DNA of 64,000 bases from Celeribacter persicus. Lineage in GTDB: Bacteria; Pseudomonadota; Alphaproteobacteria; Rhodobacterales; Rhodobacteraceae. Shown here piece after piece: positions 1-64,000 of the stretch. The position numbers were made by a program, and so were the translations under genes. The notes beneath the pieces were generated by a model that was not told where the DNA came from, made no database searches, and saw only the letters and a list, made by a program, of their open reading frames with translations. The first letter of the stretch is position 1. Each line of letters begins with the position of its first letter. The stretch spans positions 124,001-188,000 of the forward strand of contig NZ_QAOH01000007.1 of assembly GCF_003050785.1 (NCBI RefSeq), read 5' to 3'.

Positions 1-337
1 TCATCGTATTGACACGCCCTTTGCCTTGCAGGCCGCGAATGTTGACGACAATGGCCGGATTATCAGACGGCGAGCGGGTGAACGCACCAGGCGTGGAGCG
101 AATGGCATCGGTAACATCGCCACCGTATTGCTCGACCAAAGCCGTGCCATCGAGCGTGCTGACCGATGCGCCCGAAAGGGTCTCTGCCCCCTGCCCGTCG
201 GCATCGCCCTGCACAACGATCGGATCGAGTTGCGTTGTGTCCTGCGCCTGTGCGGTCAGCGGCAGGCAAGACGAAATGAGCGCGGCACTGAGCATCAGCC
301 GCGCGCGGGCCCGTTCGGGCCAAAGAAATACGGTCAT
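1..337 (-). CDS. TonB-dependent outer-membrane receptor, N-terminal part (cut by window edge)
   Basis: Reading the minus strand from an ATG at 337 gives an uninterrupted frame that leaves the window at position 1. The first ~35 residues look like an export signal (hydrophobic stretch ending LTAQAQ). A TonB-box-like DPIVVQGD follows, and then the start of a plug domain (TLSGASVSTLDGTALVEQYG, then GDVTDAIRSTPGAF and NIRGLQGKGRVNTM). This arrangement is characteristic of TonB-dependent receptors that take up siderophores, haem or other large ligands across the outer membrane; the ligand cannot be told from the plug. A GAGGGG ribosome-binding sequence lies about 7 bases before the ATG. About 112 residues are visible of a protein that normally has 650-800. 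Confidence 0.85.
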   Translation of the reverse strand, partial: MTVFLWPERARARLMLSAALISSCLPLTAQAQDTTQLDPIVVQGDADGQGAETLSGASVSTLDGTALVEQYGGDVTDAIRSTPGAFTRSPSDNPAIVVNIRGLQGKGRVNTM

Positions 338-469
338 GAGAATCCCCTCTTCATGTTTCCGGATCGGTGGAAGCTTGGGCTTTCCTGATCTCGGGGGCCA
401 GGTTTCGGGGACCATGGGCTACCTGGTTCCGGCATCGCGGAAGATGCCGGGAAAGCGTCGATAGCGCCG

Positions 470-496
470 TGTATAAATTCTTAGTTTTTTTGTCAA
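470..496 (-). promoter_or_regulatory. Possible sigma70-type promoter of the TonB receptor gene
   Basis: On the minus strand a perfect TTGACA (491-496) is followed after 15 bases by TATACA (470-475), about 130 bases before the receptor start codon. The spacing is shorter than the usual 16-18, so the assignment is weak. The surrounding A/T-rich patch stands out from the G+C-rich neighbourhood. I see no convincing Fur, RirA or Irr box. Confidence 0.35.
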
Positions 497-643
497 CTTT
501 AGAAGGCACACGCCCGATTCAGTGTTGCCATTTCACGACAGGACGTGTGTCGACCGCGGCCGGCTGCCTCGAAATCAGGCGTGCGACGGGATCAGAATCG
601 ACACAAATGGCGGGCATATTACTCAGTTTCATGAATATTTGGT

Positions 644-655
644 ATACAATTGTAT
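644..655. promoter_or_regulatory. Perfect 12-base palindrome upstream of icd (candidate operator)
   Basis: ATACAATTGTAT at 644-655 is its own reverse complement and sits in a short A/T-rich patch 74 bases before the icd start codon. The flanks extend the partial symmetry (GTATACAATTGTATGC). Palindromes of the TATAC/GTATA type are common operators of GntR-family regulators. The TATACA within it could also act as a -10 element, in which case a bound regulator would block transcription. The protein that binds is not known from this window. Confidence 0.4.
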
Positions 656-728
656 GCACATCTTCCGCCAGCCTCCGATATGGTCTAAAAGGAAGCGACT
701 CTTCCAGACCCCTCATGGAGCTTCCCAG

Positions 729-1943
729 ATGACCAAGATCAAGGTAGACAACCCTATCGTCGAAATGGACGGCGATGAGATGACCCGCATCATGTGGGAT
801 TTCATCAAGAAGAAACTCATCCTGCCCTATCTCGACATCGACCTGCTCTATTACGACCTCGGCATCGAGAGCCGTGATGAGACCGAGGACCAGATCACCA
901 TCGACGCCGCGATGAAGACCAAAGAGGTCGGTGTCGCCGTCAAATGCGCGACCATCACCCCGGACGAAGCCCGCGTCGAGGAATTCGGGCTCAAGAAGAT
1001 GTGGAAATCGCCCAACGGCACGATCCGCAACATCCTCGGCGGCGTCGTTTTCCGCCAGCCGATCATCTGCCGCAACGTGCCGCGTCTCGTGCCCGGCTGG
1101 ACCAATCCGATCGTGGTCGGACGTCACGCCTTTGGTGATCAGTACAAGGCCACGGATTTCCGTTTCCCTGGCAAGGGCCAGCTCACCATGAAATTCGTGG
1201 GCGAGGACGGCACCGAGATCGAGCATGTGGTCTATGACGCCCCCTCCGAGGGCGTGTTCATGGGCATGTACAACCTCGATGCCTCGATCCGCGACTTCGC
1301 CCGCGCCTCGCTGAACTACGGCCTCAACGTCGGCTGGCCGGTTTATCTCTCGACCAAAAACACCATTCTCAAGGCCTATGACGGCCGCTTCAAGGACATT
1401 TTCGAAGAGGTCTACGAACAGGAATTCGCCGACAAGTTCAAGAAGGCCGGGATCTGGTACGAACACCGGCTGATCGACGACATGGTCGCCTGCGCGATGA
1501 AATGGTCCGGCAAATTCGTCTGGGCCTGCAAGAACTACGACGGTGACGTGCAGTCCGACACCGTGGCGCAGGGCTTCGGCTCGCTGGGCCTGATGACTTC
1601 GCAACTCATGACCCCCGACGGAAAAATCGTCGAGGCCGAGGCCGCCCACGGCACGGTGACGCGCCACTATCGCCAGCATCAGGCGGGTGAAGCGACCTCC
1701 ACCAACTCGATTGCTTCGATCTATGCCTGGACCGGCGGCCTGAAACACCGCGCCAAACTCGACGGCAACGAACAGCTCATGCGCTTTGCCACGACGCTGG
1801 AAAAGGTCATCGTGAACACGGTGGAAAGCGGTTTCATGACCAAAGACCTCGCCCTGCTCGTCGGTCCCGATCAGGGCTGGCTGACCACCATGGGGTTCCT
1901 TGAGAAGATCGACGAGAACCTGAACAAGGCTCTGGCGGGCTAA
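729..1943 (+). CDS. icd: NADP-dependent isocitrate dehydrogenase
   Basis: Catalyses oxidative decarboxylation of isocitrate to 2-oxoglutarate in the TCA cycle, making NADPH in the cytosol. The 404-residue protein is of the homodimeric eukaryote/alphaproteobacterium type. Visible motifs are the N-terminal [11 protein letters not shown], the substrate loop SPNGTIRN (94-101) with arginines 100, 109 and 132, the metal-binding aspartates around NYDGDVQSD, and [12 protein letters not shown], which binds NADP. The frame is open further upstream, but the ATG at 729 is chosen because it matches the family N-terminus and has GGAG at 717-720. The gene stands alone and ends in a strong terminator. Confidence 0.97.
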
Positions 1944-1965
1944 GATCCCCGGTCCAACCCGTCGG

Positions 1966-1998
1966 AAAGGCCGGAGCCCGCACGCTCCGGCCTTTTCT
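1966..1998 (+). terminator. icd: Rho-independent terminator of icd
   Basis: A GGCCGGAGC/GCTCCGGCC stem, extended by AAA/TTT, is followed by TTTTCTTTT. It begins 23 bases after the icd stop. The convergent small gene ends 26 bases further on, so the hairpin may serve both directions. Confidence 0.9.
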
Positions 1999-2023
1999 TT
2001 TGGCCTTTTTTGTCTTGTGCCGC

Positions 2024-2257
2024 TCAACGGAAATTCTGCCACTCCACCCGTCCCGGAGGGGCTTCGGGCGGCAGACCGATGTCACGACGCAGATGGGCGT
2101 TAAGATCGCCCGGATTTATTGCGCGACGCGCCTCGCGACGCAGAGCTCCGCGCGCGGAAAAGGCCGCCCTCAGCACCAGCCAGAAGCCATGGCTTTCGAT
2201 CAGAGGTAGCAGAACCTGCCGCAAGGCGAGCGGCGACGAGGGAGAGGGAGTCAACAT
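2024..2257 (-). CDS. Small arginine-rich DUF1127-like protein
   Basis: A 77-residue basic protein. Its C-terminal part, LNAHLRRDIGLPPEAPP, carries the (H/L)RRDIGL motif that defines DUF1127 proteins, short cytoplasmic proteins common in Rhodobacteraceae and Rhizobiales. Some family members elsewhere affect RNA turnover, phosphate or stress responses, but no role can be assigned here. The preceding arginine/alanine stretch (RGALRREARRAIN) fits the family. Its start (ATG at 2257) has only a weak ribosome-binding sequence. The N-terminal half does not resemble anything I recognise. Confidence 0.6.
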   Translation of the reverse strand: MLTPSPSSPLALRQVLLPLIESHGFWLVLRAAFSARGALRREARRAINPGDLNAHLRRDIGLPPEAPPGRVEWQNFR

Positions 2258-2422
2258 GAGATTTTCCCGGCAAGTACCGGGCCCTGAATGAGAATTTTGA
2301 AGATATGGGTCGCGCCAGACGCCTGATCCGGGACGAAATGTCAGGGATCAGACGACGAAGGACCGGCCCGTTGCGAAGAACAGACGCGGCAGCGAGGACG
2401 GATTTTCAGGAAAAGGATCGTG

Positions 2423-2530
2423 TTAAGATCGCTGAGCCTTGTAAGCTCCCTTGCCACCCGAATACATCGCCGCGCTGATTGGCGCGCGCCGGGTATGTCC
2501 GCGGAGGGTGTGTCGAATGCTGATGGTCAT
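2423..2530 (-). CDS. Very small basic protein, 35 residues, function unknown
   Basis: The ATG at 2530 follows an excellent ribosome-binding sequence (AAGGAGGG, 4-5 bases upstream), much better than expected by chance. The frame encodes MTISIRHTLRGHTRRAPISA followed by a 15-residue tail rich in Gly, Lys and Ala. The composition (Arg, His, Lys) resembles the N-terminus of short DUF1127-type proteins, and a DUF1127-like gene lies just downstream on the same strand. It may be a shortened relative. The longer frame beginning at 2659 is less likely because it has no comparable ribosome-binding site. Confidence 0.5.
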   Translation of the reverse strand: MTISIRHTLRGHTRRAPISAAMYSGGKGAYKAQRS

Positions 2531-2749
2531 GTCGCCCTCCTTCGTGGCAAGTTTCGTGACAGGTTTCTGTGGCCGCACCATGGCCGACGCCCGAATTTGA
2601 GGCAAAGGTTTTTTTCCACTGCAAGAAAATCGTGTCCTTTTTGCCGCAACGCCTTGCACACCCCTTGTCGGCCCCCGCCCGCTCGGTCAGATTGGACTTG
2701 GAGGCGTGACCCAAACCGGGACGCCCGTTGACTTCAATAAGGGACAGTC

Positions 2750-3316
2750 ATGAACAAATATCTTCTGACCGGGCTTTTCGCCCTTCTCACCAGCCCCGCG
2801 CTGGCCCACCTGCCGCCCGAACAGCACGGCTCTTTCCTCGCCGGCGTGTCTCACCCGCTCTTTGGTCTTGACCACATCATCGCCATGGTCGCCGTGGGCA
2901 TCTGGGCGGTTCAGATCGGCGGCAAAGCCGTCTGGGCCGTGCCCGCAGGCTTTGTCGGCGCGATGGCGCTTGGATATTTTGGCGGCATCATGGGGCTGCC
3001 CCTGCCCTTCGTTGAACCGATGATCCTCGCCTCCGCCATCATCGTTGGTCTTCTGGCCACATTCGCCGTGAAACCCAGCCTTGCTGCGGGCGTCGGAATT
3101 GCCGCCCTGTTCGGGCTGTTCCACGGCCATGCCCACGGCTCTGAACTGGGCGCCGCTCAGGCTCTGACCTTCGGCCTCGGCTTCATCGCGGCCACCGCAG
3201 CGCTCCATGCCATCGGCGTGATCGCCGCCCAGCTCGTGGCCCGCGTTCTGCCCTATGGCCCGCGTATTCTGGGCGCGGTCTCGGCCCTTCTGGGCCTGTC
3301 TCTGATCTTCGGCTAA
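2750..3316 (+). CDS. HupE/UreJ family metal (nickel/cobalt) permease
   Basis: A 188-residue inner-membrane protein with a signal peptide ending SPALA-H and about six hydrophobic segments. The signature HPLFGLDHIIAMVAVG (about residues 35-50) defines the HupE/UreJ family, and FHGHAHG follows near residue 125. Family members import Ni2+ or Co2+, often next to hydrogenase, urease or cobalamin genes. None of these is nearby, so the metal is uncertain. GGGACAG lies just before the start. I looked for a cobalamin riboswitch in the 220 bases upstream and did not find one. Confidence 0.88.
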   Translation: MNKYLLTGLFALLTSPALAHLPPEQHGSFLAGVSHPLFGLDHIIAMVAVGIWAVQIGGKAVWAVPAGFVGAMALGYFGGIMGLPLPFVEPMILASAIIVGLLATFAVKPSLAAGVGIAALFGLFHGHAHGSELGAAQALTFGLGFIAATAALHAIGVIAAQLVARVLPYGPRILGAVSALLGLSLIFG

Positions 3317-3340
3317 ACACAGAGAATTAACCATAAACTA

Positions 3341-3376
3341 CGGATTGCGCGGAAGAATTTCCGCGCAATTTTATTT
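3341..3376 (+). terminator. Terminator after the HupE/UreJ gene
   Basis: A perfect 11-base-pair stem, ATTGCGCGGAA (3344-3354) with TTCCGCGCAAT (3359-3369), is followed by TTTATTTG. It starts 28 bases after the stop codon. Confidence 0.88.
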
Positions 3377-3439
3377 GTTATATCGGATTTAACGGGCGCG
3401 CCCCTATATTCTGTCCAACAGGAGAACAGAAGGTTTCCG

Positions 3440-4039
3440 ATGCAGATCTTCTCTGCCCATTCCCTCTTGGCCGCGAGAGGACAGACACAGAACCAGACCG
3501 CCGTCACCAATGCGGAGACGCGCGGAGATTCCGTGGCTGATGATCCCGCAGCAAACGGATCCAGTGAAAAAACGACAGCTCAAAGCGGTGCACAACACAC
3601 CGGCGCCAGCGGCAAAAGTAATGCCATCCAAGGCGCACGGGAGATTTTCGCCCGCTACGATCTGACCGCAATTTCCGCCAATGAAATCGACCAGTTGACC
3701 GCCGTGTTGAAAGCAGCGCGCTTCGACGATCTGGGCTTTGTTATGGGGCTGGAGCGTCAGGGTGCGGCTTATCGCACAGATATGGAAAACTCGGGCCGTG
3801 TCTATGGCATCGGCGCGACCGAGTTCGATCCTGACACCCCCATCGACCTGCTCGCGCAGACTCGCTCGGAACTCGCGCTCGCCAGTCGCTACGGACAGGA
3901 CACCGAACGGCTCTCGACTCAGCTTTTCAAGCTTGAAGAGGCGCAAATGGCACGACCGGCGGCGACAACCACCTCCGCCACGCCGCAACTGGCCGAGACA
4001 CTCGTGCTGTTTCAGGCACAGCGCCTCTGGATCGAATGA
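3440..4039 (+). CDS. Protein of unknown function, 199 residues
   Basis: I do not recognise this protein. Residues 1-65 are polar and low in complexity (rich in Gln, Ala, Thr, Ser) and likely disordered. Residues 66-150 look folded and helical (GAREIFARYDLTAISANEID, then AARFDDLGFVMGLERQGAAY). The last third is again Ala/Thr-rich before a helix ending LVLFQAQRLWIE. There is no signal peptide or membrane segment. It has the codon use of its neighbours and a plausible start (AAGG 10 bases upstream). It is transcribed alone between the upstream terminator and the YitT pair. The disordered N-terminus with a compact middle domain might suit a secreted or flagellum-related protein, but nothing in the sequence proves it. 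Confidence 0.7.
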   Translation: MQIFSAHSLLAARGQTQNQTAVTNAETRGDSVADDPAANGSSEKTTAQSGAQHTGASGKSNAIQGAREIFARYDLTAISANEIDQLTAVLKAARFDDLGFVMGLERQGAAYRTDMENSGRVYGIGATEFDPDTPIDLLAQTRSELALASRYGQDTERLSTQLFKLEEAQMARPAATTTSATPQLAETLVLFQAQRLWIE

Positions 4040-4216
4040 AATCAAGGCACATCTGCTCTGCACCAAAGTCCGTTACGCGCGCGCTCCGGAACGGATATGC
4101 GCGTAATCCACCGAACATGCCGCATTTTTCAACAGGGGCACAAAGACAAAAGGAATTGCCGAACCCGGATACATTTTCCGCTAGACAGGTCAACAACACT
4201 GCCCTATCCGTTCCCT

Positions 4217-4840
4217 ATGCCAGCACCATTCCCGATCCCAGAGTCGCCCCCAAAACACAGCCTCCTTGAGGATGTGCAGGGCTTTTCCATCGCGCTCATC
4301 ACCACGTCCATCGGACTGGTGATCATCAATCAGCTCGGCTTCATCACCGGGCAGACGGCAGGGCTTGCGCTGGTGATTTCCTATCTCACCGGCTGGTCGT
4401 TTTCCTGGGTGTTCTGGCTGATCAACGTGCCCTTCTACGCGCTGGCGTGGTTTCGCATGGGCACGGAATTCACCATGAAATCCGCAATCTGCGTCACCGT
4501 CGCCTCCATTCTGGTCGCACAGATCCCGAACTGGATGTCGTTCGACTATCTCAACCCGCTGTTCGGTACGATCGCCTTCGGCATTCTTGCGGGCTACGGG
4601 CTTCTGGGCATTTTCCGGCACAAGGGGTCGCTCGGCGCGCTTGGCGTGATCGCTCTGGTGGCACAGGACCGTTTCGGCGTGCGCGCCGGGATTGTGCAGC
4701 TTTGCTTCGATGCCGTGCTTTTCGCCGTCGCATTCTTCCTTTTCGAACCGACCCGGGTGTTGTATTCGCTGCTCGGAGCGGTGGTCCTGAATGGCGTGAT
4801 CGCCTTCAACCACCGCCGAGACCGTTACATTGCACATTGA
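4217..4840 (+). CDS. YitT-like (DUF161) integral membrane protein, first copy
   Basis: A 207-residue protein with about six hydrophobic segments, beginning with a short cytoplasmic tail (SLLEDVQGFSIALI). The pattern LGFITGQTAGLALVISYLTG and the repeated membrane hairpins correspond to the YitT/DUF161 family, inner-membrane proteins of unsettled transport function. The ATG at 4217 is chosen because the preceding 40 codons do not match the paralogue immediately downstream. It is followed after 28 bases by a paralogue with the same C-terminus (NHRRDRYIA). The two probably arose by duplication and may form a heterodimer. Confidence 0.82.
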   Translation: MPAPFPIPESPPKHSLLEDVQGFSIALITTSIGLVIINQLGFITGQTAGLALVISYLTGWSFSWVFWLINVPFYALAWFRMGTEFTMKSAICVTVASILVAQIPNWMSFDYLNPLFGTIAFGILAGYGLLGIFRHKGSLGALGVIALVAQDRFGVRAGIVQLCFDAVLFAVAFFLFEPTRVLYSLLGAVVLNGVIAFNHRRDRYIAH

Positions 4841-4868
4841 TCCCGTCACCTGACACCCGGAGGTCCCT

Positions 4869-5495
4869 ATGGCCGCAGCAGACACCGCGACACCGCGCGA
4901 AGAAGATCAGCACACGCTGTTCGAGGATGCACAGGGGCTTCTGTTCGGCACGATCATGTGCGCCTTCGCCCTGATCCCGCTCAGAACTCTGGGCCTGATC
5001 ACCGGCCAGATCGCGGGCTTTGCGGTGCTGGTATCCTATGTCACCGGCTGGTCCTTCGGCGCGATCTTCTTCGTTGCCAACCTGCCGTTCTACTGGTTCG
5101 GCTATAAACGTCTCGGTAAGAAATTCATGCTCAAGACCTTCGCCTCGGTCGCCATGGTGTCGGTCTTTGCCGAATGGTTCCCAACGCTTGCGAGTTTTGA
5201 GAGGCTCAACCCGGTGCTGGGTGCGGTGATCTTCGGCTTTGCCACCGGCGCGGGGCTTCTGGCGATCTTCCGGCATGGCGCCTCTCTGGGCGGGATCGGC
5301 ATCATCGGCCTCTACATTCAGGACGCAACCGGCTTCAAGGCGGGCTATGTGCAGCTCATTTTCGACGCCTGCCTGTTTGTCGCCGCCTTCTTCCTCCTGC
5401 CCCTGCCGATGGTGCTTTACTCGCTTCTGGGCGCGCTCGTGGTCAACCTCGTGATCGCGATCAACCACCGCCGTGACCGCTATATCGCGATGTAA
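4869..5495 (+). CDS. YitT-like (DUF161) integral membrane protein, second copy
   Basis: A 208-residue paralogue of the preceding gene with the same order of hydrophobic segments, the shared phrases LFEDAQG, LITGQIAG, SYVTGWSF and GLLAIFRHG, and the ending NHRRDRYIAM. GGAGG lies 7 bases before the start. The gene is followed after 18 bases by an SMR exporter gene, so all three are probably co-transcribed. No substrate can be deduced; the association with a multidrug exporter suggests a membrane-protective or export role, which is inference only. Confidence 0.82.
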   Translation: MAAADTATPREEDQHTLFEDAQGLLFGTIMCAFALIPLRTLGLITGQIAGFAVLVSYVTGWSFGAIFFVANLPFYWFGYKRLGKKFMLKTFASVAMVSVFAEWFPTLASFERLNPVLGAVIFGFATGAGLLAIFRHGASLGGIGIIGLYIQDATGFKAGYVQLIFDACLFVAAFFLLPLPMVLYSLLGALVVNLVIAINHRRDRYIAM

Positions 5496-5513
5496 ACCGG
5501 ACCGAAATTCACC

Positions 5514-5849
5514 ATGCCGAAACATTACCTCTTCCTCATCGCCGCCGTCGTCTCCGAAGTGATCGGCACCGCGGCTCTGAACGCGACACAGCAATTCACC
5601 AAACCGCTGCCCACCGCCGTGGTCGTGATCGGCTATGGGCTGGCCTTCTACTTCCTCACCCATGTGCTCAAGGTCATGCCCGTGGGCGTGGTTTATGCCA
5701 TCTGGTCCGGCCTCGGGATCGTACTCATCACCCTCGTGGGACTTGTGGCCTTCGGCCAGAAGATCGACCTGCCCGCCGCCCTCGGCATGGCGCTGATCAT
5801 CGCCGGTGTACTGGTGATCCACCTTTTCTCGCGCACCGCGTCACATTGA
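5514..5849 (+). CDS. Small multidrug resistance (SMR/EmrE) family exporter
   Basis: A 111-residue, four-helix inner-membrane protein, the normal SMR length. It has the conserved membrane glutamate (Glu15 in AAVVSEVIGTAAL) that couples proton import to export of cationic compounds, and the WSGLG motif in the third helix (YAIWSGLGIVLI). Family members work as antiparallel dimers and export quaternary ammonium compounds or guanidinium. The pair of YitT-like genes directly upstream is an unusual partner. Confidence 0.92.
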   Translation: MPKHYLFLIAAVVSEVIGTAALNATQQFTKPLPTAVVVIGYGLAFYFLTHVLKVMPVGVVYAIWSGLGIVLITLVGLVAFGQKIDLPAALGMALIIAGVLVIHLFSRTASH

Positions 5850-5949
5850 GCGGCTTTTCGCACCGTTCAGGCGCTTTAAAGCTGGCCTTTTGCCCTCTCA
5901 CCCGTTAGGCGCGGGGCCAAGACATATTCACGACGGAAAAACCCACCCT

Positions 5950-7767
5950 ATGGATCTTCGCAATATCGCCATCATCGCCCACGTGGACCACGGCAAGACC
6001 ACTCTTGTCGATGAGCTCCTGAAACAGTCGGGCACCTACCGCGAAAACCAGGCCACCACCGAGCGCGCCATGGACTCCAACGATCTGGAACGCGAGCGCG
6101 GCATCACCATTCTGGCGAAAGCCACCTCGGTCGAATGGAAAGGTCATCGCATCAACATCGTCGACACCCCCGGCCACGCCGATTTCGGCGGCGAGGTGGA
6201 GCGTATCCTCTCCATGGTCGACGGCGTTGTCCTTCTGGTGGACGCCGCCGAAGGCCCCATGCCGCAGACCAAATTCGTGACCTCGAAGGCGCTCGCCCTC
6301 GGCCTGCGGCCGATCGTGGTGCTCAACAAGGTCGACAAGCCGGACGCCGAGCCGGACCGCGCGCTCGACGAATGCTTCGATCTCTTCGCCTCGCTCGACG
6401 CCGACGAGGACCAGCTCGACTTCCCGCATCTCTATGCATCCGGCCGCTCCGGCTGGTGTGACGCGGAACTTGACGGGCCGCGCAAGAACCTCGACGCGCT
6501 GTTCAACCTGATCCTGAACCACGTGCCCGCGCCCAAACAACTCAAGCATCAGGACGAACCGTTCAAGATGCTCGCAACCACCTTGGGCTCCGACCCGTTC
6601 CTCGGACGCCTTCTGACCGGCCGTGTCGAGAGCGGCAAGATCAAGGCCGGCGCGACCATTCAGGCCCTGACCCGCAACGGTCAGAAGATCGAACAATTTC
6701 AGGTCAAAAAAATCCAGGCCTTCCGCGGTCTCGCCATGGCAGAGATCGAAGAGGCCGTCGCGGGCGACATCGTGTCGCTTTCCGGTATGACCAAGGCCAC
6801 CGTGTCCGACACGCTCTGCGCGCTCGAAGTCGATGAGCCGCTCGAAGCCCAGCCGATCGACCCACCGACCATCACCGTGACCTTCGGCATCAACGACAGC
6901 CCGCTCGCCGGTCGCGAAGGCAAAAAAGTGCAGTCCCGCGTGATCCGGGATCGTCTCATGAAAGAGGCCGAGTCCAACGTCGCGATCAAGATCAAGGACA
7001 CGCCGGGCGGCGAGGCTTTTGAGGTTTCGGGCCGTGGCGAGCTTCAGATGGGCGTTCTTATCGAGAACATGCGCCGCGAAGGCTTCGAGCTGTCGATCTC
7101 CCGTCCGCAGGTGATCATGCGCGAAGAGAACGGCGTGAAAATGGAACCGATCGAGGAAGTCACCGTCGATGTGGACGATGAATACTCGGGTGCCGTGATC
7201 GAAAAACTCACCGGCGCGCGCAAGGGCGACCTGACCGAGATGAAACAGCAGAACGGCAAGACGCGCATCATCGCGCATGTGCCCTCGCGCGGTCTCATCG
7301 GCTACCATGGCGAGTTCCTGACCGACACCCGCGGCACCGGCGTGCTGAACCGCGTATTCCATAGCTGGGCGCCGTACAAAGGCCCAATCCCGGGTCGTCG
7401 CCAGGGTGTACTGATCTCCATGGAGGACGGCGAGGCCGTGGCCTATGCGCTGTGGAACCTCGAAGAGCGCGGCAAGCTGTTCCTTGGCGCGCAGGCGAAG
7501 GTTTACCAAGGCATGATCATCGGCGAGCATTCGCGTGACAACGACCTTGAGGTGAACCCGCTCAAGGGCAAGAAACTCACCAACGTGCGCGCCTCCGGCA
7601 CGGACGACGCGGTGCGTCTCACCACGCCCAAGACCCTGTCGCTGGAAGAGGCCATCGCCTATATCAACGACGACGAGTTGGTGGAAGTGACGCCGGAAAG
7701 CATCCGTCTACGCAAACGCTACCTCGACCCGCACGAGCGCAAGCGCAACGCCAAGGCGGCGCAGTAA
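5950..7767 (+). CDS. typA: Ribosome-associated GTPase TypA/BipA
   Basis: A 605-residue translational GTPase related to EF-G, acting on the ribosome in 50S assembly and stress growth. The G domain has [10 protein letters not shown] (G1), the switch region with [14 protein letters not shown] (G3) and NKVDKPDA (G4), then the beta-barrel domain, EF-G-like domains III and V, and the BipA-specific C-terminal domain ([20 protein letters not shown]). The frame is open 60 bases further upstream, but ATG 5950 begins exactly at the family N-terminus ([16 protein letters not shown]). It ends in a strong terminator, so it is a single-gene unit. Confidence 0.96.
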
Positions 7768-7796
7768 GGCTGAGTATTTTCAGCACAAAGGAAACC

Positions 7797-7828
7797 AAAG
7801 GCCCGCCCTCTCCGGCGGGCCTTTCTCT
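7797..7828 (+). terminator. typA: Terminator of typA
   Basis: An 11-base-pair stem, AAAGGCCCGCC (7797-7807) with GGCGGGCCTTT (7814-7824), ends in a T-rich tail (CTTTCTCTTT). Confidence 0.9.
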
Positions 7829-7909
7829 TTGGCGCGCAGTCTCTGTGCATCTGCGAGACTTAGGATCGACGGCGTTTTCGCCTATGTTCAGGACCAAAGG
7901 AGACCAGCC

Positions 7910-8509
7910 ATGACCCAAAACCTGCGCAAGATTCAGACCCAGGGCGTGCATCACATCACCATCACCGGTGCCGACCGGCAGTCGACTATCGACTTCTGGG
8001 AGGGTGTCCTCGGCATGCCTTTCGTCTTCGATCAGCCCAATCTGGACCGGCCCGAAGAGGGTCACCTCTATTTCGATCCCGGTGACGGACGGCTGATCAC
8101 GGTCTTCACCAATGAGGAGCGGAAGCCGGGCCGTAACCGCATCGACCAGGGACCGGGATCGCTGCATCATCTGGCGTTCAACGTTTCGAAAGTCACCTTC
8201 GATCAGATCATCGAGCGACTGGACGCGCGCGGCGTGAAACACTCGGACGTCAAGGATCGCGGCTTTATGGATTCGATCTATTTCCGCGAACCCAACGGCA
8301 TGTTGATTGAGCTGGCGAGTTACCGGTTCGAGCCTCCCTCTGGCTATAGCCACACGGACGTGCTGCACCGCGCGCATCTCATCCGGGTTGCGGCGGGAGA
8401 CGATCATATCGACAAGAAACATCTGGCCGATGCCATCGAGAAACTGGTGGGCGAGAGCACGAACACATTGTCATTCGACCGCAGCGCGAAAAATCCGTTC
8501 TCCAAATGA
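7910..8509 (+). CDS. VOC-superfamily (glyoxalase/dioxygenase-fold) protein
   Basis: A 199-residue protein with the vicinal-oxygen-chelate fold. Likely metal ligands are His in GVHHITITG (about residue 15), His in LHHLAFNV, and Glu in NGMLIELASYRF, the usual H-H-E set. The family includes glyoxalase I, extradiol dioxygenases and fosfomycin-type enzymes, and the substrate cannot be named from sequence. The C-terminal ~50 residues (from HTDVLHRAHLIR) extend past the core domain. ATG 7910 is chosen for AAGGAG at 7897-7902. Confidence 0.85.
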   Translation: MTQNLRKIQTQGVHHITITGADRQSTIDFWEGVLGMPFVFDQPNLDRPEEGHLYFDPGDGRLITVFTNEERKPGRNRIDQGPGSLHHLAFNVSKVTFDQIIERLDARGVKHSDVKDRGFMDSIYFREPNGMLIELASYRFEPPSGYSHTDVLHRAHLIRVAAGDDHIDKKHLADAIEKLVGESTNTLSFDRSAKNPFSK

Positions 8510-8511
8510 AA

Positions 8512-8540
8512 ACGGCGCGGGAAACGCCCGCGCCGTCTTG
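8512..8540 (+). terminator. Terminator between convergent VOC and DUF1330 genes
   Basis: A perfect 10-base-pair stem, ACGGCGCGGG with CCCGCGCCGT, with loop AAACG. Its T-tail on the plus strand is short (CTTGG). Because it lies between convergent genes it may act in both directions. Confidence 0.75.
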
Positions 8541-8557
8541 GTCTCATGTGAGAGAGT

Positions 8558-8845
8558 TCACTCTTCGATTTCGATCACCACGATATCGCGCTCGGAGGCC
8601 CCATTGGCGTGGCTCAGCGCCTCCTGATATTCCGGGCTGTTGTAGCAGGCGACGGCGGCCTCCACGCTGTCGAAACGGGTCACTACGTTGCGCGGACGGT
8701 CGTTGCCTTCGAGCTGAACATAGCGACCGCCACGAGCAAGAAACTTGCCGCCGTGCTTGGCGATCGCGGAACCTGCAAGTTTGGCATAACGGCCATAGGC
8801 CTCTTCATCGGTGACCTTGATATTGGCGATCCAGAGTGCGGGCAT
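8558..8845 (-). CDS. DUF1330 family protein
   Basis: A 95-residue protein of the dimeric alpha/beta-barrel superfamily. The phrases WIANIKVTDEEAYGRYAK, GGKFLARGG, NVVTRFDSVEAAVACYNSPE and YQEA are typical of DUF1330. No enzymatic role is established for the family. It starts 3 bases after the alaS stop codon and is almost certainly translated from the alaS transcript. Confidence 0.88.
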   Translation of the reverse strand: MPALWIANIKVTDEEAYGRYAKLAGSAIAKHGGKFLARGGRYVQLEGNDRPRNVVTRFDSVEAAVACYNSPEYQEALSHANGASERDIVVIEIEE

Positions 8846-8848
8846 GTC

Positions 8849-11500
8849 TTATCCTTTCAACAGGGTTTCTGCGGCTGCAATCGCGGCATCAGAACCGGAA
8901 AAATCCTTGCCCCCGCCCTGCGCCATATCGGGACGACCACCGCCGCCCTTGCCGCCCACGGCAGGCACTGCCGCCTTGAGCACATCCACGGCGGAAATCT
9001 TGTCGGTCAGGTCATCGGTCACACCACAGGCGACAGCCACCTTGCCGTCCTCTTCCGCAATCAGAAGGATCACGCCGGATCCAAGGTTGCTTTTATGCGC
9101 GTCGATCAGGGAACGCAGGTCCTTGCCGGAGACGCCTTGCAGCGCCTGAGCGAGGAATTTGACGCCGCCGATCTCCTTGGCCTCGACCCCACCTTTGGCC
9201 CCACCGCCAAGCGCGATCTGTTGCTTGAGGTTCGCGACCTCCTGCTCCAGTTTCTTTCGCTCCTCGGCCAATGCCTTGACGCGATCCACGACCTCGGCGA
9301 CCGGCGCTTTCAACACATTGGCAACCTCAAACGCGCGATGCGCCTCAGTTTCAAGATGCGTAATCGCCGCCTGCCCGGTCAGCGCCTCGATCCGGCGTAC
9401 ACCAGCCGAGGAAGCGCTGTCCCCCAGCACCACGCAAAGCCCGATATCGCCCGTGCGTTTGACATGGGTGCCGCCGCACAATTCGATGGAATAGGTCTGC
9501 CCGTCCGTGCCCTTGCCGGTGTCGGCACGGCCCATGGAGACAACGCGGACCTCATCGCCGTATTTCTCGCCGAAAAGCGCCTGTGCGCCAATGGCACGGG
9601 CGTCGTCCGGGGTCATGATCCGGGTTTCGACCGCCGTGTTCTGACGGATAAACGCGTTCACGTCACGCTCGACCTTGGCGATTTCCTCGGCGCTCAGCCC
9701 CTTGGCATGCGAGAAGTCGAAGCGCAGACGATCCGGCGCATTCAAAGACCCGCGCTGCGCGACGTGATCGCCCAAAGTCTCGCGCAGGGCCTCGTGCAGG
9801 AGGTGCGTGGCGGAGTGGTTGGCGCGAATGGCGGCACGACGGGCATGATCGACCTCAAGCGCAGCCGGGGCGCCTACCCTGATCTCGCCGGTTTCGACGG
9901 TGGCAAAATGGATGAAGACACCCGCAACCTTTTTCGTGTCGGTGACTTTGGCGATGGATTTCTCCACGCGGATCACACCGGTGTCGCCGACTTGGCCACC
10001 GCTTTCGCCATAGAACGGCGTCTGGTTCACCACGATCTGTACGGTATCGCCCGCCTTCGCGCTCTCGACGCGTGCACCGTCCTTCACGATGGCGACGATC
10101 TCGCCCTCGGCCTTTTCGGTGTCATAGCCCAGAAATTCCGTGGTGCCCTTGTCTTCCGCGATGTCGTACCAGACGGTCGCATCCGCCGTTTCACCTGACC
10201 CGGCCCAGGCGGCACGCGCCTTGGCTTTCTGTTCGGCCATGGCGGCATCGAACCCGTCGGTGTCGACTTCCACGCCCTTCTCACGCAACGCGTCCTGCGT
10301 CAGATCGAGCGGGAAACCGTAGGTGTCGTAAAGCTTGAACGCCGCCTCGCCCGGAAGTTTCTCGCCCTCGGGCAGGTCCACAAGTTCCTCTTCGAGAAGC
10401 TTGAGACCACGATCCAGCGTCTGGATGAAACGGGTTTCTTCGAGTTTCAGCGTTTCCTCAATCATCGCCTGACCGGTGCGCAGCTCCGGATAAGCTTCAC
10501 CCATCTGGCGCACCAGTTCGGGCACCAGCTTGTGCATGATCGGGTCTTTCGCACCCAGAAGGTGCGCGTGACGCATGGCGCGGCGCATGATCCGGCGCAG
10601 CACATAACCCCGGCCCTCGTTCGAGGGCATCACACCATCCGCGATCAGGAAGGAGGTGGAGCGCAGGTGGTCGGCAATCACCCGGTGATGCACGTTCTTG
10701 TCGCCATAAGGATCGACCGAAGTGGCGTTGGCCGAAGCCTCGATCAGCGACCGCATCAGGTCGGTATCGTAATTGTCATGCGAGCCTTGCAGCAGCGCTG
10801 CGATGCGCTCAAGCCCCATGCCGGTGTCGATGCTCTGCATCTCCAGATCGACCATGGACCCGTCGGCGAAGCGCTCGTTCTGCATGAACACGATGTTCCA
10901 GATCTCGATGAAACGATCGCCGTCCTCTTCCGGCGAGCCCGGAGGGCCGCCCCAGATGTGATCGCCATGGTCGTAGAAAATCTCGGTGCAGGGACCGCAA
11001 GGCCCGGTGTCGCCCATCTGCCAGAAATTGTCGGAGGTCGCGATACGGATGATCCGGTCTTCCGGCACGCCGACTTTCTTCCAAATCTCAAAGGCTTCGT
11101 CATCCGTGTGATAGACGGTCGTGTAGAGCCGGTCCTTCGGGATGTCGAAATCTTTGGTGATCAGTTCCCAGGCAAAGGGGATCGCTTCCGGCTTGAAGTA
11201 ATCCCCGAAGGAGAAGTTGCCGAGCATCTCGAAAAACGTGTGGTGGCGCGCCGTATAGCCCACATTGTCCAGATCGTTGTGCTTGCCGCCCGCGCGCACG
11301 CATTTCTGCGCCGTGGTGGCGCGCACGTAATCGCGTTTTTCCACCCCGGTGAAGCAGTTCTTGAACTGCACCATACCGGAGTTGGTGAACATGAGCGTCG
11401 GATCGTTGCGTGGCACGAGCGGTGAGCTTGGCACGACGGTGTGACCGTTGCGTTCGAAATAGCTGAGGAAGGTGGAGCGGATATCGTTCACGCTGGGCAT
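8849..11500 (-). CDS. alaS: Alanyl-tRNA synthetase
   Basis: Attaches alanine to tRNA-Ala and edits mischarged tRNA. The 883-residue length fits the family. Domains in order are the class II aminoacylation domain (starts [13 protein letters not shown]), the tRNA-recognition region, the editing domain with zinc motif [11 protein letters not shown] and CGGTH, and the C-Ala domain ending [16 protein letters not shown], which carries the DHHA1-type glycine-rich motif. It lies 140 bases downstream of recA with a terminator between, followed directly by the DUF1330 gene. Confidence 0.97.
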
Positions 11501-11582
11501 GTTGGGCGCGTCCTTACGGAAAAGTCTTGGCGTTCGGCATGGTTTACCCGCGCGCGCCCGTGCTGTCCATAAGTGCCAAACG

Positions 11583-11616
11583 GAAAAGGGCCGAAACCAC
11601 TGCGGCTTCGGCCCTC
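11583..11616 (-). terminator. recA: Terminator of recA
   Basis: On the minus strand AGGGCCGAA and TTCGGCCCT form a 9-base-pair stem followed by TTTTCC, just downstream of the recA stop codon. A smaller CATCC/GGATG hairpin precedes it. Confidence 0.8.
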
Positions 11617-11640
11617 ACATCCTCGGGATGTCCGGACGAC

Positions 11641-12723
11641 TTATTCGTCGTCTTCAATCATGTCACCGTGATCGAACCCGTCACCAAGGTCGAAATCGAG
11701 CCCATGGGCGGCGCGGATCTTGTCCTCGATCTCAAGTGCTACCTGCGGGTTTTCCTTGAGATAGCGTTTCGCATTCTCGCGGCCCTGCCCGATACGCTCA
11801 TCGCCATAGGAGAACCAAGCGCCGGATTTATCCACCACGCCGGCCTTGACACCAAGATCCAGAAGCTCGCCGGTTTTCGAGATGCCTTCGCCATACATGA
11901 TGTCGAATTCGACCTGCTTGAACGGCGGCGCAACCTTGTTCTTCACGATTTTCACGCGGGTTTCGTTGCCGACGACTTCGTCGCGATCCTTGATCGCGCC
12001 GATGCGGCGAATGTCCATGCGCACGGAGGAATAGAACTTGAGCGCATTGCCGCCCGTCGTGGTTTCGGGTGAGCCGAACATCACGCCGATTTTCATACGA
12101 ATCTGGTTGATGAAGATCACGGTACATTTCGAGCGGCTGATCGAGCCGGTCAGTTTGCGCATCGCCTGCGACATCAGACGCGCCTGAACGCCCACGGAAC
12201 TGTCGCCCATGTCACCTTCGAGCTCGGATTTCGGCGTGAGTGCCGCCACAGAGTCGACCACGACAAGCGACACCGCACCGGAGCGCACCAGCGTATCGAC
12301 GATCTCAAGCGCCTGCTCGCCGGTGTCCGGCTGGGAAATCAGAAGTTCGTCGAGATCGACACCGAGTTTCCGGGCATAGATCGGATCGAGCGCATGTTCG
12401 GCGTCGACAAAGGCGCAAACGCCGCCCTTTTTCTGTTCCTCGGCAACGCAATGCAGCGTCAGCGTGGTTTTCCCCGAGGATTCCGGGCCGTAAATCTCGA
12501 CGATCCGCCCCTTCGGAATACCGCCGATGCCAAGCGCGATATCGAGACCGAGCGAGCCCGTGGAAGTGGCCTCGATCTCCTGCACCGGATTGTCGGCACC
12601 GAGTTTCATGATGGAGCCCTTGCCGAATTGTCGCTCGATCTGCGCCAGCGCGCTTTCCAGCGCCTTCTGCTTTTCCCCGTTCTGCTTGTCGTTCTTTGCC
12701 ATGTCTTTGGTCGCCGTTGCCAT
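11641..12723 (-). CDS. recA: Recombinase A
   Basis: A DNA-dependent ATPase that forms filaments on single-stranded DNA, performs strand exchange and triggers LexA self-cleavage. The 360-residue protein has Walker A GPESSGKT (79-86), the Walker B region [14 protein letters not shown], the DNA-binding L2 region ([18 protein letters not shown]), and an acidic C-terminus (GDMIEDDE). An SOS box lies 87 bases upstream, so LexA control is expected. In Rhodobacterales recA also influences gene transfer agent production. Confidence 0.98.
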
Positions 12724-12809
12724 CTGTTCAATCCCTTATCTCACACCCGTCAAAAAGCGTCCATCGCGTATAAGGCGCGGAATTGGGACCTGCTCCGAAC
12801 GGGGCTCTT

Positions 12810-12824
12810 GTTCGCCTCTTGTTC
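12810..12824. promoter_or_regulatory. LexA (SOS) box upstream of recA
   Basis: GTTC-GCCTCTT-GTTC matches exactly the alphaproteobacterial LexA operator GTTC-N7-GTTC. It lies 87-101 bases before the recA start codon. Confidence 0.88.
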
Positions 12825-12898
12825 TCATTGATCTTTATGAGTACAAAGAGAGAACATTTCAACTTAAATTTACGAAAACCACCTTGAGACAGAAATGG

Positions 12899-12913
12899 TT
12901 AACGACCGGTTAT
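12899..12913. promoter_or_regulatory. Weak CtrA-like site upstream of recA
   Basis: TTAA-CGACCGG-TTAT matches seven of eight fixed positions of the CtrA consensus TTAA-N7-TTAA, 176 bases before recA. Given the local A/T content such a match could be chance; it is recorded because a perfect box lies before neighbouring cckA. Confidence 0.25.
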
Positions 12914-12990
12914 CAAAATACGCATGTATGAAAAAATTCAAACATCACCTGAAGGTAACGCCAGAACTCCATTGAATATAAAGACTTATC

Positions 12991-13105
12991 AAGGCGTTTC
13001 GCATAAAATCTGAATCACAGATTTAATGTGAAGCGCTCACAACGTTTATATATTGTACTGCGTTTTGCTTTTTCCCTGCCTCAGATAAACAGCAAAACGC
13101 TTTAG
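12991..13105 (+). repeat. Structured ~114-base repeat, copy 1
   Basis: This stretch is closely similar to the reverse complement of 46930-47044. Both copies contain AAATCTG-N5-CAGATTT (here 13006-13024), the phrase TTTAATGTGAAGCGCTC, and a longer hairpin, GCGTTTTGCT with AGCAAAACGC (here 13060-13100). The ends are terminal inverted repeats of the form TAAAGCGTTT(T/C)GC. The right end supplies the TAA stop of cckA (13102-13104). It is non-coding. With the SOS box and the weak CtrA-like site it occupies most of the 378-base gap between recA and cckA. Confidence 0.85.
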
Positions 13106-15411
13106 TGAAACTGTGCCTGCACCGTCGCCGTCAGTTCCGAAAGCGAGAAGGGTTTAGGCAGGAAGACCGAATTCGGAATACGCGACTGCTGTTCGGAGAA
13201 ATGATCCTCCGCATAGCCCGAGACGAACACCACCTTGACCCCCGGACGATGTTTCAGCGCCTCGGAGACCCAGCTCGGTCCATCCATGCCGGGCATGATC
13301 ACGTCGGAGACGAAGACGTCGATATGCAGACTCTCATCCTCCAGCGTCTCCAGCGCCTCTTCGGCATTCTCCGCCTCGATCACCGTGTAGCCCCTGAGCC
13401 GCAGCGCACGCGAGGCAAAGGCCCGCACCGGAGCCTCGTCTTCGACCAGAAGAATTACGCCGGAGCCACGTTCCGACGACGGGGCGGGTTCTGGCTCCGG
13501 CCTGTTCGCCGCCTCGACCACCGCCTCGGCCCGCGCCGTATGGGCAGGCAGGAAGATGGTAAAGGCCGTGCCGGACCCAACCACGCTGTCAACGAAAATA
13601 AAGCCACCGGTCTGTTTGATGATGCCGTAAGCGGTGGAGAGACCAAGCCCGGTCCCCTCGCCCGTACGCTTCGTGGTGTAGAAAGGTTCGAACACTTTCT
13701 GAAGCCGGTCCGGCGCGATGCCGATCCCCTGATCCGACACGATCACGACAACATATTCGCCCGCCGGTATCGTCGCCCGGTCGCGAAAGAAGGCGTCGCG
13801 CAGGACTTCGTTGCGGGTCTCGATCCTGATCGCACCGCCCGCGGGCATGGCGTCGCGCGCATTGACCACAAGGTTCATGATCACCTGTTCGAGCTGGCGT
13901 TTATCCACCCGGATCGGCAGAAGACCCGCATCGTGATCAAGCGACAGGCTGACCTTTTCGCCCACCAGACGGTTCAGAAGATGGGTCAGATCCGACAGCG
14001 TATCGCGCAGGTCGATGACCTCGGGTTTGAGCGTCTGCTTGCGCGAGAAGGCCAGAAGCTGCCCGACCAGAGAGGCGGCACGGTTGGCGTTCTGATGAAT
14101 CTGGACCAGATCACCATAATCCGAATCCGCCTTGTCGTGACGCAGGAGCAAAAGATCGCAATGTCCTGAAATCGCAGTCAAAAGATTGTTGAAATCATGC
14201 GCCACGCCGCCGGCAAGCTGGCCGATGGCCTGCATCTTCTGCGACTGCACGAATTGCGCTTCGAGCGATTTCAGTTCGGTCGCATCGGACAGCACGGCGA
14301 TCAGTTCGATCTGGTCCTTCTTGCCCTCGACCCGGTTGAGCGAGATTTGCAGAAAAGTGTCGCCCTGCGGGCGCGCGGCGCGCACGAATTCCGGCTTGCG
14401 GGCGCGCCCCATGGCCACATCCGTCACCCAGTCCTGAACCGGACGCCCCAACCCCTCGACCAGATCGCCGAGGCTGAGCCGGTCGTGTGTCGGGATCGCC
14501 AACAGGTCGCGCGCAGGCCGGTTCGATTGCAGGATGCGCCCATCCACCGCCACTTTCAAAAGCGCGACCGGCAGCGCGTCGAGAGCCTCCCAGGCACCAA
14601 CCGTCGGCGTCGTTTCCGGGAGAAAATACAATTCTTTCCGTCCCGATCCTGAACTCTCGTACTGTGCCACGCGGGCATAAATTCGTCCCTCGGTTCCCGC
14701 CAGAACATGCACATCGCCCGGACGAATCGGCAGGTCCGTCACCATCCGGTCCAGCGCTTTTTCCCGATGCCCGATCAGCCGCCGCATCGGTTCGTTCATG
14801 AACAGAACCGCATTGTTCTTTGAGAGGGTGACCATCGGCAGGGAAATCGCATCGCCATCCAGCGCACCGCCACGTTCCGCCATGTCTTCGAGACGCCACA
14901 GGAAACCGCTTTCCCCGATCAGATGTACCGACAGACGCATATGACCGTGGCGCATCACCACGTCTTCGCGCGCAGCACCCTTGGCCAGCGCCCGCGATTG
15001 CAACCGGCTGAACGTCGCGCCGGGAGCGGCGAAGACCTCTTCGAGCGCGGAAAGCAAGGTCTGTCCGCCCCGCCCCCCGAAACGTTCGATCGCGGCCCGG
15101 TTTTCATAGCCGATCACGCCGTTCAGATCGGTGGTGAACGACGGCGCGGCATCATTGGAAACGAATTCGGCCAGCGCCATGTTGAGCCGGTTGCGCACAA
15201 GGCGCTGACGGTGGTTCAACATACGGACCAAGACGACCGTCCAAAGCAGCGCCGCCCCGGCACAGAAGATGATCAGACCAAGCTCAGGCATGGGCAAAAA
15301 CAGCGCCGCAACGCAAAGAGCCAGCCCCGCCAGCGCGAGCCACATGCTATAAGGCGCGATCCGTTCAGCCTGTTTCGACAATGGCCCTGCAGTCATACTG
15401 GCACTGATCAC
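13102..15411 (-). CDS. cckA: Hybrid sensor histidine kinase CckA
   Basis: A 769-residue inner-membrane hybrid kinase. In alphaproteobacteria CckA phosphorylates ChpT, which passes phosphate to CtrA and so controls cell cycle, motility and, in Rhodobacterales, gene transfer agents. Two membrane segments (about 20-65) are followed by PAS-like regions (about 90-340), a HisKA domain with His405 in GGVAHDFNNLLTAISGH, the ATPase domain (NLVVNARDAM, then DQGIGI and GTGLGLSTAYG), and a receiver with Asp703 in FVSDVIMPGMDG. The domain order and HDFNN phrase match CckA. A second ATG at 15396 is possible. A perfect CtrA box precedes the gene, suggesting feedback. The stop codon is formed by the end of a dispersed repeat. 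Confidence 0.92.
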   Translation of the reverse strand: MISASMTAGPLSKQAERIAPYSMWLALAGLALCVAALFLPMPELGLIIFCAGAALLWTVVLVRMLNHRQRLVRNRLNMALAEFVSNDAAPSFTTDLNGVIGYENRAAIERFGGRGGQTLLSALEEVFAAPGATFSRLQSRALAKGAAREDVVMRHGHMRLSVHLIGESGFLWRLEDMAERGGALDGDAISLPMVTLSKNNAVLFMNEPMRRLIGHREKALDRMVTDLPIRPGDVHVLAGTEGRIYARVAQYESSGSGRKELYFLPETTPTVGAWEALDALPVALLKVAVDGRILQSNRPARDLLAIPTHDRLSLGDLVEGLGRPVQDWVTDVAMGRARKPEFVRAARPQGDTFLQISLNRVEGKKDQIELIAVLSDATELKSLEAQFVQSQKMQAIGQLAGGVAHDFNNLLTAISGHCDLLLLRHDKADSDYGDLVQIHQNANRAASLVGQLLAFSRKQTLKPEVIDLRDTLSDLTHLLNRLVGEKVSLSLDHDAGLLPIRVDKRQLEQVIMNLVVNARDAMPAGGAIRIETRNEVLRDAFFRDRATIPAGEYVVVIVSDQGIGIAPDRLQKVFEPFYTTKRTGEGTGLGLSTAYGIIKQTGGFIFVDSVVGSGTAFTIFLPAHTARAEAVVEAANRPEPEPAPSSERGSGVILLVEDEAPVRAFASRALRLRGYTVIEAENAEEALETLEDESLHIDVFVSDVIMPGMDGPSWVSEALKHRPGVKVVFVSGYAEDHFSEQQSRIPNSVFLPKPFSLSELTATVQAQFH

Positions 15412-15539
15412 CTGTTCCCCTTTGCATTTTCTCTTCCGGGGTCGCTAATCCGATTGTGCAGCGCACAGGTCAAAGCGAGGTCCCACGGGGTCATTCCCGA
15501 TGTCTTGCCGATCACGGGGCCAAGCTTGCGGTGATTTGG

Positions 15540-15554
15540 TTAATGGCACTTTAA
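15540..15554. promoter_or_regulatory. Perfect CtrA-binding box upstream of cckA
   Basis: TTAA-TGGCACT-TTAA fits the CtrA consensus TTAA-N7-TTAA at all eight positions, 129 bases before the cckA start codon, in a locally A/T-rich intergenic region. Since CckA is the kinase at the head of the CtrA phosphorelay, the placement is biologically sensible. Confidence 0.7.
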
Positions 15555-15655
15555 TCGGCAGCACAAAAAAAGAATAAAACGCGAAAAACTATCGGTAAAG
15601 TTGTATCAGCGCTTAAACTTAAACGTATGGAAAAAGAGTGTTTTCGACTTTCACA

Positions 15656-16837
15656 TCACCCCGCGCGCCGGAGCGTCGCATAGAAAAACCCGTCACCACC
15701 TTCCAGCGGGCTGATCTGTCTCTGACGGATCAGTTCGAACGCATCGTGGCGTGCCAGAAATCCCGCGATCTGCCCGGCATTTTCAGCCGCGAACAGCGAA
15801 CAGGTGGCATAGGCTAGAACCCCGCCCGGACGCACGCGCGGAGCGACCTCTTCCAGAATTTCGGCCTGAAGCGCGGCGAGACGATCCAGCCGCGCCTGCG
15901 TCAGCGCCCATTTGCCCTGCGGACTGCGGGAAAAGGCACCTGAGCCGGAACAGGGTACATCGCAGAGCACCAGATCGTAGGACGGAGCCAGATCGGCCTT
16001 GCGCGCGGTGGTCACAGCAATCCCGGCACGAGAGGCACGCGGGGCGATGTCCTGCATCCGCGCGGGATCGACGTCATGAACGGTAAGGGTCAAAGCGGCA
16101 CGCGCGCCCATGGCGAGGCTCTTGCCGCCACCGCCCGCACAGTAATCCAACACTGACATGCCATCTTCGAGCGGCAGGCCGTCGATGATCGCCTGCGAGC
16201 CCGCATCCTGCAATTCGACCACGCCGGTGAGATAGGCCTGTGATCGTGCGACGGCGCGCGCGCCGCGGGTCACTTTCAGAGCCGTCTCGGACAGCGGATG
16301 CGGCACCGCCTCAATCCCGTCATCAGAGAGCAACTCAAGCGCATAACCCAAGGTGGATTTACGGATATTCACACGCAGGAAGACATCGGAGCGCTGACGC
16401 AACAGCATAAGCGCTGCGTCGGTCTCTTCGCCGAGGCTTTCCTGATAGAGCGGCAAAAGCCAGTCGGGACAATCGAGGCGCACGCCGCGCGGAGCACCAT
16501 CCAGCGCAGGAGGCGCAACGCGTTCCTCGGCGGTCAGAGGCCGGGGCGCGAAACGGTCGTCACAGAACAGCGTATCGGGGTCGACGCCCTGTGCCCTGAG
16601 CGCGCCGATCATCAGTTGACGCCCGGAGGGGCGCGCCTCTCCCGCACCGCCGAGCCAGCCATAGGAACGCTTGCAGCGCAACGCGTCGAACACATGATCG
16701 CGGATCGCCGCCCGGTCTTTGGACCCGGCGAAACGATGCCCGCGCGCCCAATTGGTCAGGACGCGCTCGGCATTCTCTCCGGCGAGCACATCGTCGAGAC
16801 ATTCGATCGCAGCGGACAGTCGGGCGGCAGGGGTCAT
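15656..16837 (-). CDS. RsmB/NOP-family rRNA (cytosine-5) methyltransferase
   Basis: A 393-residue SAM-dependent RNA methyltransferase, probably acting on rRNA. The N-terminal half is the NusB/RsmB-like helical region. The catalytic half has the SAM motif VLDYCAGGGGKSLAM, the first cysteine motif LCDVPCSGSGAFSRSPQGKW, and the second in LAYATCSLFAAEN. These two cysteines are the release and catalytic cysteines of the m5C enzymes. It lies upstream of cckA with 244 bases between, so cckA probably has its own promoter. Assignment to RsmB itself (position 967 of 16S rRNA) is not proven. Confidence 0.9.
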   Translation of the reverse strand: MTPAARLSAAIECLDDVLAGENAERVLTNWARGHRFAGSKDRAAIRDHVFDALRCKRSYGWLGGAGEARPSGRQLMIGALRAQGVDPDTLFCDDRFAPRPLTAEERVAPPALDGAPRGVRLDCPDWLLPLYQESLGEETDAALMLLRQRSDVFLRVNIRKSTLGYALELLSDDGIEAVPHPLSETALKVTRGARAVARSQAYLTGVVELQDAGSQAIIDGLPLEDGMSVLDYCAGGGGKSLAMGARAALTLTVHDVDPARMQDIAPRASRAGIAVTTARKADLAPSYDLVLCDVPCSGSGAFSRSPQGKWALTQARLDRLAALQAEILEEVAPRVRPGGVLAYATCSLFAAENAGQIAGFLARHDAFELIRQRQISPLEGGDGFFYATLRRAG

Positions 16838-16916
16838 TCAGGGCTCCGGTGGCGGATCGGACACGATCCCTCAGTTCAGACCTACACCGCCCCCGTCCGA
16901 CAATCAACTTGGGCCA

Positions 16917-18266
16917 TCACCGCGCCAGAAGTTTGCCGATCAGCTCAGGCTCAAGCACCCGTTCAGCGCAATTCTCTTCCTCCGGCAGGGTTTTGCAGAG
17001 CTCGTAGAGCCCTTTGAGGGTACGCGGCCCGGCATAGCCATCAAGCGCGCCACTGTAGAGACCCTCGGCCTTGAGATCCCCCTGAAGCATGTAGATCGCG
17101 AGGTTCGGATTGGCCTTGTACAATTCCTTACCGAACCATGCGGTCATCAGAGCCGGGTTGGCGGCGACCTCGTCTTCGATCTGCGCGGCCATCTTCGGCA
17201 GGTCCTGGGCCCTGCGGCGGGTCGCGGCTTCGATCGTCAGGCCGTATTGCGCCCGTTGTTCCGCACTCAAAAGATCGCCATGCGCCTCAAGCGAGGCCAG
17301 AGCGCCCCCCGGGTCCTTGCGGATGTTATAACGGTTGCCGTCGCGTTGCAGCGAGATCAGGTTCAAAAGCGCCGTGACATTGCCGTCCTGAGCCGCGGTT
17401 TCCAACTCGGACAGCGCTTGCGGGCCGCTGGCCTTCATCGAAATCCCCCAAGTCGCGCGTTGCGATTCCAGAACGGCGATGCGTTCCTCACCCGCCATGC
17501 GCGCCTTGTCCGCGAACCCGTCGAATTTGCCGCGCGATTCCGGTCCGAGATAGCCGTACATCGCGCCCTCGGCCAGCGTGACCCAAGCCGAGCTTTCGCC
17601 CATTTCACCCGCCCGGATCAGGTCGGACTCGGCCGCTTTCCAGTCTTTTTCACTCCACATCATCATGGCACCATAAGCCGCAAGCCCGGCCCCATCGCCC
17701 GCAGCGGCGGCCTCCTCGAACAGGGCCTCGGCCCGCTCCCAGTCTTTCGCCAACGGCTTGCCATAGAGATAGAATTCCCCGAGCGCGATCTTGGCCCGCA
17801 CATCGCCCTGCCCGGCGGCCTCTTCGAGAAGCAGCAGGCCACGGTCAATGTCCTGGGGCATGACCCAGCCGCCAATCAATTGCTGGCCGAGCACCCGCAT
17901 CGCCTCACTGTTGCCCTGAGCGACCGCAGCACTCAGAAGCCGGTCGGCCTCGGCCAGATTTTTCGCCAGCGGTGTTCCCCAGAGATAGGCCTGCCCCAAT
18001 GTCGACTGCGCCTGTGCATCCCCGGCCTCGGCGGCTTTCGACAACAGGAGCGTGGCGGCTTCGGCATCCTGATCGACACCGCCATAGCCCCACAACAGTG
18101 CGCTGCCCAGTTGATTGGCCGCCGCCATATCCCCCGCCTCCGCAGCGGCTTTCAGCGCCGAGGCGTCCAAATCCTCTGCCGTACCTGCCAAGGGCAGGAC
18201 AAGACAGATCACGGCACAACTCACCGTACCCCAAAGTGCGATTTTCCGAAGTCCCGATTGCAGCAT
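16917..18266 (-). CDS. Exported Sel1-repeat protein with C-terminal peptidoglycan-binding-like domain
   Basis: A 449-residue protein. The first ~30 residues form a signal peptide (LRKIALWGTVSCAVICLVLP, then LAGTA). Residues 30-260 are Sel1-type helical repeats, seen as recurring A-x-x-G-(D/N)-x-x-A-x-x-x-L-G phrases (AAEAGDMAAANQLGSALLWG, AAEAGDAQAQSTLGQAYLWG, AAGQGDVRAKIALGEFYLYG). The end, GLYSGALDGYAGPRTLKGLY, resembles a peptidoglycan-binding_1 repeat. Sel1 proteins act as periplasmic scaffolds in envelope or secretion processes. ATG 18266 is preferred over the longer frame starting with GTG at 18467 because AGGAGGGG lies just before it and the signal peptide then starts at residue 1. Confidence 0.85.
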   Translation of the reverse strand: MLQSGLRKIALWGTVSCAVICLVLPLAGTAEDLDASALKAAAEAGDMAAANQLGSALLWGYGGVDQDAEAATLLLSKAAEAGDAQAQSTLGQAYLWGTPLAKNLAEADRLLSAAVAQGNSEAMRVLGQQLIGGWVMPQDIDRGLLLLEEAAGQGDVRAKIALGEFYLYGKPLAKDWERAEALFEEAAAAGDGAGLAAYGAMMMWSEKDWKAAESDLIRAGEMGESSAWVTLAEGAMYGYLGPESRGKFDGFADKARMAGEERIAVLESQRATWGISMKASGPQALSELETAAQDGNVTALLNLISLQRDGNRYNIRKDPGGALASLEAHGDLLSAEQRAQYGLTIEAATRRRAQDLPKMAAQIEDEVAANPALMTAWFGKELYKANPNLAIYMLQGDLKAEGLYSGALDGYAGPRTLKGLYELCKTLPEEENCAERVLEPELIGKLLAR

Positions 18267-18450
18267 ATTCCCCTCCTCTTCCCAACGTCGGTCATGGCTC
18301 GGAGAAGATCGCATTCCGCCCGTCACAGGGCTGACAGGCAAATCCTCCACCTGTCTTGCGTATAGGTCCGGCCCCATGGCCGTTCGATTATTAAAGCACA
18401 AAATCGGGAAAATATCAATTTGCCATAGCGTCACAAACTCTGTTCGGCAA

Positions 18451-18485
18451 AAATGAAAAGACGCCACGGTTTATCCCGCAGCGTC
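18451..18485 (-). terminator. guaB: Terminator of guaB
   Basis: On the minus strand GACGCTGCGG pairs with CCGTGGCGTC (two G-U pairs) and is followed by TTTTCATTTTT, 44 bases after the guaB stop codon. Confidence 0.75.
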
Positions 18486-18528
18486 CTGTCTCATTCTTGT
18501 CCCCTGGCTTTCTTGCCTTGTCCCCGGC

Positions 18529-20016
<1,488 letters not shown>

Positions 20017-20142
20017 CTATTGCATGGATACCCCACAATGGAAAGGGCGTTTTGTGTCTTTTACCAAGATGTCACCCAAGATTTAGGGCCGCACTCCGGA
20101 GAGACGCAGCCCTTCTTCGAGTATTTTCCAGTAAAGGAAACG

Positions 20143-21141
20143 TCAGACCGTCGCGGCGTTGGTGGCCTTGGAAAGCTTGCCGCGCATCCAGATTTGCATG
20201 ATTTTCGAAGCGATATAGACGATCACAAGCGTGGCGGCGACCAGCTCCAGCCCGCCGACGATCCGGAAAGGCACAGGCGTTAGCGTGGCGGCGGCGAACA
20301 TCATGTTGGCGAAGGCCGCGAGCGGAAAGGTGAAGGCGCCCCAGAGCGCGGAGAAATCTCCCTTGGTCAGGTAGCGCACGCCAACAAGGTAAACGATCAG
20401 AGCGGTCACCCCGATCCATGCAAAAGCCAGCGCCAGCGTGGTATAGCCCACAAGCGTCGCAACGATGCCGAAAAGCGACAAGGGTGCGATATGGATCGCC
20501 AGAAGCGGGCGCAGCGGTGGCGGCACATCGGCTTTGGCGAATTGCATCGCGGAGATAATCCAGATCGCAGCGGCAATCGGCAGGGTCGTGGCGAAGAGGA
20601 ATTGCGACAGGCCGACCCAACCCAGAGGCACGGCGGAGAGCGGCGCAAGGATATAACCGACAAAAGACAGATGCCAGGCAGGCGTCACACGGCGTTGCTC
20701 GGCGGGGCCAAGCGTGAAAGACCGGATGATAAGGAGTGCGACAACGGTCAGCGCGATAAGCGAGAGCACCAGAACGGTTTTCGCAGCGCCCGCCGAGTAG
20801 GGCACGAGGGCGGCGGCGAATAGAAAGCCGGTATCCGCACCCGCAGCCAATCCGGCACGCCCCGGCAAAATGCGCAGATCTTCGGCGATCACCGAGGGGC
20901 GGCGTGCCATCTTGGCGAAATAGGTCAGGAGCGCAAAGAGATAGAGCAGCGAGAATGCGCCCAAGAGCATTTCCCCGATCCACACCGGCGCGCCGGGGAT
21001 CACCCTGGCCGCATTGCGCCAGGCGAGCCCGAGACCCATCAGCCCCATGATCGGCGGAAAGATCGCGGGCGGCGTGGCGCGCCAGAAGCCCTGCGGCGCG
21101 GCATTGAACGGTTTCGGCATGATGCGGGGCGGAGTGGACAT
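20143..21141 (-). CDS. TDT-family transporter (TehA/SLAC1-like)
   Basis: A 332-residue inner-membrane protein with about ten hydrophobic segments. The N-terminus, GFWRATPPAIFPPIMGLMGL, and the repeated hairpins match the tellurite-resistance/dicarboxylate transporter (TDT) family, which includes TehA, the malate permease Mae1 and plant SLAC1 anion channels. The substrate is probably an anion but cannot be specified. It is flanked by guaB and the end of the agl operon, with no functional link visible. Confidence 0.85.
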   Translation of the reverse strand: MSTPPRIMPKPFNAAPQGFWRATPPAIFPPIMGLMGLGLAWRNAARVIPGAPVWIGEMLLGAFSLLYLFALLTYFAKMARRPSVIAEDLRILPGRAGLAAGADTGFLFAAALVPYSAGAAKTVLVLSLIALTVVALLIIRSFTLGPAEQRRVTPAWHLSFVGYILAPLSAVPLGWVGLSQFLFATTLPIAAAIWIISAMQFAKADVPPPLRPLLAIHIAPLSLFGIVATLVGYTTLALAFAWIGVTALIVYLVGVRYLTKGDFSALWGAFTFPLAAFANMMFAAATLTPVPFRIVGGLELVAATLVIVYIASKIMQIWMRGKLSKATNAATV

Positions 21142-21235
21142 GTGATCTGGCCTTCAAACATATATTTCAAAGGCTGAATATCACCCTGCCCTGCCCCGCG
21201 AAAGCCTCTCGTGAGGGCGCAATGTCGCGGGCAGA

Positions 21236-21266
21236 TGGAAAAAGGGCGACGTGAGGTCGCCTCTTT
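21236..21266 (-). terminator. Terminator of the agl operon
   Basis: On the minus strand GGCGAC-CTCAC-GTCGCC is followed by CTTTTT, just after the aglK stop codon. Confidence 0.82.
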
Positions 21267-21269
21267 CCG

Positions 21270-22361
21270 TCAATCTTTCGGACGCATCGACAGCCCGTCG
21301 GCGAAGAGGTGCACCTTTTCCGGCGGGGCGGAGAGTTTTACGGTCTGGCCTTTGAGACCCGCGTGAATACCCGGCAATTTGGCAATGATCGGATCGTTGC
21401 CGCGCTCGGCGACGAAATACAAAAGCGTCACCTCGCCCAGAGCCTCCACCACATCGACCACACCGTCGAGGATCGCCTCACCTTCCGCAAAATGCATATC
21501 TTCCGGGCGTACGCCAATATTGACACGGCGGCCCATGTCCTCAGCACGCGTCGGGATCGCGGAGGTGGCGATGCCTTCGCCGTCGAGTTTGACACGGGTC
21601 TGAGCGCCGGTCTCGATGATCTCCCCCGCAAGCAGGTTCATCGCAGGCGAGCCGATGAATTGCGCGACGAACTCATTGTCCGGGCGTTCATAGAGATCGA
21701 GAGGCGAACCGACCTGAGCGATGCCTTTGTTGGCCAGAACCACGATGCGGTCGGCCAATGTCATGGCCTCCACCTGATCGTGGGTCACATAGATCATCGT
21801 GCTCTCGGGCATACTTTCCTTGAGCTGCGCAATCTCAAGCCGGGTGGCAACGCGCAGGGCAGCGTCGAGGTTGGAAAGCGGCTCGTCGAACAGATAGACC
21901 TTCGGGTCGCGCACGATGGCGCGGCCGATGGCGACGCGCTGACGCTGACCGCCGGAGAGCGCCTTGGGCAGGCGGTCGAGGTAATCTTCGAGCTGGAGGA
22001 TATGCGCCGCCTTCATCACTGCCTCTTTGATCTCGTCCTTCGACCTTTTGGCGAGTTTCAACGAGAAGGCCATGTTGTCGTACACGGTCATATGCGGGTA
22101 GAGCGCGTAGCTCTGGAACACCATGGCGATGCCGCGCTGCGCGGGCGGCACATCGTTGACGCGAACCCCGTCGATCTCAAGCGTCCCGCCGGAGATTCTC
22201 TCCAGCCCCGCAATCATCCTGAGAAGCGTGGACTTGCCACAGCCCGAGGGCCCGACGAACACGATCAACTCGCCGGTCGCGATGTCGAGATTGATGTCCT
22301 TGAGGACTTCGACCTTGCCGCCGTAGACCTTCGAGACGTTTTCCAGTTTCAGTTCCGCCAT
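21270..22361 (-). CDS. aglK: Alpha-glucoside ABC transporter ATP-binding protein
   Basis: The energy-coupling subunit of the alpha-glucoside importer, cytoplasmic, 363 residues. It has Walker A GPSGCGKST, signature LSGGQRQRVAIGRAIVRDP, Walker B VYLFDEPLSNLDA, and a C-terminal TOBE-type regulatory region (LGEVTLLYFVAERGND) found in MalK/UgpC/AglK. It is the last gene of aglE-F-G-A-K, the same order as in Sinorhizobium meliloti. Related ATPases can serve several importers. Confidence 0.92.
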   Translation of the reverse strand: MAELKLENVSKVYGGKVEVLKDINLDIATGELIVFVGPSGCGKSTLLRMIAGLERISGGTLEIDGVRVNDVPPAQRGIAMVFQSYALYPHMTVYDNMAFSLKLAKRSKDEIKEAVMKAAHILQLEDYLDRLPKALSGGQRQRVAIGRAIVRDPKVYLFDEPLSNLDAALRVATRLEIAQLKESMPESTMIYVTHDQVEAMTLADRIVVLANKGIAQVGSPLDLYERPDNEFVAQFIGSPAMNLLAGEIIETGAQTRVKLDGEGIATSAIPTRAEDMGRRVNIGVRPEDMHFAEGEAILDGVVDVVEALGEVTLLYFVAERGNDPIIAKLPGIHAGLKGQTVKLSAPPEKVHLFADGLSMRPKD

Positions 22362-22381
22362 AACGCTCTCCCCTCGCGCTT

Positions 22382-24046
22382 TTAGTGGTCTTCGGGTTTC
22401 TCACGCAGCATGAGCGCCGGTTGCCACGGCCCGAGATGCAGCTTGCCGTCCTCCATCGGAGAGGCGGAATTCAGCTCGCTGCCGACATGATGCCAGTTCC
22501 CCTCCGGCGCGTCGAGCGTTGCGGGCTGATCGGACAGGTTGAAGACACAATAAAGCTCTTCGTCCCCGGTCTTGCGGGTGAAGGTGAGGCAAGCGCCCTC
22601 GACCGTCATATCCGTCATCTCGCCGCTCCTCAGCGCCGGATGGGCATGACGGAAGGCGATCGCACGGCGGTAGTGATGCAGGATCGAACCGGGATCGTAT
22701 TCCGACTGCGCCACCGAAAGCGACAGGTGGTCCGGGCTGACCGGCAACCAAGTGCGCGGGGCCTCGGAGAAGCCGCCGTGATGCTGGGTCTGATCCCAAA
22801 CCATCGGCGTGCGGCAGCCGTCGCGGCCCTTGAACTCCGGCCAGAAACGGATGCCATAGGGGTCTTGCAGATCCTCGAAGGCGACATCCGCCTCCGTCAG
22901 ACCCAATTCCTCGCCCTCGTAGATACAGGCCGAGCCGCGCAGGCACATCATCAGCGTGGTGAAGGCGCGCGCGCCCATCGGGTCGAGATGCCAGCGCGAC
23001 ATGTGCCGCACCACGTCGTGGTTGGAATAGGCCCAGCAAACCCAGCCATCGGAAGCCACCTCGTCCACCTTGTCCATGACCGACTTGATATAGGCCGGTT
23101 TCGGCGTGTCGCCGGACAGAAGGTCGAAAGCGTAGCACATATGCATGAGATCATCGCCGGAAGTGTATTCGCCAACAATCTCAAGATCGCGCTGGTCATC
23201 CCCGACTTCACCCACGGCAGCCGCGTTGTAGGGCTCCATCACCGTCCGCAGCTTGCGCAGAAAATTCAGATTCTCAGGACGGGATTTATCGTAAATGTGG
23301 TTCTGCCAAGTATAGGGGTTTACCGAGGGCGCGGTTTTCGAGGTGCGCAGCTCAGGCGCGAGCGGCGGGTTGTCGCGCAGCTCCGCGTCATGGGTGTAGA
23401 AGTTGATCGTATCGAGCCGGAACCCGTCCACACCCCGTTGCAACCAGAAGCGCGCGACATCCAGAAGCGCCTCCTGAACCTCGGGTTCGTGGAAATTCAG
23501 GTCGGGTTGTTCGACGAGGAAGTTGTGCAGGTAATATTGCAAACGCCCCGCGTCCCATTGCCAGCCGGAGCCGCCGAAGATCGACAGCCAGTTGTTCGGC
23601 GGCGTCCCGTCGGGCTTCGCATCGGCCCAGACATACCAGTTGGATTTCGGATTGTCCTTGGAGGACCGGCTCTCCGTGAACCACGGGTGCTGGTCCGAGG
23701 TATGCGACAGCACGAGGTCAATCATCACCTTGACGCCGAGGCTGTGCGCCGTGTCGATCACCGCGTCAAAATCGGCCAAAGTGCCGAACATCGGATCGAC
23801 ATCGCAGTAATCCGAGACGTCATAGCCGAAATCCTTCATCGGCGAGGTGAAGAAGGGCGAAATCCAGATCGCATCCACCCCGAGCGAGGCGATGTAGGGC
23901 AGACGGTTCACGATGCCCAGAAGGTCGCCCACCCCGTCGCCGTTGCTGTCCTGAAACGAGCGCGGGTAGATTTGGTAGATGACGGCCCCGCGCCACCAGT
24001 CTTTTTCACGGGTGAATCCTGCGGGAGAGGAGGAAGCTGCGTTCAT
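22382..24046 (-). CDS. aglA: Alpha-glucosidase, GH13
   Basis: Hydrolyses imported alpha-glucosides (sucrose, maltose, trehalose-type sugars) to glucose in the cytosol. The 554-residue GH13 enzyme has KDWWRGAVIYQIYPRSFQDS at the start, the nucleophile aspartate in GVDGFRLDTINFY, the acid/base glutamate in AVGEVGDD, and the transition-state NHDVVRH. GH13 enzymes of this group act on short oligosaccharides. It lies between aglG and aglK, with gaps of 16 and 20 bases, so it is clearly part of the operon. It has no signal peptide. Confidence 0.94.
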   Translation of the reverse strand: MNAASSSPAGFTREKDWWRGAVIYQIYPRSFQDSNGDGVGDLLGIVNRLPYIASLGVDAIWISPFFTSPMKDFGYDVSDYCDVDPMFGTLADFDAVIDTAHSLGVKVMIDLVLSHTSDQHPWFTESRSSKDNPKSNWYVWADAKPDGTPPNNWLSIFGGSGWQWDAGRLQYYLHNFLVEQPDLNFHEPEVQEALLDVARFWLQRGVDGFRLDTINFYTHDAELRDNPPLAPELRTSKTAPSVNPYTWQNHIYDKSRPENLNFLRKLRTVMEPYNAAAVGEVGDDQRDLEIVGEYTSGDDLMHMCYAFDLLSGDTPKPAYIKSVMDKVDEVASDGWVCWAYSNHDVVRHMSRWHLDPMGARAFTTLMMCLRGSACIYEGEELGLTEADVAFEDLQDPYGIRFWPEFKGRDGCRTPMVWDQTQHHGGFSEAPRTWLPVSPDHLSLSVAQSEYDPGSILHHYRRAIAFRHAHPALRSGEMTDMTVEGACLTFTRKTGDEELYCVFNLSDQPATLDAPEGNWHHVGSELNSASPMEDGKLHLGPWQPALMLREKPEDH

Positions 24047-24062
24047 GGTTATGCTCTTGATG

Positions 24063-25325
24063 TTACTTCACGGACCCGGCCAACAGGCCACGCACGAGAT
24101 ATTTCTGCATGAAGAAGAAGACGGTCAGCGGCACGGCGATCGACACGAAGGCTGCGGTCGCAAGGATTTCCCAGTTGCCGCCACGCGTGCCCAGAAGCTC
24201 GACGATCTGGCGCGTCATCACGGTGGTCTCGCCGGAACTGTCGATCAGGAACACGAGCGCCACAAGCAGGTCATTCCAGGTCCAGAGGAACTGGAAGATC
24301 GCGAAGGAGGCAAGCGCCGGAAACGAGAGCGGCAGGATGATTTTCGTGAAAATCTGGAACTCCGTCGCCCCGTCGACGCGGGCATTCTCGATGATGTCCT
24401 TCGGAAGACCGACCATGTAGTTGCGGAGCAAGTAGATCGCGAGCGGCAGGCCAAAACCGGTATGCGCCGCCCAGACCCCCAGGTAGCCTTTCGAATTGAT
24501 CGTATCGCCAGGCTCGAAACCGAGCATCCGCCCGATGCTTCCGACCTCGGCAAACCGCCGTGCATTCCCCGGAGCTGGCGTGCCCATCAGATCGACGAAC
24601 CACTCGACCACCGCCCCGTGGAAGCTCAGGAGCGGGATCAGAGCCAGTTGCAGCGGCACGACGAGAAGCCCGACGATCACCGCGATCAGAAACGCCCGCC
24701 CGCGAAAATCCATCCACGCCAGCGCATAGGCCGCAAAGGCTGCGATCAGGATCGGGATCACGGTGGCAGGAATCGTCACGGTGAAGGTGTTGATGAAGGC
24801 CTTGCCCATCTTATCGGTGGCCTTGCCGGAAAACAGCACCGTGCGGTAGTTCTCAAGCGTGAAGGACGGCGGCGTCTTGGCGGTGATGAACACCCGCTCG
24901 CCGCGCGAGCCACTATATTCCGTGTCGTTGACCAAGCGATAATCGCCGTTTTCTTCAACGGTCAACTGGCCATCTTCACCCAGATCGGCGGTCTCGCCGG
25001 GCACGTAAGCGGCAATGTCCCGCGAAGACGTGCCCCAGACGGAAATCGTCCCCGCCTTGGCACCCTCTTCTTCGAAAAGATTGCCCTCGATCACGTATTT
25101 GCCGTCAATCTGTTGCTGGGTTTCGGGCGACGCCGTGCGGATCATCGTGTTCTGTTCCTGCGGGAACAGTGCCTTCCACCAGCCGGAGCTGGAAATCTGG
25201 TCGGCGGTACGAAACGACGAGACGAACAGCCCAACTGTCGGGAAGAGCCAGAGCAAGACCAGAAAGAGCACCGAAAGATGCGTGGCCCAGATCAGCGCGG
25301 GTTTCTTGCCGGCAATATTGTCCAT
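24063..25325 (-). CDS. aglG: Alpha-glucoside ABC transporter permease AglG
   Basis: A 420-residue inner-membrane subunit. A first membrane segment (12-34) is followed by a large soluble stretch (about 40-165, rich in Glu, Asp, Gly and Thr), presumably periplasmic, and then five more segments. The ABC coupling loop is ENARVDGATEFQIFTKIILP, close to the EAA consensus of MalG-type permeases. The soluble insertion makes it longer than usual MalG-like permeases (about 280). It pairs with AglF. Confidence 0.92.
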   Translation of the reverse strand: MDNIAGKKPALIWATHLSVLFLVLLWLFPTVGLFVSSFRTADQISSSGWWKALFPQEQNTMIRTASPETQQQIDGKYVIEGNLFEEEGAKAGTISVWGTSSRDIAAYVPGETADLGEDGQLTVEENGDYRLVNDTEYSGSRGERVFITAKTPPSFTLENYRTVLFSGKATDKMGKAFINTFTVTIPATVIPILIAAFAAYALAWMDFRGRAFLIAVIVGLLVVPLQLALIPLLSFHGAVVEWFVDLMGTPAPGNARRFAEVGSIGRMLGFEPGDTINSKGYLGVWAAHTGFGLPLAIYLLRNYMVGLPKDIIENARVDGATEFQIFTKIILPLSFPALASFAIFQFLWTWNDLLVALVFLIDSSGETTVMTRQIVELLGTRGGNWEILATAAFVSIAVPLTVFFFMQKYLVRGLLAGSVK

Positions 25326-25335
25326 GATCCAGCCC

Positions 25336-26541
25336 TCACTTCATCTCTTTGCGTGCGTTGTAGACGTTCCACACGAGGATCGGCGTCACCAGGAGCATGA
25401 TCACCATGGCCGATGCCGAGCCGACACCCCAGTCGCGGGCACGGAACAATTGGTCATACATGTAATTGGCAAGCACCTGTGTCTCCCACTGGCCGTTGGT
25501 CATGGCGAACACGATGTCGAAGATTTTCAACACCACGATGGTGATCGTGGTCCAGACGACGACGATGGTCCCCATGATCTGCGGCACCTTGATGCGGAAG
25601 AATATCTGGAACGGATTGGCCCCGTCGACGATGGCCGCCTCGATGGTTTCCTCCGGCACGCCCCGCAGTGCTGCCGAGAGGATCACCATGGCGAAACCGG
25701 TCTGAATCCAGATCAGCACCACCATCAGGAAGAAATTGTTCCAGAACGGAATGGTCAGCCACTGCTGCGGGGTATCGCCCCCCAGCGCCATGTAGATTGC
25801 ATTGAGGATACCGATCTGCTCCGTGCCCAGAGGCCGGGCGTCATAGACCAGTTTCCAGATCACGGCGGCACCGACGAAAGAGATCGCCATGGGCATGAAG
25901 ATCAGCGACTTGGCGATGGAGCCCCAGCGGATGCGGTCGGTAAGCTGCGCCACCAGAAGACCGAAGGCAGTGGAGGCAGCGGGCACGACCAGAAGCCAGA
26001 AGGCGTTGTTGCGCATCGCCTCCCAGAATTTCGGGTCAGCCGACATCTTGCGATAGTTTTCGAGCCCCACATAGGCCCCGCCGAGATCGCGATCCGTGAG
26101 CGAGAGCCGCAGTGTCTCGAACACCGGATAGGCCAGATAAAGCCCAAGAGCCGCAAGACCCGGCAAAAGGAACAGCCAGGGCCGGACAAGGTTCGCGCGG
26201 TTGATGTTTTCCCCAGCCGACCTGCCTGAGATGGGAAAAAGATACTTTACCAATACAACGAGAGCAAAAGTTAAAACAGAAACCGAAATAATCGAATAAT
26301 AGCCGCCCCACGATTGCAACTTCCAAAGAGGAAAAGGTTTCACCCCAATGAGAACTATAGCCAATATCACGAGGCCCACGGCGACGTAACCGTACAAACG
26401 ATACCGCTTGGATGTCGGCGCACTCAGATTTCGCGCCGGGAAGATCACCTTGTCGAGGATGATGTTGGAAAAATAGAAATACCCGATACAGGCGCCGACG
26501 CCGATGGCGATGGTCAGAAGACCCTGAAGTGCCGGATGCAT
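25336..26541 (-). CDS. aglF: Alpha-glucoside ABC transporter permease AglF with N-terminal membrane extension
   Basis: A 401-residue inner-membrane subunit of the MalF type. The typical permease part starts near residue 115 (NLVRPWLFLLPGLAALGLYL) and contains the coupling loop EAAIVDGANPFQIFFRIKVP. Residues 1-110 add about three further membrane segments (TIAIGVGACIGYFYFSNIIL, AVGLVILAIVLIGVKPF, IISVSVLTFALVVLVKYLF). The DNA coding for part of this extension (about 26230-26400) is visibly richer in A/T than the rest. The gene follows aglE after a 90-base gap with a strong hairpin. Confidence 0.92.
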   Translation of the reverse strand: MHPALQGLLTIAIGVGACIGYFYFSNIILDKVIFPARNLSAPTSKRYRLYGYVAVGLVILAIVLIGVKPFPLWKLQSWGGYYSIISVSVLTFALVVLVKYLFPISGRSAGENINRANLVRPWLFLLPGLAALGLYLAYPVFETLRLSLTDRDLGGAYVGLENYRKMSADPKFWEAMRNNAFWLLVVPAASTAFGLLVAQLTDRIRWGSIAKSLIFMPMAISFVGAAVIWKLVYDARPLGTEQIGILNAIYMALGGDTPQQWLTIPFWNNFFLMVVLIWIQTGFAMVILSAALRGVPEETIEAAIVDGANPFQIFFRIKVPQIMGTIVVVWTTITIVVLKIFDIVFAMTNGQWETQVLANYMYDQLFRARDWGVGSASAMVIMLLVTPILVWNVYNARKEMK

Positions 26542-26589
26542 TGTCTCTCCCCTTCGATCTGTCGGCCCTTGATACGGACGCGAAAGCCC

Positions 26590-26607
26590 CCGGCCCCGAA
26601 GGGCCGG
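26590..26607. terminator. Intercistronic hairpin between aglE and aglF
   Basis: CCGGCCC-CGAA-GGGCCGG forms a very stable stem with a tetraloop. No T-run follows, so it is more likely an mRNA-stabilising or attenuating element that raises binding-protein expression over the permeases, as known for malE-malF type operons. Confidence 0.6.
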
Positions 26608-26631
26608 AGAAGCTCGTTGTGTCTGAACTGA

Positions 26632-27900
26632 TTACTTCAGCGCATCCCAGGAGGCCTGGATCGACTTGGCAACATCCTCGGCGGGTTCACCACCGGCGTA
26701 ATCCACCATGCCGGTCCAGAAGGAGCCAGCTCCCACGCCGCCCGGCATCAGGTCGGACCCGTCGAAGCGGAAGGTGGTCGCACCGAGCAGGATCTCGTTC
26801 ATCGCCTTGGTCGCCGGATCGCCGAATTTCGACGTATCGACACCTTTATGCGGGGTCAGGAAGCCCTTTTGCGACATCCAGACCTCATGCGCCTCAGGCG
26901 TTTCGAGGAACTCGATGAACTGATGCGCCGCCGGGCTGTCGTTGGTGATTGCCCAGAGCGTGCCGGCACCGAGCACCGGGTTGCCGAGCTCTTTTTCGGC
27001 GTAGGCCGGGAAGTAGAAGAAATCGACATCCTCGCCCTCAACCGTGCCTTCGGGGAAGTAGGCCGGAATGAAGGAGGCCATGCGGTGCATGTAGCACTGC
27101 GGCGGCGAGGTAAAGAGACCTTTCGGACTGTCGCGGAAATCGGTGGAGGCCACGGCCCCCGCCCCGCCGGAGACGAAAGCGTCGTTGCGGGCGAACCAGC
27201 CGAACTCCTCAATCGCGGCGACCACGCGCGGATCGTCGAATTTCACCTCGTTGGAGACCCAGCCGTCATAAACCTCGGGCGGCTGCGTGCGCAGCATCAT
27301 GTCCTCGACCCAATCGGTCGCCGGCCAGCCGGTCGCGGCCCCGGACCCCAGCCCGATGCACCACGGCACTTCGCCGTCGGCAGCGATCTGTTCGGTGAGC
27401 GCCTTCAGATCCTCCATGGTTTCGGGAACTTCGTAGCCCGCATCCTCGAAGTTTTCCGGCACGTACCACACGAGAGATTTCAAATCGACCTTGTAGAAAA
27501 AGCCATAAAGCGCCTCTTCGCCATCGGGACCGGCAGAGGTGCCGAGATCCACCCAGGACTGACCGGCGGCGTAATTGTCACGCACCCAGTTTTCGACATC
27601 GTCCCCCAGCGGCGTCAGGAAGCCGCGCTTCGCCATATCGGCGGCCAGCCCCGGCTGCGGAAACACCGCAACGTTCGGAGCAGAACCCGCTTCCGCGTCG
27701 ATCACGATCTGCTGTTCGAAACTGTCGGACCCGACATAGGCGACATCGAGGCCGCTCTGTTCTTCAAAGAGTTCAAGGACCTTCTCGACCATTTCCTGGT
27801 CGGCGCCGATCCAGGGACCAGCGATGGTCAAATCCTGCGCCTGCGCGCCTGCCGCCATGAGGGCGAGCGTCGCGGCACCGGTCATAAGTGTCTTTTTCAT
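26632..27900 (-). CDS. aglE: Alpha-glucoside ABC transporter periplasmic binding protein
   Basis: The periplasmic sugar receptor of the importer, 422 residues. The signal peptide is TLMTGAATLALMAAGAQAQ with likely cleavage after AQA. The mature part (DLTIAGPWIGADQEMVEKVL, then LFEEQSGLDVAYVGSDSF) is of the family 1 solute-binding type. It is the first gene of the operon, with GGGAGG just before the start codon, divergent from aglR and with an operator-like palindrome 83 bases upstream. Confidence 0.94.
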   Translation of the reverse strand: MKKTLMTGAATLALMAAGAQAQDLTIAGPWIGADQEMVEKVLELFEEQSGLDVAYVGSDSFEQQIVIDAEAGSAPNVAVFPQPGLAADMAKRGFLTPLGDDVENWVRDNYAAGQSWVDLGTSAGPDGEEALYGFFYKVDLKSLVWYVPENFEDAGYEVPETMEDLKALTEQIAADGEVPWCIGLGSGAATGWPATDWVEDMMLRTQPPEVYDGWVSNEVKFDDPRVVAAIEEFGWFARNDAFVSGGAGAVASTDFRDSPKGLFTSPPQCYMHRMASFIPAYFPEGTVEGEDVDFFYFPAYAEKELGNPVLGAGTLWAITNDSPAAHQFIEFLETPEAHEVWMSQKGFLTPHKGVDTSKFGDPATKAMNEILLGATTFRFDGSDLMPGGVGAGSFWTGMVDYAGGEPAEDVAKSIQASWDALK

Positions 27901-28244
27901 GTAAACCTCCCAGTTTCATACCCGGACACGGGCGAGGAAATCTTAGCGCTATCGGCCCGAAAATCAATCACTTCCCAAACCGTCAAAGCGCTTTGATACC
28001 CGCACCCTGTCGGAAGCCCGCTCCGGTGTCAATGACACGGATCAAAAGGACTTCACGACGTCAGACATAACTTGTAACACTTCCGTAACGTCATTTCGAC
28101 ACAGGCCGCAACCCTGCACCACCAACCCGGCGGAGGTGCAAACTCCCATCTTTACCTCTGCCCCGACCTCGGTCTAGCGTGGCAGGATATCGCAGATCAC
28201 ACCGCAGATCATATCTCGGAACACCACGGAACCACGGGGATCAC
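27901..28244. other. aglE-aglR divergent intergenic region (344 bases)
   Basis: Apart from the 14-base palindrome at 27983-27996 I see no further repeat or reading frame. The palindrome's right half, read toward aglE, runs into TTGACG, which could be the -35 element of aglE; a convincing -10 was not found. The part nearest aglR (28020-28240) shows no clear operator. Confidence 0.4.
27983..27996. promoter_or_regulatory. AglR operator candidate before aglE
   Basis: TCAAAGCGCTTTGA is a perfect 14-base palindrome with the central CG typical of LacI-family operators. The identical sequence occurs at 29319-29332. Confidence 0.8.
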
Positions 28245-29273
28245 ATGAACCTCAAAGAGCTTTCCACCCTGCTCGGCCTGTCCCAGACGACCGTCTCCCG
28301 CGCCCTCAACGGATACCCGGAGGTCTCGGAGGTGACGCGTCAAAAGGTGTTGAAAGCCGCCCGCAAGTACAATTACGCCCCGAATCCGCGCGCCCGCGGA
28401 CTTGCCACTGGGCGCAACCATGCCGTGGGCCATATCATCCCGCTGTCCAAGGGGCACGAGATGGTCAACCCGGTCTTTGCCGATTTCATTGCGGGCGCCT
28501 CCGAAATCTATTCACGCGAAAACATCGACATGCTGCTGACCGTGGTGCCCGACAGCGATGAGGCGGACGCCTATCGAAAGATCGCCGCAAAAGGCTCGGT
28601 CGACGGGGTGATCGTGCACGGCCCTAAGGCCGATGATCCGAGAATCAAGTTATTACGCGACATCGGCATGCCCTTCGTCGTGCATGGTCGATCTGGAAGC
28701 GCCGACGAGAATGAGTATTCCTGGGTCGACATGAACAACGCCCGCGCCTTTGAGCGGGCGACAAAATTCCTGATCGACCTCGGGCACCGGAGGATTGGCC
28801 TGCTGAACGGGCTGGAGAGCATGGACTTCGCCGCCAAGCGTCGTGCCGGCTATCGCACCGCGCTTGAGTCCGCCGGGATCACAGAGGACCCGGACTTGTG
28901 CCACAGCGCCGAGATGACCGAGGAATTCGGCTATGTCGCGGCGATGAAAGTGCTTACCCTGCCCGACCCTCCGACCGCGCTTCTGACCTCTTCGATCATC
29001 GTCGGTTACGGCGTGCGCCGGGCGCTGGATACGCTGGGTCTGAGGATCGGCAAGGATGTCTCGCTGATCGTGCATGACGACGAGTTGTCCTATATGCGCA
29101 ACGGCAGTTCCGAACCGATCTATACCGCGACCCGCTCCTCGGTCCGGCTTGCCGGTCGGATCTGCGCGGAGATACTTCTCGACCAGATCGCCCACCCCGA
29201 ACGCCCCCCTCGCCATGAACTGCTCGATGCCGATCTGATCATCGGCCACACCACCGGCCCGGCACCGAAATAA
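28245..29273 (+). CDS. aglR: LacI-family transcriptional regulator AglR
   Basis: A 342-residue DNA-binding regulator. The N-terminal helix-turn-helix is MNLKELSTLLGLSQTTVSRA followed by LNGYPEVSEVTRQKVLKAA, and the hinge is YNYAPNPRARGLATGR. The C-terminal two-lobed sugar-binding domain follows (from AVGHIIPL). It is divergent from aglE, as in S. meliloti. It probably represses agl and bgl-glk in the absence of alpha-glucosides by binding the TCAAAGCGCTTTGA palindromes. ATG 28245 is chosen because it begins at the helix-turn-helix as in other LacI proteins. Confidence 0.92.
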   Translation: MNLKELSTLLGLSQTTVSRALNGYPEVSEVTRQKVLKAARKYNYAPNPRARGLATGRNHAVGHIIPLSKGHEMVNPVFADFIAGASEIYSRENIDMLLTVVPDSDEADAYRKIAAKGSVDGVIVHGPKADDPRIKLLRDIGMPFVVHGRSGSADENEYSWVDMNNARAFERATKFLIDLGHRRIGLLNGLESMDFAAKRRAGYRTALESAGITEDPDLCHSAEMTEEFGYVAAMKVLTLPDPPTALLTSSIIVGYGVRRALDTLGLRIGKDVSLIVHDDELSYMRNGSSEPIYTATRSSVRLAGRICAEILLDQIAHPERPPRHELLDADLIIGHTTGPAPK

Positions 29274-29318
29274 CCCCGTGACCGGAGCCAGCGGCAGCCC
29301 TGTTTGTTTGCGCTAAAA

Positions 29319-29332
29319 TCAAAGCGCTTTGA
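29319..29332. promoter_or_regulatory. AglR operator candidate before the GH1 gene
   Basis: Identical to the palindrome before aglE (TCAAAGCGCTTTGA). It lies immediately upstream of a plausible promoter: TTGCCC (29335-29340), an 18-base spacer, then TATAAG (29359-29364). This position suits repression by steric block. Confidence 0.8.
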
Positions 29333-29334
29333 AC

Positions 29335-29364
29335 TTGCCCGCGACCGATATTTCCCGCTATAAG
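29335..29364 (+). promoter_or_regulatory. Likely promoter of the bgl-glk pair
   Basis: TTGCCC and TATAAG are spaced by 18 bases, ending 32 bases before the GH1 start codon. Confidence 0.5.
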
Positions 29365-29396
29365 CGCAGCCAGCCCCTTCAGATATGGAGCGCCAC

Positions 29397-30743
29397 ATGA
29401 CCCAAGCCACACTCCCCACCCTCGCCCGCAAGGATTTCCCGGACGGCTTCCTGTTCGGGGCCGCCACCGCTGCCTATCAGGTCGAAGGTCATAAATTCGG
29501 CGGTGCCGGGCCTTGCCACTGGGACAGCTTCGCCGCCACACCCGGCAATGTGCTTCGAGCCGAAGACGGTGCCGTGGCCTGCGATCAGTACCACCGCTAC
29601 GGCGAGGACATGGACCTTCTGCGCGCGGGCAATTTCGATGCCTACCGGTTCTCGACAAGCTGGGCACGGGTGATCCCCGAAGGCCGCGGAGCGGTGAACC
29701 GCGCAGGGCTCGATTATTACGACCGCCTTGTCGATGCGATCCTTGAGCGCGGGCTGGAACCGCATGTCACGCTCTATCACTGGGAACTGCCCTCGGCGCT
29801 CTCCGATCTGGGCGGCTGGACCAACCCGTCGATCGCCCGATGGTTCGGCGATTTCGTCGAGGTGATCGACGACCGGATCGGCGACCGGGTCGCGACCTAT
29901 GCCACGATCAACGAGCCGTGGTGCGTTTCCTACCTTTCGCACATGCTGGGCCATCACGCGCCGGGGCTGCGCAACATCCGCGCCGCCGCGCGTTCAATGC
30001 ATTACGTGCTTAAGGCCCACGCCGAAGCCATCGCCCGGCTGCGCGCACACGGTCGCGAGAACCTCGGCATCGTGCTCAATTTCGAACACACCCAGCCCGC
30101 CAGCGACAGCCCGGCGGATGTCGCCGCCGCCGCCCGTCAGGACGCAACCCACAACCGCTGGTTCATCGAAGCCATCGCCAAGGGGCGCTATCCGAAAGAG
30201 GCGCTTGAGGGCCTTGAGCCGCATCTGCCGCATGACTGGCAGGAGGATCTCAAGGCAATCTCGCGTCCGATCGACTGGCTCGGCGTCAACTATTACACAC
30301 GCAATCTCGTCGCCCATGACACTGAGAGCCCCTGGCCTTCGACCGCCCCGGCACAAGGCCATCTCGCCACCACCCAGATGGGCTGGGAGATTTGCCCCGA
30401 GGGGCTTGAGGCGCTGCTTCTTCGGCTCAAGGAGAACTATGTCGGCGATCTGCCGCTGATGGTGACGGAAAATGGCATGGCCTGGGACGATCATGTGAGA
30501 AACGGCGTGGTGGACGATCCGGAGCGCTGCGCCTTTATCCGCGATCACATGGCGGCGATGCACCGGGCGATCCAACAGGGTGTCAATCTCAAGGGCTTCT
30601 TTTACTGGTCGCTTCTGGACAATTACGAATGGGCCTTCGGCTATGAACGGCGCTTCGGCATGGTGCATGTGGATTTTGAGACATTGAAACGCACCCCCAA
30701 AGCCTCGTATCACATGTTGAAAGAGCTCTTAAAACGGACCTGA
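29397..30743 (+). CDS. GH1 beta-glucosidase
   Basis: Hydrolyses beta-glucosides to glucose, cytosolic, 448 residues. The GH1 hallmarks are the N-terminal FPDGFLFGAATAAYQVEG, the acid/base Glu173 in TINEPWC, and nucleophile Glu358 in VTENGMAWDD. There is no signal peptide. The start at 29397 has GGAG 7 bases upstream, better than the in-frame ATG at 29385. It is unusual that a beta-glycosidase shares the operator of an alpha-glucoside system. The glucokinase gene follows 4 bases later. Confidence 0.95.
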   Translation: MTQATLPTLARKDFPDGFLFGAATAAYQVEGHKFGGAGPCHWDSFAATPGNVLRAEDGAVACDQYHRYGEDMDLLRAGNFDAYRFSTSWARVIPEGRGAVNRAGLDYYDRLVDAILERGLEPHVTLYHWELPSALSDLGGWTNPSIARWFGDFVEVIDDRIGDRVATYATINEPWCVSYLSHMLGHHAPGLRNIRAAARSMHYVLKAHAEAIARLRAHGRENLGIVLNFEHTQPASDSPADVAAAARQDATHNRWFIEAIAKGRYPKEALEGLEPHLPHDWQEDLKAISRPIDWLGVNYYTRNLVAHDTESPWPSTAPAQGHLATTQMGWEICPEGLEALLLRLKENYVGDLPLMVTENGMAWDDHVRNGVVDDPERCAFIRDHMAAMHRAIQQGVNLKGFFYWSLLDNYEWAFGYERRFGMVHVDFETLKRTPKASYHMLKELLKRT

Positions 30744-30747
30744 CCCC

Positions 30748-31722
30748 ATGCCGCAGCACCCCGCCGACACCCTCACCCTCGTGGCCGATATCGGCGGCAC
30801 CAACACTCGTGTGGCGCTGGCGGATGGGGTCAAACTTCTGCCGGAGACGATCCGGCGCTATTCCAACCGCAAGTTTCCGGGGCTGGAAAGCGTCCTGCGG
30901 CAATATGTCGAAGACGAGGGTGGTGTGGATTGCAAGGGTGCCTGTGTCGCGCTGGCCGGGCCGGTGCGCGATGGCGTCGGCACGATGACCAATCTCGACT
31001 GGACCATCGACCGCGACACGTTACATCGGGCCACACAGGCCGAACATGTCTCCATTCTCAACGACTTGCAGGCCCAGGGTCATGCCCTCGGACTTGTCGC
31101 CGCCCCGAATATCCGCCCCGTCATCGACGCCCCCGCCGCCTCGCCGCAGGCGGTGCGTCTGGTCGTCGGCATCGGCACAGGCTTCAACGCCGCGCCGGTG
31201 TTCGAGACCGCCACGGGGCGTTTTGTGGCCCCTTCTGAGAGCGGTCACGCCAACCTGCCGATCCGCACCGCGCACGAACTCAAACTCTGCGCATTCGTCG
31301 AAACCGCGCATGGCTTCCCGGCAATCGAGGACGTACTCTCCGGTCGCGGGCTTGAACGCGTCTATCTGTTTCTCGGCACCGAAGCCGATGCCCCGCGGGA
31401 AAAATCGGCGGCAGAGATCATGACAGCGGTTGAGACTGGCGAGGATACCGTTGCCACCGAGGCCGCCCGACTCTTCGTGCGCATGCTCGGCACGGTGGTG
31501 GGAAATCTCGCGCTCATTCAACTGCCCTTCGGCGGTATCTATCTGGTCGGCGGCGTGGCGCGTCACATCGCACCTTACCTAGACCGTTTCGGTTTTGACG
31601 AGGCGTTCCGCGACAAGGGGCGTTTCGCCGGGTTCATGAAGAATTTTTCCGTCTCCGTGATCGAAGACGACTATGCGGCCCTCACGGGATGCGCCTCGCA
31701 TATGCACAACATCTATCCATAA
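30748..31722 (+). CDS. glk: Glucokinase
   Basis: Phosphorylates glucose with ATP to glucose-6-phosphate, cytosolic, 324 residues. The ATP motif is VADIGGTNTRVAL near the N-terminus. The bacterial glucokinase features GIGTGFNAAPV, SESGHANLPI and GGVARHIAPYL follow. It is coupled with the GH1 gene and functionally completes the agl system, since every imported disaccharide gives free glucose. Confidence 0.94.
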   Translation: MPQHPADTLTLVADIGGTNTRVALADGVKLLPETIRRYSNRKFPGLESVLRQYVEDEGGVDCKGACVALAGPVRDGVGTMTNLDWTIDRDTLHRATQAEHVSILNDLQAQGHALGLVAAPNIRPVIDAPAASPQAVRLVVGIGTGFNAAPVFETATGRFVAPSESGHANLPIRTAHELKLCAFVETAHGFPAIEDVLSGRGLERVYLFLGTEADAPREKSAAEIMTAVETGEDTVATEAARLFVRMLGTVVGNLALIQLPFGGIYLVGGVARHIAPYLDRFGFDEAFRDKGRFAGFMKNFSVSVIEDDYAALTGCASHMHNIYP

Positions 31723-31801
31723 CCAATTATATTAAAAAAGTTTTTCAAAGACGCTTCAAAACGAGGCGCGGATATTTCCGTGATTCATTAAATCGGGAAA
31801 C

Positions 31802-31816
31802 GTAACCTCGTTTTAA
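31802..31816. promoter_or_regulatory. Near-match to a CtrA box before the chemotaxis operon
   Basis: GTAA-CCTCGTT-TTAA matches the CtrA consensus at seven of eight positions and lies about 90 bases before the first gene of the che operon. In Rhodobacterales CtrA commonly activates motility and chemotaxis genes, so it is plausible but unproven. Confidence 0.35.
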
Positions 31817-31869
31817 CTCCCTTGCCCTTACACAAGGTCCCGTGACCGCAGTTGTAAGGGAATTTGGAG

Positions 31870-31908
31870 ATGTCTCACCCCGGACATAATGAAAGCGTGC
31901 GCACATGA
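31870..31908 (+). other. Possible 12-codon leader frame before the chemotaxis operon
   Basis: ATG at 31870, after GGGAATTTGGAG, opens a frame MSHPGHNESVRT whose TGA overlaps the ATG of the STAS gene (ATGA). An inverted repeat, CCCTTACA (31825-31832) with TGTAAGGG (31853-31860), lies just upstream. It could couple translation of the first gene or fold the leader. Chance is not excluded. Confidence 0.3.
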
Positions 31909-32186
31909 CCACACATGTGCAACTCCACGACCGGCTCGATTATCAATCCGTGATGCCTCTGATGGCGGAACTTGCGGCCATCAGCGACGACACACTGGTC
32001 ATTGATGCCGGAAATATCCGTCATCTTGGCACCCTGCCGCTTCAGGTGATCCTTTCCGCAGTCAAAACGCGCGCGGCCCAAGGCAAGAGCACGCGTCTGG
32101 CCAATGCCTCCGACAACTGCGTCGACATGCTGGGCCTCTTTGGCTTCACCCCCGAAACACTGACCCAACCGGAGGCCTGGACATGA
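31905..32186 (+). CDS. STAS-domain protein of the chemotaxis operon
   Basis: A 93-residue single-domain protein with the STAS fold (SpoIIAA-like): LVIDAGNIRHLGTLPLQVIL aligns with the core strand-helix of anti-sigma-factor antagonists. The usual phospho-Ser position is occupied by His-Leu-Gly-Thr, so phosphorylation is uncertain. Such proteins occur at the head of chemotaxis operons in several alphaproteobacteria, where they may replace or modulate signalling components. Its stop overlaps the next start (ATGA), indicating coupled translation. Confidence 0.78.
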   Translation: MTTHVQLHDRLDYQSVMPLMAELAAISDDTLVIDAGNIRHLGTLPLQVILSAVKTRAAQGKSTRLANASDNCVDMLGLFGFTPETLTQPEAWT

Positions 32187-32548
32187 GTCTGCAAGTTCTC
32201 GCTGTCGACGACAGCCGCACCATGCGCGATATGCTCAATCTCGCCCTTTCGTCCGCGGGCTTTACCGCTCATCTCGCCGAAGACGGTGTTCACGCCCTCG
32301 AAATGCTTGAAGTCACCGAACCCGACGTGATCATCACCGACATCAACATGCCGCGCATGGACGGATTCCGCTTCATCGACGCCGTGCGCTCCAACGACAA
32401 GTGGAGCCGCATCCCGATCCTCGTGCTCACGACTGAGAGCGCCGATGAGCTTAAGGCCAAGGCCCGCGCCGCCGGTGCCACCGGCTGGATCGTCAAACCC
32501 TTCGACCCCGCCAAACTCGTCAAAGCCCTGCAAATGGTGGCTGGTTAA
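32183..32548 (+). CDS. CheY-type response regulator, first copy
   Basis: A 121-residue single receiver domain. The acidic pocket is Asp9-Asp10, the phosphate acceptor is Asp53 (IITDINMPRMDGF), the switch threonine is in LVLTTES and the conserved lysine is in GWIVKPFDP. All residues for phosphotransfer from CheA are present. It has no output domain, so it acts on the flagellar motor or as a phosphate sink. It overlaps the STAS gene by 4 bases and is followed by cheA. Confidence 0.93.
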   Translation: MSLQVLAVDDSRTMRDMLNLALSSAGFTAHLAEDGVHALEMLEVTEPDVIITDINMPRMDGFRFIDAVRSNDKWSRIPILVLTTESADELKAKARAAGATGWIVKPFDPAKLVKALQMVAG

Positions 32549-32558
32549 GAGGTTTCCG

Positions 32559-34787
32559 ATGTCCGACCCGATGGCAGAAATCCGCGCCTCTTTCTTCATC
32601 GAATGCGAGGAGCTTCTGGAAAGCCTCCAGGACGGTCTCCAGACGATGGATGACGGCGACACCGACCCGGAGACGATCAACATCGTGTTCCGTGCCGTGC
32701 ATTCGATCAAGGGCGGTGCGGGGGCTTTCGGCCTCGACAATCTTGTGCATTTCGCCCATCGGCTCGAGAGCGCCATGGATGAGGTGCGCACCGGTCGCTT
32801 TCACCCGGATGGCGAGGCGATCCGGCTGTTCTTCACCTGCGCCGATGTTCTGGGCGATCTGGTGCGCGCCGCGCGTGACGATGATACGGTCTCCTCCGAC
32901 GTGACCGATCCGGTACTGGAAAAGCTCGAAAAACTCGTGGGCGTAGAAGAAGAGGCCGAAGAAGACCTCGACTTCACCCCCACCACCCTGTCACTGGATT
33001 TCGGGGATGATATGGCCTTGCCAACTCTTCCCGATCTCTCCGCCCTGCCCACACCCGAGCCTGACCCAGCAGACGCACCGCTGCCCGGGGGCAAAGGATT
33101 CACCATCTTCTTCAAACCCGACCCCGCGCTTTATCTCTCGGGCAACGAGCCTCTGTATCTGTTTCGCACCCTGCGCGATCTCGGCGATCTCACCGTGACC
33201 TGTCACACGACCGCCCTGCCGACGCTCGATCAGATCGACGCTGCCACAGGACACCTGTCCTGGACCCTGACCGTTCACACCGAAGAGAGCGAACAGGCCG
33301 TGCGCGAGGTGTTCGAATTTGTCGACGGGCTATGCCAACTCGACATCACTCCGTTCGCGACCGTGCCCTCTGCTACGCTCCCCTTTCCACTCACGGCCAC
33401 ACCGTTCCTTCCGCCGCTGTCTCCGCCAGAACAGCCCGCATCCACAGCAATGCTCCCCGACCCCACGACAGTGCCCGAAACACTCGTGGCAAAAGACACC
33501 GCAGTGCGCGTGAAGCCTGTCGAAACGCCCCCGTCCGAAAGTTCGGCCCCGGCAAAACCCTCCGGCACACCGACCCAGCCGCACGCCACTGTGCGCGTGG
33601 ACCTCGAACGCATCGACCGTCTCGTCAACCTCGTCGGCGAGCTGGTGATCAACCAGGCCATGCTCAGCCAATCCGTCACCGAAGCCGGTCTTCCGCCGAA
33701 CTCACCGATCTCGACCGGTCTCGAGGAATTTCTGCAATTGACCCGCGACATTCAGGAATCCGTGATGATGATCCGCGCGCAACCGATCAAATCCCTGTTT
33801 CAGCGCATGGGCCGGATCGTTCGGGAATCCTCAGCCTCCGTCGGCAAGGAGGTGCGCCTTCATACGGACGGCGAAAATACCGAAGTCGACAAGACCGTTA
33901 TTGAACGTCTCGCCGACCCGCTCACGCATATGATCCGCAATGCAGTCGACCACGGACTCGAAAGCCCTGACAAACGGCTCGCAGCCGGAAAACCGCGCGA
34001 GGGTCATGTCACCCTCACCGCGCAACATCGCTCCGGCCGCATCGTGATCGAAGTGAGTGACGACGGCGCCGGGATCAACCGCGAACGCGTCAGGGCGAAA
34101 GCCATTGAAAAAGGTCTCATTCCCACCGACGCGCAACTGACCGACGGCGACATAGACAACCTCCTGTTCCTGCCCGGTTTCTCGACGGCCCAGGAGATTT
34201 CCAATCTCTCCGGTCGCGGGGTCGGCATGGATGTCGTCAAAAGTTCCATTCAGGCGCTTGGCGGTCGCATCGCCATCACCTCGCAGGAAGGCAAGGGCAC
34301 GACCTTCTCGATCTCTCTTCCGCTCACCCTCGCCGTGCTCGATGGCATGATCGTCCGCGTCGCCAATGAGACGCTGGTCGTACCGCTCAACGCCATTCTC
34401 GAAACGCTGACCCTGACGCAGGATGACGTCAAAGCACTCGGCCCGCAAGCCCATGTCGTCCAGATTCGCGGCGGCTTCGTCCCGCTGTTCGATCTCGGTG
34501 CAGAACTCGGTTATCGCCCGCCACAGGAGAGCTATGTCGGCGGTATCGTCCTGCTGATCGGACAGGAAGACGGCAACCGTGCGGCCTTGGCCGTGGACGG
34601 GATCGAAGACCAGCGTCAGGTCGTCATCAAAGGGCTCGAAGGCAGTTACGGACCCGTCCCCGGCATTGCCGCCGCCACCATTCTCGGCGACGGGCAGATC
34701 GCGCTCATCCTCGATCCGACAGATCTGGTCAGCCAGGCCTCCGGTCGGACCCGTTCCCGCCCCCCTCAGCATGCTCTTGCAGGATAA
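32559..34787 (+). CDS. cheA: Chemotaxis histidine kinase CheA
   Basis: A cytoplasmic kinase of the chemoreceptor array, 742 residues. The order is P1/Hpt with phosphorylatable His48 (FRAVHSIKGGAGAFG), an extra regulatory domain at about 180-275 (KGFTIFFKPDPALYLSGNEP) of the kind found in some CheA/FrzE proteins in place of P2, a Pro/Thr-rich linker, P3 dimerisation (RIDRLVNLVGELVI), P4 ATPase (HMIRNAVDHGLESP, DDGAGINRERV, GRGVGMDVVK), and P5 CheW-like end. ATG 32559 matches the family start and follows cheY by 10 bases. Confidence 0.94.
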   Translation: MSDPMAEIRASFFIECEELLESLQDGLQTMDDGDTDPETINIVFRAVHSIKGGAGAFGLDNLVHFAHRLESAMDEVRTGRFHPDGEAIRLFFTCADVLGDLVRAARDDDTVSSDVTDPVLEKLEKLVGVEEEAEEDLDFTPTTLSLDFGDDMALPTLPDLSALPTPEPDPADAPLPGGKGFTIFFKPDPALYLSGNEPLYLFRTLRDLGDLTVTCHTTALPTLDQIDAATGHLSWTLTVHTEESEQAVREVFEFVDGLCQLDITPFATVPSATLPFPLTATPFLPPLSPPEQPASTAMLPDPTTVPETLVAKDTAVRVKPVETPPSESSAPAKPSGTPTQPHATVRVDLERIDRLVNLVGELVINQAMLSQSVTEAGLPPNSPISTGLEEFLQLTRDIQESVMMIRAQPIKSLFQRMGRIVRESSASVGKEVRLHTDGENTEVDKTVIERLADPLTHMIRNAVDHGLESPDKRLAAGKPREGHVTLTAQHRSGRIVIEVSDDGAGINRERVRAKAIEKGLIPTDAQLTDGDIDNLLFLPGFSTAQEISNLSGRGVGMDVVKSSIQALGGRIAITSQEGKGTTFSISLPLTLAVLDGMIVRVANETLVVPLNAILETLTLTQDDVKALGPQAHVVQIRGGFVPLFDLGAELGYRPPQESYVGGIVLLIGQEDGNRAALAVDGIEDQRQVVIKGLEGSYGPVPGIAAATILGDGQIALILDPTDLVSQASGRTRSRPPQHALAG

Positions 34788-34791
34788 GACA

Positions 34792-35259
34792 ATGACCGAC
34801 ACCGACAAACCGACTTCCTCATCGTCTATCGAACTCTTGTCCTTCCGCGTCGGCGGGCAGGACTACTCCGTCGACATCATGTCCGTGCGTGAGATCCGCG
34901 GTTCCGCCAAGGCGACCTCCCTGCCGCATGCGCCCTCATTCGTCAAAGGAGTCATCAACCTGCGGGGCACCGTGCTTCCGATCATCGACCTTGCGGCGCG
35001 CCTCGGGTTGCAAACCGGTGATAAGCCCGAACGCAACGTCATCATCGTGGTCGATCTGGGCGCACGCACTGCGGGTCTCATGGTCGATGCGGTCTCCGAC
35101 ATTCTTGCCATCCCTTCTGGTGAGATACAACCGCCGCCGGATCTCGCGACCGATAACGCCAGAACCTTCGTATCCGCCCTGACCATCGTGGACGGACGGA
35201 TGATCCGCATTCTCGATCTGGAAGCCGTCATGCCGCCACAGAGCGAGGAGGTCGCTTGA
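34792..35259 (+). CDS. cheW: Chemotaxis coupling protein CheW
   Basis: A 155-residue adaptor that links CheA to chemoreceptors. A short Ser-rich N-terminus is followed by the CheW fold: LLSFRVGGQDYSVDIMSVRE, VKGVINLRGTVLPIIDLAAR and GLMVDAVSDIL are typical. It begins 4 bases after cheA and its stop overlaps the TTG start of cheR. Confidence 0.94.
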   Translation: MTDTDKPTSSSSIELLSFRVGGQDYSVDIMSVREIRGSAKATSLPHAPSFVKGVINLRGTVLPIIDLAARLGLQTGDKPERNVIIVVDLGARTAGLMVDAVSDILAIPSGEIQPPPDLATDNARTFVSALTIVDGRMIRILDLEAVMPPQSEEVA

Positions 35260-36173
35260 GCGAATTATCTCCCATGACCGGACATTCCCAAATGGCCAGC
35301 GCCATTTCAGATCGCGCCTTTACGCGGATCGTCTCCATCGCGGCCAGAGAGGCGGGTATCGTGCTCGCCGAATCCAAGGTTTCGATGGTGAAGTCCCGCC
35401 TGAGCCGCCGTCTGCGGACGCTGGACATACCCAGTTTCGACGCCTATCTGGATTTTCTGGAAGCCACCAACGACAAACAGGAGATGGAGAACTTCATCTC
35501 TGCCCTGACCACGAACGTGTCGCATTTCTTCCGGGAACATCATCATTTCGATTACCTGAGAACCCATATCCTTCCACATCTGAGGAAAAAGCTCGCGGCG
35601 GGAGGAAAAGCACGGATCTGGTCTGCGGGATGCTCGAACGGGCAGGAACCCTATTCCATCGCGATGACAATCCTGAAAGAGGCGCCCGATCTCGCCAAAA
35701 TGGATTTCAAAATCCTGGCGACGGATATCGACCCGGAAGTCCTCGTCCGGGCCAAAAGCGCACAATATTTCGGATCGCTGACCACAGGGCTGACAGACGC
35801 CACGATCAAGGCCTTCTGCACGGCATCCGAGCAGCAGGCGGAAACCGCTCTGATCCTCAAACCCGAGGTCAGAAACATGGTCGCATTCCGGCAACTCAAC
35901 CTTCACGCCGAATGGCCGATGAAAGGTAAATTCGACGCGATTTTCTGTCGTAACGTCGTGATCTATTTCGATGAGGAAGCGCAAAGCCAGTTGTTCCGGC
36001 GTTTTGCCGCCATTCTCGAACCCGGCGGCTGGCTGATGCTTGGACATTCAGAGCGCCTGAGCGAAAGCACCACACCGCTCTTTGTGAACACGGGGGTCAC
36101 AACCTACCAAACGATACAGAATACCCAATTTCTCTCTCCGGGTGAGACACAAGTCAAAGAAGGAACGGTCTGA
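35256..36173 (+). CDS. cheR: Chemoreceptor methyltransferase CheR
   Basis: Methylates glutamates of chemoreceptors using S-adenosylmethionine. The 305-residue protein has the N-terminal helical domain, TTNVSHFFREHHHFDYL, the SAM motif WSAGCSNGQEPYSIAM, and IFCRNVVIYFD. A TTG at 35256, overlapping the cheW stop and preceded by GAGGAGG, is taken as the start; an ATG at 35274 is the alternative. No cheB demethylase gene accompanies it. Confidence 0.93.
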   Translation: MSELSPMTGHSQMASAISDRAFTRIVSIAAREAGIVLAESKVSMVKSRLSRRLRTLDIPSFDAYLDFLEATNDKQEMENFISALTTNVSHFFREHHHFDYLRTHILPHLRKKLAAGGKARIWSAGCSNGQEPYSIAMTILKEAPDLAKMDFKILATDIDPEVLVRAKSAQYFGSLTTGLTDATIKAFCTASEQQAETALILKPEVRNMVAFRQLNLHAEWPMKGKFDAIFCRNVVIYFDEEAQSQLFRRFAAILEPGGWLMLGHSERLSESTTPLFVNTGVTTYQTIQNTQFLSPGETQVKEGTV

Positions 36174-36559
36174 TGGCTCTTCGGGATCAACTTCGCGTTA
36201 TGGTCGTCGACGATATGTCCACCAGTCGGGGACTTATCGCCAACGCCCTGGATTCTTTCGGCATTCGCAATGTTGCGAGTGCGGCGGACGGCCCTTCTGC
36301 CTTGCAGAAACTCGCAACCTCTCCGGTGCACCTTGTCATCTCCGATTACAACATGCCCGGGATGGATGGCCTCCAGCTTTTACACGCCCTGCGTACGAAT
36401 GGGCCCACCCGCGGCATCGGCTTTCTGCTCATCACCGGGCGCGCCGATCGGGAAATCATCGACATGGGCAAACGGCTCGGGATGAACAACTTCCTCAAAA
36501 AACCCTTTGACCCCGCCGGTCTTCGCGCCGCCATCGAAGCGATCGTGGGAAAACTCTGA
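36173..36559 (+). CDS. CheY-type response regulator, second copy
   Basis: A 128-residue single receiver domain with Asp13-Asp14, acceptor Asp58 (VISDYNMPGMDGL), threonine in LLITGRA and lysine in FLKKPFDP. It is clearly diverged from the first CheY in this operon. It overlaps the cheR stop by one base and the next gene by one base. Two CheYs in one cluster usually divide roles between motor binding and phosphate sink. Confidence 0.92.
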   Translation: MALRDQLRVMVVDDMSTSRGLIANALDSFGIRNVASAADGPSALQKLATSPVHLVISDYNMPGMDGLQLLHALRTNGPTRGIGFLLITGRADREIIDMGKRLGMNNFLKKPFDPAGLRAAIEAIVGKL

Positions 36560-36960
36560 TGTCGCCGAGCCCCGTCAAATCCATGCTACGGAATGGTGTA
36601 GTCGAGCCCGCTTGTATTCCCCTGAAAACACTGAACAAACGTATTCAGGATGAGATGGTCACACTGGTCATCCTGACCGCGGAAGTTCAGATTGCGCTGG
36701 GACCGACACTGGCGGAAGCCAGGAGCCTGTCCCCGGCGGTTCAACGCAGCCTCCAGGCCATCGACCGTTTGCACCAGACACTCGACGATTTGCAAAGGGT
36801 CATGGGTCATCTGGCCGGGCAAACCGATCAGGAACTGGTGGAAATCAATTCCCTGAGCGAGGTCATTCGTCTGCGCCATCTCGCCCATAAGCTGTTCGAC
36901 AATATTGATGCGCCTTTTGCCCTGTCCGAAGACGATTCCGGGGAAATCGCATGGTTCTGA
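36559..36960 (+). CDS. Unknown protein ending the chemotaxis operon
   Basis: A 133-residue protein whose ATG overlaps the stop of the second cheY by one base, so it is co-translated. I do not recognise the family. Residues 25-105 are predicted from their pattern to be two or three long amphipathic helices (LNKRIQDEMVTLVILTAEVQ, then LQAIDRLHQTLDDLQRVM). There is no transmembrane segment or Hpt signature. The position and the helical-bundle pattern suggest an adaptor, a phosphatase of the CheZ kind, or a CheD substitute, all of which is inference. The end (LSEDDSGEIAWF) is acidic. Confidence 0.72.
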   Translation: MSPSPVKSMLRNGVVEPACIPLKTLNKRIQDEMVTLVILTAEVQIALGPTLAEARSLSPAVQRSLQAIDRLHQTLDDLQRVMGHLAGQTDQELVEINSLSEVIRLRHLAHKLFDNIDAPFALSEDDSGEIAWF

Positions 36961-37198
36961 GGCGGGCCTATAAGCGCTCATCTCCGACAAACCTACGAAA
37001 CCGTAGTTTCCGGTGAATCCCGGGAACAGAGCCGACACTCATGACGACAGGTGTTGCAGCCAAATGGAAAAGAGCGCCCGTTTCTCACAGACACTCTGTT
37101 ATGGCACTCTTTTGGCATACTCTTCACCGGTTTAGAAAACCGGCTTGGAAACCGCTTGCGTTTTCACATGGAAAAAACGCAAACAACCGCCGCATCCC

Positions 37199-37507
37199 TC
37201 AGCGGCGATAACAGCGGGAATGATTGCCAAAACCGGCCGGAGAGCAAATCCAGGAACCGGACCCCTGCGGTGCCGTTGCGGAGACCGTCGAGGACGCATC
37301 CGCGACATCCTTGCCTCTGGCGAGCCAGTCGAAACGAGTGTCGCCGCGGCCCCCGACCGTGGTCTTCTGCGCGCCGGTCTCGGTCTGCGACGCAGAAACG
37401 GGAGCGCCCGCAACCATGACGCCCAAAGCGAATGCGGCTATAAGAGCCGCCTTCGACAAAACGCCTGTCGGGCACATATCCGGATTGAATTTCGTAAATA
37501 CGAACAT
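37199..37507 (-). CDS. Small secreted protein of unknown function
   Basis: 102 residues. ATG 37507 follows AAAGGAGG with a spacing of about 8, a strong ribosome-binding site. A signal peptide (VLSKAALIAAFALGVMVAGA ending PVSA-S) leads into a small polar mature part (SQTETGAQKTTVGGRGDTRF) with two cysteines near the C-terminus (WICSPAGFGNHSRC). No family is recognised. It lies alone between the convergent che operon and the GH26 gene. An RGD tripeptide occurs by composition and should not be over-read. Confidence 0.6.
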   Translation of the reverse strand: MFVFTKFNPDMCPTGVLSKAALIAAFALGVMVAGAPVSASQTETGAQKTTVGGRGDTRFDWLARGKDVADASSTVSATAPQGSGSWICSPAGFGNHSRCYRR

Positions 37508-37717
37508 AGCTCTGCCTCCTTTGCTCGGCCTCGTCCAGCACGGGGGCGGAGACAGGTCCGTCTTTATCTCGTTATCCCGTGATCGGTGAAAAGGAGGTTA
37601 GAGGTCAAGAATGCCATGAGTCCGGCTCAAGCGTGGCAGCAATGTGTCCGACGCGAAAAATGCGCTACACCCGATAAAAAACCTTATATATTCAAAATAT
37701 TACATGAAATAAAAGAA

Positions 37718-37742
37718 ATGGGCGGATTTTCGCCGCCCATTC
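37718..37742 (-). terminator. Terminator after the GH26-like gene
   Basis: On the minus strand AATGGGCGG and CCGCCCATT form a 9-base-pair stem followed by TCTTTTA, 40 bases after the stop. Confidence 0.8.
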
Positions 37743-37781
37743 AATTTCGCCCTATTTTACAGCGAAATGCCCGACATCAGA

Positions 37782-38690
37782 TCATTTGAGGACCTGATTC
37801 TTGACCCGCCAGTCCGGCTGACCGAAGCCTTCCGGCCACGGGTAAACTTCCGGGTAGTTGAAGTAGACGACACCGACCAGCGCCGGGTAATCGGCGTTTT
37901 CCGCTCGCACGGAAGTCTTCCACCCCTCGACGTAACCCGCCTTGCCGACATAGCCGAGCTCGGCCACAACGACCGGTTTGCCAAAGGCCTGCGCCCGTTT
38001 GTAACGGGGTGCGAAGATTTCGTCATAGGTCCGGTCATGACCGTATTTCGCCTGATCCCAGGCTTGCAGACCGAAGACCGACAGGCCGACCAGATCGGCA
38101 TAGTCGTCGCCCGGATAGTATTGCGCCATTTTCTCATCGCCCAGAGGCGACCACATCAGGTTGATGTTCGGCGCATCTTCCTTGCACAGATCGGTCATCC
38201 GGCGATAGGCGGCAATGTAATCGTCCGGGTCCCAGCCCGCCCAGATAAACTGACCGCTCTCATCATCCATCTCATGCATGAACCGCAGGGTCACCGGGCT
38301 TTTCAGCGTGCCCAGTACCTCGCAAACCGCGTGCATGTTGCCGTCATAGGTGCCATTGAAAATCCCCTCGCGCAGGTAGCGCGCGGTGTTGCGTTCGCTG
38401 CGCGACCACGTCCAAGGTTCCAGCGTCACCAGAAGCGCACGCTGACGTTCGAGCGCATAGGCATCGGCATCGTTCAACGATGGAAGATACACGTCCTCCC
38501 ACGGCAGGAACAAATGCTCGACCGTCACAGCCCCGTCAGCGGAAAAATCCCCATCCGGGTCATAAACCCCGAACGGCACCTGACCCGGCGGCGATTGTGC
38601 AAATCCCATGCTCAAGAGTCCCGACAGAACCCCTATCCCCAGACCGGCGCCCAGCGCCCTCATCATCCGTTTTGTCGACATATTCAACAT
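37782..38690 (-). CDS. GH26-like exported glycoside hydrolase
   Basis: A 302-residue protein with signal peptide (ALGAGLGIGVLSGLLSMGFA, then Q). The GH26 pair is visible: acid/base Glu140 in RFMHEMDD and nucleophile Glu244 in VVAELGYVG, 104 residues apart as expected. GH26 enzymes cleave beta-mannans or mixed-linkage beta-glucans. The gene follows a cellulose-synthase-like glycosyltransferase by 12 bases, so it probably trims or releases the polymer being made, as do hydrolases of other synthase operons. Confidence 0.82.
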   Translation of the reverse strand: MLNMSTKRMMRALGAGLGIGVLSGLLSMGFAQSPPGQVPFGVYDPDGDFSADGAVTVEHLFLPWEDVYLPSLNDADAYALERQRALLVTLEPWTWSRSERNTARYLREGIFNGTYDGNMHAVCEVLGTLKSPVTLRFMHEMDDESGQFIWAGWDPDDYIAAYRRMTDLCKEDAPNINLMWSPLGDEKMAQYYPGDDYADLVGLSVFGLQAWDQAKYGHDRTYDEIFAPRYKRAQAFGKPVVVAELGYVGKAGYVEGWKTSVRAENADYPALVGVVYFNYPEVYPWPEGFGQPDWRVKNQVLK

Positions 38691-38702
38691 CGCTCCCTCC
38701 CT

Positions 38703-40559
38703 TCAGGGCGCTTCGGCCCCAAACCATTCCGGTGCGAATTCCAGATGCACATCCCCCGGCTGGCCCTGCCCCGCACCGGCGACCACGTACTCGACTCTCA
38801 TCACTTGCAGAGGCACGAGTCCATAAGACAGAGCAAGGAGACCCATCTGTCCCCTCAGGATAACAGAATTGGCGAAAAATGCCATGATCATTATCAAAAC
38901 AGCACTTTGAAGCACGAGTTTTGGCGTGAAATTCCGCAATTTGATGCGGTTTTCCCGAATGTGGTGAATGATCGCCACGGCCAGCAGAACAACATAGACC
39001 ACAGCGTTCATCAGCGTCAGAAGATAGAACCCCGGCGCCACGACAAGATGGTCGCGCAGCATCACCGGCAGGATCGCCCCCAAGGCGAGGACCGCATAGA
39101 CCAGAACGATCCGGTTCGGCAAAGTCGCATGCGCCACGTGTCCCTTGGGCGTGATGCGGAAGTCGACGAAATGTCCCGAAAGCCGGTCACGCACGGCCAT
39201 GGCCACCCCCCAGAGCACCCAGGGCCATTGCAGCGCGACGAAAAGGATTTTCTCCCAGGAGAGAATCTTCGCATCCACCGGTCGCAAAAGCCCGTCACGT
39301 TTCAACCCGCGCACGATCAACAGCGGAATGAGACCTAATGGGAAACTATGTGCTATAAAGGACGGATATGTGACATTGGCATAGGTGAAATCGAACAACA
39401 CCGCCAGAACCGGCGCGACATAGGCCATCGCCATGGCCAATGCGAAGAACACGTACCAAAGCTGACAGAGAAGAAAGAGCGCCTTGAGCCGCATCGGCAG
39501 TTTCGGAAGGTAATCGGGCGTGTGGCGCAGCAGCAGCGAAACGAGCGAACGCGACCACTGAAATTCCTGCGTCACCAGATCGGGCAGCGTCGCCGGACCG
39601 TCGCCCAGCGCGAAGGCATCAATGGCATGCACACCGCGCCAACCCGCCGCCGAGATCAGCATGGTGGTGGAATGATCCTCCGCCAACTCCGGCCCGAGAC
39701 CTCCCGCCTGTTTGAGCGCCTTGGTGCGCACCGCGTAATGCGAACCGATGCACATGGGCGTCAGGAGCCGGGTGTAGCCCGCCTGAAAGATACCATGGAA
39801 CGCCGCCTCGACATAAAGCCGGGTGCGCGCAGCCCAGTGGCCCCTGGCATTGGCGCCACAAATCGAGGGCGCGGAGACATAGCCCACCTCCGGATCGGCG
39901 AAGGGACGCACCATCTCGCGCAAGTATCCCGGCCCCGGTACATGATCGGAGTCGAGCTGCGAGACGATGTCATAGAGGCGATAGCCCCATGTATCGTAAA
40001 AATAGGCCAGATTGCCCTCTTTGCAGCGAGTCCGGCGCGGCCATTCCTTTTGGTGATAGGCCTCAAGCTCCTTGCGTGAGGAAATATGCACCCCATGGGC
40101 CGCACACCACTCGGTCACCTCCGGCGTCGGGTCCTCATCGGCCAACCATGTATCATGGGGATAATCCTGTGCCAGCATCGCCTCAAGCGTCGGGCGGATC
40201 ACCTCGAAAGGCTCTGAAGGGGTCTTGGTCACGATCATCGCAACCCTGTACTGTCCCAGCTCGGGATCGGGCGCGGCGGAGCGATGAGCCGCAAGGAAGA
40301 TCACCATGAAATAGGCCTGCATGCTCCAGACCCAGATCAGCCCGAGGGTGATCAGCCCATAGCGCACCGCCCCACCGACATGAGACGGCTCGAACCACCA
40401 GCTCCAGAACCAGAGCGAGGCGAGAAACCACAGCCCCGCAAGAAAGCCGTACCACAGCCTGCGTCTGCGTGAAAACAGCGGGGTCAGCATCGGGCGCGGC
40501 GCGAGAGCCGGGTGTCGGGACCTGCGATGCTCCGCCATGGGGGCGGCGGGTCTGCTCAT
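38703..40559 (-). CDS. Cellulose-synthase-like processive glycosyltransferase (GT2)
   Basis: A 618-residue inner-membrane enzyme. Two N-terminal membrane segments (about 30-95) precede a GT2 domain with SQLDSDHV (DxD), GPELAEDHST (TED-type base) and TQEFQWSRSL (the QxxRW-type motif), which define processive synthases such as BcsA. At least five membrane segments follow. It has no PilZ domain. The start at 40559 overlaps the galE stop (ATGA). The product may be a mixed-linkage glucan, a mannan or another beta-glycan. The neighbours (galE, UDP-glucuronate decarboxylase, GH26) indicate an exopolysaccharide. Confidence 0.87.
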   Translation of the reverse strand: MSRPAAPMAEHRRSRHPALAPRPMLTPLFSRRRRLWYGFLAGLWFLASLWFWSWWFEPSHVGGAVRYGLITLGLIWVWSMQAYFMVIFLAAHRSAAPDPELGQYRVAMIVTKTPSEPFEVIRPTLEAMLAQDYPHDTWLADEDPTPEVTEWCAAHGVHISSRKELEAYHQKEWPRRTRCKEGNLAYFYDTWGYRLYDIVSQLDSDHVPGPGYLREMVRPFADPEVGYVSAPSICGANARGHWAARTRLYVEAAFHGIFQAGYTRLLTPMCIGSHYAVRTKALKQAGGLGPELAEDHSTTMLISAAGWRGVHAIDAFALGDGPATLPDLVTQEFQWSRSLVSLLLRHTPDYLPKLPMRLKALFLLCQLWYVFFALAMAMAYVAPVLAVLFDFTYANVTYPSFIAHSFPLGLIPLLIVRGLKRDGLLRPVDAKILSWEKILFVALQWPWVLWGVAMAVRDRLSGHFVDFRITPKGHVAHATLPNRIVLVYAVLALGAILPVMLRDHLVVAPGFYLLTLMNAVVYVVLLAVAIIHHIRENRIKLRNFTPKLVLQSAVLIMIMAFFANSVILRGQMGLLALSYGLVPLQVMRVEYVVAGAGQGQPGDVHLEFAPEWFGAEAP

Positions 40560-41566
40560 CCCTGGGCGACCTTCGGCGCCTCCATGAACCATGGCGCGGC
40601 ATGGCCCACGATCTCGTCTATATTGGTCCACCGGGCTTCGAACCCCAGCACCTCGCGCGCATGGCCCGGATTGGCCACCAGTTCCGGCGGATCGCCTGCC
40701 CGGCGCGGGCTATTTTGATGTGGCACCGCATGGCCGGTCACCCGCTCCACGGCATCCAGGATTTCCTGCACGGAAGTGCCTGTACCGGTTCCGAGGTTGA
40801 GCTTTAGCGGCCCTGCCCCACCCCGCAGCGCATCGAGCGCCAGCACATGAGCGCGGGCCAGATCGCTGACATGGATGTAATCCCGCACGCAAGTTCCGTC
40901 CGGCGTCGGGTAATCCGTGCCAAAGACCTGAAGCGGCGCCCCTGTGCCTTGCGCGGCCATCAGCGCGAGCGGGATCAAATGGGTTTCCGGATCGTGGCGT
41001 TCGGAAAGCTCGAACTCCGGATCGGAGCCCGCCGCGTTGAAATAGCGCAAGGCGGCATAATTCAGCCCCCAGGCACTGGCGGCATCCTCCATCATCCATT
41101 CGCAGATCAGTTTCGAGCGCCCATAAGGGTTGATCGGCGCCTGTGCCATGGTCTCGTCGATCGGCACCCGATCCGGCACGCCATAGGTGGCACAGGACGA
41201 CGAGAAAACCAGCGTCTTCACGCCCTCCCGCTGCATCGCCCCCAGAAGCGCGATCATCCCGCCGACATTGTTGTCGTAATACATCTGCGGTTCCTGCACG
41301 CTTTCGCCGACATAGGCGAAGGCCGCGAAATGGATCACCGCGTCGATGCGCTCCTCTTTCAACACCTGCGCCAGACGATCCCCGTCGCGCATGTCACCCT
41401 TTACCAAAGGGCCCCAACGCACCGCATCGGCATGCCCGCGCGAGAGATTGTCGTAGACCACCGGCACCATCCCCGCCCGGCTCAGCGCCTTGCAACAATG
41501 CGATCCGATATAACCCGCGCCACCGGTGACGAGCACGCGCGCGGCTTTGGCCGGAAGATGTGTCAT
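40556..41566 (-). CDS. galE: UDP-glucose 4-epimerase
   Basis: Interconverts UDP-glucose and UDP-galactose with bound NAD+. The 336-residue cytosolic SDR-family enzyme has the Rossmann motif [16 protein letters not shown], catalytic Ser/Thr in [13 protein letters not shown], and the Tyr-x-x-x-Lys in PYGRSK. The order and length fit GalE. It overlaps the synthase gene downstream and the decarboxylase gene upstream by 4 bases each, so the three are translated from one mRNA. Confidence 0.92.
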
Positions 41567-42618
41567 GCCGCACCTCCTTCGACCATGCCGGTGGCGGGCC
41601 GTACCTGCGACAGCTCAAGTTCCTTGCTGAAATAGGCCACCGTCGGCACCAGCCCGACGCGCAATGTCACTTTCGGCGCCCAGTTCAGCAGGCCTTTCGC
41701 ACGGGTAATGTCAGGGCGACGTTGCCGCGGGTCGTCTTTCGGAAGATCGCAATAGACCGAACCGCCATGGGTCGGGATCATCTTCTGCACCAGATCGGCC
41801 AGCTCGTTCATGGTGAACTCGCCCGGATTGCCAAGGTTGACCGGCATCGCGCCGCAGGTCTCGCATTCCATCAGCGCCATCAGCCCGTCGAGCATATCGT
41901 CGACATAGCAAAACGATCGCGTCTGCTCGCCGGTGCCATAAATGGTCATCGGTTCGCCTTTCAGCGCCTGTACGATGAAATTGGAGATCACGCGCCCGTC
42001 CTCCGGGTCCATCCGCGGCCCGTAGGTGTTGAAGATCCGCGCCACACGCACATCCACCCCGCGAGTTTCATGCATATCGTGGAACAGGGTCTCGGCGGCA
42101 CGCTTGCCTTCGTCATAGCAGGACCGCGGTCCCATGGTGTTCACCAGCCCGCGATAATCTTCGTTCTGTGGCGAAACATCCGGGTCGCCATAGACCTCGG
42201 AGGTCGAGGATTGCAGCACCCGCGCACCTTTTCTCGCTGCCAGTTCCAGCAGGTTCAGCGCCCCCATGACGGAGGTCTGGAAAGTGTGAACCGGATCTTT
42301 CTGATATTTCGGCGGCGAGGCCGGGCAGGCCAGATTGTAAATCCGGTCTACCGGTCCCTAGATGCTGAACGGTTCGACGATGTCATGCAGGAAGAACCGG
42401 AAATCCGGCTCCTGCATCAGCGCGCCGATATTGCTCAACCGCCCGGTTTCGAGATTGTCGACACAGATCACCCGATCCCCCTGCGCCAACAGTCGCCGAC
42501 ACAGGTTGGAACCGATAAACCCGGCACCGCCTGCGACGATGACAACTCTTTGCGAGGACCGATTTTCACTGGTTGCAAGACTGAATTGCGGATCAAGCCG
42601 CTTCACGTTGGAGCCCAT
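41563..42618 (-). pseudogene. UDP-glucuronate decarboxylase gene interrupted by an in-frame TAG
   Basis: A single reading frame of 351 codons encodes a UDP-glucuronate decarboxylase-like SDR (UDP-xylose synthase): Rossmann motif VAGGAGFIGSNLCRRLLAQG, the family phrase [32 protein letters not shown], and catalytic YDEGKR. Codon 87 (42358-42360) is TAG, after DIVEPFSI and before GPVDRIYN, with both sides in the same frame and fully conserved. Without readthrough only an 86-residue fragment would be made, or a 234-residue product from ATG 42267 lacking the NAD-binding N-terminus. It could be a recent nonsense mutation, a base-calling error or a suppressed codon. Downstream galE begins in the last bases of this gene. 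Confidence 0.85.
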
Positions 42619-42879
42619 CTCCCCCTCCTGTCACCCTGATCCCCATAAAGCCCCCGCAACAGAGAGATCAGAGCCGTGTATGTTTAACATTAATATTTTA
42701 CATTATAGCCCTAAAATGGACGTTGATATGTCGCAATATAACCATAATTTGAAATATATCTTTTTAGTCAATACACCGACATGCTGCAAAAATCATGCTG
42801 CACTGCATCAGGTTTCCGGCCTGTTTCAGTCTTGAAAGACGCTGGAAATCTGCCCTGTTCCGATCCTCCAAAGCGCTGG

Positions 42880-43344
42880 TCAAAGACTGAGCCAACTTTG
42901 CTCTACGACGGCTTCCATGGCGACATAGCTCGTAGTCGAACTAATATGCGGCAGGGTCGAGATTTTTTCCGCCATGATGTGCCGGTAATGTGCCATATCA
43001 CGGGACCGCAACTTGATCTGGTAGTCGAAGCCGCCGGCAATCATATAGCATTCCTCGACCTCCGGGATCTTGCGCACCGCCGCGTTGAACTCTTCCAAAG
43101 CCTTTTGGCGCGTGTCCGAAACGCGCACCTCGATATAGGTCACATTGGTCAGCCCGAGTTTGAGCGGCGAAAGGATCGCACGATAGCCGGTGATCAGCCC
43201 GACATCCTCCATCTGCTTGATGCGATAGGTGACCGGAGTCTTCGACAGACCTACCTTTTTAGACAGTTCCGTGATCGGGATTCTGGCATTGGCAACCAGG
43301 GCTTCGAGTATCTTTTGGTTGGTGGCGTCCAGTTCGAAATTCAT
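42880..43344 (-). CDS. putR: Lrp/AsnC-family regulator PutR
   Basis: A 154-residue DNA-binding regulator. Its AsnC-type helix-turn-helix is LDATNQKILEALVANARIPI followed by TELSKKVGLSKTPVTYRIKQ, and the C-terminal RAM ligand-binding domain runs from about 65 (VTYIEVRVSD) to the end. It is divergent from putA at 111 bases. In Rhodobacter and Agrobacterium the equivalent PutR activates putA in response to proline, so the same role is expected here. Confidence 0.88.
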   Translation of the reverse strand: MNFELDATNQKILEALVANARIPITELSKKVGLSKTPVTYRIKQMEDVGLITGYRAILSPLKLGLTNVTYIEVRVSDTRQKALEEFNAAVRKIPEVEECYMIAGGFDYQIKLRSRDMAHYRHIMAEKISTLPHISSTTSYVAMEAVVEQSWLSL

Positions 43345-43384
43345 ACTAAATCCTTTCTGAATTTAGGTCATATCGACTACTAAT

Positions 43385-43413
43385 AGGCAAAAAATAGAGC
43401 CTTCGTCTATAAT
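43385..43413 (+). promoter_or_regulatory. putA promoter candidate
   Basis: A perfect TATAAT lies at 43408-43413, 42 bases before the putA ATG, without a recognisable -35. This would fit an activator-dependent promoter such as one served by PutR. Confidence 0.45.
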
Positions 43414-43455
43414 TTACCCGGTATTATTGGTGAAATTCCACTCTCAGAGGTCAAT

Positions 43456-46400
43456 ATGGCTCTTCCTCCCTTTCCCGCCCTTGGCTTTGCCGCAAAATAC
43501 GCCCCCGAGAATCAGTTGCTCGATCGTCTGATCGCCGAGGCCGAAATTTCGCCCCGAACCCGCGCCGCCATTTCGGCCCGTGCCGTCACCCTCGTGAAGC
43601 GCATCCGCACCGAAGCGAAGCCTACCCTCATGGAACATTTTCTCGCCGAATACGGTCTTTCGACCCGCGAAGGCGTGGCACTCATGTGTCTTGCCGAAGC
43701 GATGCTGCGCGTGCCCGACAGTTTCACCATCGACGCCCTGATCGAGGACAAGATCGCCCCGTCAGAGTGGAACAAACACATCGGCACCGCCGCCTCCTCG
43801 CTTGTGAACGCCTCGACCTGGGCCCTGATGCTCACCGGCAAGGTGCTCGATGACAAACAACCGGGCGTCGCAGGCACGCTGCGGGGCGCGGTCAAACGTC
43901 TGGGAGAGCCGGTGATCCGCGCCGCCGTCGGGCGCGCGATGAAGGAAATGGGTCGTCAGTTCGTCTTGGGTGAAACCATCGAAAGCGCTCTGAAGCGCGG
44001 CGAATCGCGTGAGAAACAGGGCTTTACCTATTCCTTCGACATGTTGGGCGAAGCCGCGCGCACCAAGGCGGACGCAGATCGCTACGCCAAGGATTACGCC
44101 GATGCGATCACCGCCATCGGCAAGCACGCCGCCCATGACACCATTGTCGATAACCCCGGTATTTCAGTGAAATTCTCCGCCCTGCACCCGCGCTATGAGG
44201 TGGCTCAGGAAGCGCGTGTCATGGCGGAGCTTGTCCCCGTGCTGACCCGCCTTGCCCGTCAGGCGAAGGACGTGGGCATCGGCTTCCACGTCGATGCCGA
44301 GGAACAGGATCGTCTGGTGCTGTCCTTCAAGGTGATCGAGGCCGTGCTGTCGGATGACTATCTCGCCGGATGGGACGGTTTCGGTGTGGTGGTGCAGGCT
44401 TACGGCAAACGTGCCGCACCCGCAATTGATGCGCTTTACGACATGGCGAAGCGCTATGATCGCAAGATCAACATCCGCCTCGTCAAGGGCGCCTATTGGG
44501 ACACGGAGATGAAACTGGCGCAGGTCACCGGCCAGCCGGGCTTTCCGCTTTTCACCTCCAAACCCGCAACCGACGTCTCCTATGCCTGCCTTGCCAAGAA
44601 ACTCTTCGGCATGGGCGATCACATCTTCCCGCAATTCGCCACGCATAACGCCCACACGGTCGCGACCATCATGGAACTTGCGGAAGGCCGCCCCTTCGAG
44701 TTTCAGCGCCTGCACGGCATGGGCGAACGTCTGCATGACATCGTGCTGAAGGAAACCGGTGGGCATTGCCGCATCTATGCGCCTTGCGGGGCACACCGCG
44801 ACCTTCTGGCCTATCTCGTCCGTCGCCTGCTGGAAAACGGCGCGAACTCGTCCTTCGTGCATCAGATCGTGGACGAAAGCGTCCGCCCGGAAGACATCGC
44901 CAAGGACCCGTTCGAAGCACTGACCACCGCCAAAGCACCTTCAGGTCTCGTGCATCCGTCGCAAATCTTCGGCGGGGAACGGGTCAATTCGAAAGGCTGG
45001 GACCTCACCGACGATGGTGTGCTGGCCGAGATCGACGCCGCCCGCAATGTATCCCTCCCGAAAGCCCGCCCCCTGACCGTCTCCGAACCCTCCGGCACCG
45101 CGCAGCCGGTAACCAACCCGGCCACAGGAGAAAAAATCGGCGAGGTGATCGAGGCGGACAAGGCCACGGTCGAAGCCGCGCTGAGCGACGCCCGCACATG
45201 GAGCGCCCCCGCGACTGAGCGCGCTGACGTACTGCGCCGCGTGGCCGATCTTTATGAGGCCAATTATGGCGTACTCTTCGCCATTCTGGCGCAGGAAGCC
45301 GGGAAATCCCTGCCCGATGCGGTGGGCGAGGTCCGCGAAGCAGTCGATTTCCTGCGCTACTACGCACAGGAAGGCGAAAACGACACCCGCGCCCCACGCG
45401 GCATCTTTACCGCGATCAGCCCGTGGAACTTCCCTCTGGCGATTTTCACCGGGCAAATCTCGGCCGCGCTGATGGCGGGCAACGCCGTGCTCGCCAAACC
45501 GGCCGAACAGACGCCCATCGTCGCCACCAAGGCAGTCGAGCTGATGCATGAGGCCGGTGTGCCGCGCGAGGTTCTGCAACTCCTGCCCGGGCGCGGACCG
45601 ACCGTCGGCGCAGCTCTCACCTCTGATCCGCGCGTCAAGGGCGTGGTCTTCACCGGCTCCACCGACACGGCGCAGCGGATCAACCGCACCATGGCCGAAC
45701 ATCTCGATCCGGGCACGCCGCTCATTGCGGAAACCGGTGGGCTGAACGCGATGATCGTCGACTCGACCGCACTTTCTGAGCAGGCCGTGCGCGATGTCGT
45801 AGCTTCCGCCTTCCAATCCGCCGGTCAGCGTTGTTCCGCGCTGCGCTGTCTCTACCTGCAAGAGGACAGCGCGCCGCAGGTGATCGAGATGATCAAAGGC
45901 GCGATGGATCAGCTCACTGTCGGCAATCCCTGGGCCCTGAGTACCGATGTCGGTCCGGTGATCGACCGCGAGGCCCGCGACGAGATCGCAGGTTACGTTG
46001 CACAGAAAGCCAACAGCATCCTGCACCGGATCGAGGCTCCGACTGAGGGCACCTTCGTCGCGCCCACCCTGCTCAAGGTGAACGGGATCAACGATCTGGA
46101 GCGCGAAATTTTCGGCCCGGTCCTGCATGTCGCAACCTTCAAGGCCCGCGATCTCGACAAGATCGTGACCGAGATCAACGCGCGCGGGTTCGGCCTGACC
46201 TTCGGGCTGCACACAAGGATCGACGAGCGGGTGCAGAGCATCTCGGACGCCATCCATGTCGGCAATATCTACGTCAACCGCAACCAGATCGGCGCGGTCG
46301 TCGGTTCGCAACCCTTTGGCGGCGAAGGCCTTTCTGGCACCGGTCCGAAAGCCGGTGGCCCGCTCTACCTGAACCGTTTCTTCGCCCCCGAGCCGGGGCT

Positions 46401-46863
46401 TGCGGAAGCGGGACGGTTCGAGCGCGGCGCCGATCTCAAGGCACTTCGGGAAGTCTTGGGCAATCCGGCCGAAACCAAGCTCGAAGAGCGCCTGATGCCC
46501 GGACCGACCGGCGAGATGAACCGCCTCGCCTTCTACACCCGCCCGCCGGTGCTCTGCCTCGGGCCGGGTGTGGAGGCGGCGAAGGCGCAGGCCGCCGCCG
46601 TCGAAGCTCTGGGTGGTGTCGCCATCGCGCTCGACGGCACGCTGTCCGCGAAAGACCTCGTCGCGCTCGACGACTTTTCCGCAGCCCTGTGGTGGGGGGA
46701 CGCGGAAACGGCGCGTACTTTCGCCCGGGCGCTGGCCTCATGTGACGGGGCAATCATACCCCTGATCACCGCACGTCCCGACAAGGCCCATGTCGTCCAT
46801 GAACGCCATCTCTGCGTCGACACCACGGCGGCGGGTGGCAACGCGGCATTGCTGGCGGGCTGA
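43456..46863 (+). CDS. putA: Bifunctional proline dehydrogenase / L-glutamate gamma-semialdehyde dehydrogenase
   Basis: Oxidises proline to glutamate in two steps, cytosolic/membrane-associated, 1135 residues. The FAD-dependent proline dehydrogenase barrel occupies about 150-470 (FHVDAEEQDRLVLSFKVIE, KINIRLVKGAYWDTEM) and the NAD-dependent aldehyde dehydrogenase about 540-1010 (AISPWNFPLAIFTGQ, AETGGLNAM, catalytic Cys793 in SAGQRCSALR). The N-terminal ribbon-helix-helix repressor domain of enteric PutA is missing, so control is left to the divergent PutR. A copy of the dispersed repeat lies after the gene. Confidence 0.97.
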   Translation: MALPPFPALGFAAKYAPENQLLDRLIAEAEISPRTRAAISARAVTLVKRIRTEAKPTLMEHFLAEYGLSTREGVALMCLAEAMLRVPDSFTIDALIEDKIAPSEWNKHIGTAASSLVNASTWALMLTGKVLDDKQPGVAGTLRGAVKRLGEPVIRAAVGRAMKEMGRQFVLGETIESALKRGESREKQGFTYSFDMLGEAARTKADADRYAKDYADAITAIGKHAAHDTIVDNPGISVKFSALHPRYEVAQEARVMAELVPVLTRLARQAKDVGIGFHVDAEEQDRLVLSFKVIEAVLSDDYLAGWDGFGVVVQAYGKRAAPAIDALYDMAKRYDRKINIRLVKGAYWDTEMKLAQVTGQPGFPLFTSKPATDVSYACLAKKLFGMGDHIFPQFATHNAHTVATIMELAEGRPFEFQRLHGMGERLHDIVLKETGGHCRIYAPCGAHRDLLAYLVRRLLENGANSSFVHQIVDESVRPEDIAKDPFEALTTAKAPSGLVHPSQIFGGERVNSKGWDLTDDGVLAEIDAARNVSLPKARPLTVSEPSGTAQPVTNPATGEKIGEVIEADKATVEAALSDARTWSAPATERADVLRRVADLYEANYGVLFAILAQEAGKSLPDAVGEVREAVDFLRYYAQEGENDTRAPRGIFTAISPWNFPLAIFTGQISAALMAGNAVLAKPAEQTPIVATKAVELMHEAGVPREVLQLLPGRGPTVGAALTSDPRVKGVVFTGSTDTAQRINRTMAEHLDPGTPLIAETGGLNAMIVDSTALSEQAVRDVVASAFQSAGQRCSALRCLYLQEDSAPQVIEMIKGAMDQLTVGNPWALSTDVGPVIDREARDEIAGYVAQKANSILHRIEAPTEGTFVAPTLLKVNGINDLEREIFGPVLHVATFKARDLDKIVTEINARGFGLTFGLHTRIDERVQSISDAIHVGNIYVNRNQIGAVVGSQPFGGEGLSGTGPKAGGPLYLNRFFAPEPGLAEAGRFERGADLKALREVLGNPAETKLEERLMPGPTGEMNRLAFYTRPPVLCLGPGVEAAKAQAAAVEALGGVAIALDGTLSAKDLVALDDFSAALWWGDAETARTFARALASCDGAIIPLITARPDKAHVVHERHLCVDTTAAGGNAALLAG

Positions 46864-46929
46864 GACCTTCAGAGCAAAGAAACGGCAAAGAGCGCGGGAA
46901 ACCGCGCTCTTCTTGCCGCCCCAACCGTT

Positions 46930-47044
46930 TAAAGCGTTTTGCTTTTTATCTGAAACAGGGAAAAAGCAAAACGCAGTGCATCGTATGAGCGTTGCGAGCG
47001 CTTCACATTAAATCTGTGATTCAGATTTATGCGAAACGCTTTAG
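46930..47044 (-). repeat. Structured ~114-base repeat, copy 2 (inverted relative to copy 1)
   Basis: Strongly similar to 12991-13105 in reverse orientation. It contains a long hairpin, GCGTTTTGCTTTTT (46934-46947) with AAAAAGCAAAACGC (46961-46974), and the small hairpin AAATCTG-TGATT-CAGATTT (47010-47028). Its ends are TAAAGCGTTTTGC and, read inward from the other side, TAAAGCGTTTCGC. The right end supplies the stop codon of the following minus-strand gene (47041-47043). It lies between convergent genes and could also terminate both. Confidence 0.85.
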
Positions 47045-47373
47045 CGCCGGGCGAAATAGCCCTTGGGGTCCATCACCGTGATCCGCACGCTGGCAGGGCT
47101 GTCACAGGTTGTGCTGAGCATCGCCTGCAACCGTTCAGCCACCTCTTCGAGCACCTCTCGCCCCCGCTCCGCCTTGCCCAGCACCCGCAGATCGGCATTG
47201 ACCTGCGACTGGTCCGGCAGACCGAACACAGGGGAGACAGTCAGATGGGCAAACTCCGCTCCGACGGAAAGCCGTTCGCACAGCATGACGCGCAGATCGG
47301 GCAAGGCCGCCATGAGCGCGCCCTGCCGCACCTGCCAGAGGCCGTGGTCGATGGCGATGGACAGCAATGGCAT
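47041..47373 (-). CDS. Tautomerase-like small protein of the aromatic operon
   Basis: 110 residues. The start at 47373 is fixed by AAGGAGGG and gives an N-terminal MPLLSIAID; a proline directly after Met is the catalytic feature of tautomerase-superfamily proteins (4-oxalocrotonate tautomerase, CHMI). The rest (LVSRTV-type pattern is lacking) matches the superfamily only loosely. It is the last gene of the hydroxyquinol operon, 10 bases after the dioxygenase gene. A role in isomerising maleylacetate or a related ring-cleavage product is inference. Its stop codon lies in the dispersed repeat. Confidence 0.6.
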   Translation of the reverse strand: MPLLSIAIDHGLWQVRQGALMAALPDLRVMLCERLSVGAEFAHLTVSPVFGLPDQSQVNADLRVLGKAERGREVLEEVAERLQAMLSTTCDSPASVRITVMDPKGYFARR

Positions 47374-47383
47374 CGTGCCCTCC

Positions 47384-48220
47384 TTACTCTGCGACCATGA
47401 CGAAATCGAAAGGCGAGCGCCATTCGGTCTCGGCTTTGACATGTTCGAACGGCGCAACCAGTGTTTCCTTGACGCCGAAAACGCTATCATCGTTCAGATA
47501 GCGGTCATCGCCCACGAAAGTATGCGTGACGATGGTCCTGAACCCCGGTGCCGTAACCATGAAATGCATATGCGCCGGACGGTAAGGATGCCGTCCGAGC
47601 TGGCCCAGCATCTTGCCCACCGGCCCGTCATCGGGGATCGGATAGCTCACCGGTTTGATACCGACAAAGCTGTAGGCCCCGTCCGCCTCCGTGATGAACC
47701 GGCCCCGGTTGTTGAACTTCGGCTGGATGTCGGGCTGCTGCACGTCATAGAAGCCTTCGGCATTGTCGGACCACACGTCCACGCAGGCCCCTTTGATCGG
47801 CTCACCGTGAATGTCGATGACGCGACCGGTGAAGAGGCAGCTCTCGCCCTTGCCGTCCAGGCAAATATTGTCTCCCATCTTGCGGATCGGCGCATTGGCG
47901 ACGTGGAAGGGGCCGAACACCGTGTTCTCGGTCGCCCCCGCCGGACGGCGATTGTTGATCGCATCGACCAGCATGGAAAAGCCCAGCACATCGGACAGAA
48001 GGATGAATTCCTGCCGCTCCGGGCTACAGATCTGGCCGGTCTGGGTCAGGAAGTCGATGCCGAAATCCCATTCCTCCTGGGTCAGTTCGACCTCCTTGGC
48101 GAAGGCGTGCAAGTGCTTGACCAGCGCCCCCATCACGGTTTTCAGACGTGGGTCGATATCGTCCCCCATGCGGGCGTTAACGGTCTCGACGGAGCCTTCC
48201 TCGGTAAAATAATCGGTCAT
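47384..48220 (-). CDS. Intradiol ring-cleavage dioxygenase, probably hydroxyquinol 1,2-dioxygenase
   Basis: A 278-residue iron(III) enzyme that opens hydroxyquinol to maleylacetate. The ligands are visible: Tyr158 (EGFYDVQQ), Tyr193 (PVSYPIPDDGP), His217 and His219 (RPAHMHF). The helical N-terminal dimerisation domain (about 1-100) and length fit the hydroxyquinol/catechol subfamily. The presence of maleylacetate reductase in the same operon favours hydroxyquinol over catechol. It is cytosolic. Confidence 0.88.
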   Translation of the reverse strand: MTDYFTEEGSVETVNARMGDDIDPRLKTVMGALVKHLHAFAKEVELTQEEWDFGIDFLTQTGQICSPERQEFILLSDVLGFSMLVDAINNRRPAGATENTVFGPFHVANAPIRKMGDNICLDGKGESCLFTGRVIDIHGEPIKGACVDVWSDNAEGFYDVQQPDIQPKFNNRGRFITEADGAYSFVGIKPVSYPIPDDGPVGKMLGQLGRHPYRPAHMHFMVTAPGFRTIVTHTFVGDDRYLNDDSVFGVKETLVAPFEHVKAETEWRSPFDFVMVAE

Positions 48221-48248
48221 GGGTTTCCCCTTTCTGTTGTCTGGAATG

Positions 48249-49292
48249 TCAGTTGCCGGAACGCTGCGATGGCCTGTGTTGCAGGGAACGGTGCCGCAGC
48301 GGCAGAAGTTCGATCCCCGTTTTTTCGGTGAACATCCCCCAAAGCCCCTTGCGCGCGAACAGCATGATGACGATGCCGATCAGGCCGAGGACGATCAGAT
48401 AGACCGTGCCGTAATCCGCGAGCACGCGTTGCAGGATGTAGAAGACGAGCACTCCCACGACCGGCCCCGGCAGCGTGCCGATGCCACCGATCACGGTGAT
48501 GAAGATGACGAAGGCGGTCCAGTCCACGACGGAAAACGCCGCATCCGGGCTGACCCGCGTGATCTGGATGAAAAGAAGCGCGCCGCACAGCCCGGTGCCG
48601 AAGGCGGTGAGCACGAAGACCAGCGCCTTGAGCCGCAGGGGATCGACGCCGACGGAACGCGCCGCCTCGACATTGTCGCGGATCGCCTGAAGCCCAAGCC
48701 CCATACGCGAGCGCAGGAACAGGTAGCCGACCAGAAGCGTCACCACGGCCAGCGTAAGCGCCAGCCAATAAGTCAGCGCATCCGACGCCGCCGAGGAGGA
48801 CACACCCAAGAGTTCCTTGATCTGCGCCACACCGATCATCTCCTTGGTGGTGCCCTTGGGCAGGGATGTGCCCGTGCCTCCCCCCAGAGCCTTCCACTGC
48901 GCCATGGAGAGACGGACGATTTCGGCGGAGACCCATGTACCGATGGCGAAATAGGCCCCGTTCAGGCGAAAGGTGAAAAACGCAATCGGGAGCGACAGGA
49001 GCATGGCCGCGACGCCTCCCAGAAGGATCGCAGGCAATGGGTCCCAGCCCCAGAGGATCACGCCACCGAACATCGCGTAGGCCCCGATGCCGACGAAAGC
49101 CTGTTGCCCCACCGAGACCAGCCCCGCGAAGCCCGCGAGCATGTTCCAGTTGAGCGCGAGCACCAGAAGGGTGAGCACCATGAAGAGGTCCTGCACCATG
49201 GCGCGCGAGCCGATCACCGGCACGAGCGCGAGCACCAGGACAGCCAGGACCGCGATCACGCGTGAGAGGGTGGATTTGGAAGAGTTGGTCAT
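48249..49292 (-). CDS. Branched-chain-type ABC importer permease (LivM family)
   Basis: A 347-residue inner-membrane protein with about nine segments. NWNMLAGFAGLVSVGQQAFVG and the coupling-loop area RSRMGLGLQAIRDNVEAARS followed by GVDPLRLK are hallmark LivM features. It forms a heterodimer with the LivH-type permease upstream. Given its operon partners, the transporter likely imports an aromatic acid (for example a hydroxybenzoate or resorcylate) and not an amino acid. Confidence 0.92.
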   Translation of the reverse strand: MTNSSKSTLSRVIAVLAVLVLALVPVIGSRAMVQDLFMVLTLLVLALNWNMLAGFAGLVSVGQQAFVGIGAYAMFGGVILWGWDPLPAILLGGVAAMLLSLPIAFFTFRLNGAYFAIGTWVSAEIVRLSMAQWKALGGGTGTSLPKGTTKEMIGVAQIKELLGVSSSAASDALTYWLALTLAVVTLLVGYLFLRSRMGLGLQAIRDNVEAARSVGVDPLRLKALVFVLTAFGTGLCGALLFIQITRVSPDAAFSVVDWTAFVIFITVIGGIGTLPGPVVGVLVFYILQRVLADYGTVYLIVLGLIGIVIMLFARKGLWGMFTEKTGIELLPLRHRSLQHRPSQRSGN

Positions 49293-49301
49293 CTTGAGCC
49301 C

Positions 49302-50165
49302 TCAGTCATTGGCGCGCGGGAACAACCCGCGGGGACGGATCAGCAGGACGAGCACGAAGGCGATATGGCCCGCGAGGATTTGCCATTCGGGATTGACGGC
49401 GGCCCCCAAAGCCTGCGCCACACCGATCAGGATGCCTCCCGCGAGCGTGCCCCAGAGCGAACCCAGCCCGCCGATGATCACCGCCTCGAAGGCGTAGATC
49501 AGACGTGCGGGACCGATCGAGGGATCGAAATTCGCGCGGATGCCGAGGTACAGCGCGGCAATGGTGGCGACGACCATGGCGATGCCGGTGGCAATGGCGA
49601 AAACATTGCGCGGTCGGATGCCCATGAGCCCCGCTGTCACCGCATCGTCCGAGGTGGCGCGAAAGGCGCGGCCCAGTTTGGTGCGGTAAAACAACTGGTT
49701 GAGGGCAAAGATCACCGCAACGGCGGAGATCAGCGTCAGGAGAGGCATCACCCCCACGGTGATGGGCCCGAGCGGCAGGGAAGCCGCTTCGATGGGACCG
49801 GCGGAGAGTTTCTGACTGTCTGCGGAAAAGCCTTCCAGAAGGCCGTTCTGGATCACCACGGACAGCCCGAAGGTAACGAGAAGCGGCGGCAGGATGTCGT
49901 CGCCCAACACCCGGTTCAAAACATAGGTCTGAAGCGCCCATCCGACGGCGAACATCACTGGAGCGGCGATCAGCACCGCCACGAAAGGCGACAGGCCTAA
50001 AAGGTTCACGACCGTCAGGATCAGAAACGCCGCCAGAACGATGAGATCGCCATGTGCCAGATTCACCAGCCGCATGATCCCGAACACAAGGCTCAACCCC
50101 GCCGCGAACAGCGCGTAAAGCCCGCCCAAAAGGATGCCCTGAACAATGGTATCGACCCAGATCAT
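49302..50165 (-). CDS. Branched-chain-type ABC importer permease (LivH family)
   Basis: A 287-residue inner-membrane subunit with about eight segments. LVFGIMRLVNLAHGDLIVLA at the start and TKLGRAFRATSDDAVTAGLM followed by GIRPRNVF are the LivH signatures. ATG 50165 overlaps the stop of the ATPase gene (ATGA) and is preferred over the frame-open region further upstream. The LivM gene follows after 9 bases. Confidence 0.92.
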   Translation of the reverse strand: MIWVDTIVQGILLGGLYALFAAGLSLVFGIMRLVNLAHGDLIVLAAFLILTVVNLLGLSPFVAVLIAAPVMFAVGWALQTYVLNRVLGDDILPPLLVTFGLSVVIQNGLLEGFSADSQKLSAGPIEAASLPLGPITVGVMPLLTLISAVAVIFALNQLFYRTKLGRAFRATSDDAVTAGLMGIRPRNVFAIATGIAMVVATIAALYLGIRANFDPSIGPARLIYAFEAVIIGGLGSLWGTLAGGILIGVAQALGAAVNPEWQILAGHIAFVLVLLIRPRGLFPRAND

Positions 50166-50875
50166 GCGCTCACTCCGAAATAGGCGTCGTGGATCGCATC
50201 GCGCGACAACTCTTCTGGCGCACCGCTCAGGGTGATCCGGCCTTCCATCATGCAACAGACATGATCGGCGACCTTGAGCGCCTGCCCGATGTCCTGTTCC
50301 ACCACGATGACCGAGGCCCCGCTTTCACGGATACGCGGGAAGGAGGCGTAGATGTCGCGGATGATCACCGGGGCGAGGCCCAGAGAGATTTCATCGCACA
50401 AAAGCACATCCGGGTTCGACATCAGCGCCCGCCCGATGGCGACCATCTGCTGCTGTCCGCCCGACAGGGCTGTGCCTGGATTGTGACGCCGCTCCTTGAG
50501 GATCGGGAAGAGATCGTAAATCGCCTCCAGCGTCCAATAGCCATTGCCGGTGCGGCTGTGCGCGCCGATCAGGATGTTTTCCTCAACCGTCAGCGAGGGA
50601 AACAACCGTCGCCCCTCCGGCACCATGGAAATGCCGACCTCCAGCACCTCGGGCGCCGAAAGCGCGCCGATGGGCCGGTCATTCAGCAGAATCGCCTCGG
50701 CGGGGCTCGGCAGAATGCCGGTGATCGCCCGCATCAGCGTCGACTTGCCCGCACCGTTGGCCCCGATGATCGCCAGCGCCTGCCCGCGTTGGAGCGTCAG
50801 ATCGACGCCGAACAACGCCTGAAAATCGCCATAGAAGGCAGTCAGATTTCGGATGGAAAGCACCGTGTCGGTCAT
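50162..50875 (-). CDS. Branched-chain-type ABC importer ATPase (LivF family)
   Basis: A 237-residue cytoplasmic ATPase. It has Walker A GANGAGKST, signature LSGGQQQMVAIGRALMSNP, Walker B VLLCDEISLGLAP, and the LivF phrase VEVGISMVPEGRRLFP in the form EVGISMVPEGRR. It overlaps LivG by 4 bases upstream and LivH by 4 bases downstream. Confidence 0.94.
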   Translation of the reverse strand: MTDTVLSIRNLTAFYGDFQALFGVDLTLQRGQALAIIGANGAGKSTLMRAITGILPSPAEAILLNDRPIGALSAPEVLEVGISMVPEGRRLFPSLTVEENILIGAHSRTGNGYWTLEAIYDLFPILKERRHNPGTALSGGQQQMVAIGRALMSNPDVLLCDEISLGLAPVIIRDIYASFPRIRESGASVIVVEQDIGQALKVADHVCCMMEGRITLSGAPEELSRDAIHDAYFGVSA

Positions 50876-51591
50876 ACTTCGATCCCCAGATAGATTTCCT
50901 TCACCTCCGGCGAGGCCATGACCTCATCCGGTTCGCCGATCATCAGCATCTTGCCGAAGTTCAACACCATGAGCCGTTCGACCACGGAGGTGAGCGCATG
51001 AAGCACATGTTCGATCCAGATGATCGCCGTGCCCTCTGCATGGATGGATTTGATCGTGTCGATCAGCGCGCCGCATTCCGCTTCGGTCAGCCCGCCCGCG
51101 ATTTCGTCGAGCAGGATGAGCTTGGGCGAGGTCGCCATGGCGCGCGCCAGTTCAAGCCGTTTACGCTGCAACAAAGACAGCCCGCCGGAGGTGGCATCCG
51201 CCACGCCCGCAAGCCCGGTGCGGTCGAGGATATCCATGCAGAATTCCCCCGCATGGTGGCCATGATGCCCGCCGCCGAAATTCGCCGCGACCAAAAGGTT
51301 TTCGAACACACTCAGATGGGTGAAGGGCTGCGGGATCTGGAACGACCGCCCGATCCCCGCCGCCACCCGGCTCATCGGCGGTTTGCGTGTGACATCCACG
51401 CCGTCGAACAGAACACGCCCCTCATCGGGCGCGATATTGCCGGTGATCAGGTTGAACAACGTGGATTTCCCCGCGCCGTTCGGCCCGATGATGCCCAAAG
51501 CCTCGCCCGGCGCGACCTCGAAAGAGACCGCGTCCGTAACCTTGAGCGCACCGAAGGATTTCGACACATGGTCGAGTGTGAGAAGGGACAT
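50872..51591 (-). CDS. Branched-chain-type ABC importer ATPase (LivG family)
   Basis: A 239-residue cytoplasmic ATPase with Walker A GPNGAGKST, the LivG phrase AAGIGRSFQIPQPFTHLSVF, a variant signature (SGGLSLLQRKRLELARAMA), and Walker B LILLDEIAGGLT. Together with LivF it energises the importer. Confidence 0.94.
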   Translation of the reverse strand: MSLLTLDHVSKSFGALKVTDAVSFEVAPGEALGIIGPNGAGKSTLFNLITGNIAPDEGRVLFDGVDVTRKPPMSRVAAGIGRSFQIPQPFTHLSVFENLLVAANFGGGHHGHHAGEFCMDILDRTGLAGVADATSGGLSLLQRKRLELARAMATSPKLILLDEIAGGLTEAECGALIDTIKSIHAEGTAIIWIEHVLHALTSVVERLMVLNFGKMLMIGEPDEVMASPEVKEIYLGIEV

Positions 51592-51654
51592 GTTTTGCCT
51601 CTAATGGGTTGGCTGGAGGCCGAGGCCACCAGCCGGTTCCGTCTCGGATTGGGA

Positions 51655-52920
51655 TCAACTCAACGCTTCGAGCGTACCGGTCAGCGCGATCTCGGGCGCA
51701 AGCCCGTTCTCCACGATCACCAGATCGAAACTTCCATCGTCCTGCATCCGCCACTGGCCGCCCACCAGCGGGGTTTTCGACACATTGGCCTGCGCAAACG
51801 GCGGCACATTGTCCCGGCCCCACTGGATCTTGCCCACGGCACTGTCGATATTCGTCGACCCGATCAATTCGGCCATCTCATCCCCGTCGGTCGGATCGTC
51901 CGCACGCTTGATCGCATCCATTGCCACTTCGAAAAGACTGTGAATAAAGCCGAGCGGCTGGGTCCATTGACGCGCCGCATACTCCTCGAACTCGCCCGCC
52001 AGATCGGCGCAGCTCTGCCCGGTCAGCGACGAGGTGAACGGGTGCATCGGCGACCACCACACCTCGCAGGTCAGGTTATGTGCGAGTTCACCCAAGGCCG
52101 CGACGCTTTCCGGGAACAAAAGCGCCTTGGCGACCGACACCATTTTTGGGGTGAACCCCTGCTGTTTCGCCTGGGTCCAGAAGGTGGTGAAATCCGGCGG
52201 GATCGGGATGCCGGTCAGAATCTGCACGTCATTCTGTTTGAACGCGTTGATCTGGGCGGAGAAATCGTCCGTCAGGTTCTGATACCGCCCCGTGTCTGTG
52301 AGCTTGTACCCCGCTTCGGCGAGCGCAGGCGGCATCCCCACGTCCGAGGCCCAGGCATTGCCATCCCCGTCATTGGGCCAGAGCGCACCGACGGATTTGT
52401 TGCTCTCGATCATGTCCCACATGTTCATGAAGACCTGAACATTGTCCTCAAGCCCCCAGAAGAAATGATGCACGTAGTCAAAAGCCTGCCAACTCGCCGG
52501 ATCGGCAGGATTGCCCTGTTGCCCGATGAACCACGGCTGCCAGGGCGCGACGGTGGAGATCACCGGCACCTCTTCGGCCTCCGCAATGGTACAGACGGGG
52601 TTCGTGGTTTCCGGCGTCGAGGCGACGCAGATCAGATTGACCTCGTCACGCACGATCAGTTCGCGGGCGACCTCGGCGGCGCGGTTCGGGTTCGACTGGC
52701 TGTCCTTGACGATCACCTCGACATCGACGCCCTGTGCTTTGGCGGTCTTGACAAAACTCTCGATGACATAGGCGTCGGCGGCTGCGAAACCGCTCAAGGG
52801 TCCCGTCTGCGGGCTGACATAGCCGATCTTGATGGAACTGCCCTTGGCGAGCGCCGGCATCGCCAGCGCGCTCGCGGCCGTGGCCGCCCCGGTTTTCAGA
52901 AATGTGCGTCGTGAAAGCAT
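51655..52920 (-). CDS. Periplasmic binding protein of the aromatic-operon importer
   Basis: A 421-residue protein. The N-terminus, MLSRRTFLKTGAATAASALA, is a twin-arginine (Tat) signal. The mature part (SIKIGYVSPQTGPLSGFAAA) is of the type 1 periplasmic fold used by Liv/Urt systems. Similar binding proteins with aromatic gene neighbours bind benzoates and related acids. The gene is located between the maleylacetate reductase gene and the ATPase/permease genes. Confidence 0.9.
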   Translation of the reverse strand: MLSRRTFLKTGAATAASALAMPALAKGSSIKIGYVSPQTGPLSGFAAADAYVIESFVKTAKAQGVDVEVIVKDSQSNPNRAAEVARELIVRDEVNLICVASTPETTNPVCTIAEAEEVPVISTVAPWQPWFIGQQGNPADPASWQAFDYVHHFFWGLEDNVQVFMNMWDMIESNKSVGALWPNDGDGNAWASDVGMPPALAEAGYKLTDTGRYQNLTDDFSAQINAFKQNDVQILTGIPIPPDFTTFWTQAKQQGFTPKMVSVAKALLFPESVAALGELAHNLTCEVWWSPMHPFTSSLTGQSCADLAGEFEEYAARQWTQPLGFIHSLFEVAMDAIKRADDPTDGDEMAELIGSTNIDSAVGKIQWGRDNVPPFAQANVSKTPLVGGQWRMQDDGSFDLVIVENGLAPEIALTGTLEALS

Positions 52921-52959
52921 GTGTCTCCTCCCTAAGGTTATGCTTTTCTTATCTTTATG

Positions 52960-54036
52960 TTATGTCCCGTTCTCGGGCGGCGCCCCCTCCCAGGCTCGCC
53001 CCAGAAGGGCACGGATCGCCTCCCGCTCCACCGGGCGCGGGTTCCAATAGGGGTTCTTCACCGCGAGATCCGCTGCACGGTCGAGATCGGCCTCCTCCAG
53101 GCCGAGATCGCGCAGGGACATGGGCGCGCCAAGGTCCTTGGCAAACAGCCAAAGCCCCGCCCCCAGATCGCCGCCGAACAGATCGGCGAGCGGTTGCAGA
53201 GCCGTCTTCGCCGCCCCGGCATTATAGGCTGCCGTATGGGGCAGCATGACCGAATGGGTCTCCGCATGGGGCAGATCGAAAGAGCCGCCCAGCGTGTGAC
53301 AAAGCTTGTGATGCAGCGCCATGCCGACGGAGCCCAGCACCGTGCCACAGAGCCACGCGCCGTAAAGCGCCCCGCCGCGCGCCGCTGCATCGCCCGGCGT
53401 CTTCACGATCACAGGCAGCGCGTCGCGCAACGCCCGTACCCCCTCGACGGCCATCATCGCGGCGATGGGGTTGCGATCCTGCGCATAAACGCCCTCGACC
53501 GCATGGGCCATGGCGTTGAGACCCGAAGTCACCGACATGCCGACCGGCAGGCCAAGCGTGAGTTCCGGATCGTAGATCACCGTTTCCGGCAGGATCGACG
53601 CGGCGCGCACCGTGGTTTTCACGCCGTTCTCGGTCTGGCCGAGAATGGGCGTCACCTCGGAGCCCGCGTAGGTCGTCGCCACCACGAGCTGCGGGCAGTC
53701 GTTGCGATAGGCGATAGCCTTGCCAAGCCCGATGGTGGAGCCACCGCCAAGCGCGATCACCCCATCGGCCCCTGCCGCCGCATAGGCCGCCATGGCGGTT
53801 TCCGTCACCTCGACCGGCGTGTGCATGGTCGCATTCGCGAACACCCCCGCAGCTTTCGTATTAAGTTTCGAGGCCAGTGCCTCCGCATCCGCCTGCTGGA
53901 ACGGGGTCGAAAGCACCAGCGCCTTCGTCACGCCGAGCCGGTCGAGTTCGGCCTTGATCTCGCTGCGTTTGCCCGCCCCGAACACGATCCGCGCCGGGTT
54001 GAGCGTACAGGTGAATGCCGTCATCTGATCTGTCAT
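52960..54036 (-). CDS. Maleylacetate reductase
   Basis: Reduces maleylacetate to 3-oxoadipate with NAD(P)H. The 358-residue protein belongs to the iron-alcohol dehydrogenase-like family: nucleotide-binding GVIALGGGSTIGLGKAIAYR, TYAGSEVTPILGQTENGVKT (typical for maleylacetate reductases), and GLNAMAHAVEGVYAQDRNPI in the C-terminal helical domain. Histidines expected for the metal are partly present (HHKLCHTLGG). It lies between the flavin hydroxylase and the importer genes, which completes the lower pathway. Confidence 0.92.
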   Translation of the reverse strand: MTDQMTAFTCTLNPARIVFGAGKRSEIKAELDRLGVTKALVLSTPFQQADAEALASKLNTKAAGVFANATMHTPVEVTETAMAAYAAAGADGVIALGGGSTIGLGKAIAYRNDCPQLVVATTYAGSEVTPILGQTENGVKTTVRAASILPETVIYDPELTLGLPVGMSVTSGLNAMAHAVEGVYAQDRNPIAAMMAVEGVRALRDALPVIVKTPGDAAARGGALYGAWLCGTVLGSVGMALHHKLCHTLGGSFDLPHAETHSVMLPHTAAYNAGAAKTALQPLADLFGGDLGAGLWLFAKDLGAPMSLRDLGLEEADLDRAADLAVKNPYWNPRPVEREAIRALLGRAWEGAPPENGT

Positions 54037-54107
54037 GGTCTGTCCTCTTCCCGCACCGACGATAGAGAGAAAATCCGGAAAATGGATCGCATGCGCTCAG
54101 TTTTACA

Positions 54108-54120
54108 TAACATTATGTTA
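54108..54120. promoter_or_regulatory. Palindrome before the maleylacetate reductase gene
   Basis: TAACAT-T-ATGTTA is a perfect 13-base palindrome, with weaker symmetry continuing on both sides, 72 bases before the start codon in an A/T-rich gap of 129 bases. It may be an internal operator that gives the lower operon its own control. Confidence 0.4.
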
Positions 54121-54165
54121 AGTATTTCCGAGCACATTTCCGGCCTTCAGGAGCCAGGCGAACCC

Positions 54166-55812
54166 CTATTGTGCCGCTACTCCCTCAGGTTCGGAGACCA
54201 TCAGCAAATCCATGATTTTACTGAATTTATTGCGAAAATTCTCGGCATCTCGCGCGGTCAGGGCGACATAGAAGTCCGGTCGGATCAACACGTAACGCGC
54301 CCCGATAGCATCGAGCCATGTTGCGAAACGACCTTCGACATCGACCACATCCGCCGCACCACCTTCGGCCACCAGCTTCACGCTCACCCCGTCGAGGCTG
54401 TCGAACTGCACCCGCTGCGCCCCGGTGAGAACCTCCGCCGGGTCCTCTTCATAACCGATGAGCACCCAGCCCTGCCCAACAACCTGGTCGAACCGGTCGC
54501 GATGGCCCGCGTGTTCCACGATCCCCTGCACCGACAATTCCCCGGCATGGGCGCTACCTTCGTCCCAAATCCCCTGCCCCAACTGGCAAATGTCGGTCGG
54601 CACCGGCGTATGACCGCGCGCCTCAAGCTCCGCCTTCATCTGCGAATCCCGCGCGGCGGCCTGCGCCTCGTCGTCGATGCAAATGATCTGGCCCAGCATC
54701 TGACTGAAGTCGATGTAATGCCGCGCATGCGCCATGCGTTCCGTGGTGTAGCTGTCGAGCACATCCATCGGGAATTTGCCTTCCAGAATACCGTTCAGCC
54801 GCCAGGCCATCGCCACCGCATCGCGCACCCCGGCGCACATGCCTTCGCCCGCAAAGGGCGGCATGAGATGGGCGGCATCTCCCCCGATCAGGCAACGCCC
54901 CTTGTTCCATTCCTTCGCCCAGCGGGCCTGGAACCGATAGACGGCAGCGCGTTCCAGCTCGGAATTCTCCGGCGTCAGCCCCCAGGGCTCCATGAGTTTC
55001 CAGGCCTGTTCCGGCTTCTGGAGTTCCTGCCCGTCCTCATGCGGCAGAACCATGAACTCCCAGCGCCGCCGGTCCGGCCCGCCGATCACCGGTCCCGGTC
55101 CGCCCGGCACCACGGTGGTGGGGCGCTTCGGATCGCAAAGCTGCCATTGCGCCGGCTGTTCCGGATGCGCGGCGACGTAGTCGAAATGTGGGATCATATC
55201 GAGGATCAGCCAGTCGAAGAAATAGCCCTTGTCCTCGTTCCCGATACCCAGAGCCTCGCGCACGAAACTGTTCGCCCCGTCCGTACCGGCGACAAATTTT
55301 GTCCGGATCACATGTGTCTCACCATCGGGGCCGACCTCTTCGGGGGTGCGGCGCAGGGTGAGGATCACACCTTCCGCGTCCTGCTCCAACGCCTCACCGC
55401 TCCAGCCACGCAGGATCGTCACCGTCGGCAGTTCCGCGGCAATCGCCAAGAGGCGCTTTTCCAGTTCCGGCTGATTGAACCAATAACGCACCCGCCAGCC
55501 GGAGGCCGATTGACTTTGCCAGTCGACGATCTGGATGTTCTCGCCGTCGCGGTTTCTCCAGTAATACAGCTCGTCGTGATAATTGATCGCGTCGTCGTTC
55601 TCGGAGTTAATCCCTAGCGTGGCGAGGATGCGGGCGATCTCGTGATCGAAGGTCACAGCGCGCGGCAATGGATAATGCTTTGACCAGCGCTCGATCAGCG
55701 TAACCTTCTTGCCCCTCTGCCCGAGCAGAATGGCCAGAAGCGTGCCCACGGGCCCCGCGCCCACGATGGCGACATCGGTCTGGTGACCGACCTGTTGGGT
55801 CGATGCAGTCAT
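54166..55812 (-). CDS. FAD-dependent aromatic monooxygenase (MhpA-like)
   Basis: A 548-residue flavoprotein hydroxylase. The FAD motifs are DVAIVGAGPVGTLLAILLGQ, the middle DG (AGTDGANSFVREALG), and the second FAD motif RCLIGGDAAHLMPPFAGEG followed by MCAGVRDA. The family includes 3-(3-hydroxyphenyl)propionate and resorcinol hydroxylases. In this operon it most likely hydroxylates resorcinol or a similar phenol to hydroxyquinol. The start at 55812 follows GGAGG; the longer frame to 55899 lacks one. It is the first gene of the operon and divergent from a TetR regulator. Confidence 0.9.
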   Translation of the reverse strand: MTASTQQVGHQTDVAIVGAGPVGTLLAILLGQRGKKVTLIERWSKHYPLPRAVTFDHEIARILATLGINSENDDAINYHDELYYWRNRDGENIQIVDWQSQSASGWRVRYWFNQPELEKRLLAIAAELPTVTILRGWSGEALEQDAEGVILTLRRTPEEVGPDGETHVIRTKFVAGTDGANSFVREALGIGNEDKGYFFDWLILDMIPHFDYVAAHPEQPAQWQLCDPKRPTTVVPGGPGPVIGGPDRRRWEFMVLPHEDGQELQKPEQAWKLMEPWGLTPENSELERAAVYRFQARWAKEWNKGRCLIGGDAAHLMPPFAGEGMCAGVRDAVAMAWRLNGILEGKFPMDVLDSYTTERMAHARHYIDFSQMLGQIICIDDEAQAAARDSQMKAELEARGHTPVPTDICQLGQGIWDEGSAHAGELSVQGIVEHAGHRDRFDQVVGQGWVLIGYEEDPAEVLTGAQRVQFDSLDGVSVKLVAEGGAADVVDVEGRFATWLDAIGARYVLIRPDFYVALTARDAENFRNKFSKIMDLLMVSEPEGVAAQ

Positions 55813-56114
55813 GAGTTCCTCCCTGAATTCCTCCTGAGGCGGTTTCCCGCCGTGGCACATCCGTGCCGAAATGCGATTTTCTTTCGGCGGGCGCCCCATC
55901 CTCCTGTGGGCTTTTCCGCCAGTGTCTTTAGCGTTGCAATAAAATGAATGTTCGTCAACTTTGAGTTTTCGTCATTTATTTTGCCGCCAGGGGCTTGATT
56001 GCACTGACTTTTCACGAGGCGACGTGGAAACGGTGGACTGCGAAGCACATCCAGCCACGTGTTGAGCCCCGCAGCAAAAGTGAATATGATTCGGGTATGA
56101 ACGCGAGAGGTCCG
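55813..56114. other. Divergent control region of the aromatic operon (302 bases)
   Basis: Holds the interrupted inverted repeat at 55936-55984 and otherwise no recognisable element. Confidence 0.4.
55936..55984. promoter_or_regulatory. Interrupted inverted repeat between monooxygenase and TetR genes
   Basis: GCAATAAAATGA (55936-55947) is mirrored by TCATTTATTTTGC (55972-55984) with one base difference in length. The patch is strongly A/T-rich in a G+C-rich context. It is a candidate operator of the TetR protein, flanking the divergent promoters. Confidence 0.4.
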
Positions 56115-56786
56115 ATGCCCGACACACATACCGCGCCGAAACCCGCCCCGAAGTCCGAAGGCCGCGTCGCCCGGCGGCAAAGACGCAACCGCGCCGCGCT
56201 GATCGCTGCCGCGCGTGAGATCATGGCGGAGAAGGGTGTCGATGCGGCGACCATGCTGGAAATCGCCGAGCGCGCCGATGTAGGCGCAGGCACGGTATAT
56301 AACTATTTCAAATCCAAAGATGAACTCGCCGTGGCCGTGCTTGAGAGCCTGATGCATGAACTGGCGATGCGGATCGAGACGGTCACCGACACATTCGGAG
56401 ACCCGGCGCAGGTCTATGCCTTTGGCATCCGCACCGTGCTCGACACCGCCACGACCGATCCGCGCTGGAAACAGATGCTGCCCCGCTCCGAGGTGATCGC
56501 CGACGCACTGTTTCGCACCATGGGTCCCTTTGCGATCCGCGACCTGAACAACGCCGTCGCCGCCGGACGGTTTCGCGTCACCGATCCGGCGCTGGTCTGG
56601 CGGCTGACCTGCCATGCGATCATCGGTATGAGCCTCGCGATCACCGAAGGACGACAGGAGGCGGACAGCAAGGTGCCGATCATCGCCCGACTGCTCTGCA
56701 TGGCGGGGATCGACGGTGAGGGAGCGGATGAGCTGGCCGCGCGTTCCCTGCCCGATCTGCCACCCGCGCCGGTGGAACGGAACTGA
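56115..56786 (+). CDS. TetR-family transcriptional regulator
   Basis: A 223-residue regulator. The helix-turn-helix is RAALIAAAREIMAEKGVDAA followed by TMLEIAERADVGAGTVYNYF, then KSKDELAVAVLESL. The C-terminal helical domain would bind a pathway compound. It diverges from the flavin hydroxylase/hydroxyquinol operon and probably represses it. The start at 56115 has GAGAGG 5 bases before; ATG 56097 is the alternative. Confidence 0.88.
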   Translation: MPDTHTAPKPAPKSEGRVARRQRRNRAALIAAAREIMAEKGVDAATMLEIAERADVGAGTVYNYFKSKDELAVAVLESLMHELAMRIETVTDTFGDPAQVYAFGIRTVLDTATTDPRWKQMLPRSEVIADALFRTMGPFAIRDLNNAVAAGRFRVTDPALVWRLTCHAIIGMSLAITEGRQEADSKVPIIARLLCMAGIDGEGADELAARSLPDLPPAPVERN

Positions 56787-57737
56787 TCAGGGACGGCGTT
56801 TGGAGAGCTGGTTTTCCCGCTCCATCCGGCGCTCCAGATGTTCGCATTCCGAGGCCAGAAATTTCACCAGCGCCTTGCCCACCGGCGCGAGATTTTCGCC
56901 CTTGCGCGTAAGCACGCCAAGCGCCCGGTCCGGGTGCTCCACCTTGATCGGCAGGGAGACGATATTGCCCTGATCCTGCATCAGGTAGACCACGGAATAA
57001 GGCAAGACTGTCAGACAGTTGGAACGCGCAAGAAAGCTGGAGATCGAGGCCAGCGTACCGCCCGAAAAGGTGAACTGGAAATTTTCGCTGCCGATCGAGA
57101 GGATGGCGCGTTTGAGATCGCGAAACAGTGGGCTGTCGGCGGGCGGCGCGACCCAGGAATAGGCGTCGATCTCCGGCAGGGTGATCGGCCCGCGCCGGGT
57201 CAGCGGATGCCCCTTGCGACAGGCGATGACATTGCGCCCTTCGAGCAGCGGCTGGAAATCCAGATCGAGCGGCACATGCCGGACCTGCATCGGCAGGATC
57301 GCCATATCGAGCGTCTTGTTGCGCAGCTTGGCGACGAGGCTTTCGAAATAGCCATAAGTCTGCTCGAACTGCGCACCACCGATCCGGTCCTGAAACTCGG
57401 CAAGCATGGTGGTGATCACCCCGTCCATGAACAGCGGCGTACCGCCGATGCGCAGATGCCCCGCGTGCCCTTTCCTGAAATTGTCGACAAGCACGCTGGC
57501 TTCGCGGTTCAGGTTGTGAATCCTGAGGCCGATCTCCGCGAGTGTGCGTCCGAATTCCGTGGGCGTCAGCGGTCGCCGCCCCGGTTCGAACAGTGGCATG
57601 CCGAGCCGTTTTTCGAAATTGGAAATGGTCCGGGACACGGAAGGCTGAGACTTCCCCAGAGCTTCCGCACCCTCGGTCAGGCCACCTTTTTCGACGATCA
57701 TGGCAAGGATTTCGAGATGTTCGCTGTCTATCTTCAT
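56787..57737 (-). CDS. LysR-family transcriptional regulator
   Basis: A 316-residue regulator. The winged helix is HLEILAMIVEKGGLTEGAEA followed by LGKSQPSVSRTISNFEKRLG, and the effector domain starts near 90 (HLRIGGTPLF). ATG 57737 begins directly at the HTH as usual in LysR proteins. It diverges from the second flavin hydroxylase gene (185 bases between) and is convergent with the TetR gene, which ends in the base directly before it. It most likely activates the hydroxylase in response to the phenolic substrate. Confidence 0.9.
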   Translation of the reverse strand: MKIDSEHLEILAMIVEKGGLTEGAEALGKSQPSVSRTISNFEKRLGMPLFEPGRRPLTPTEFGRTLAEIGLRIHNLNREASVLVDNFRKGHAGHLRIGGTPLFMDGVITTMLAEFQDRIGGAQFEQTYGYFESLVAKLRNKTLDMAILPMQVRHVPLDLDFQPLLEGRNVIACRKGHPLTRRGPITLPEIDAYSWVAPPADSPLFRDLKRAILSIGSENFQFTFSGGTLASISSFLARSNCLTVLPYSVVYLMQDQGNIVSLPIKVEHPDRALGVLTRKGENLAPVGKALVKFLASECEHLERRMERENQLSKRRP

Positions 57738-57922
57738 AACAAAAGGGGATATTATCCACCAGAAGATTAAAAGCCACAAAAATTTTGCCCCCCTATTGTG
57801 GGAGCACAACGAAGCGGATCGTTCGACAGGTCCCGGAAAGAGGAGCCCGGCCTGTCATCCTGCCATAAGGGGCGTCCGCACGGACAAAACCGCACAAGAC
57901 GTCACTTAGGGAGGAGACGCAT

Positions 57923-59677
57923 ATGTCCGATTATAAAACGGATGTTCTCATCATCGGCACCGGCCCGGCCGGGTCCGCCACGGCTGCACTTTTGTCGAGC
58001 TACGGCATCGAGAACATGGTGGTGAACCGTTATCGGTGGCTGGCGAACACGCCGCGCGCCCATATCACCAACCAGCGCACCATGGAGGTGCTGCGCGATC
58101 TCGGGCGCGAGGTGGAAGACGAGGCCTATCTCCACGCCACGCACAAGGATCTGATGGGCGAAAACATCTTCTGCGAAAGCCTTGCGGGCGAGGAAATCGG
58201 CCGGATGAAGGCCTGGGGCAACCATCCTCTCTCGGCGGCGGAGCACAAGATGTCCTCTCCCTCGCTGATGAACGACCTGCCCCAGACTTTCATGGAGCCG
58301 ATCCTGTTCAAGACCGCCTGTCAGCGCGGCACGCAGGCGAAAATGTCGACCGAATATCTGCGTCACGAACAGGACGCAGACGGCGTGACCACCACCTGCC
58401 TCGACCGCCTGTCGGGCAAGGAATTCACCATCCGCTCGAAATATCTCGTAGGGGCCGACGGGGCGAAATCTCTGGTCGCCGATCACGCGGGCCTGCCTTT
58501 CGAGGGGCAGATGGGTGTGGGTGGCTCGATGAACATCCTGTTCAAGGCGGACTTGTCGAAATACGTCGCCCACCGCCCCTCCGTGCTCTACTGGGTGATG
58601 CAGCCCGGCGCGGATGTCGGCGGCATCGGCATGGGGCTGGTGCGCATGGTGCGGCCATGGAACGAATGGCTGATCGTCTGGGGCTATGACATCAACGGGC
58701 CGGAGCCCGAGGTGACCGAAGAGTTCGCCACCGGCGTGGCGCGCCAGTTGATCGGCGACCCGGAACTCAAGATCGAGCTTCTGAGCGCAAACACCTGGAC
58801 GGTGAACAATTACTACGCCACGGAACTGTCGAAGGGCCGCGTCTTCTGCATGGGCGATGCCGTGCACCGTCATCCACCCTCGAACGGGCTCGGCTCGAAC
58901 ACCTCTATTCAGGACAGTTTCAACCTCGCGTGGAAACTTGCCATGGTGCTCAAAGGTCAGGCCGGTGAGGCGCTTCTCGACAGCTACACCACCGAACGCG
59001 CGCCCGTGGCGAAACAGATCGTCACCCGTGCCAACAAGTCGATCGGCGAGACCGGCCCGATTTTCGACGCGCTCGGCATGAGCGAAGGCGTCGATCCGGT
59101 ACAGATGCAGAAAAATCTGGAAGCCCGCTGCGATGGTACTTCGGCGGCGGAAAAACAGCGCGAGGCGATCCGCAAGGCCATCGCATTCAAGAAATACGAA
59201 TTCGACGCGCACGGCGTCGAGATGAACCAACGCTACCGCTCCGATGCGGTCGTCACCGACGGTCAGGTGGAACCCGATTTCGAACTGGACGCGGAACTGC
59301 ATTACCAGCCAACCACATGGCCCGGCGCGCGCCTGCCGCATGCCTGGCTTTACGCCACGGACGGGGCGGAGGTCTCCTCCCTCGATCTCTGCGGTCACGG
59401 CAGATTCACTGTGCTGACCGGGCTCGGGGGCGAAGCCTGGTGTGCCGCCGCCGAAGAGCTGTCAGCGGAATTGGGGGTGGAGATTGTCTGTCACGTCATT
59501 GGGCCGCGCCGTCCCTATATGGACCACAGCGGCGACTGGGCGCGCGCCAGCGAGATCACCGACACCGGGTGTCTTCTGGTGCGCCCCGATCACCATGTCG
59601 CCTGGCGCAGCCATAAGCTCGCAAAAGACCCGAAGGCCGAACTGCGCCGGGTTCTGAACGCGGTGCTTGCGAAGTGA
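57923..59677 (+). CDS. FAD-dependent phenol hydroxylase (TfdB-like)
   Basis: A 584-residue flavoprotein. DVLIIGTGPAGSATAALLSS is the FAD Rossmann motif, KYLVGADGAKS the middle DG motif, and VFCMGDAVHRHPPSNGLGSN the second FAD motif in the form typical for 2,4-dichlorophenol 6-monooxygenase and related phenol hydroxylases. The C-terminal thioredoxin-like domain (about 460-584, FTVLTGLGGEAWCAAAEEL) is present. It ends in its own terminator, so it is a single unit. It would feed dihydroxy- or trihydroxybenzenes into the neighbouring pathway. GGGAGGAG precedes the start. Confidence 0.9.
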   Translation: MSDYKTDVLIIGTGPAGSATAALLSSYGIENMVVNRYRWLANTPRAHITNQRTMEVLRDLGREVEDEAYLHATHKDLMGENIFCESLAGEEIGRMKAWGNHPLSAAEHKMSSPSLMNDLPQTFMEPILFKTACQRGTQAKMSTEYLRHEQDADGVTTTCLDRLSGKEFTIRSKYLVGADGAKSLVADHAGLPFEGQMGVGGSMNILFKADLSKYVAHRPSVLYWVMQPGADVGGIGMGLVRMVRPWNEWLIVWGYDINGPEPEVTEEFATGVARQLIGDPELKIELLSANTWTVNNYYATELSKGRVFCMGDAVHRHPPSNGLGSNTSIQDSFNLAWKLAMVLKGQAGEALLDSYTTERAPVAKQIVTRANKSIGETGPIFDALGMSEGVDPVQMQKNLEARCDGTSAAEKQREAIRKAIAFKKYEFDAHGVEMNQRYRSDAVVTDGQVEPDFELDAELHYQPTTWPGARLPHAWLYATDGAEVSSLDLCGHGRFTVLTGLGGEAWCAAAEELSAELGVEIVCHVIGPRRPYMDHSGDWARASEITDTGCLLVRPDHHVAWRSHKLAKDPKAELRRVLNAVLAK

Positions 59678-59684
59678 GAGAGAG

Positions 59685-59708
59685 ACGGCGCCTTCGGGCG
59701 CCGTTTTC
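59685..59708 (+). terminator. Terminator of the TfdB-like gene
   Basis: ACGGCGCC-TTCG-GGCGCCGT, a UUCG-tetraloop hairpin, followed by TTTCC. It lies between convergent genes. Confidence 0.88.
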
Positions 59709-59723
59709 CTGCCCGGCTTCGGC

Positions 59724-60950
59724 TCAGCTTTGCGCCGCGACAAAGGCGGCCTTCAACTGGCGCGGATCGCCCCCGCGCATCAGATCGGCCTCGGGTGTGA
59801 ACCCTGCCGCCAGCATCTGTCGCGCCAGCATATGCTCTCCGGCGCTGTTGATCGTCTCGACCGCGACAAGCCGCCCGGCTTTGAGATGATAAACGGATTT
59901 CAACCGCCCCTCAGGGGTACGGCTCTCGATGCTGTTTTCCGCCCCCTGCAAAAGCCCCGCGATCTGAAGCTTCATCGCGCCGATGTCGGACCAGAACCAC
60001 GGCACAGCCGCATAGGGCGTCACACGTCCCGCAAGCGTCTTTGCCAGGGCGCGCGCCTGATCTGTGGCGTTCTGAACAGATTCCAGACGTCGCCTTTCCC
60101 CGCTTTCAGGATCGGGAAAGGACGCACAATCACCAAGAGCGTATATCTCCGGATCGGAGCTTTGCAGGACGGCGTTGACCGCAATCCCGTTGTCGATCTC
60201 AAGCCCTGCCGCACGGGCGAGATCGTCAACAGGCAAAGCACCGATGCCGACGATCACCAGATCGGCGGGCAGAGTCTCGTCCGCGATGCGCACGCCCGTC
60301 ACCTGCCCCTGCCCACCAACGATGTCACAGAGTTCCGTGCCCGTCCGCACTTGCACTCCCATCCCTGTCAGAATGGTTTCGACCTCGAAAGCGATCCCGG
60401 CACTTGCCGCCCGCCCGAGCAGTCGTGGCGCCAGTTCGACAACGCTGACCGACAGCCCCCGCCCCGCCAGCATCGCCGCCGCTTCGAGACCGATGAACCC
60501 GCCGCCGATCACCACGACCTGCGTAGCCTCCGGCAAGGCTGCACGGAGTGCGCGGGCATCTTCGGCGGTGCGCAACGTGAACACCCCGCGCAGATCGCCC
60601 CCCGGCACCGTCAGCTTGCGCGCCTCGGTGCCGGTCGCGAGAACCAGCTTGTCATAGGAACAGCTCGTGCCATCCGAGAGAGTGAGCCGCTTGTTCGCCC
60701 GATCAACCGTCTCCACCCGAACCCCGAGACGCAAATCAATGTCCTGATCGGCGAAGACCTGCGGCGCGCGCAGCGGTTGCAACGCCGCATCCGGGGTCTT
60801 CATGAAAGATTTCGACAGGGGCGGCTTGTGATAGGGGTGATCTGGGTCGGCGGAGATCACCGTGACCGGGCCCTCATAGCCCTCTTCCCGCAGCGACACG
60901 GCCAGTTGCGTGCCGCCATGCCCCGCTCCAATGATGACGATCCCGGCCAT
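59724..60950 (-). CDS. NAD(P)H:ferredoxin reductase (putidaredoxin-reductase type)
   Basis: A 408-residue FAD protein that transfers electrons from NAD(P)H to a [2Fe-2S] ferredoxin. The FAD motif is IVIIGAGHGGTQLAVSLREE, the NAD motif is VVVIGGGFIGLEAAAMLAG, and EIYALGDCASFPDPESGE is the second FAD contact. The family serves cytochrome P450s and Rieske oxygenases. It ends the minus-strand operon that also encodes the ferredoxin 3 bases upstream. Confidence 0.92.
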   Translation of the reverse strand: MAGIVIIGAGHGGTQLAVSLREEGYEGPVTVISADPDHPYHKPPLSKSFMKTPDAALQPLRAPQVFADQDIDLRLGVRVETVDRANKRLTLSDGTSCSYDKLVLATGTEARKLTVPGGDLRGVFTLRTAEDARALRAALPEATQVVVIGGGFIGLEAAAMLAGRGLSVSVVELAPRLLGRAASAGIAFEVETILTGMGVQVRTGTELCDIVGGQGQVTGVRIADETLPADLVIVGIGALPVDDLARAAGLEIDNGIAVNAVLQSSDPEIYALGDCASFPDPESGERRRLESVQNATDQARALAKTLAGRVTPYAAVPWFWSDIGAMKLQIAGLLQGAENSIESRTPEGRLKSVYHLKAGRLVAVETINSAGEHMLARQMLAAGFTPEADLMRGGDPRQLKAAFVAAQS

Positions 60951-60953
60951 GGC

Positions 60954-61268
60954 TCAATGCCCCACCACTTCGAACACCGCCCCATCGAGCGCCTCGCTCA
61001 CCTCGATCTGACAGGTGAGACGGCTGGTCTCCCCCATCGCGTCCGAAGTGAATTCCAGCGTGTCGCGCTCCGCCTCTTCCATCTCAGGCAGGGCCGCACC
61101 GCCCTCGACGACCCGACAATGACAGGTGGCACAGACACAGGAGCCACCGCATTCCGCCTCGATCCCCGCGATGCCCGCCGTTGTTGCCGCGACCATGACG
61201 CTTTGCCCCGGCGCAGCCTCGATCTCCCGGCGGTTGCCCGACGGTTCGATGAATGTCAGTTTGACCAT
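60954..61268 (-). CDS. [2Fe-2S] ferredoxin, adrenodoxin type
   Basis: A 104-residue electron carrier. The cluster ligands are Cys40, Cys46, Cys49 (C-x5-C-x2-C in AECGGSCVCATCH) and Cys86 (SRLTCQIEV), which is the vertebrate-type/putidaredoxin pattern. With the reductase gene next to it, it forms the redox chain for an oxygenase, probably a P450. No oxygenase gene is within the window; it may lie upstream beyond the right edge. Confidence 0.93.
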   Translation of the reverse strand: MVKLTFIEPSGNRREIEAAPGQSVMVAATTAGIAGIEAECGGSCVCATCHCRVVEGGAALPEMEEAERDTLEFTSDAMGETSRLTCQIEVSEALDGAVFEVVGH

Positions 61269-61277
61269 TGTTCTTCC

Positions 61278-62039
61278 TCAGTTGAATTGACGCCCGCCGT
61301 CGACGATCAGGGTCTGTCCCGTGACGAACCCGGCCAGCGGCGAGGCGAGATAGAGCGCGCCGCCCACCATATCCTCAGCCCCAGCCGCGCGTTTGAGCGC
61401 GCCGCGCGTGACCCCGTAGGAGGTCGCATCCTCCATCAGCCCAAGGCTCGCCTCGGTCAGGGTGAACCCCGGAGCCAGCACGTTGACGCGGATGTTGTCA
61501 TCCCCAAGCTCGCGCGCCATGGCCCGCGACATGGCAATCACAGCGCCTTTCGAGGCGACGTAATGCAACCATTGCGGCGAGCCGGAGAACACGGTCGCAG
61601 AGGACACGTTGACGATGGCCCCGCCACCGCCCGCACGCATCACCGGCGTGAGGGCACGGCTGACCTGCCAGACGCCTTTGACATTAACCGCCATGACCTT
61701 GTCCCAGACCGCCTCGTCGATCTCTTCCAGCGCGCGGCGTTCGAGTCCTGCATAGATCGCGGCGTTGTTCACCAGAATATCGACCCCGCCGAGCACTTCA
61801 TCCGCCGTGCGCGCCAGAGCGAGACAGCTCTCACTGTCAGTGACATCCACCGTCGCGGCATGGGCTTTGCCACCCGCCGCCTCGATGAGGGCCACGGTCT
61901 CGGCACAGCCTCCGGCATTGATGTCAGCGACGAGCACCTCCGCCCCGGCTTTGGCGAAACCTTCGGCAAAGGCGCGCCCCAGACCGCCCGCAGCCCCGGT
62001 GATCACGGCACGTTTGCCTTTCAGATCGAGATCAAACAT
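61278..62039 (-). CDS. Short-chain dehydrogenase/reductase
   Basis: A 253-residue cytosolic oxidoreductase of the classical SDR type. The cofactor motif is VITGAAGGLGRAFAEG with Asp at the end of strand 2 (LVADIN), which favours NAD. NNAAIY, the catalytic Ser in VNVSSATVFSGS, and Tyr-x-x-x-Lys in HYVASKGAV are all present. It overlaps the HD-protein gene by 8 bases. The substrate is probably an alcohol in the same pathway as the aldehyde dehydrogenase. Confidence 0.92.
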   Translation of the reverse strand: MFDLDLKGKRAVITGAAGGLGRAFAEGFAKAGAEVLVADINAGGCAETVALIEAAGGKAHAATVDVTDSESCLALARTADEVLGGVDILVNNAAIYAGLERRALEEIDEAVWDKVMAVNVKGVWQVSRALTPVMRAGGGGAIVNVSSATVFSGSPQWLHYVASKGAVIAMSRAMARELGDDNIRVNVLAPGFTLTEASLGLMEDATSYGVTRGALKRAAGAEDMVGGALYLASPLAGFVTGQTLIVDGGRQFN

Positions 62040-62652
62040 GAGCGGTCTCCTTGAGATAATCGGGGGCTTCCAGAGTTGCGCGTGCGGCGGCCAGATAGCC
62101 CCGCGCCATGACCCGGCCTGTGTCGGTCAGAAATTGCGGCAGAACGAAATCTTCCAGCATATCAATCGTTTCATGTGCGGGCGTGTCGAACCAACCGCCG
62201 ATGGTCGCGATCCCGTGCGGGGTAAAGCGCCAGCCCTTGTCGGCATCCTTGACCAGCGCGTCCTCGGGCGAACTGGCCTCCTTGAGCGTGTCGTGCCGGT
62301 CGATGATCGCAAGCACCGCGTCAGCATCGACACCTTCGGGACGATGACGGCGCAGGATCTCTCCGGCGATCTCGACGCCATGAATTTCATGCTCGCGCAC
62401 CAGTTCCTTGCGCGTCGGGTTCGGCCCGACCGCATCCGCCATCAGCGCCGGGTCGATGCGTTTCCAGCCCACGTCATGCAAAAGGATCGCAGGCAGAACG
62501 ATGCTTTCCGAGACCTCCGGGTGCTCCGCCAAAAGCGCCTTGGCAATGCCATAGGAGATCAGCGTATGCACATCGTTCGAGCGCACATCGAGAAAGGCGC
62601 GGGCATCCCGCCACAGTGGCAGATCGAGCGGCATGAGCGTCGAAGGAGTCAT
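62032..62652 (-). CDS. HD-domain protein
   Basis: A 206-residue protein with an HD phosphohydrolase core: His (DVHTLISYGIAKAL), HD doublet in AILLHDVGWKR, His in REHEIHGVEIAGEIL, and Asp in AIIDRHDT. Family members hydrolyse phosphate esters or use di-iron centres (for example in oxygenase-like HD proteins). The association with SDR, ferredoxin and aldehyde dehydrogenase genes leaves a catabolic oxygenase-like role possible. It overlaps both neighbours by a few bases. Confidence 0.82.
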   Translation of the reverse strand: MTPSTLMPLDLPLWRDARAFLDVRSNDVHTLISYGIAKALLAEHPEVSESIVLPAILLHDVGWKRIDPALMADAVGPNPTRKELVREHEIHGVEIAGEILRRHRPEGVDADAVLAIIDRHDTLKEASSPEDALVKDADKGWRFTPHGIATIGGWFDTPAHETIDMLEDFVLPQFLTDTGRVMARGYLAAARATLEAPDYLKETAHV

Positions 62653-64000
62653 TTCGGCACCTCGTAGCTCAGATACATGGTCTTGTATTCGAGATAGCTT
62701 TCGACCCCGTAGCGGCCTTTTTCACGCCCAAGCCCGCTTTCCTTGACGCCGCCGAAAGGCACGTAATGCGAGGAGCGGTGAATGTCGTTGAGCCAGACCG
62801 AGCCCGCCTCAAGCCCTTCGCTGAGCGTCAGCCCCTTCGCCAGATCGCGACAGAACACGAAACCTGCAAGCCCGTAGCGGCTCTGATTGGCCAGTTCCAG
62901 AGCCGCCTGCGCGCTGTCCACCGGCGCGATGCCGAGCACTGGACCAAAGGTTTCCTCGCGCATGATCAGCATATCCTGCGTCGCGTCCGCAATCAGGGTC
63001 GGCGGGAAATAGAAGCCCTCATCGAACCCCTCCCCGGTCCGACGCGTCCCGCCCAGAAGGATGCGCGCCCCTTTCTCGCGGGCATCGTCGGATTGCAGCG
63101 CGCTGTTGGAATAAATCTTTTCGTTCACCAGCGGACCGAGGTCGCCCTCGCCCCCCACCGGTTGCAGGGTCAGTTTACCCGCTTTCTCCGCAAGGCGCGA
63201 CAGCACCTCCTCATAGACTGGACGCTCCACGAAAACCCGATTCACACGGTAACAGAACTGGCCGGAATTGGCGAAACCGTGGCGGGCGATGGCCGTGGTC
63301 GCCTTGTCGAGATCGGCGTCGGCACAGACGATGGCGGCACTCTGCCCGCCAAGTTCCAGCGTCACCCGCTTCATCGTCCCCGTGGCCGCCGCGGCAATCG
63401 CCTTGCCCGCCGCCGTGCCGCCGGTGAAGGCGATCTTGCGTGGAATGGGATGTTCGATCATCGCCGTACCGATCTCGCGCCCCTTGCCAGTCACCACATT
63501 GAACACGCCCGCCGGGAGCCCCGCCTTGTGGAAAATCTCCGCCAGCATCAGGGTCGACATCGGCGTGTCTTCGGCGGGTTTGGCGACCACCGTGCAGCCC
63601 GCAATTAGCGCAGCGCCCAGTTTGAACATCAAAAGCGTGATCGGGTAGTTGAACGGCGTGATCGCGATCACCACGCCGACCGGCTCCCGCGTCACCACGG
63701 TTTTCTCGCCGGGGGCGGCGCCAAGCGACATCGTGGCCGAAAGCCGCAGCCCCTCTTCGGCATAGACATCGAGAAGATCGGCGGAGCGGGTGATCTCCGC
63801 GATGCAGGCGGGTAAAGGCCGGCCCAGCTCGGCATGAAGCGCCTGCCCCACCGTCTCGGCATGATCGCGCATCGCCTGTGCACAGCTTTTCTGGATCGCC
63901 ACACGGTCGCTCATCGGGCGACGTTTCCACCCCTCCATCGCCCGCGCCGCCGCCCGGATGGCGACATCGGCATCCGTCGCATCGCCGCGCGGCACGGTGT
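62649..64000 (-). CDS. Aldehyde dehydrogenase (N-terminus beyond window)
   Basis: An NAD(P)-dependent aldehyde dehydrogenase. At least 449 residues are visible. The conserved Glu is in TLELGGQSAAIV, the catalytic Cys in NSGQFCYRVNRV, and the C-terminus (GVKESGLGREKGRYGVESYL) fits the family. A GTG at 63995 could be read as a start, but the family has about 25-35 more residues before GDATDADV, so the gene is cut by the window. Its stop overlaps the HD gene by 4 bases. Confidence 0.9.
   Translation of the reverse strand, partial: TVPRGDATDADVAIRAAARAMEGWKRRPMSDRVAIQKSCAQAMRDHAETVGQALHAELGRPLPACIAEITRSADLLDVYAEEGLRLSATMSLGAAPGEKTVVTREPVGVVIAITPFNYPITLLMFKLGAALIAGCTVVAKPAEDTPMSTLMLAEIFHKAGLPAGVFNVVTGKGREIGTAMIEHPIPRKIAFTGGTAAGKAIAAAATGTMKRVTLELGGQSAAIVCADADLDKATTAIARHGFANSGQFCYRVNRVFVERPVYEEVLSRLAEKAGKLTLQPVGGEGDLGPLVNEKIYSNSALQSDDAREKGARILLGGTRRTGEGFDEGFYFPPTLIADATQDMLIMREETFGPVLGIAPVDSAQAALELANQSRYGLAGFVFCRDLAKGLTLSEGLEAGSVWLNDIHRSSHYVPFGGVKESGLGREKGRYGVESYLEYKTMYLSYEVPK

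Follow-up and report, generated by a model that had tools for sequence, protein, structure and literature searches.

The uxs gene for UDP-glucuronate decarboxylase, first in a four-gene polysaccharide operon of the marine bacterium Celeribacter persicus, has most likely become a pseudogene through a recent single-base nonsense mutation, a reading to which we give a probability of roughly 0.7. The gene lies in the window analyzed here, a 64,000-nucleotide stretch on contig 7 of a 4.30-Mb Celeribacter draft genome. A single minus-strand frame runs from an ATG through 86 codons to a TAG (42360-42358), then through a further 264 codons to a TGA (41565-41563). Only 5 nucleotides separate the AGGAGG of the ribosome-binding site from the ATG, and both elements are conserved in the sister genome (G004). 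The family phrase GGAGFIGSN precedes the TAG, and a second conserved phrase of 13 residues follows it in the same frame. The coordinates of all features are collected in the table below.

Both sides of the stop belong to one enzyme. The piece before the TAG matches positions 1-38 of the Pfam profile PF01370 and the piece after it positions 94-227; chance does not account for such a complementary pair of enzyme halves sharing a frame. When the read-through frame, with W put at the stop, was searched with phmmer, it matched the solved structures 2b69, 4gll, 4m55 and 4lk3 at E values of about 1e-102 to 1e-103. Residues 23-336 align with human UDP-glucuronate decarboxylase (UXS1, 2b69; E 1.9e-103), so that the homology to solved Uxs is full-length, and the two proteins share what we take to be the NAD-binding and YxxxK motifs. 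Unlike the human enzyme, the window gene is cut at codon 87 and has no continuous frame for the whole protein. The uxs frame is thus a UDP-glucuronate decarboxylase homolog, with a predicted activity of converting UDP-GlcA to UDP-Xyl. The sequence-only reading had placed a TAG at codon 87 of a 351-codon frame with family sequence on both sides; frame translation and the PF01370 and 2b69 matches bear this out, and the position it gave, 42358-42360, is exact. A 359-amino acid open frame on the plus strand (41560-42639) lies antisense across the whole gene; we take it for a chance frame, long antisense frames being frequent in the window.

Table. Features of the interrupted uxs gene and its operon (window coordinates)
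Feature	Position	Strand	Basis or remark
Interrupted uxs frame (UDP-glucuronate decarboxylase; 351 codons and a stop, break at codon 87)	41563..42618	-	colinear with the intact gene of sister genome G004
In-frame TAG, codon 87 of uxs	42358..42360	-	sense codon or gap in 105/105 rows from other places
uxs N piece, 86 codons, GGAGFIG NAD-binding motif inside	42361..42618	-	ORF list, translation, profile match
Longest open frame past the uxs TAG, starting at the next in-frame ATG (234 aa)	41563..42267	-	YxxxK (YDEGK) present, NAD-binding motif absent
AGGAGG ribosome-binding site of uxs	42624..42629	-	also in sister genome G004
uxe-like UDP-sugar 4-epimerase	40556..41566	-	TIGR01179 names GalE, above cut-off; name uxe from gene order
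Membrane GT2 glycosyltransferase (polysaccharide synthase, apsS-like), probably starting ~21 codons further downstream	38703..40631	-	
GH26-type glycosyl hydrolase, last gene of operon	37782..38690	-	

In the sister genome the protein is uninterrupted (89% identity over 355 columns), with lysine at codon 87. In an alignment of relatives, 109 rows cover this codon; four of these are the window's own place and 105 come from others (several being one place fetched twice), with a sense codon in 104 and a gap in one. The comparison with close relatives that the sequence-only reading proposed thus shows a sense codon at the place of 42358-42360. Glutamate, serine, alanine, arginine and other residues occur elsewhere in the column, which is a non-conserved site, and in the more distant rows the alignment is uncertain owing to a two-residue gap beside it. 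Within the genus, the window's type of uxs (at least 65% identity) is present in 9 of 20 genomes, and only the window's copy has a stop. The other stop-flagged rows of this search are distant paralogs (26-29% identity); in the one checked, the stop precedes the start of its gene. A family-wide search of 295 genomes at a cut-off of E 1e-100 returned uxs-like matches at 76 places in 68 genomes; six of the places were flagged with a stop, including the window's. Among the other five, stops fall at query positions 340, 341 and 346, and two alignments end at 334 and 336 without a stop, which puts their flagged stop at the C-terminal end. The collections searched yielded no further genome of the species, so the sighting of the TAG is a single one.

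To judge the age of the lesion we turned to substitution patterns. Relative to the sister gene, dN/dS for uxs is 0.101 over 350 codons (0.149 in the 86-codon N piece, 0.089 in the 264-codon C piece), against 0.056, 0.099 and 0.114 for its three operon mates and 0.019-0.145 for all 15 neighboring genes compared. When changes were polarized with 11 outgroup sequences, 8 amino acid changes fell on the window side and 14 on the sister side, with 12 ambiguous, and synonymous changes numbered 43 and 29, respectively. At columns invariant in the outgroups there were no departures in the window gene and one in the sister. The gene was thus under purifying selection until very recently. Since it shows no sign of relaxed selection, either the gene has been released from selection for hardly any time or the living cell has no stop there; the TAG is very recent or a base error.

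The three genes downstream of uxs, encoding the epimerase, the GT2 glycosyltransferase and the GH26 hydrolase, are colinear with those of the sister genome and have no internal stops, in agreement with the earlier remark that the downstream polysaccharide genes are intact. The ATG of the epimerase gene overlaps the TGA of uxs. Of 17 loci compared, 15 share the order uxs-uxe-GT2-GH26, including all eight other Celeribacter loci; the exceptions are Thioclava, without GT2 and GH26 matches, and Marimonas, without GH26 and with only part of GT2. We rejected a wider decay of the operon after examining two candidate sites, GH26 residue 231 and GT2 residue 188, at which the window departs from columns invariant in 12 compared relatives. 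The GH26 column varies in a wider set (Sinorhizobium meliloti has another residue), and the window keeps the glutamates of HEMDD and VAELGY, presumably the GH26 catalytic pair; within HEMDD, variation falls only on either side of the E. Many interrupted genes in the window were likewise rejected. Of 34 sister ORFs compared, 18 reached 80% identity or more. In the window, 16 of the 18 are free of in-frame stops, and in the remaining two the stops are confined to upstream extensions, the genes themselves being intact. The rest fell below 80% and included antisense frames, and uxs itself was displaced from the list by its overlapping antisense frame. Elsewhere in the window, genes at 47384-52920 resemble those of a branched-chain amino acid ABC transporter, with an aromatic-degradation set nearby (plasmid records).

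The main rival to a nonsense mutation, and in our view an unlikely one, is that the TAG is a base error in the draft assembly and uxs is intact. The assembly is in 94 contigs, and uxs is the sole interrupted gene among the window genes compared with the sister. A base-call error would likewise leave a gene without decay, and the single sighting of the stop, in one genome, suits an error as well; the operon bears this one nonsense change in one gene and no sign of further decay. Against an error, only 91 of the 3150 possible single-base changes of uxs give a stop. Finished short-read drafts seldom carry single-base substitution errors, and newly arisen nonsense pseudogenes are frequent in bacteria. 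The gene has the marks of such a pseudogene, namely one in-frame stop, conserved sequence throughout the rest and an intact ortholog in the sister genome, and we can name no point in which it differs. Of the three readings first offered for the TAG, then, recent loss of the gene is favored, a read error keeps a minor share, and suppression finds no support.

Suppression or readthrough, by which full-length enzyme would still be made, we consider very improbable. A variable codon 87 column means that an inserted residue could be tolerated, and among 16 window genes listed, 14 end in TGA, two in TAA and none in TAG. TAG may therefore be a rare stop in this genome, and its leaky reading might cost little, although this is not evidence for leakiness. 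Opposed to readthrough are the sense codon in the sister gene and the tRNA set, which was searched for an amber suppressor. The Rfam tRNA model (RF00005) found 45 tRNA genes in the genome, for each of which ARAGORN gave an anticodon, and ARAGORN added a tRNATyr; all 46 are canonical and none has the anticodon CTA. The tRNATyr gene exists in one full copy, as judged by a search with its own sequence, and has the normal GTA anticodon, so an amber suppressor was rejected on the basis of the 46 tRNA genes found. Three further matches were weak and sub-threshold, and two of the three gave no tRNA by ARAGORN. Slighter still is the chance that leaky termination puts an amino acid at the TAG, in a genome where this stop is rare, with termination efficiency setting the levels of decarboxylase and polysaccharide synthesis. 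Least credible of all is a two-part enzyme, assembled from uxs pieces that are expressed separately. A 234-amino acid open frame does follow the stop; its ATG, codon 118 and the first in-frame start, lies 31 codons on, inside conserved sequence, and has no recognizable ribosome-binding site before it. The next start, GTG at codon 134, has only a weak purine stretch, and products from either start would be without the NAD-binding motif, making a restart that gives an enzyme unlikely. Restart within a split gene was therefore rejected; none of the 105 rows of other origin has the gene split either.

The tRNATyr gene is itself of some methodological interest. Located on contig 8 (L199:1196-1279) beside rlmB, it was missed by the whole-genome RF00005 search. 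The same search also missed the tRNATyr in the complete genome G018, where the gene again lies beside rlmB with a GTA anticodon, and none was evident in G004. Given that ARAGORN found it in both G018 and the window's own genome, the missing tRNATyr is a blind spot of the RF00005 search, and a pitfall when tRNA sets are counted in that way.

What the nonsense mutation would cost the cell depends on the product of the operon. According to published accounts, the APS operon of S. meliloti has the order uxs1-uxe-apsS-apsH1-apsE-apsH2 (PMC7902896) and directs an arabinose-containing polysaccharide induced by c-di-GMP through CuxR (PMC7902896, PMC9495663). The window has adjacent genes for the decarboxylase, epimerase, GT2 synthase and GH26 hydrolase in the same order, which two S. 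meliloti plasmid records share, and the S. meliloti copies are 58-59%, 59-60%, 51-52% and 48-49% identical to these four, respectively. Two differences stand out. The uxs gene is broken in the window, and the DUF995 genes (probably apsH1 and apsH2) that flank the GH26 gene in S. meliloti RU11/001 have no counterpart there: the GT2 gene ends at 38703 and the GH26 gene starts at 38690, leaving no room for a gene between them, and none follows GH26 either. From this gene order, we take the operon to make an APS-like polymer, in which Uxs would give UDP-xylose and Uxe would turn it into UDP-arabinose. What the broken uxs puts at risk is thus probably the supply of UDP-arabinose, derived from UDP-xylose, for the main polymer.

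A second uxs lies on contig 4 (G000:C4:53818-54762), intact, 322 amino acids long and 60% identical to the broken gene; a second type of uxs was also found in four of the 20 genomes of the genus search (G003, G004 and G016, besides the window's own G000). Its surroundings (L168:2933-11849) hold a GT90 glycosyltransferase, a UDP-glucose dehydrogenase and another epimerase, as well as two large ORFs of 1064 and 413 amino acids with no Pfam match at E 1e-5. With a second, intact uxs in the genome, the cell need not have lost UDP-xylose, and the contig 4 enzyme may still supply it to the broken operon. Although loss of uxs is favored, the proposal that the exopolysaccharide had lost its UDP-xylose branch has to be revised: the epimerase gene that comes next, in an order like that of an arabinose-polysaccharide operon, makes UDP-arabinose the probable precursor concerned. 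If uxs has been lost by the nonsense mutation, the 86-residue product would hold only the start of the NAD-binding fold and would be inactive. Early termination would also be expected to weaken translation of uxe, whose start codon overlaps the uxs TGA, with possible polar effects on the operon. The second uxs could make up part of the loss by supplying UDP-xylose.

The same operon has been broken independently in at least one other genus. In Marimonas lutisalis (NZ_SKCI01000001.1, L068:8001-10273; the same sequence as G089 and L227), uxs has a frameshift near codon 265, the GT2 gene is matched only over its first 140 residues, and there is no GH26 match within the stretch 8001-10273 examined.

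Annotators should flag the window's uxs as a pseudogene or a possible base error and avoid entering two short proteins in its place. The case is an ordinary one, a freshly broken gene or a single wrong base and not a new reading of the genetic code, and the operon type is already known; its significance beyond the species itself is slight. If the stop is real, the strain represents a natural loss of function in an APS-type surface-polysaccharide operon; together with the broken copy in M. lutisalis, it suggests that this operon is lost now and then in the family.
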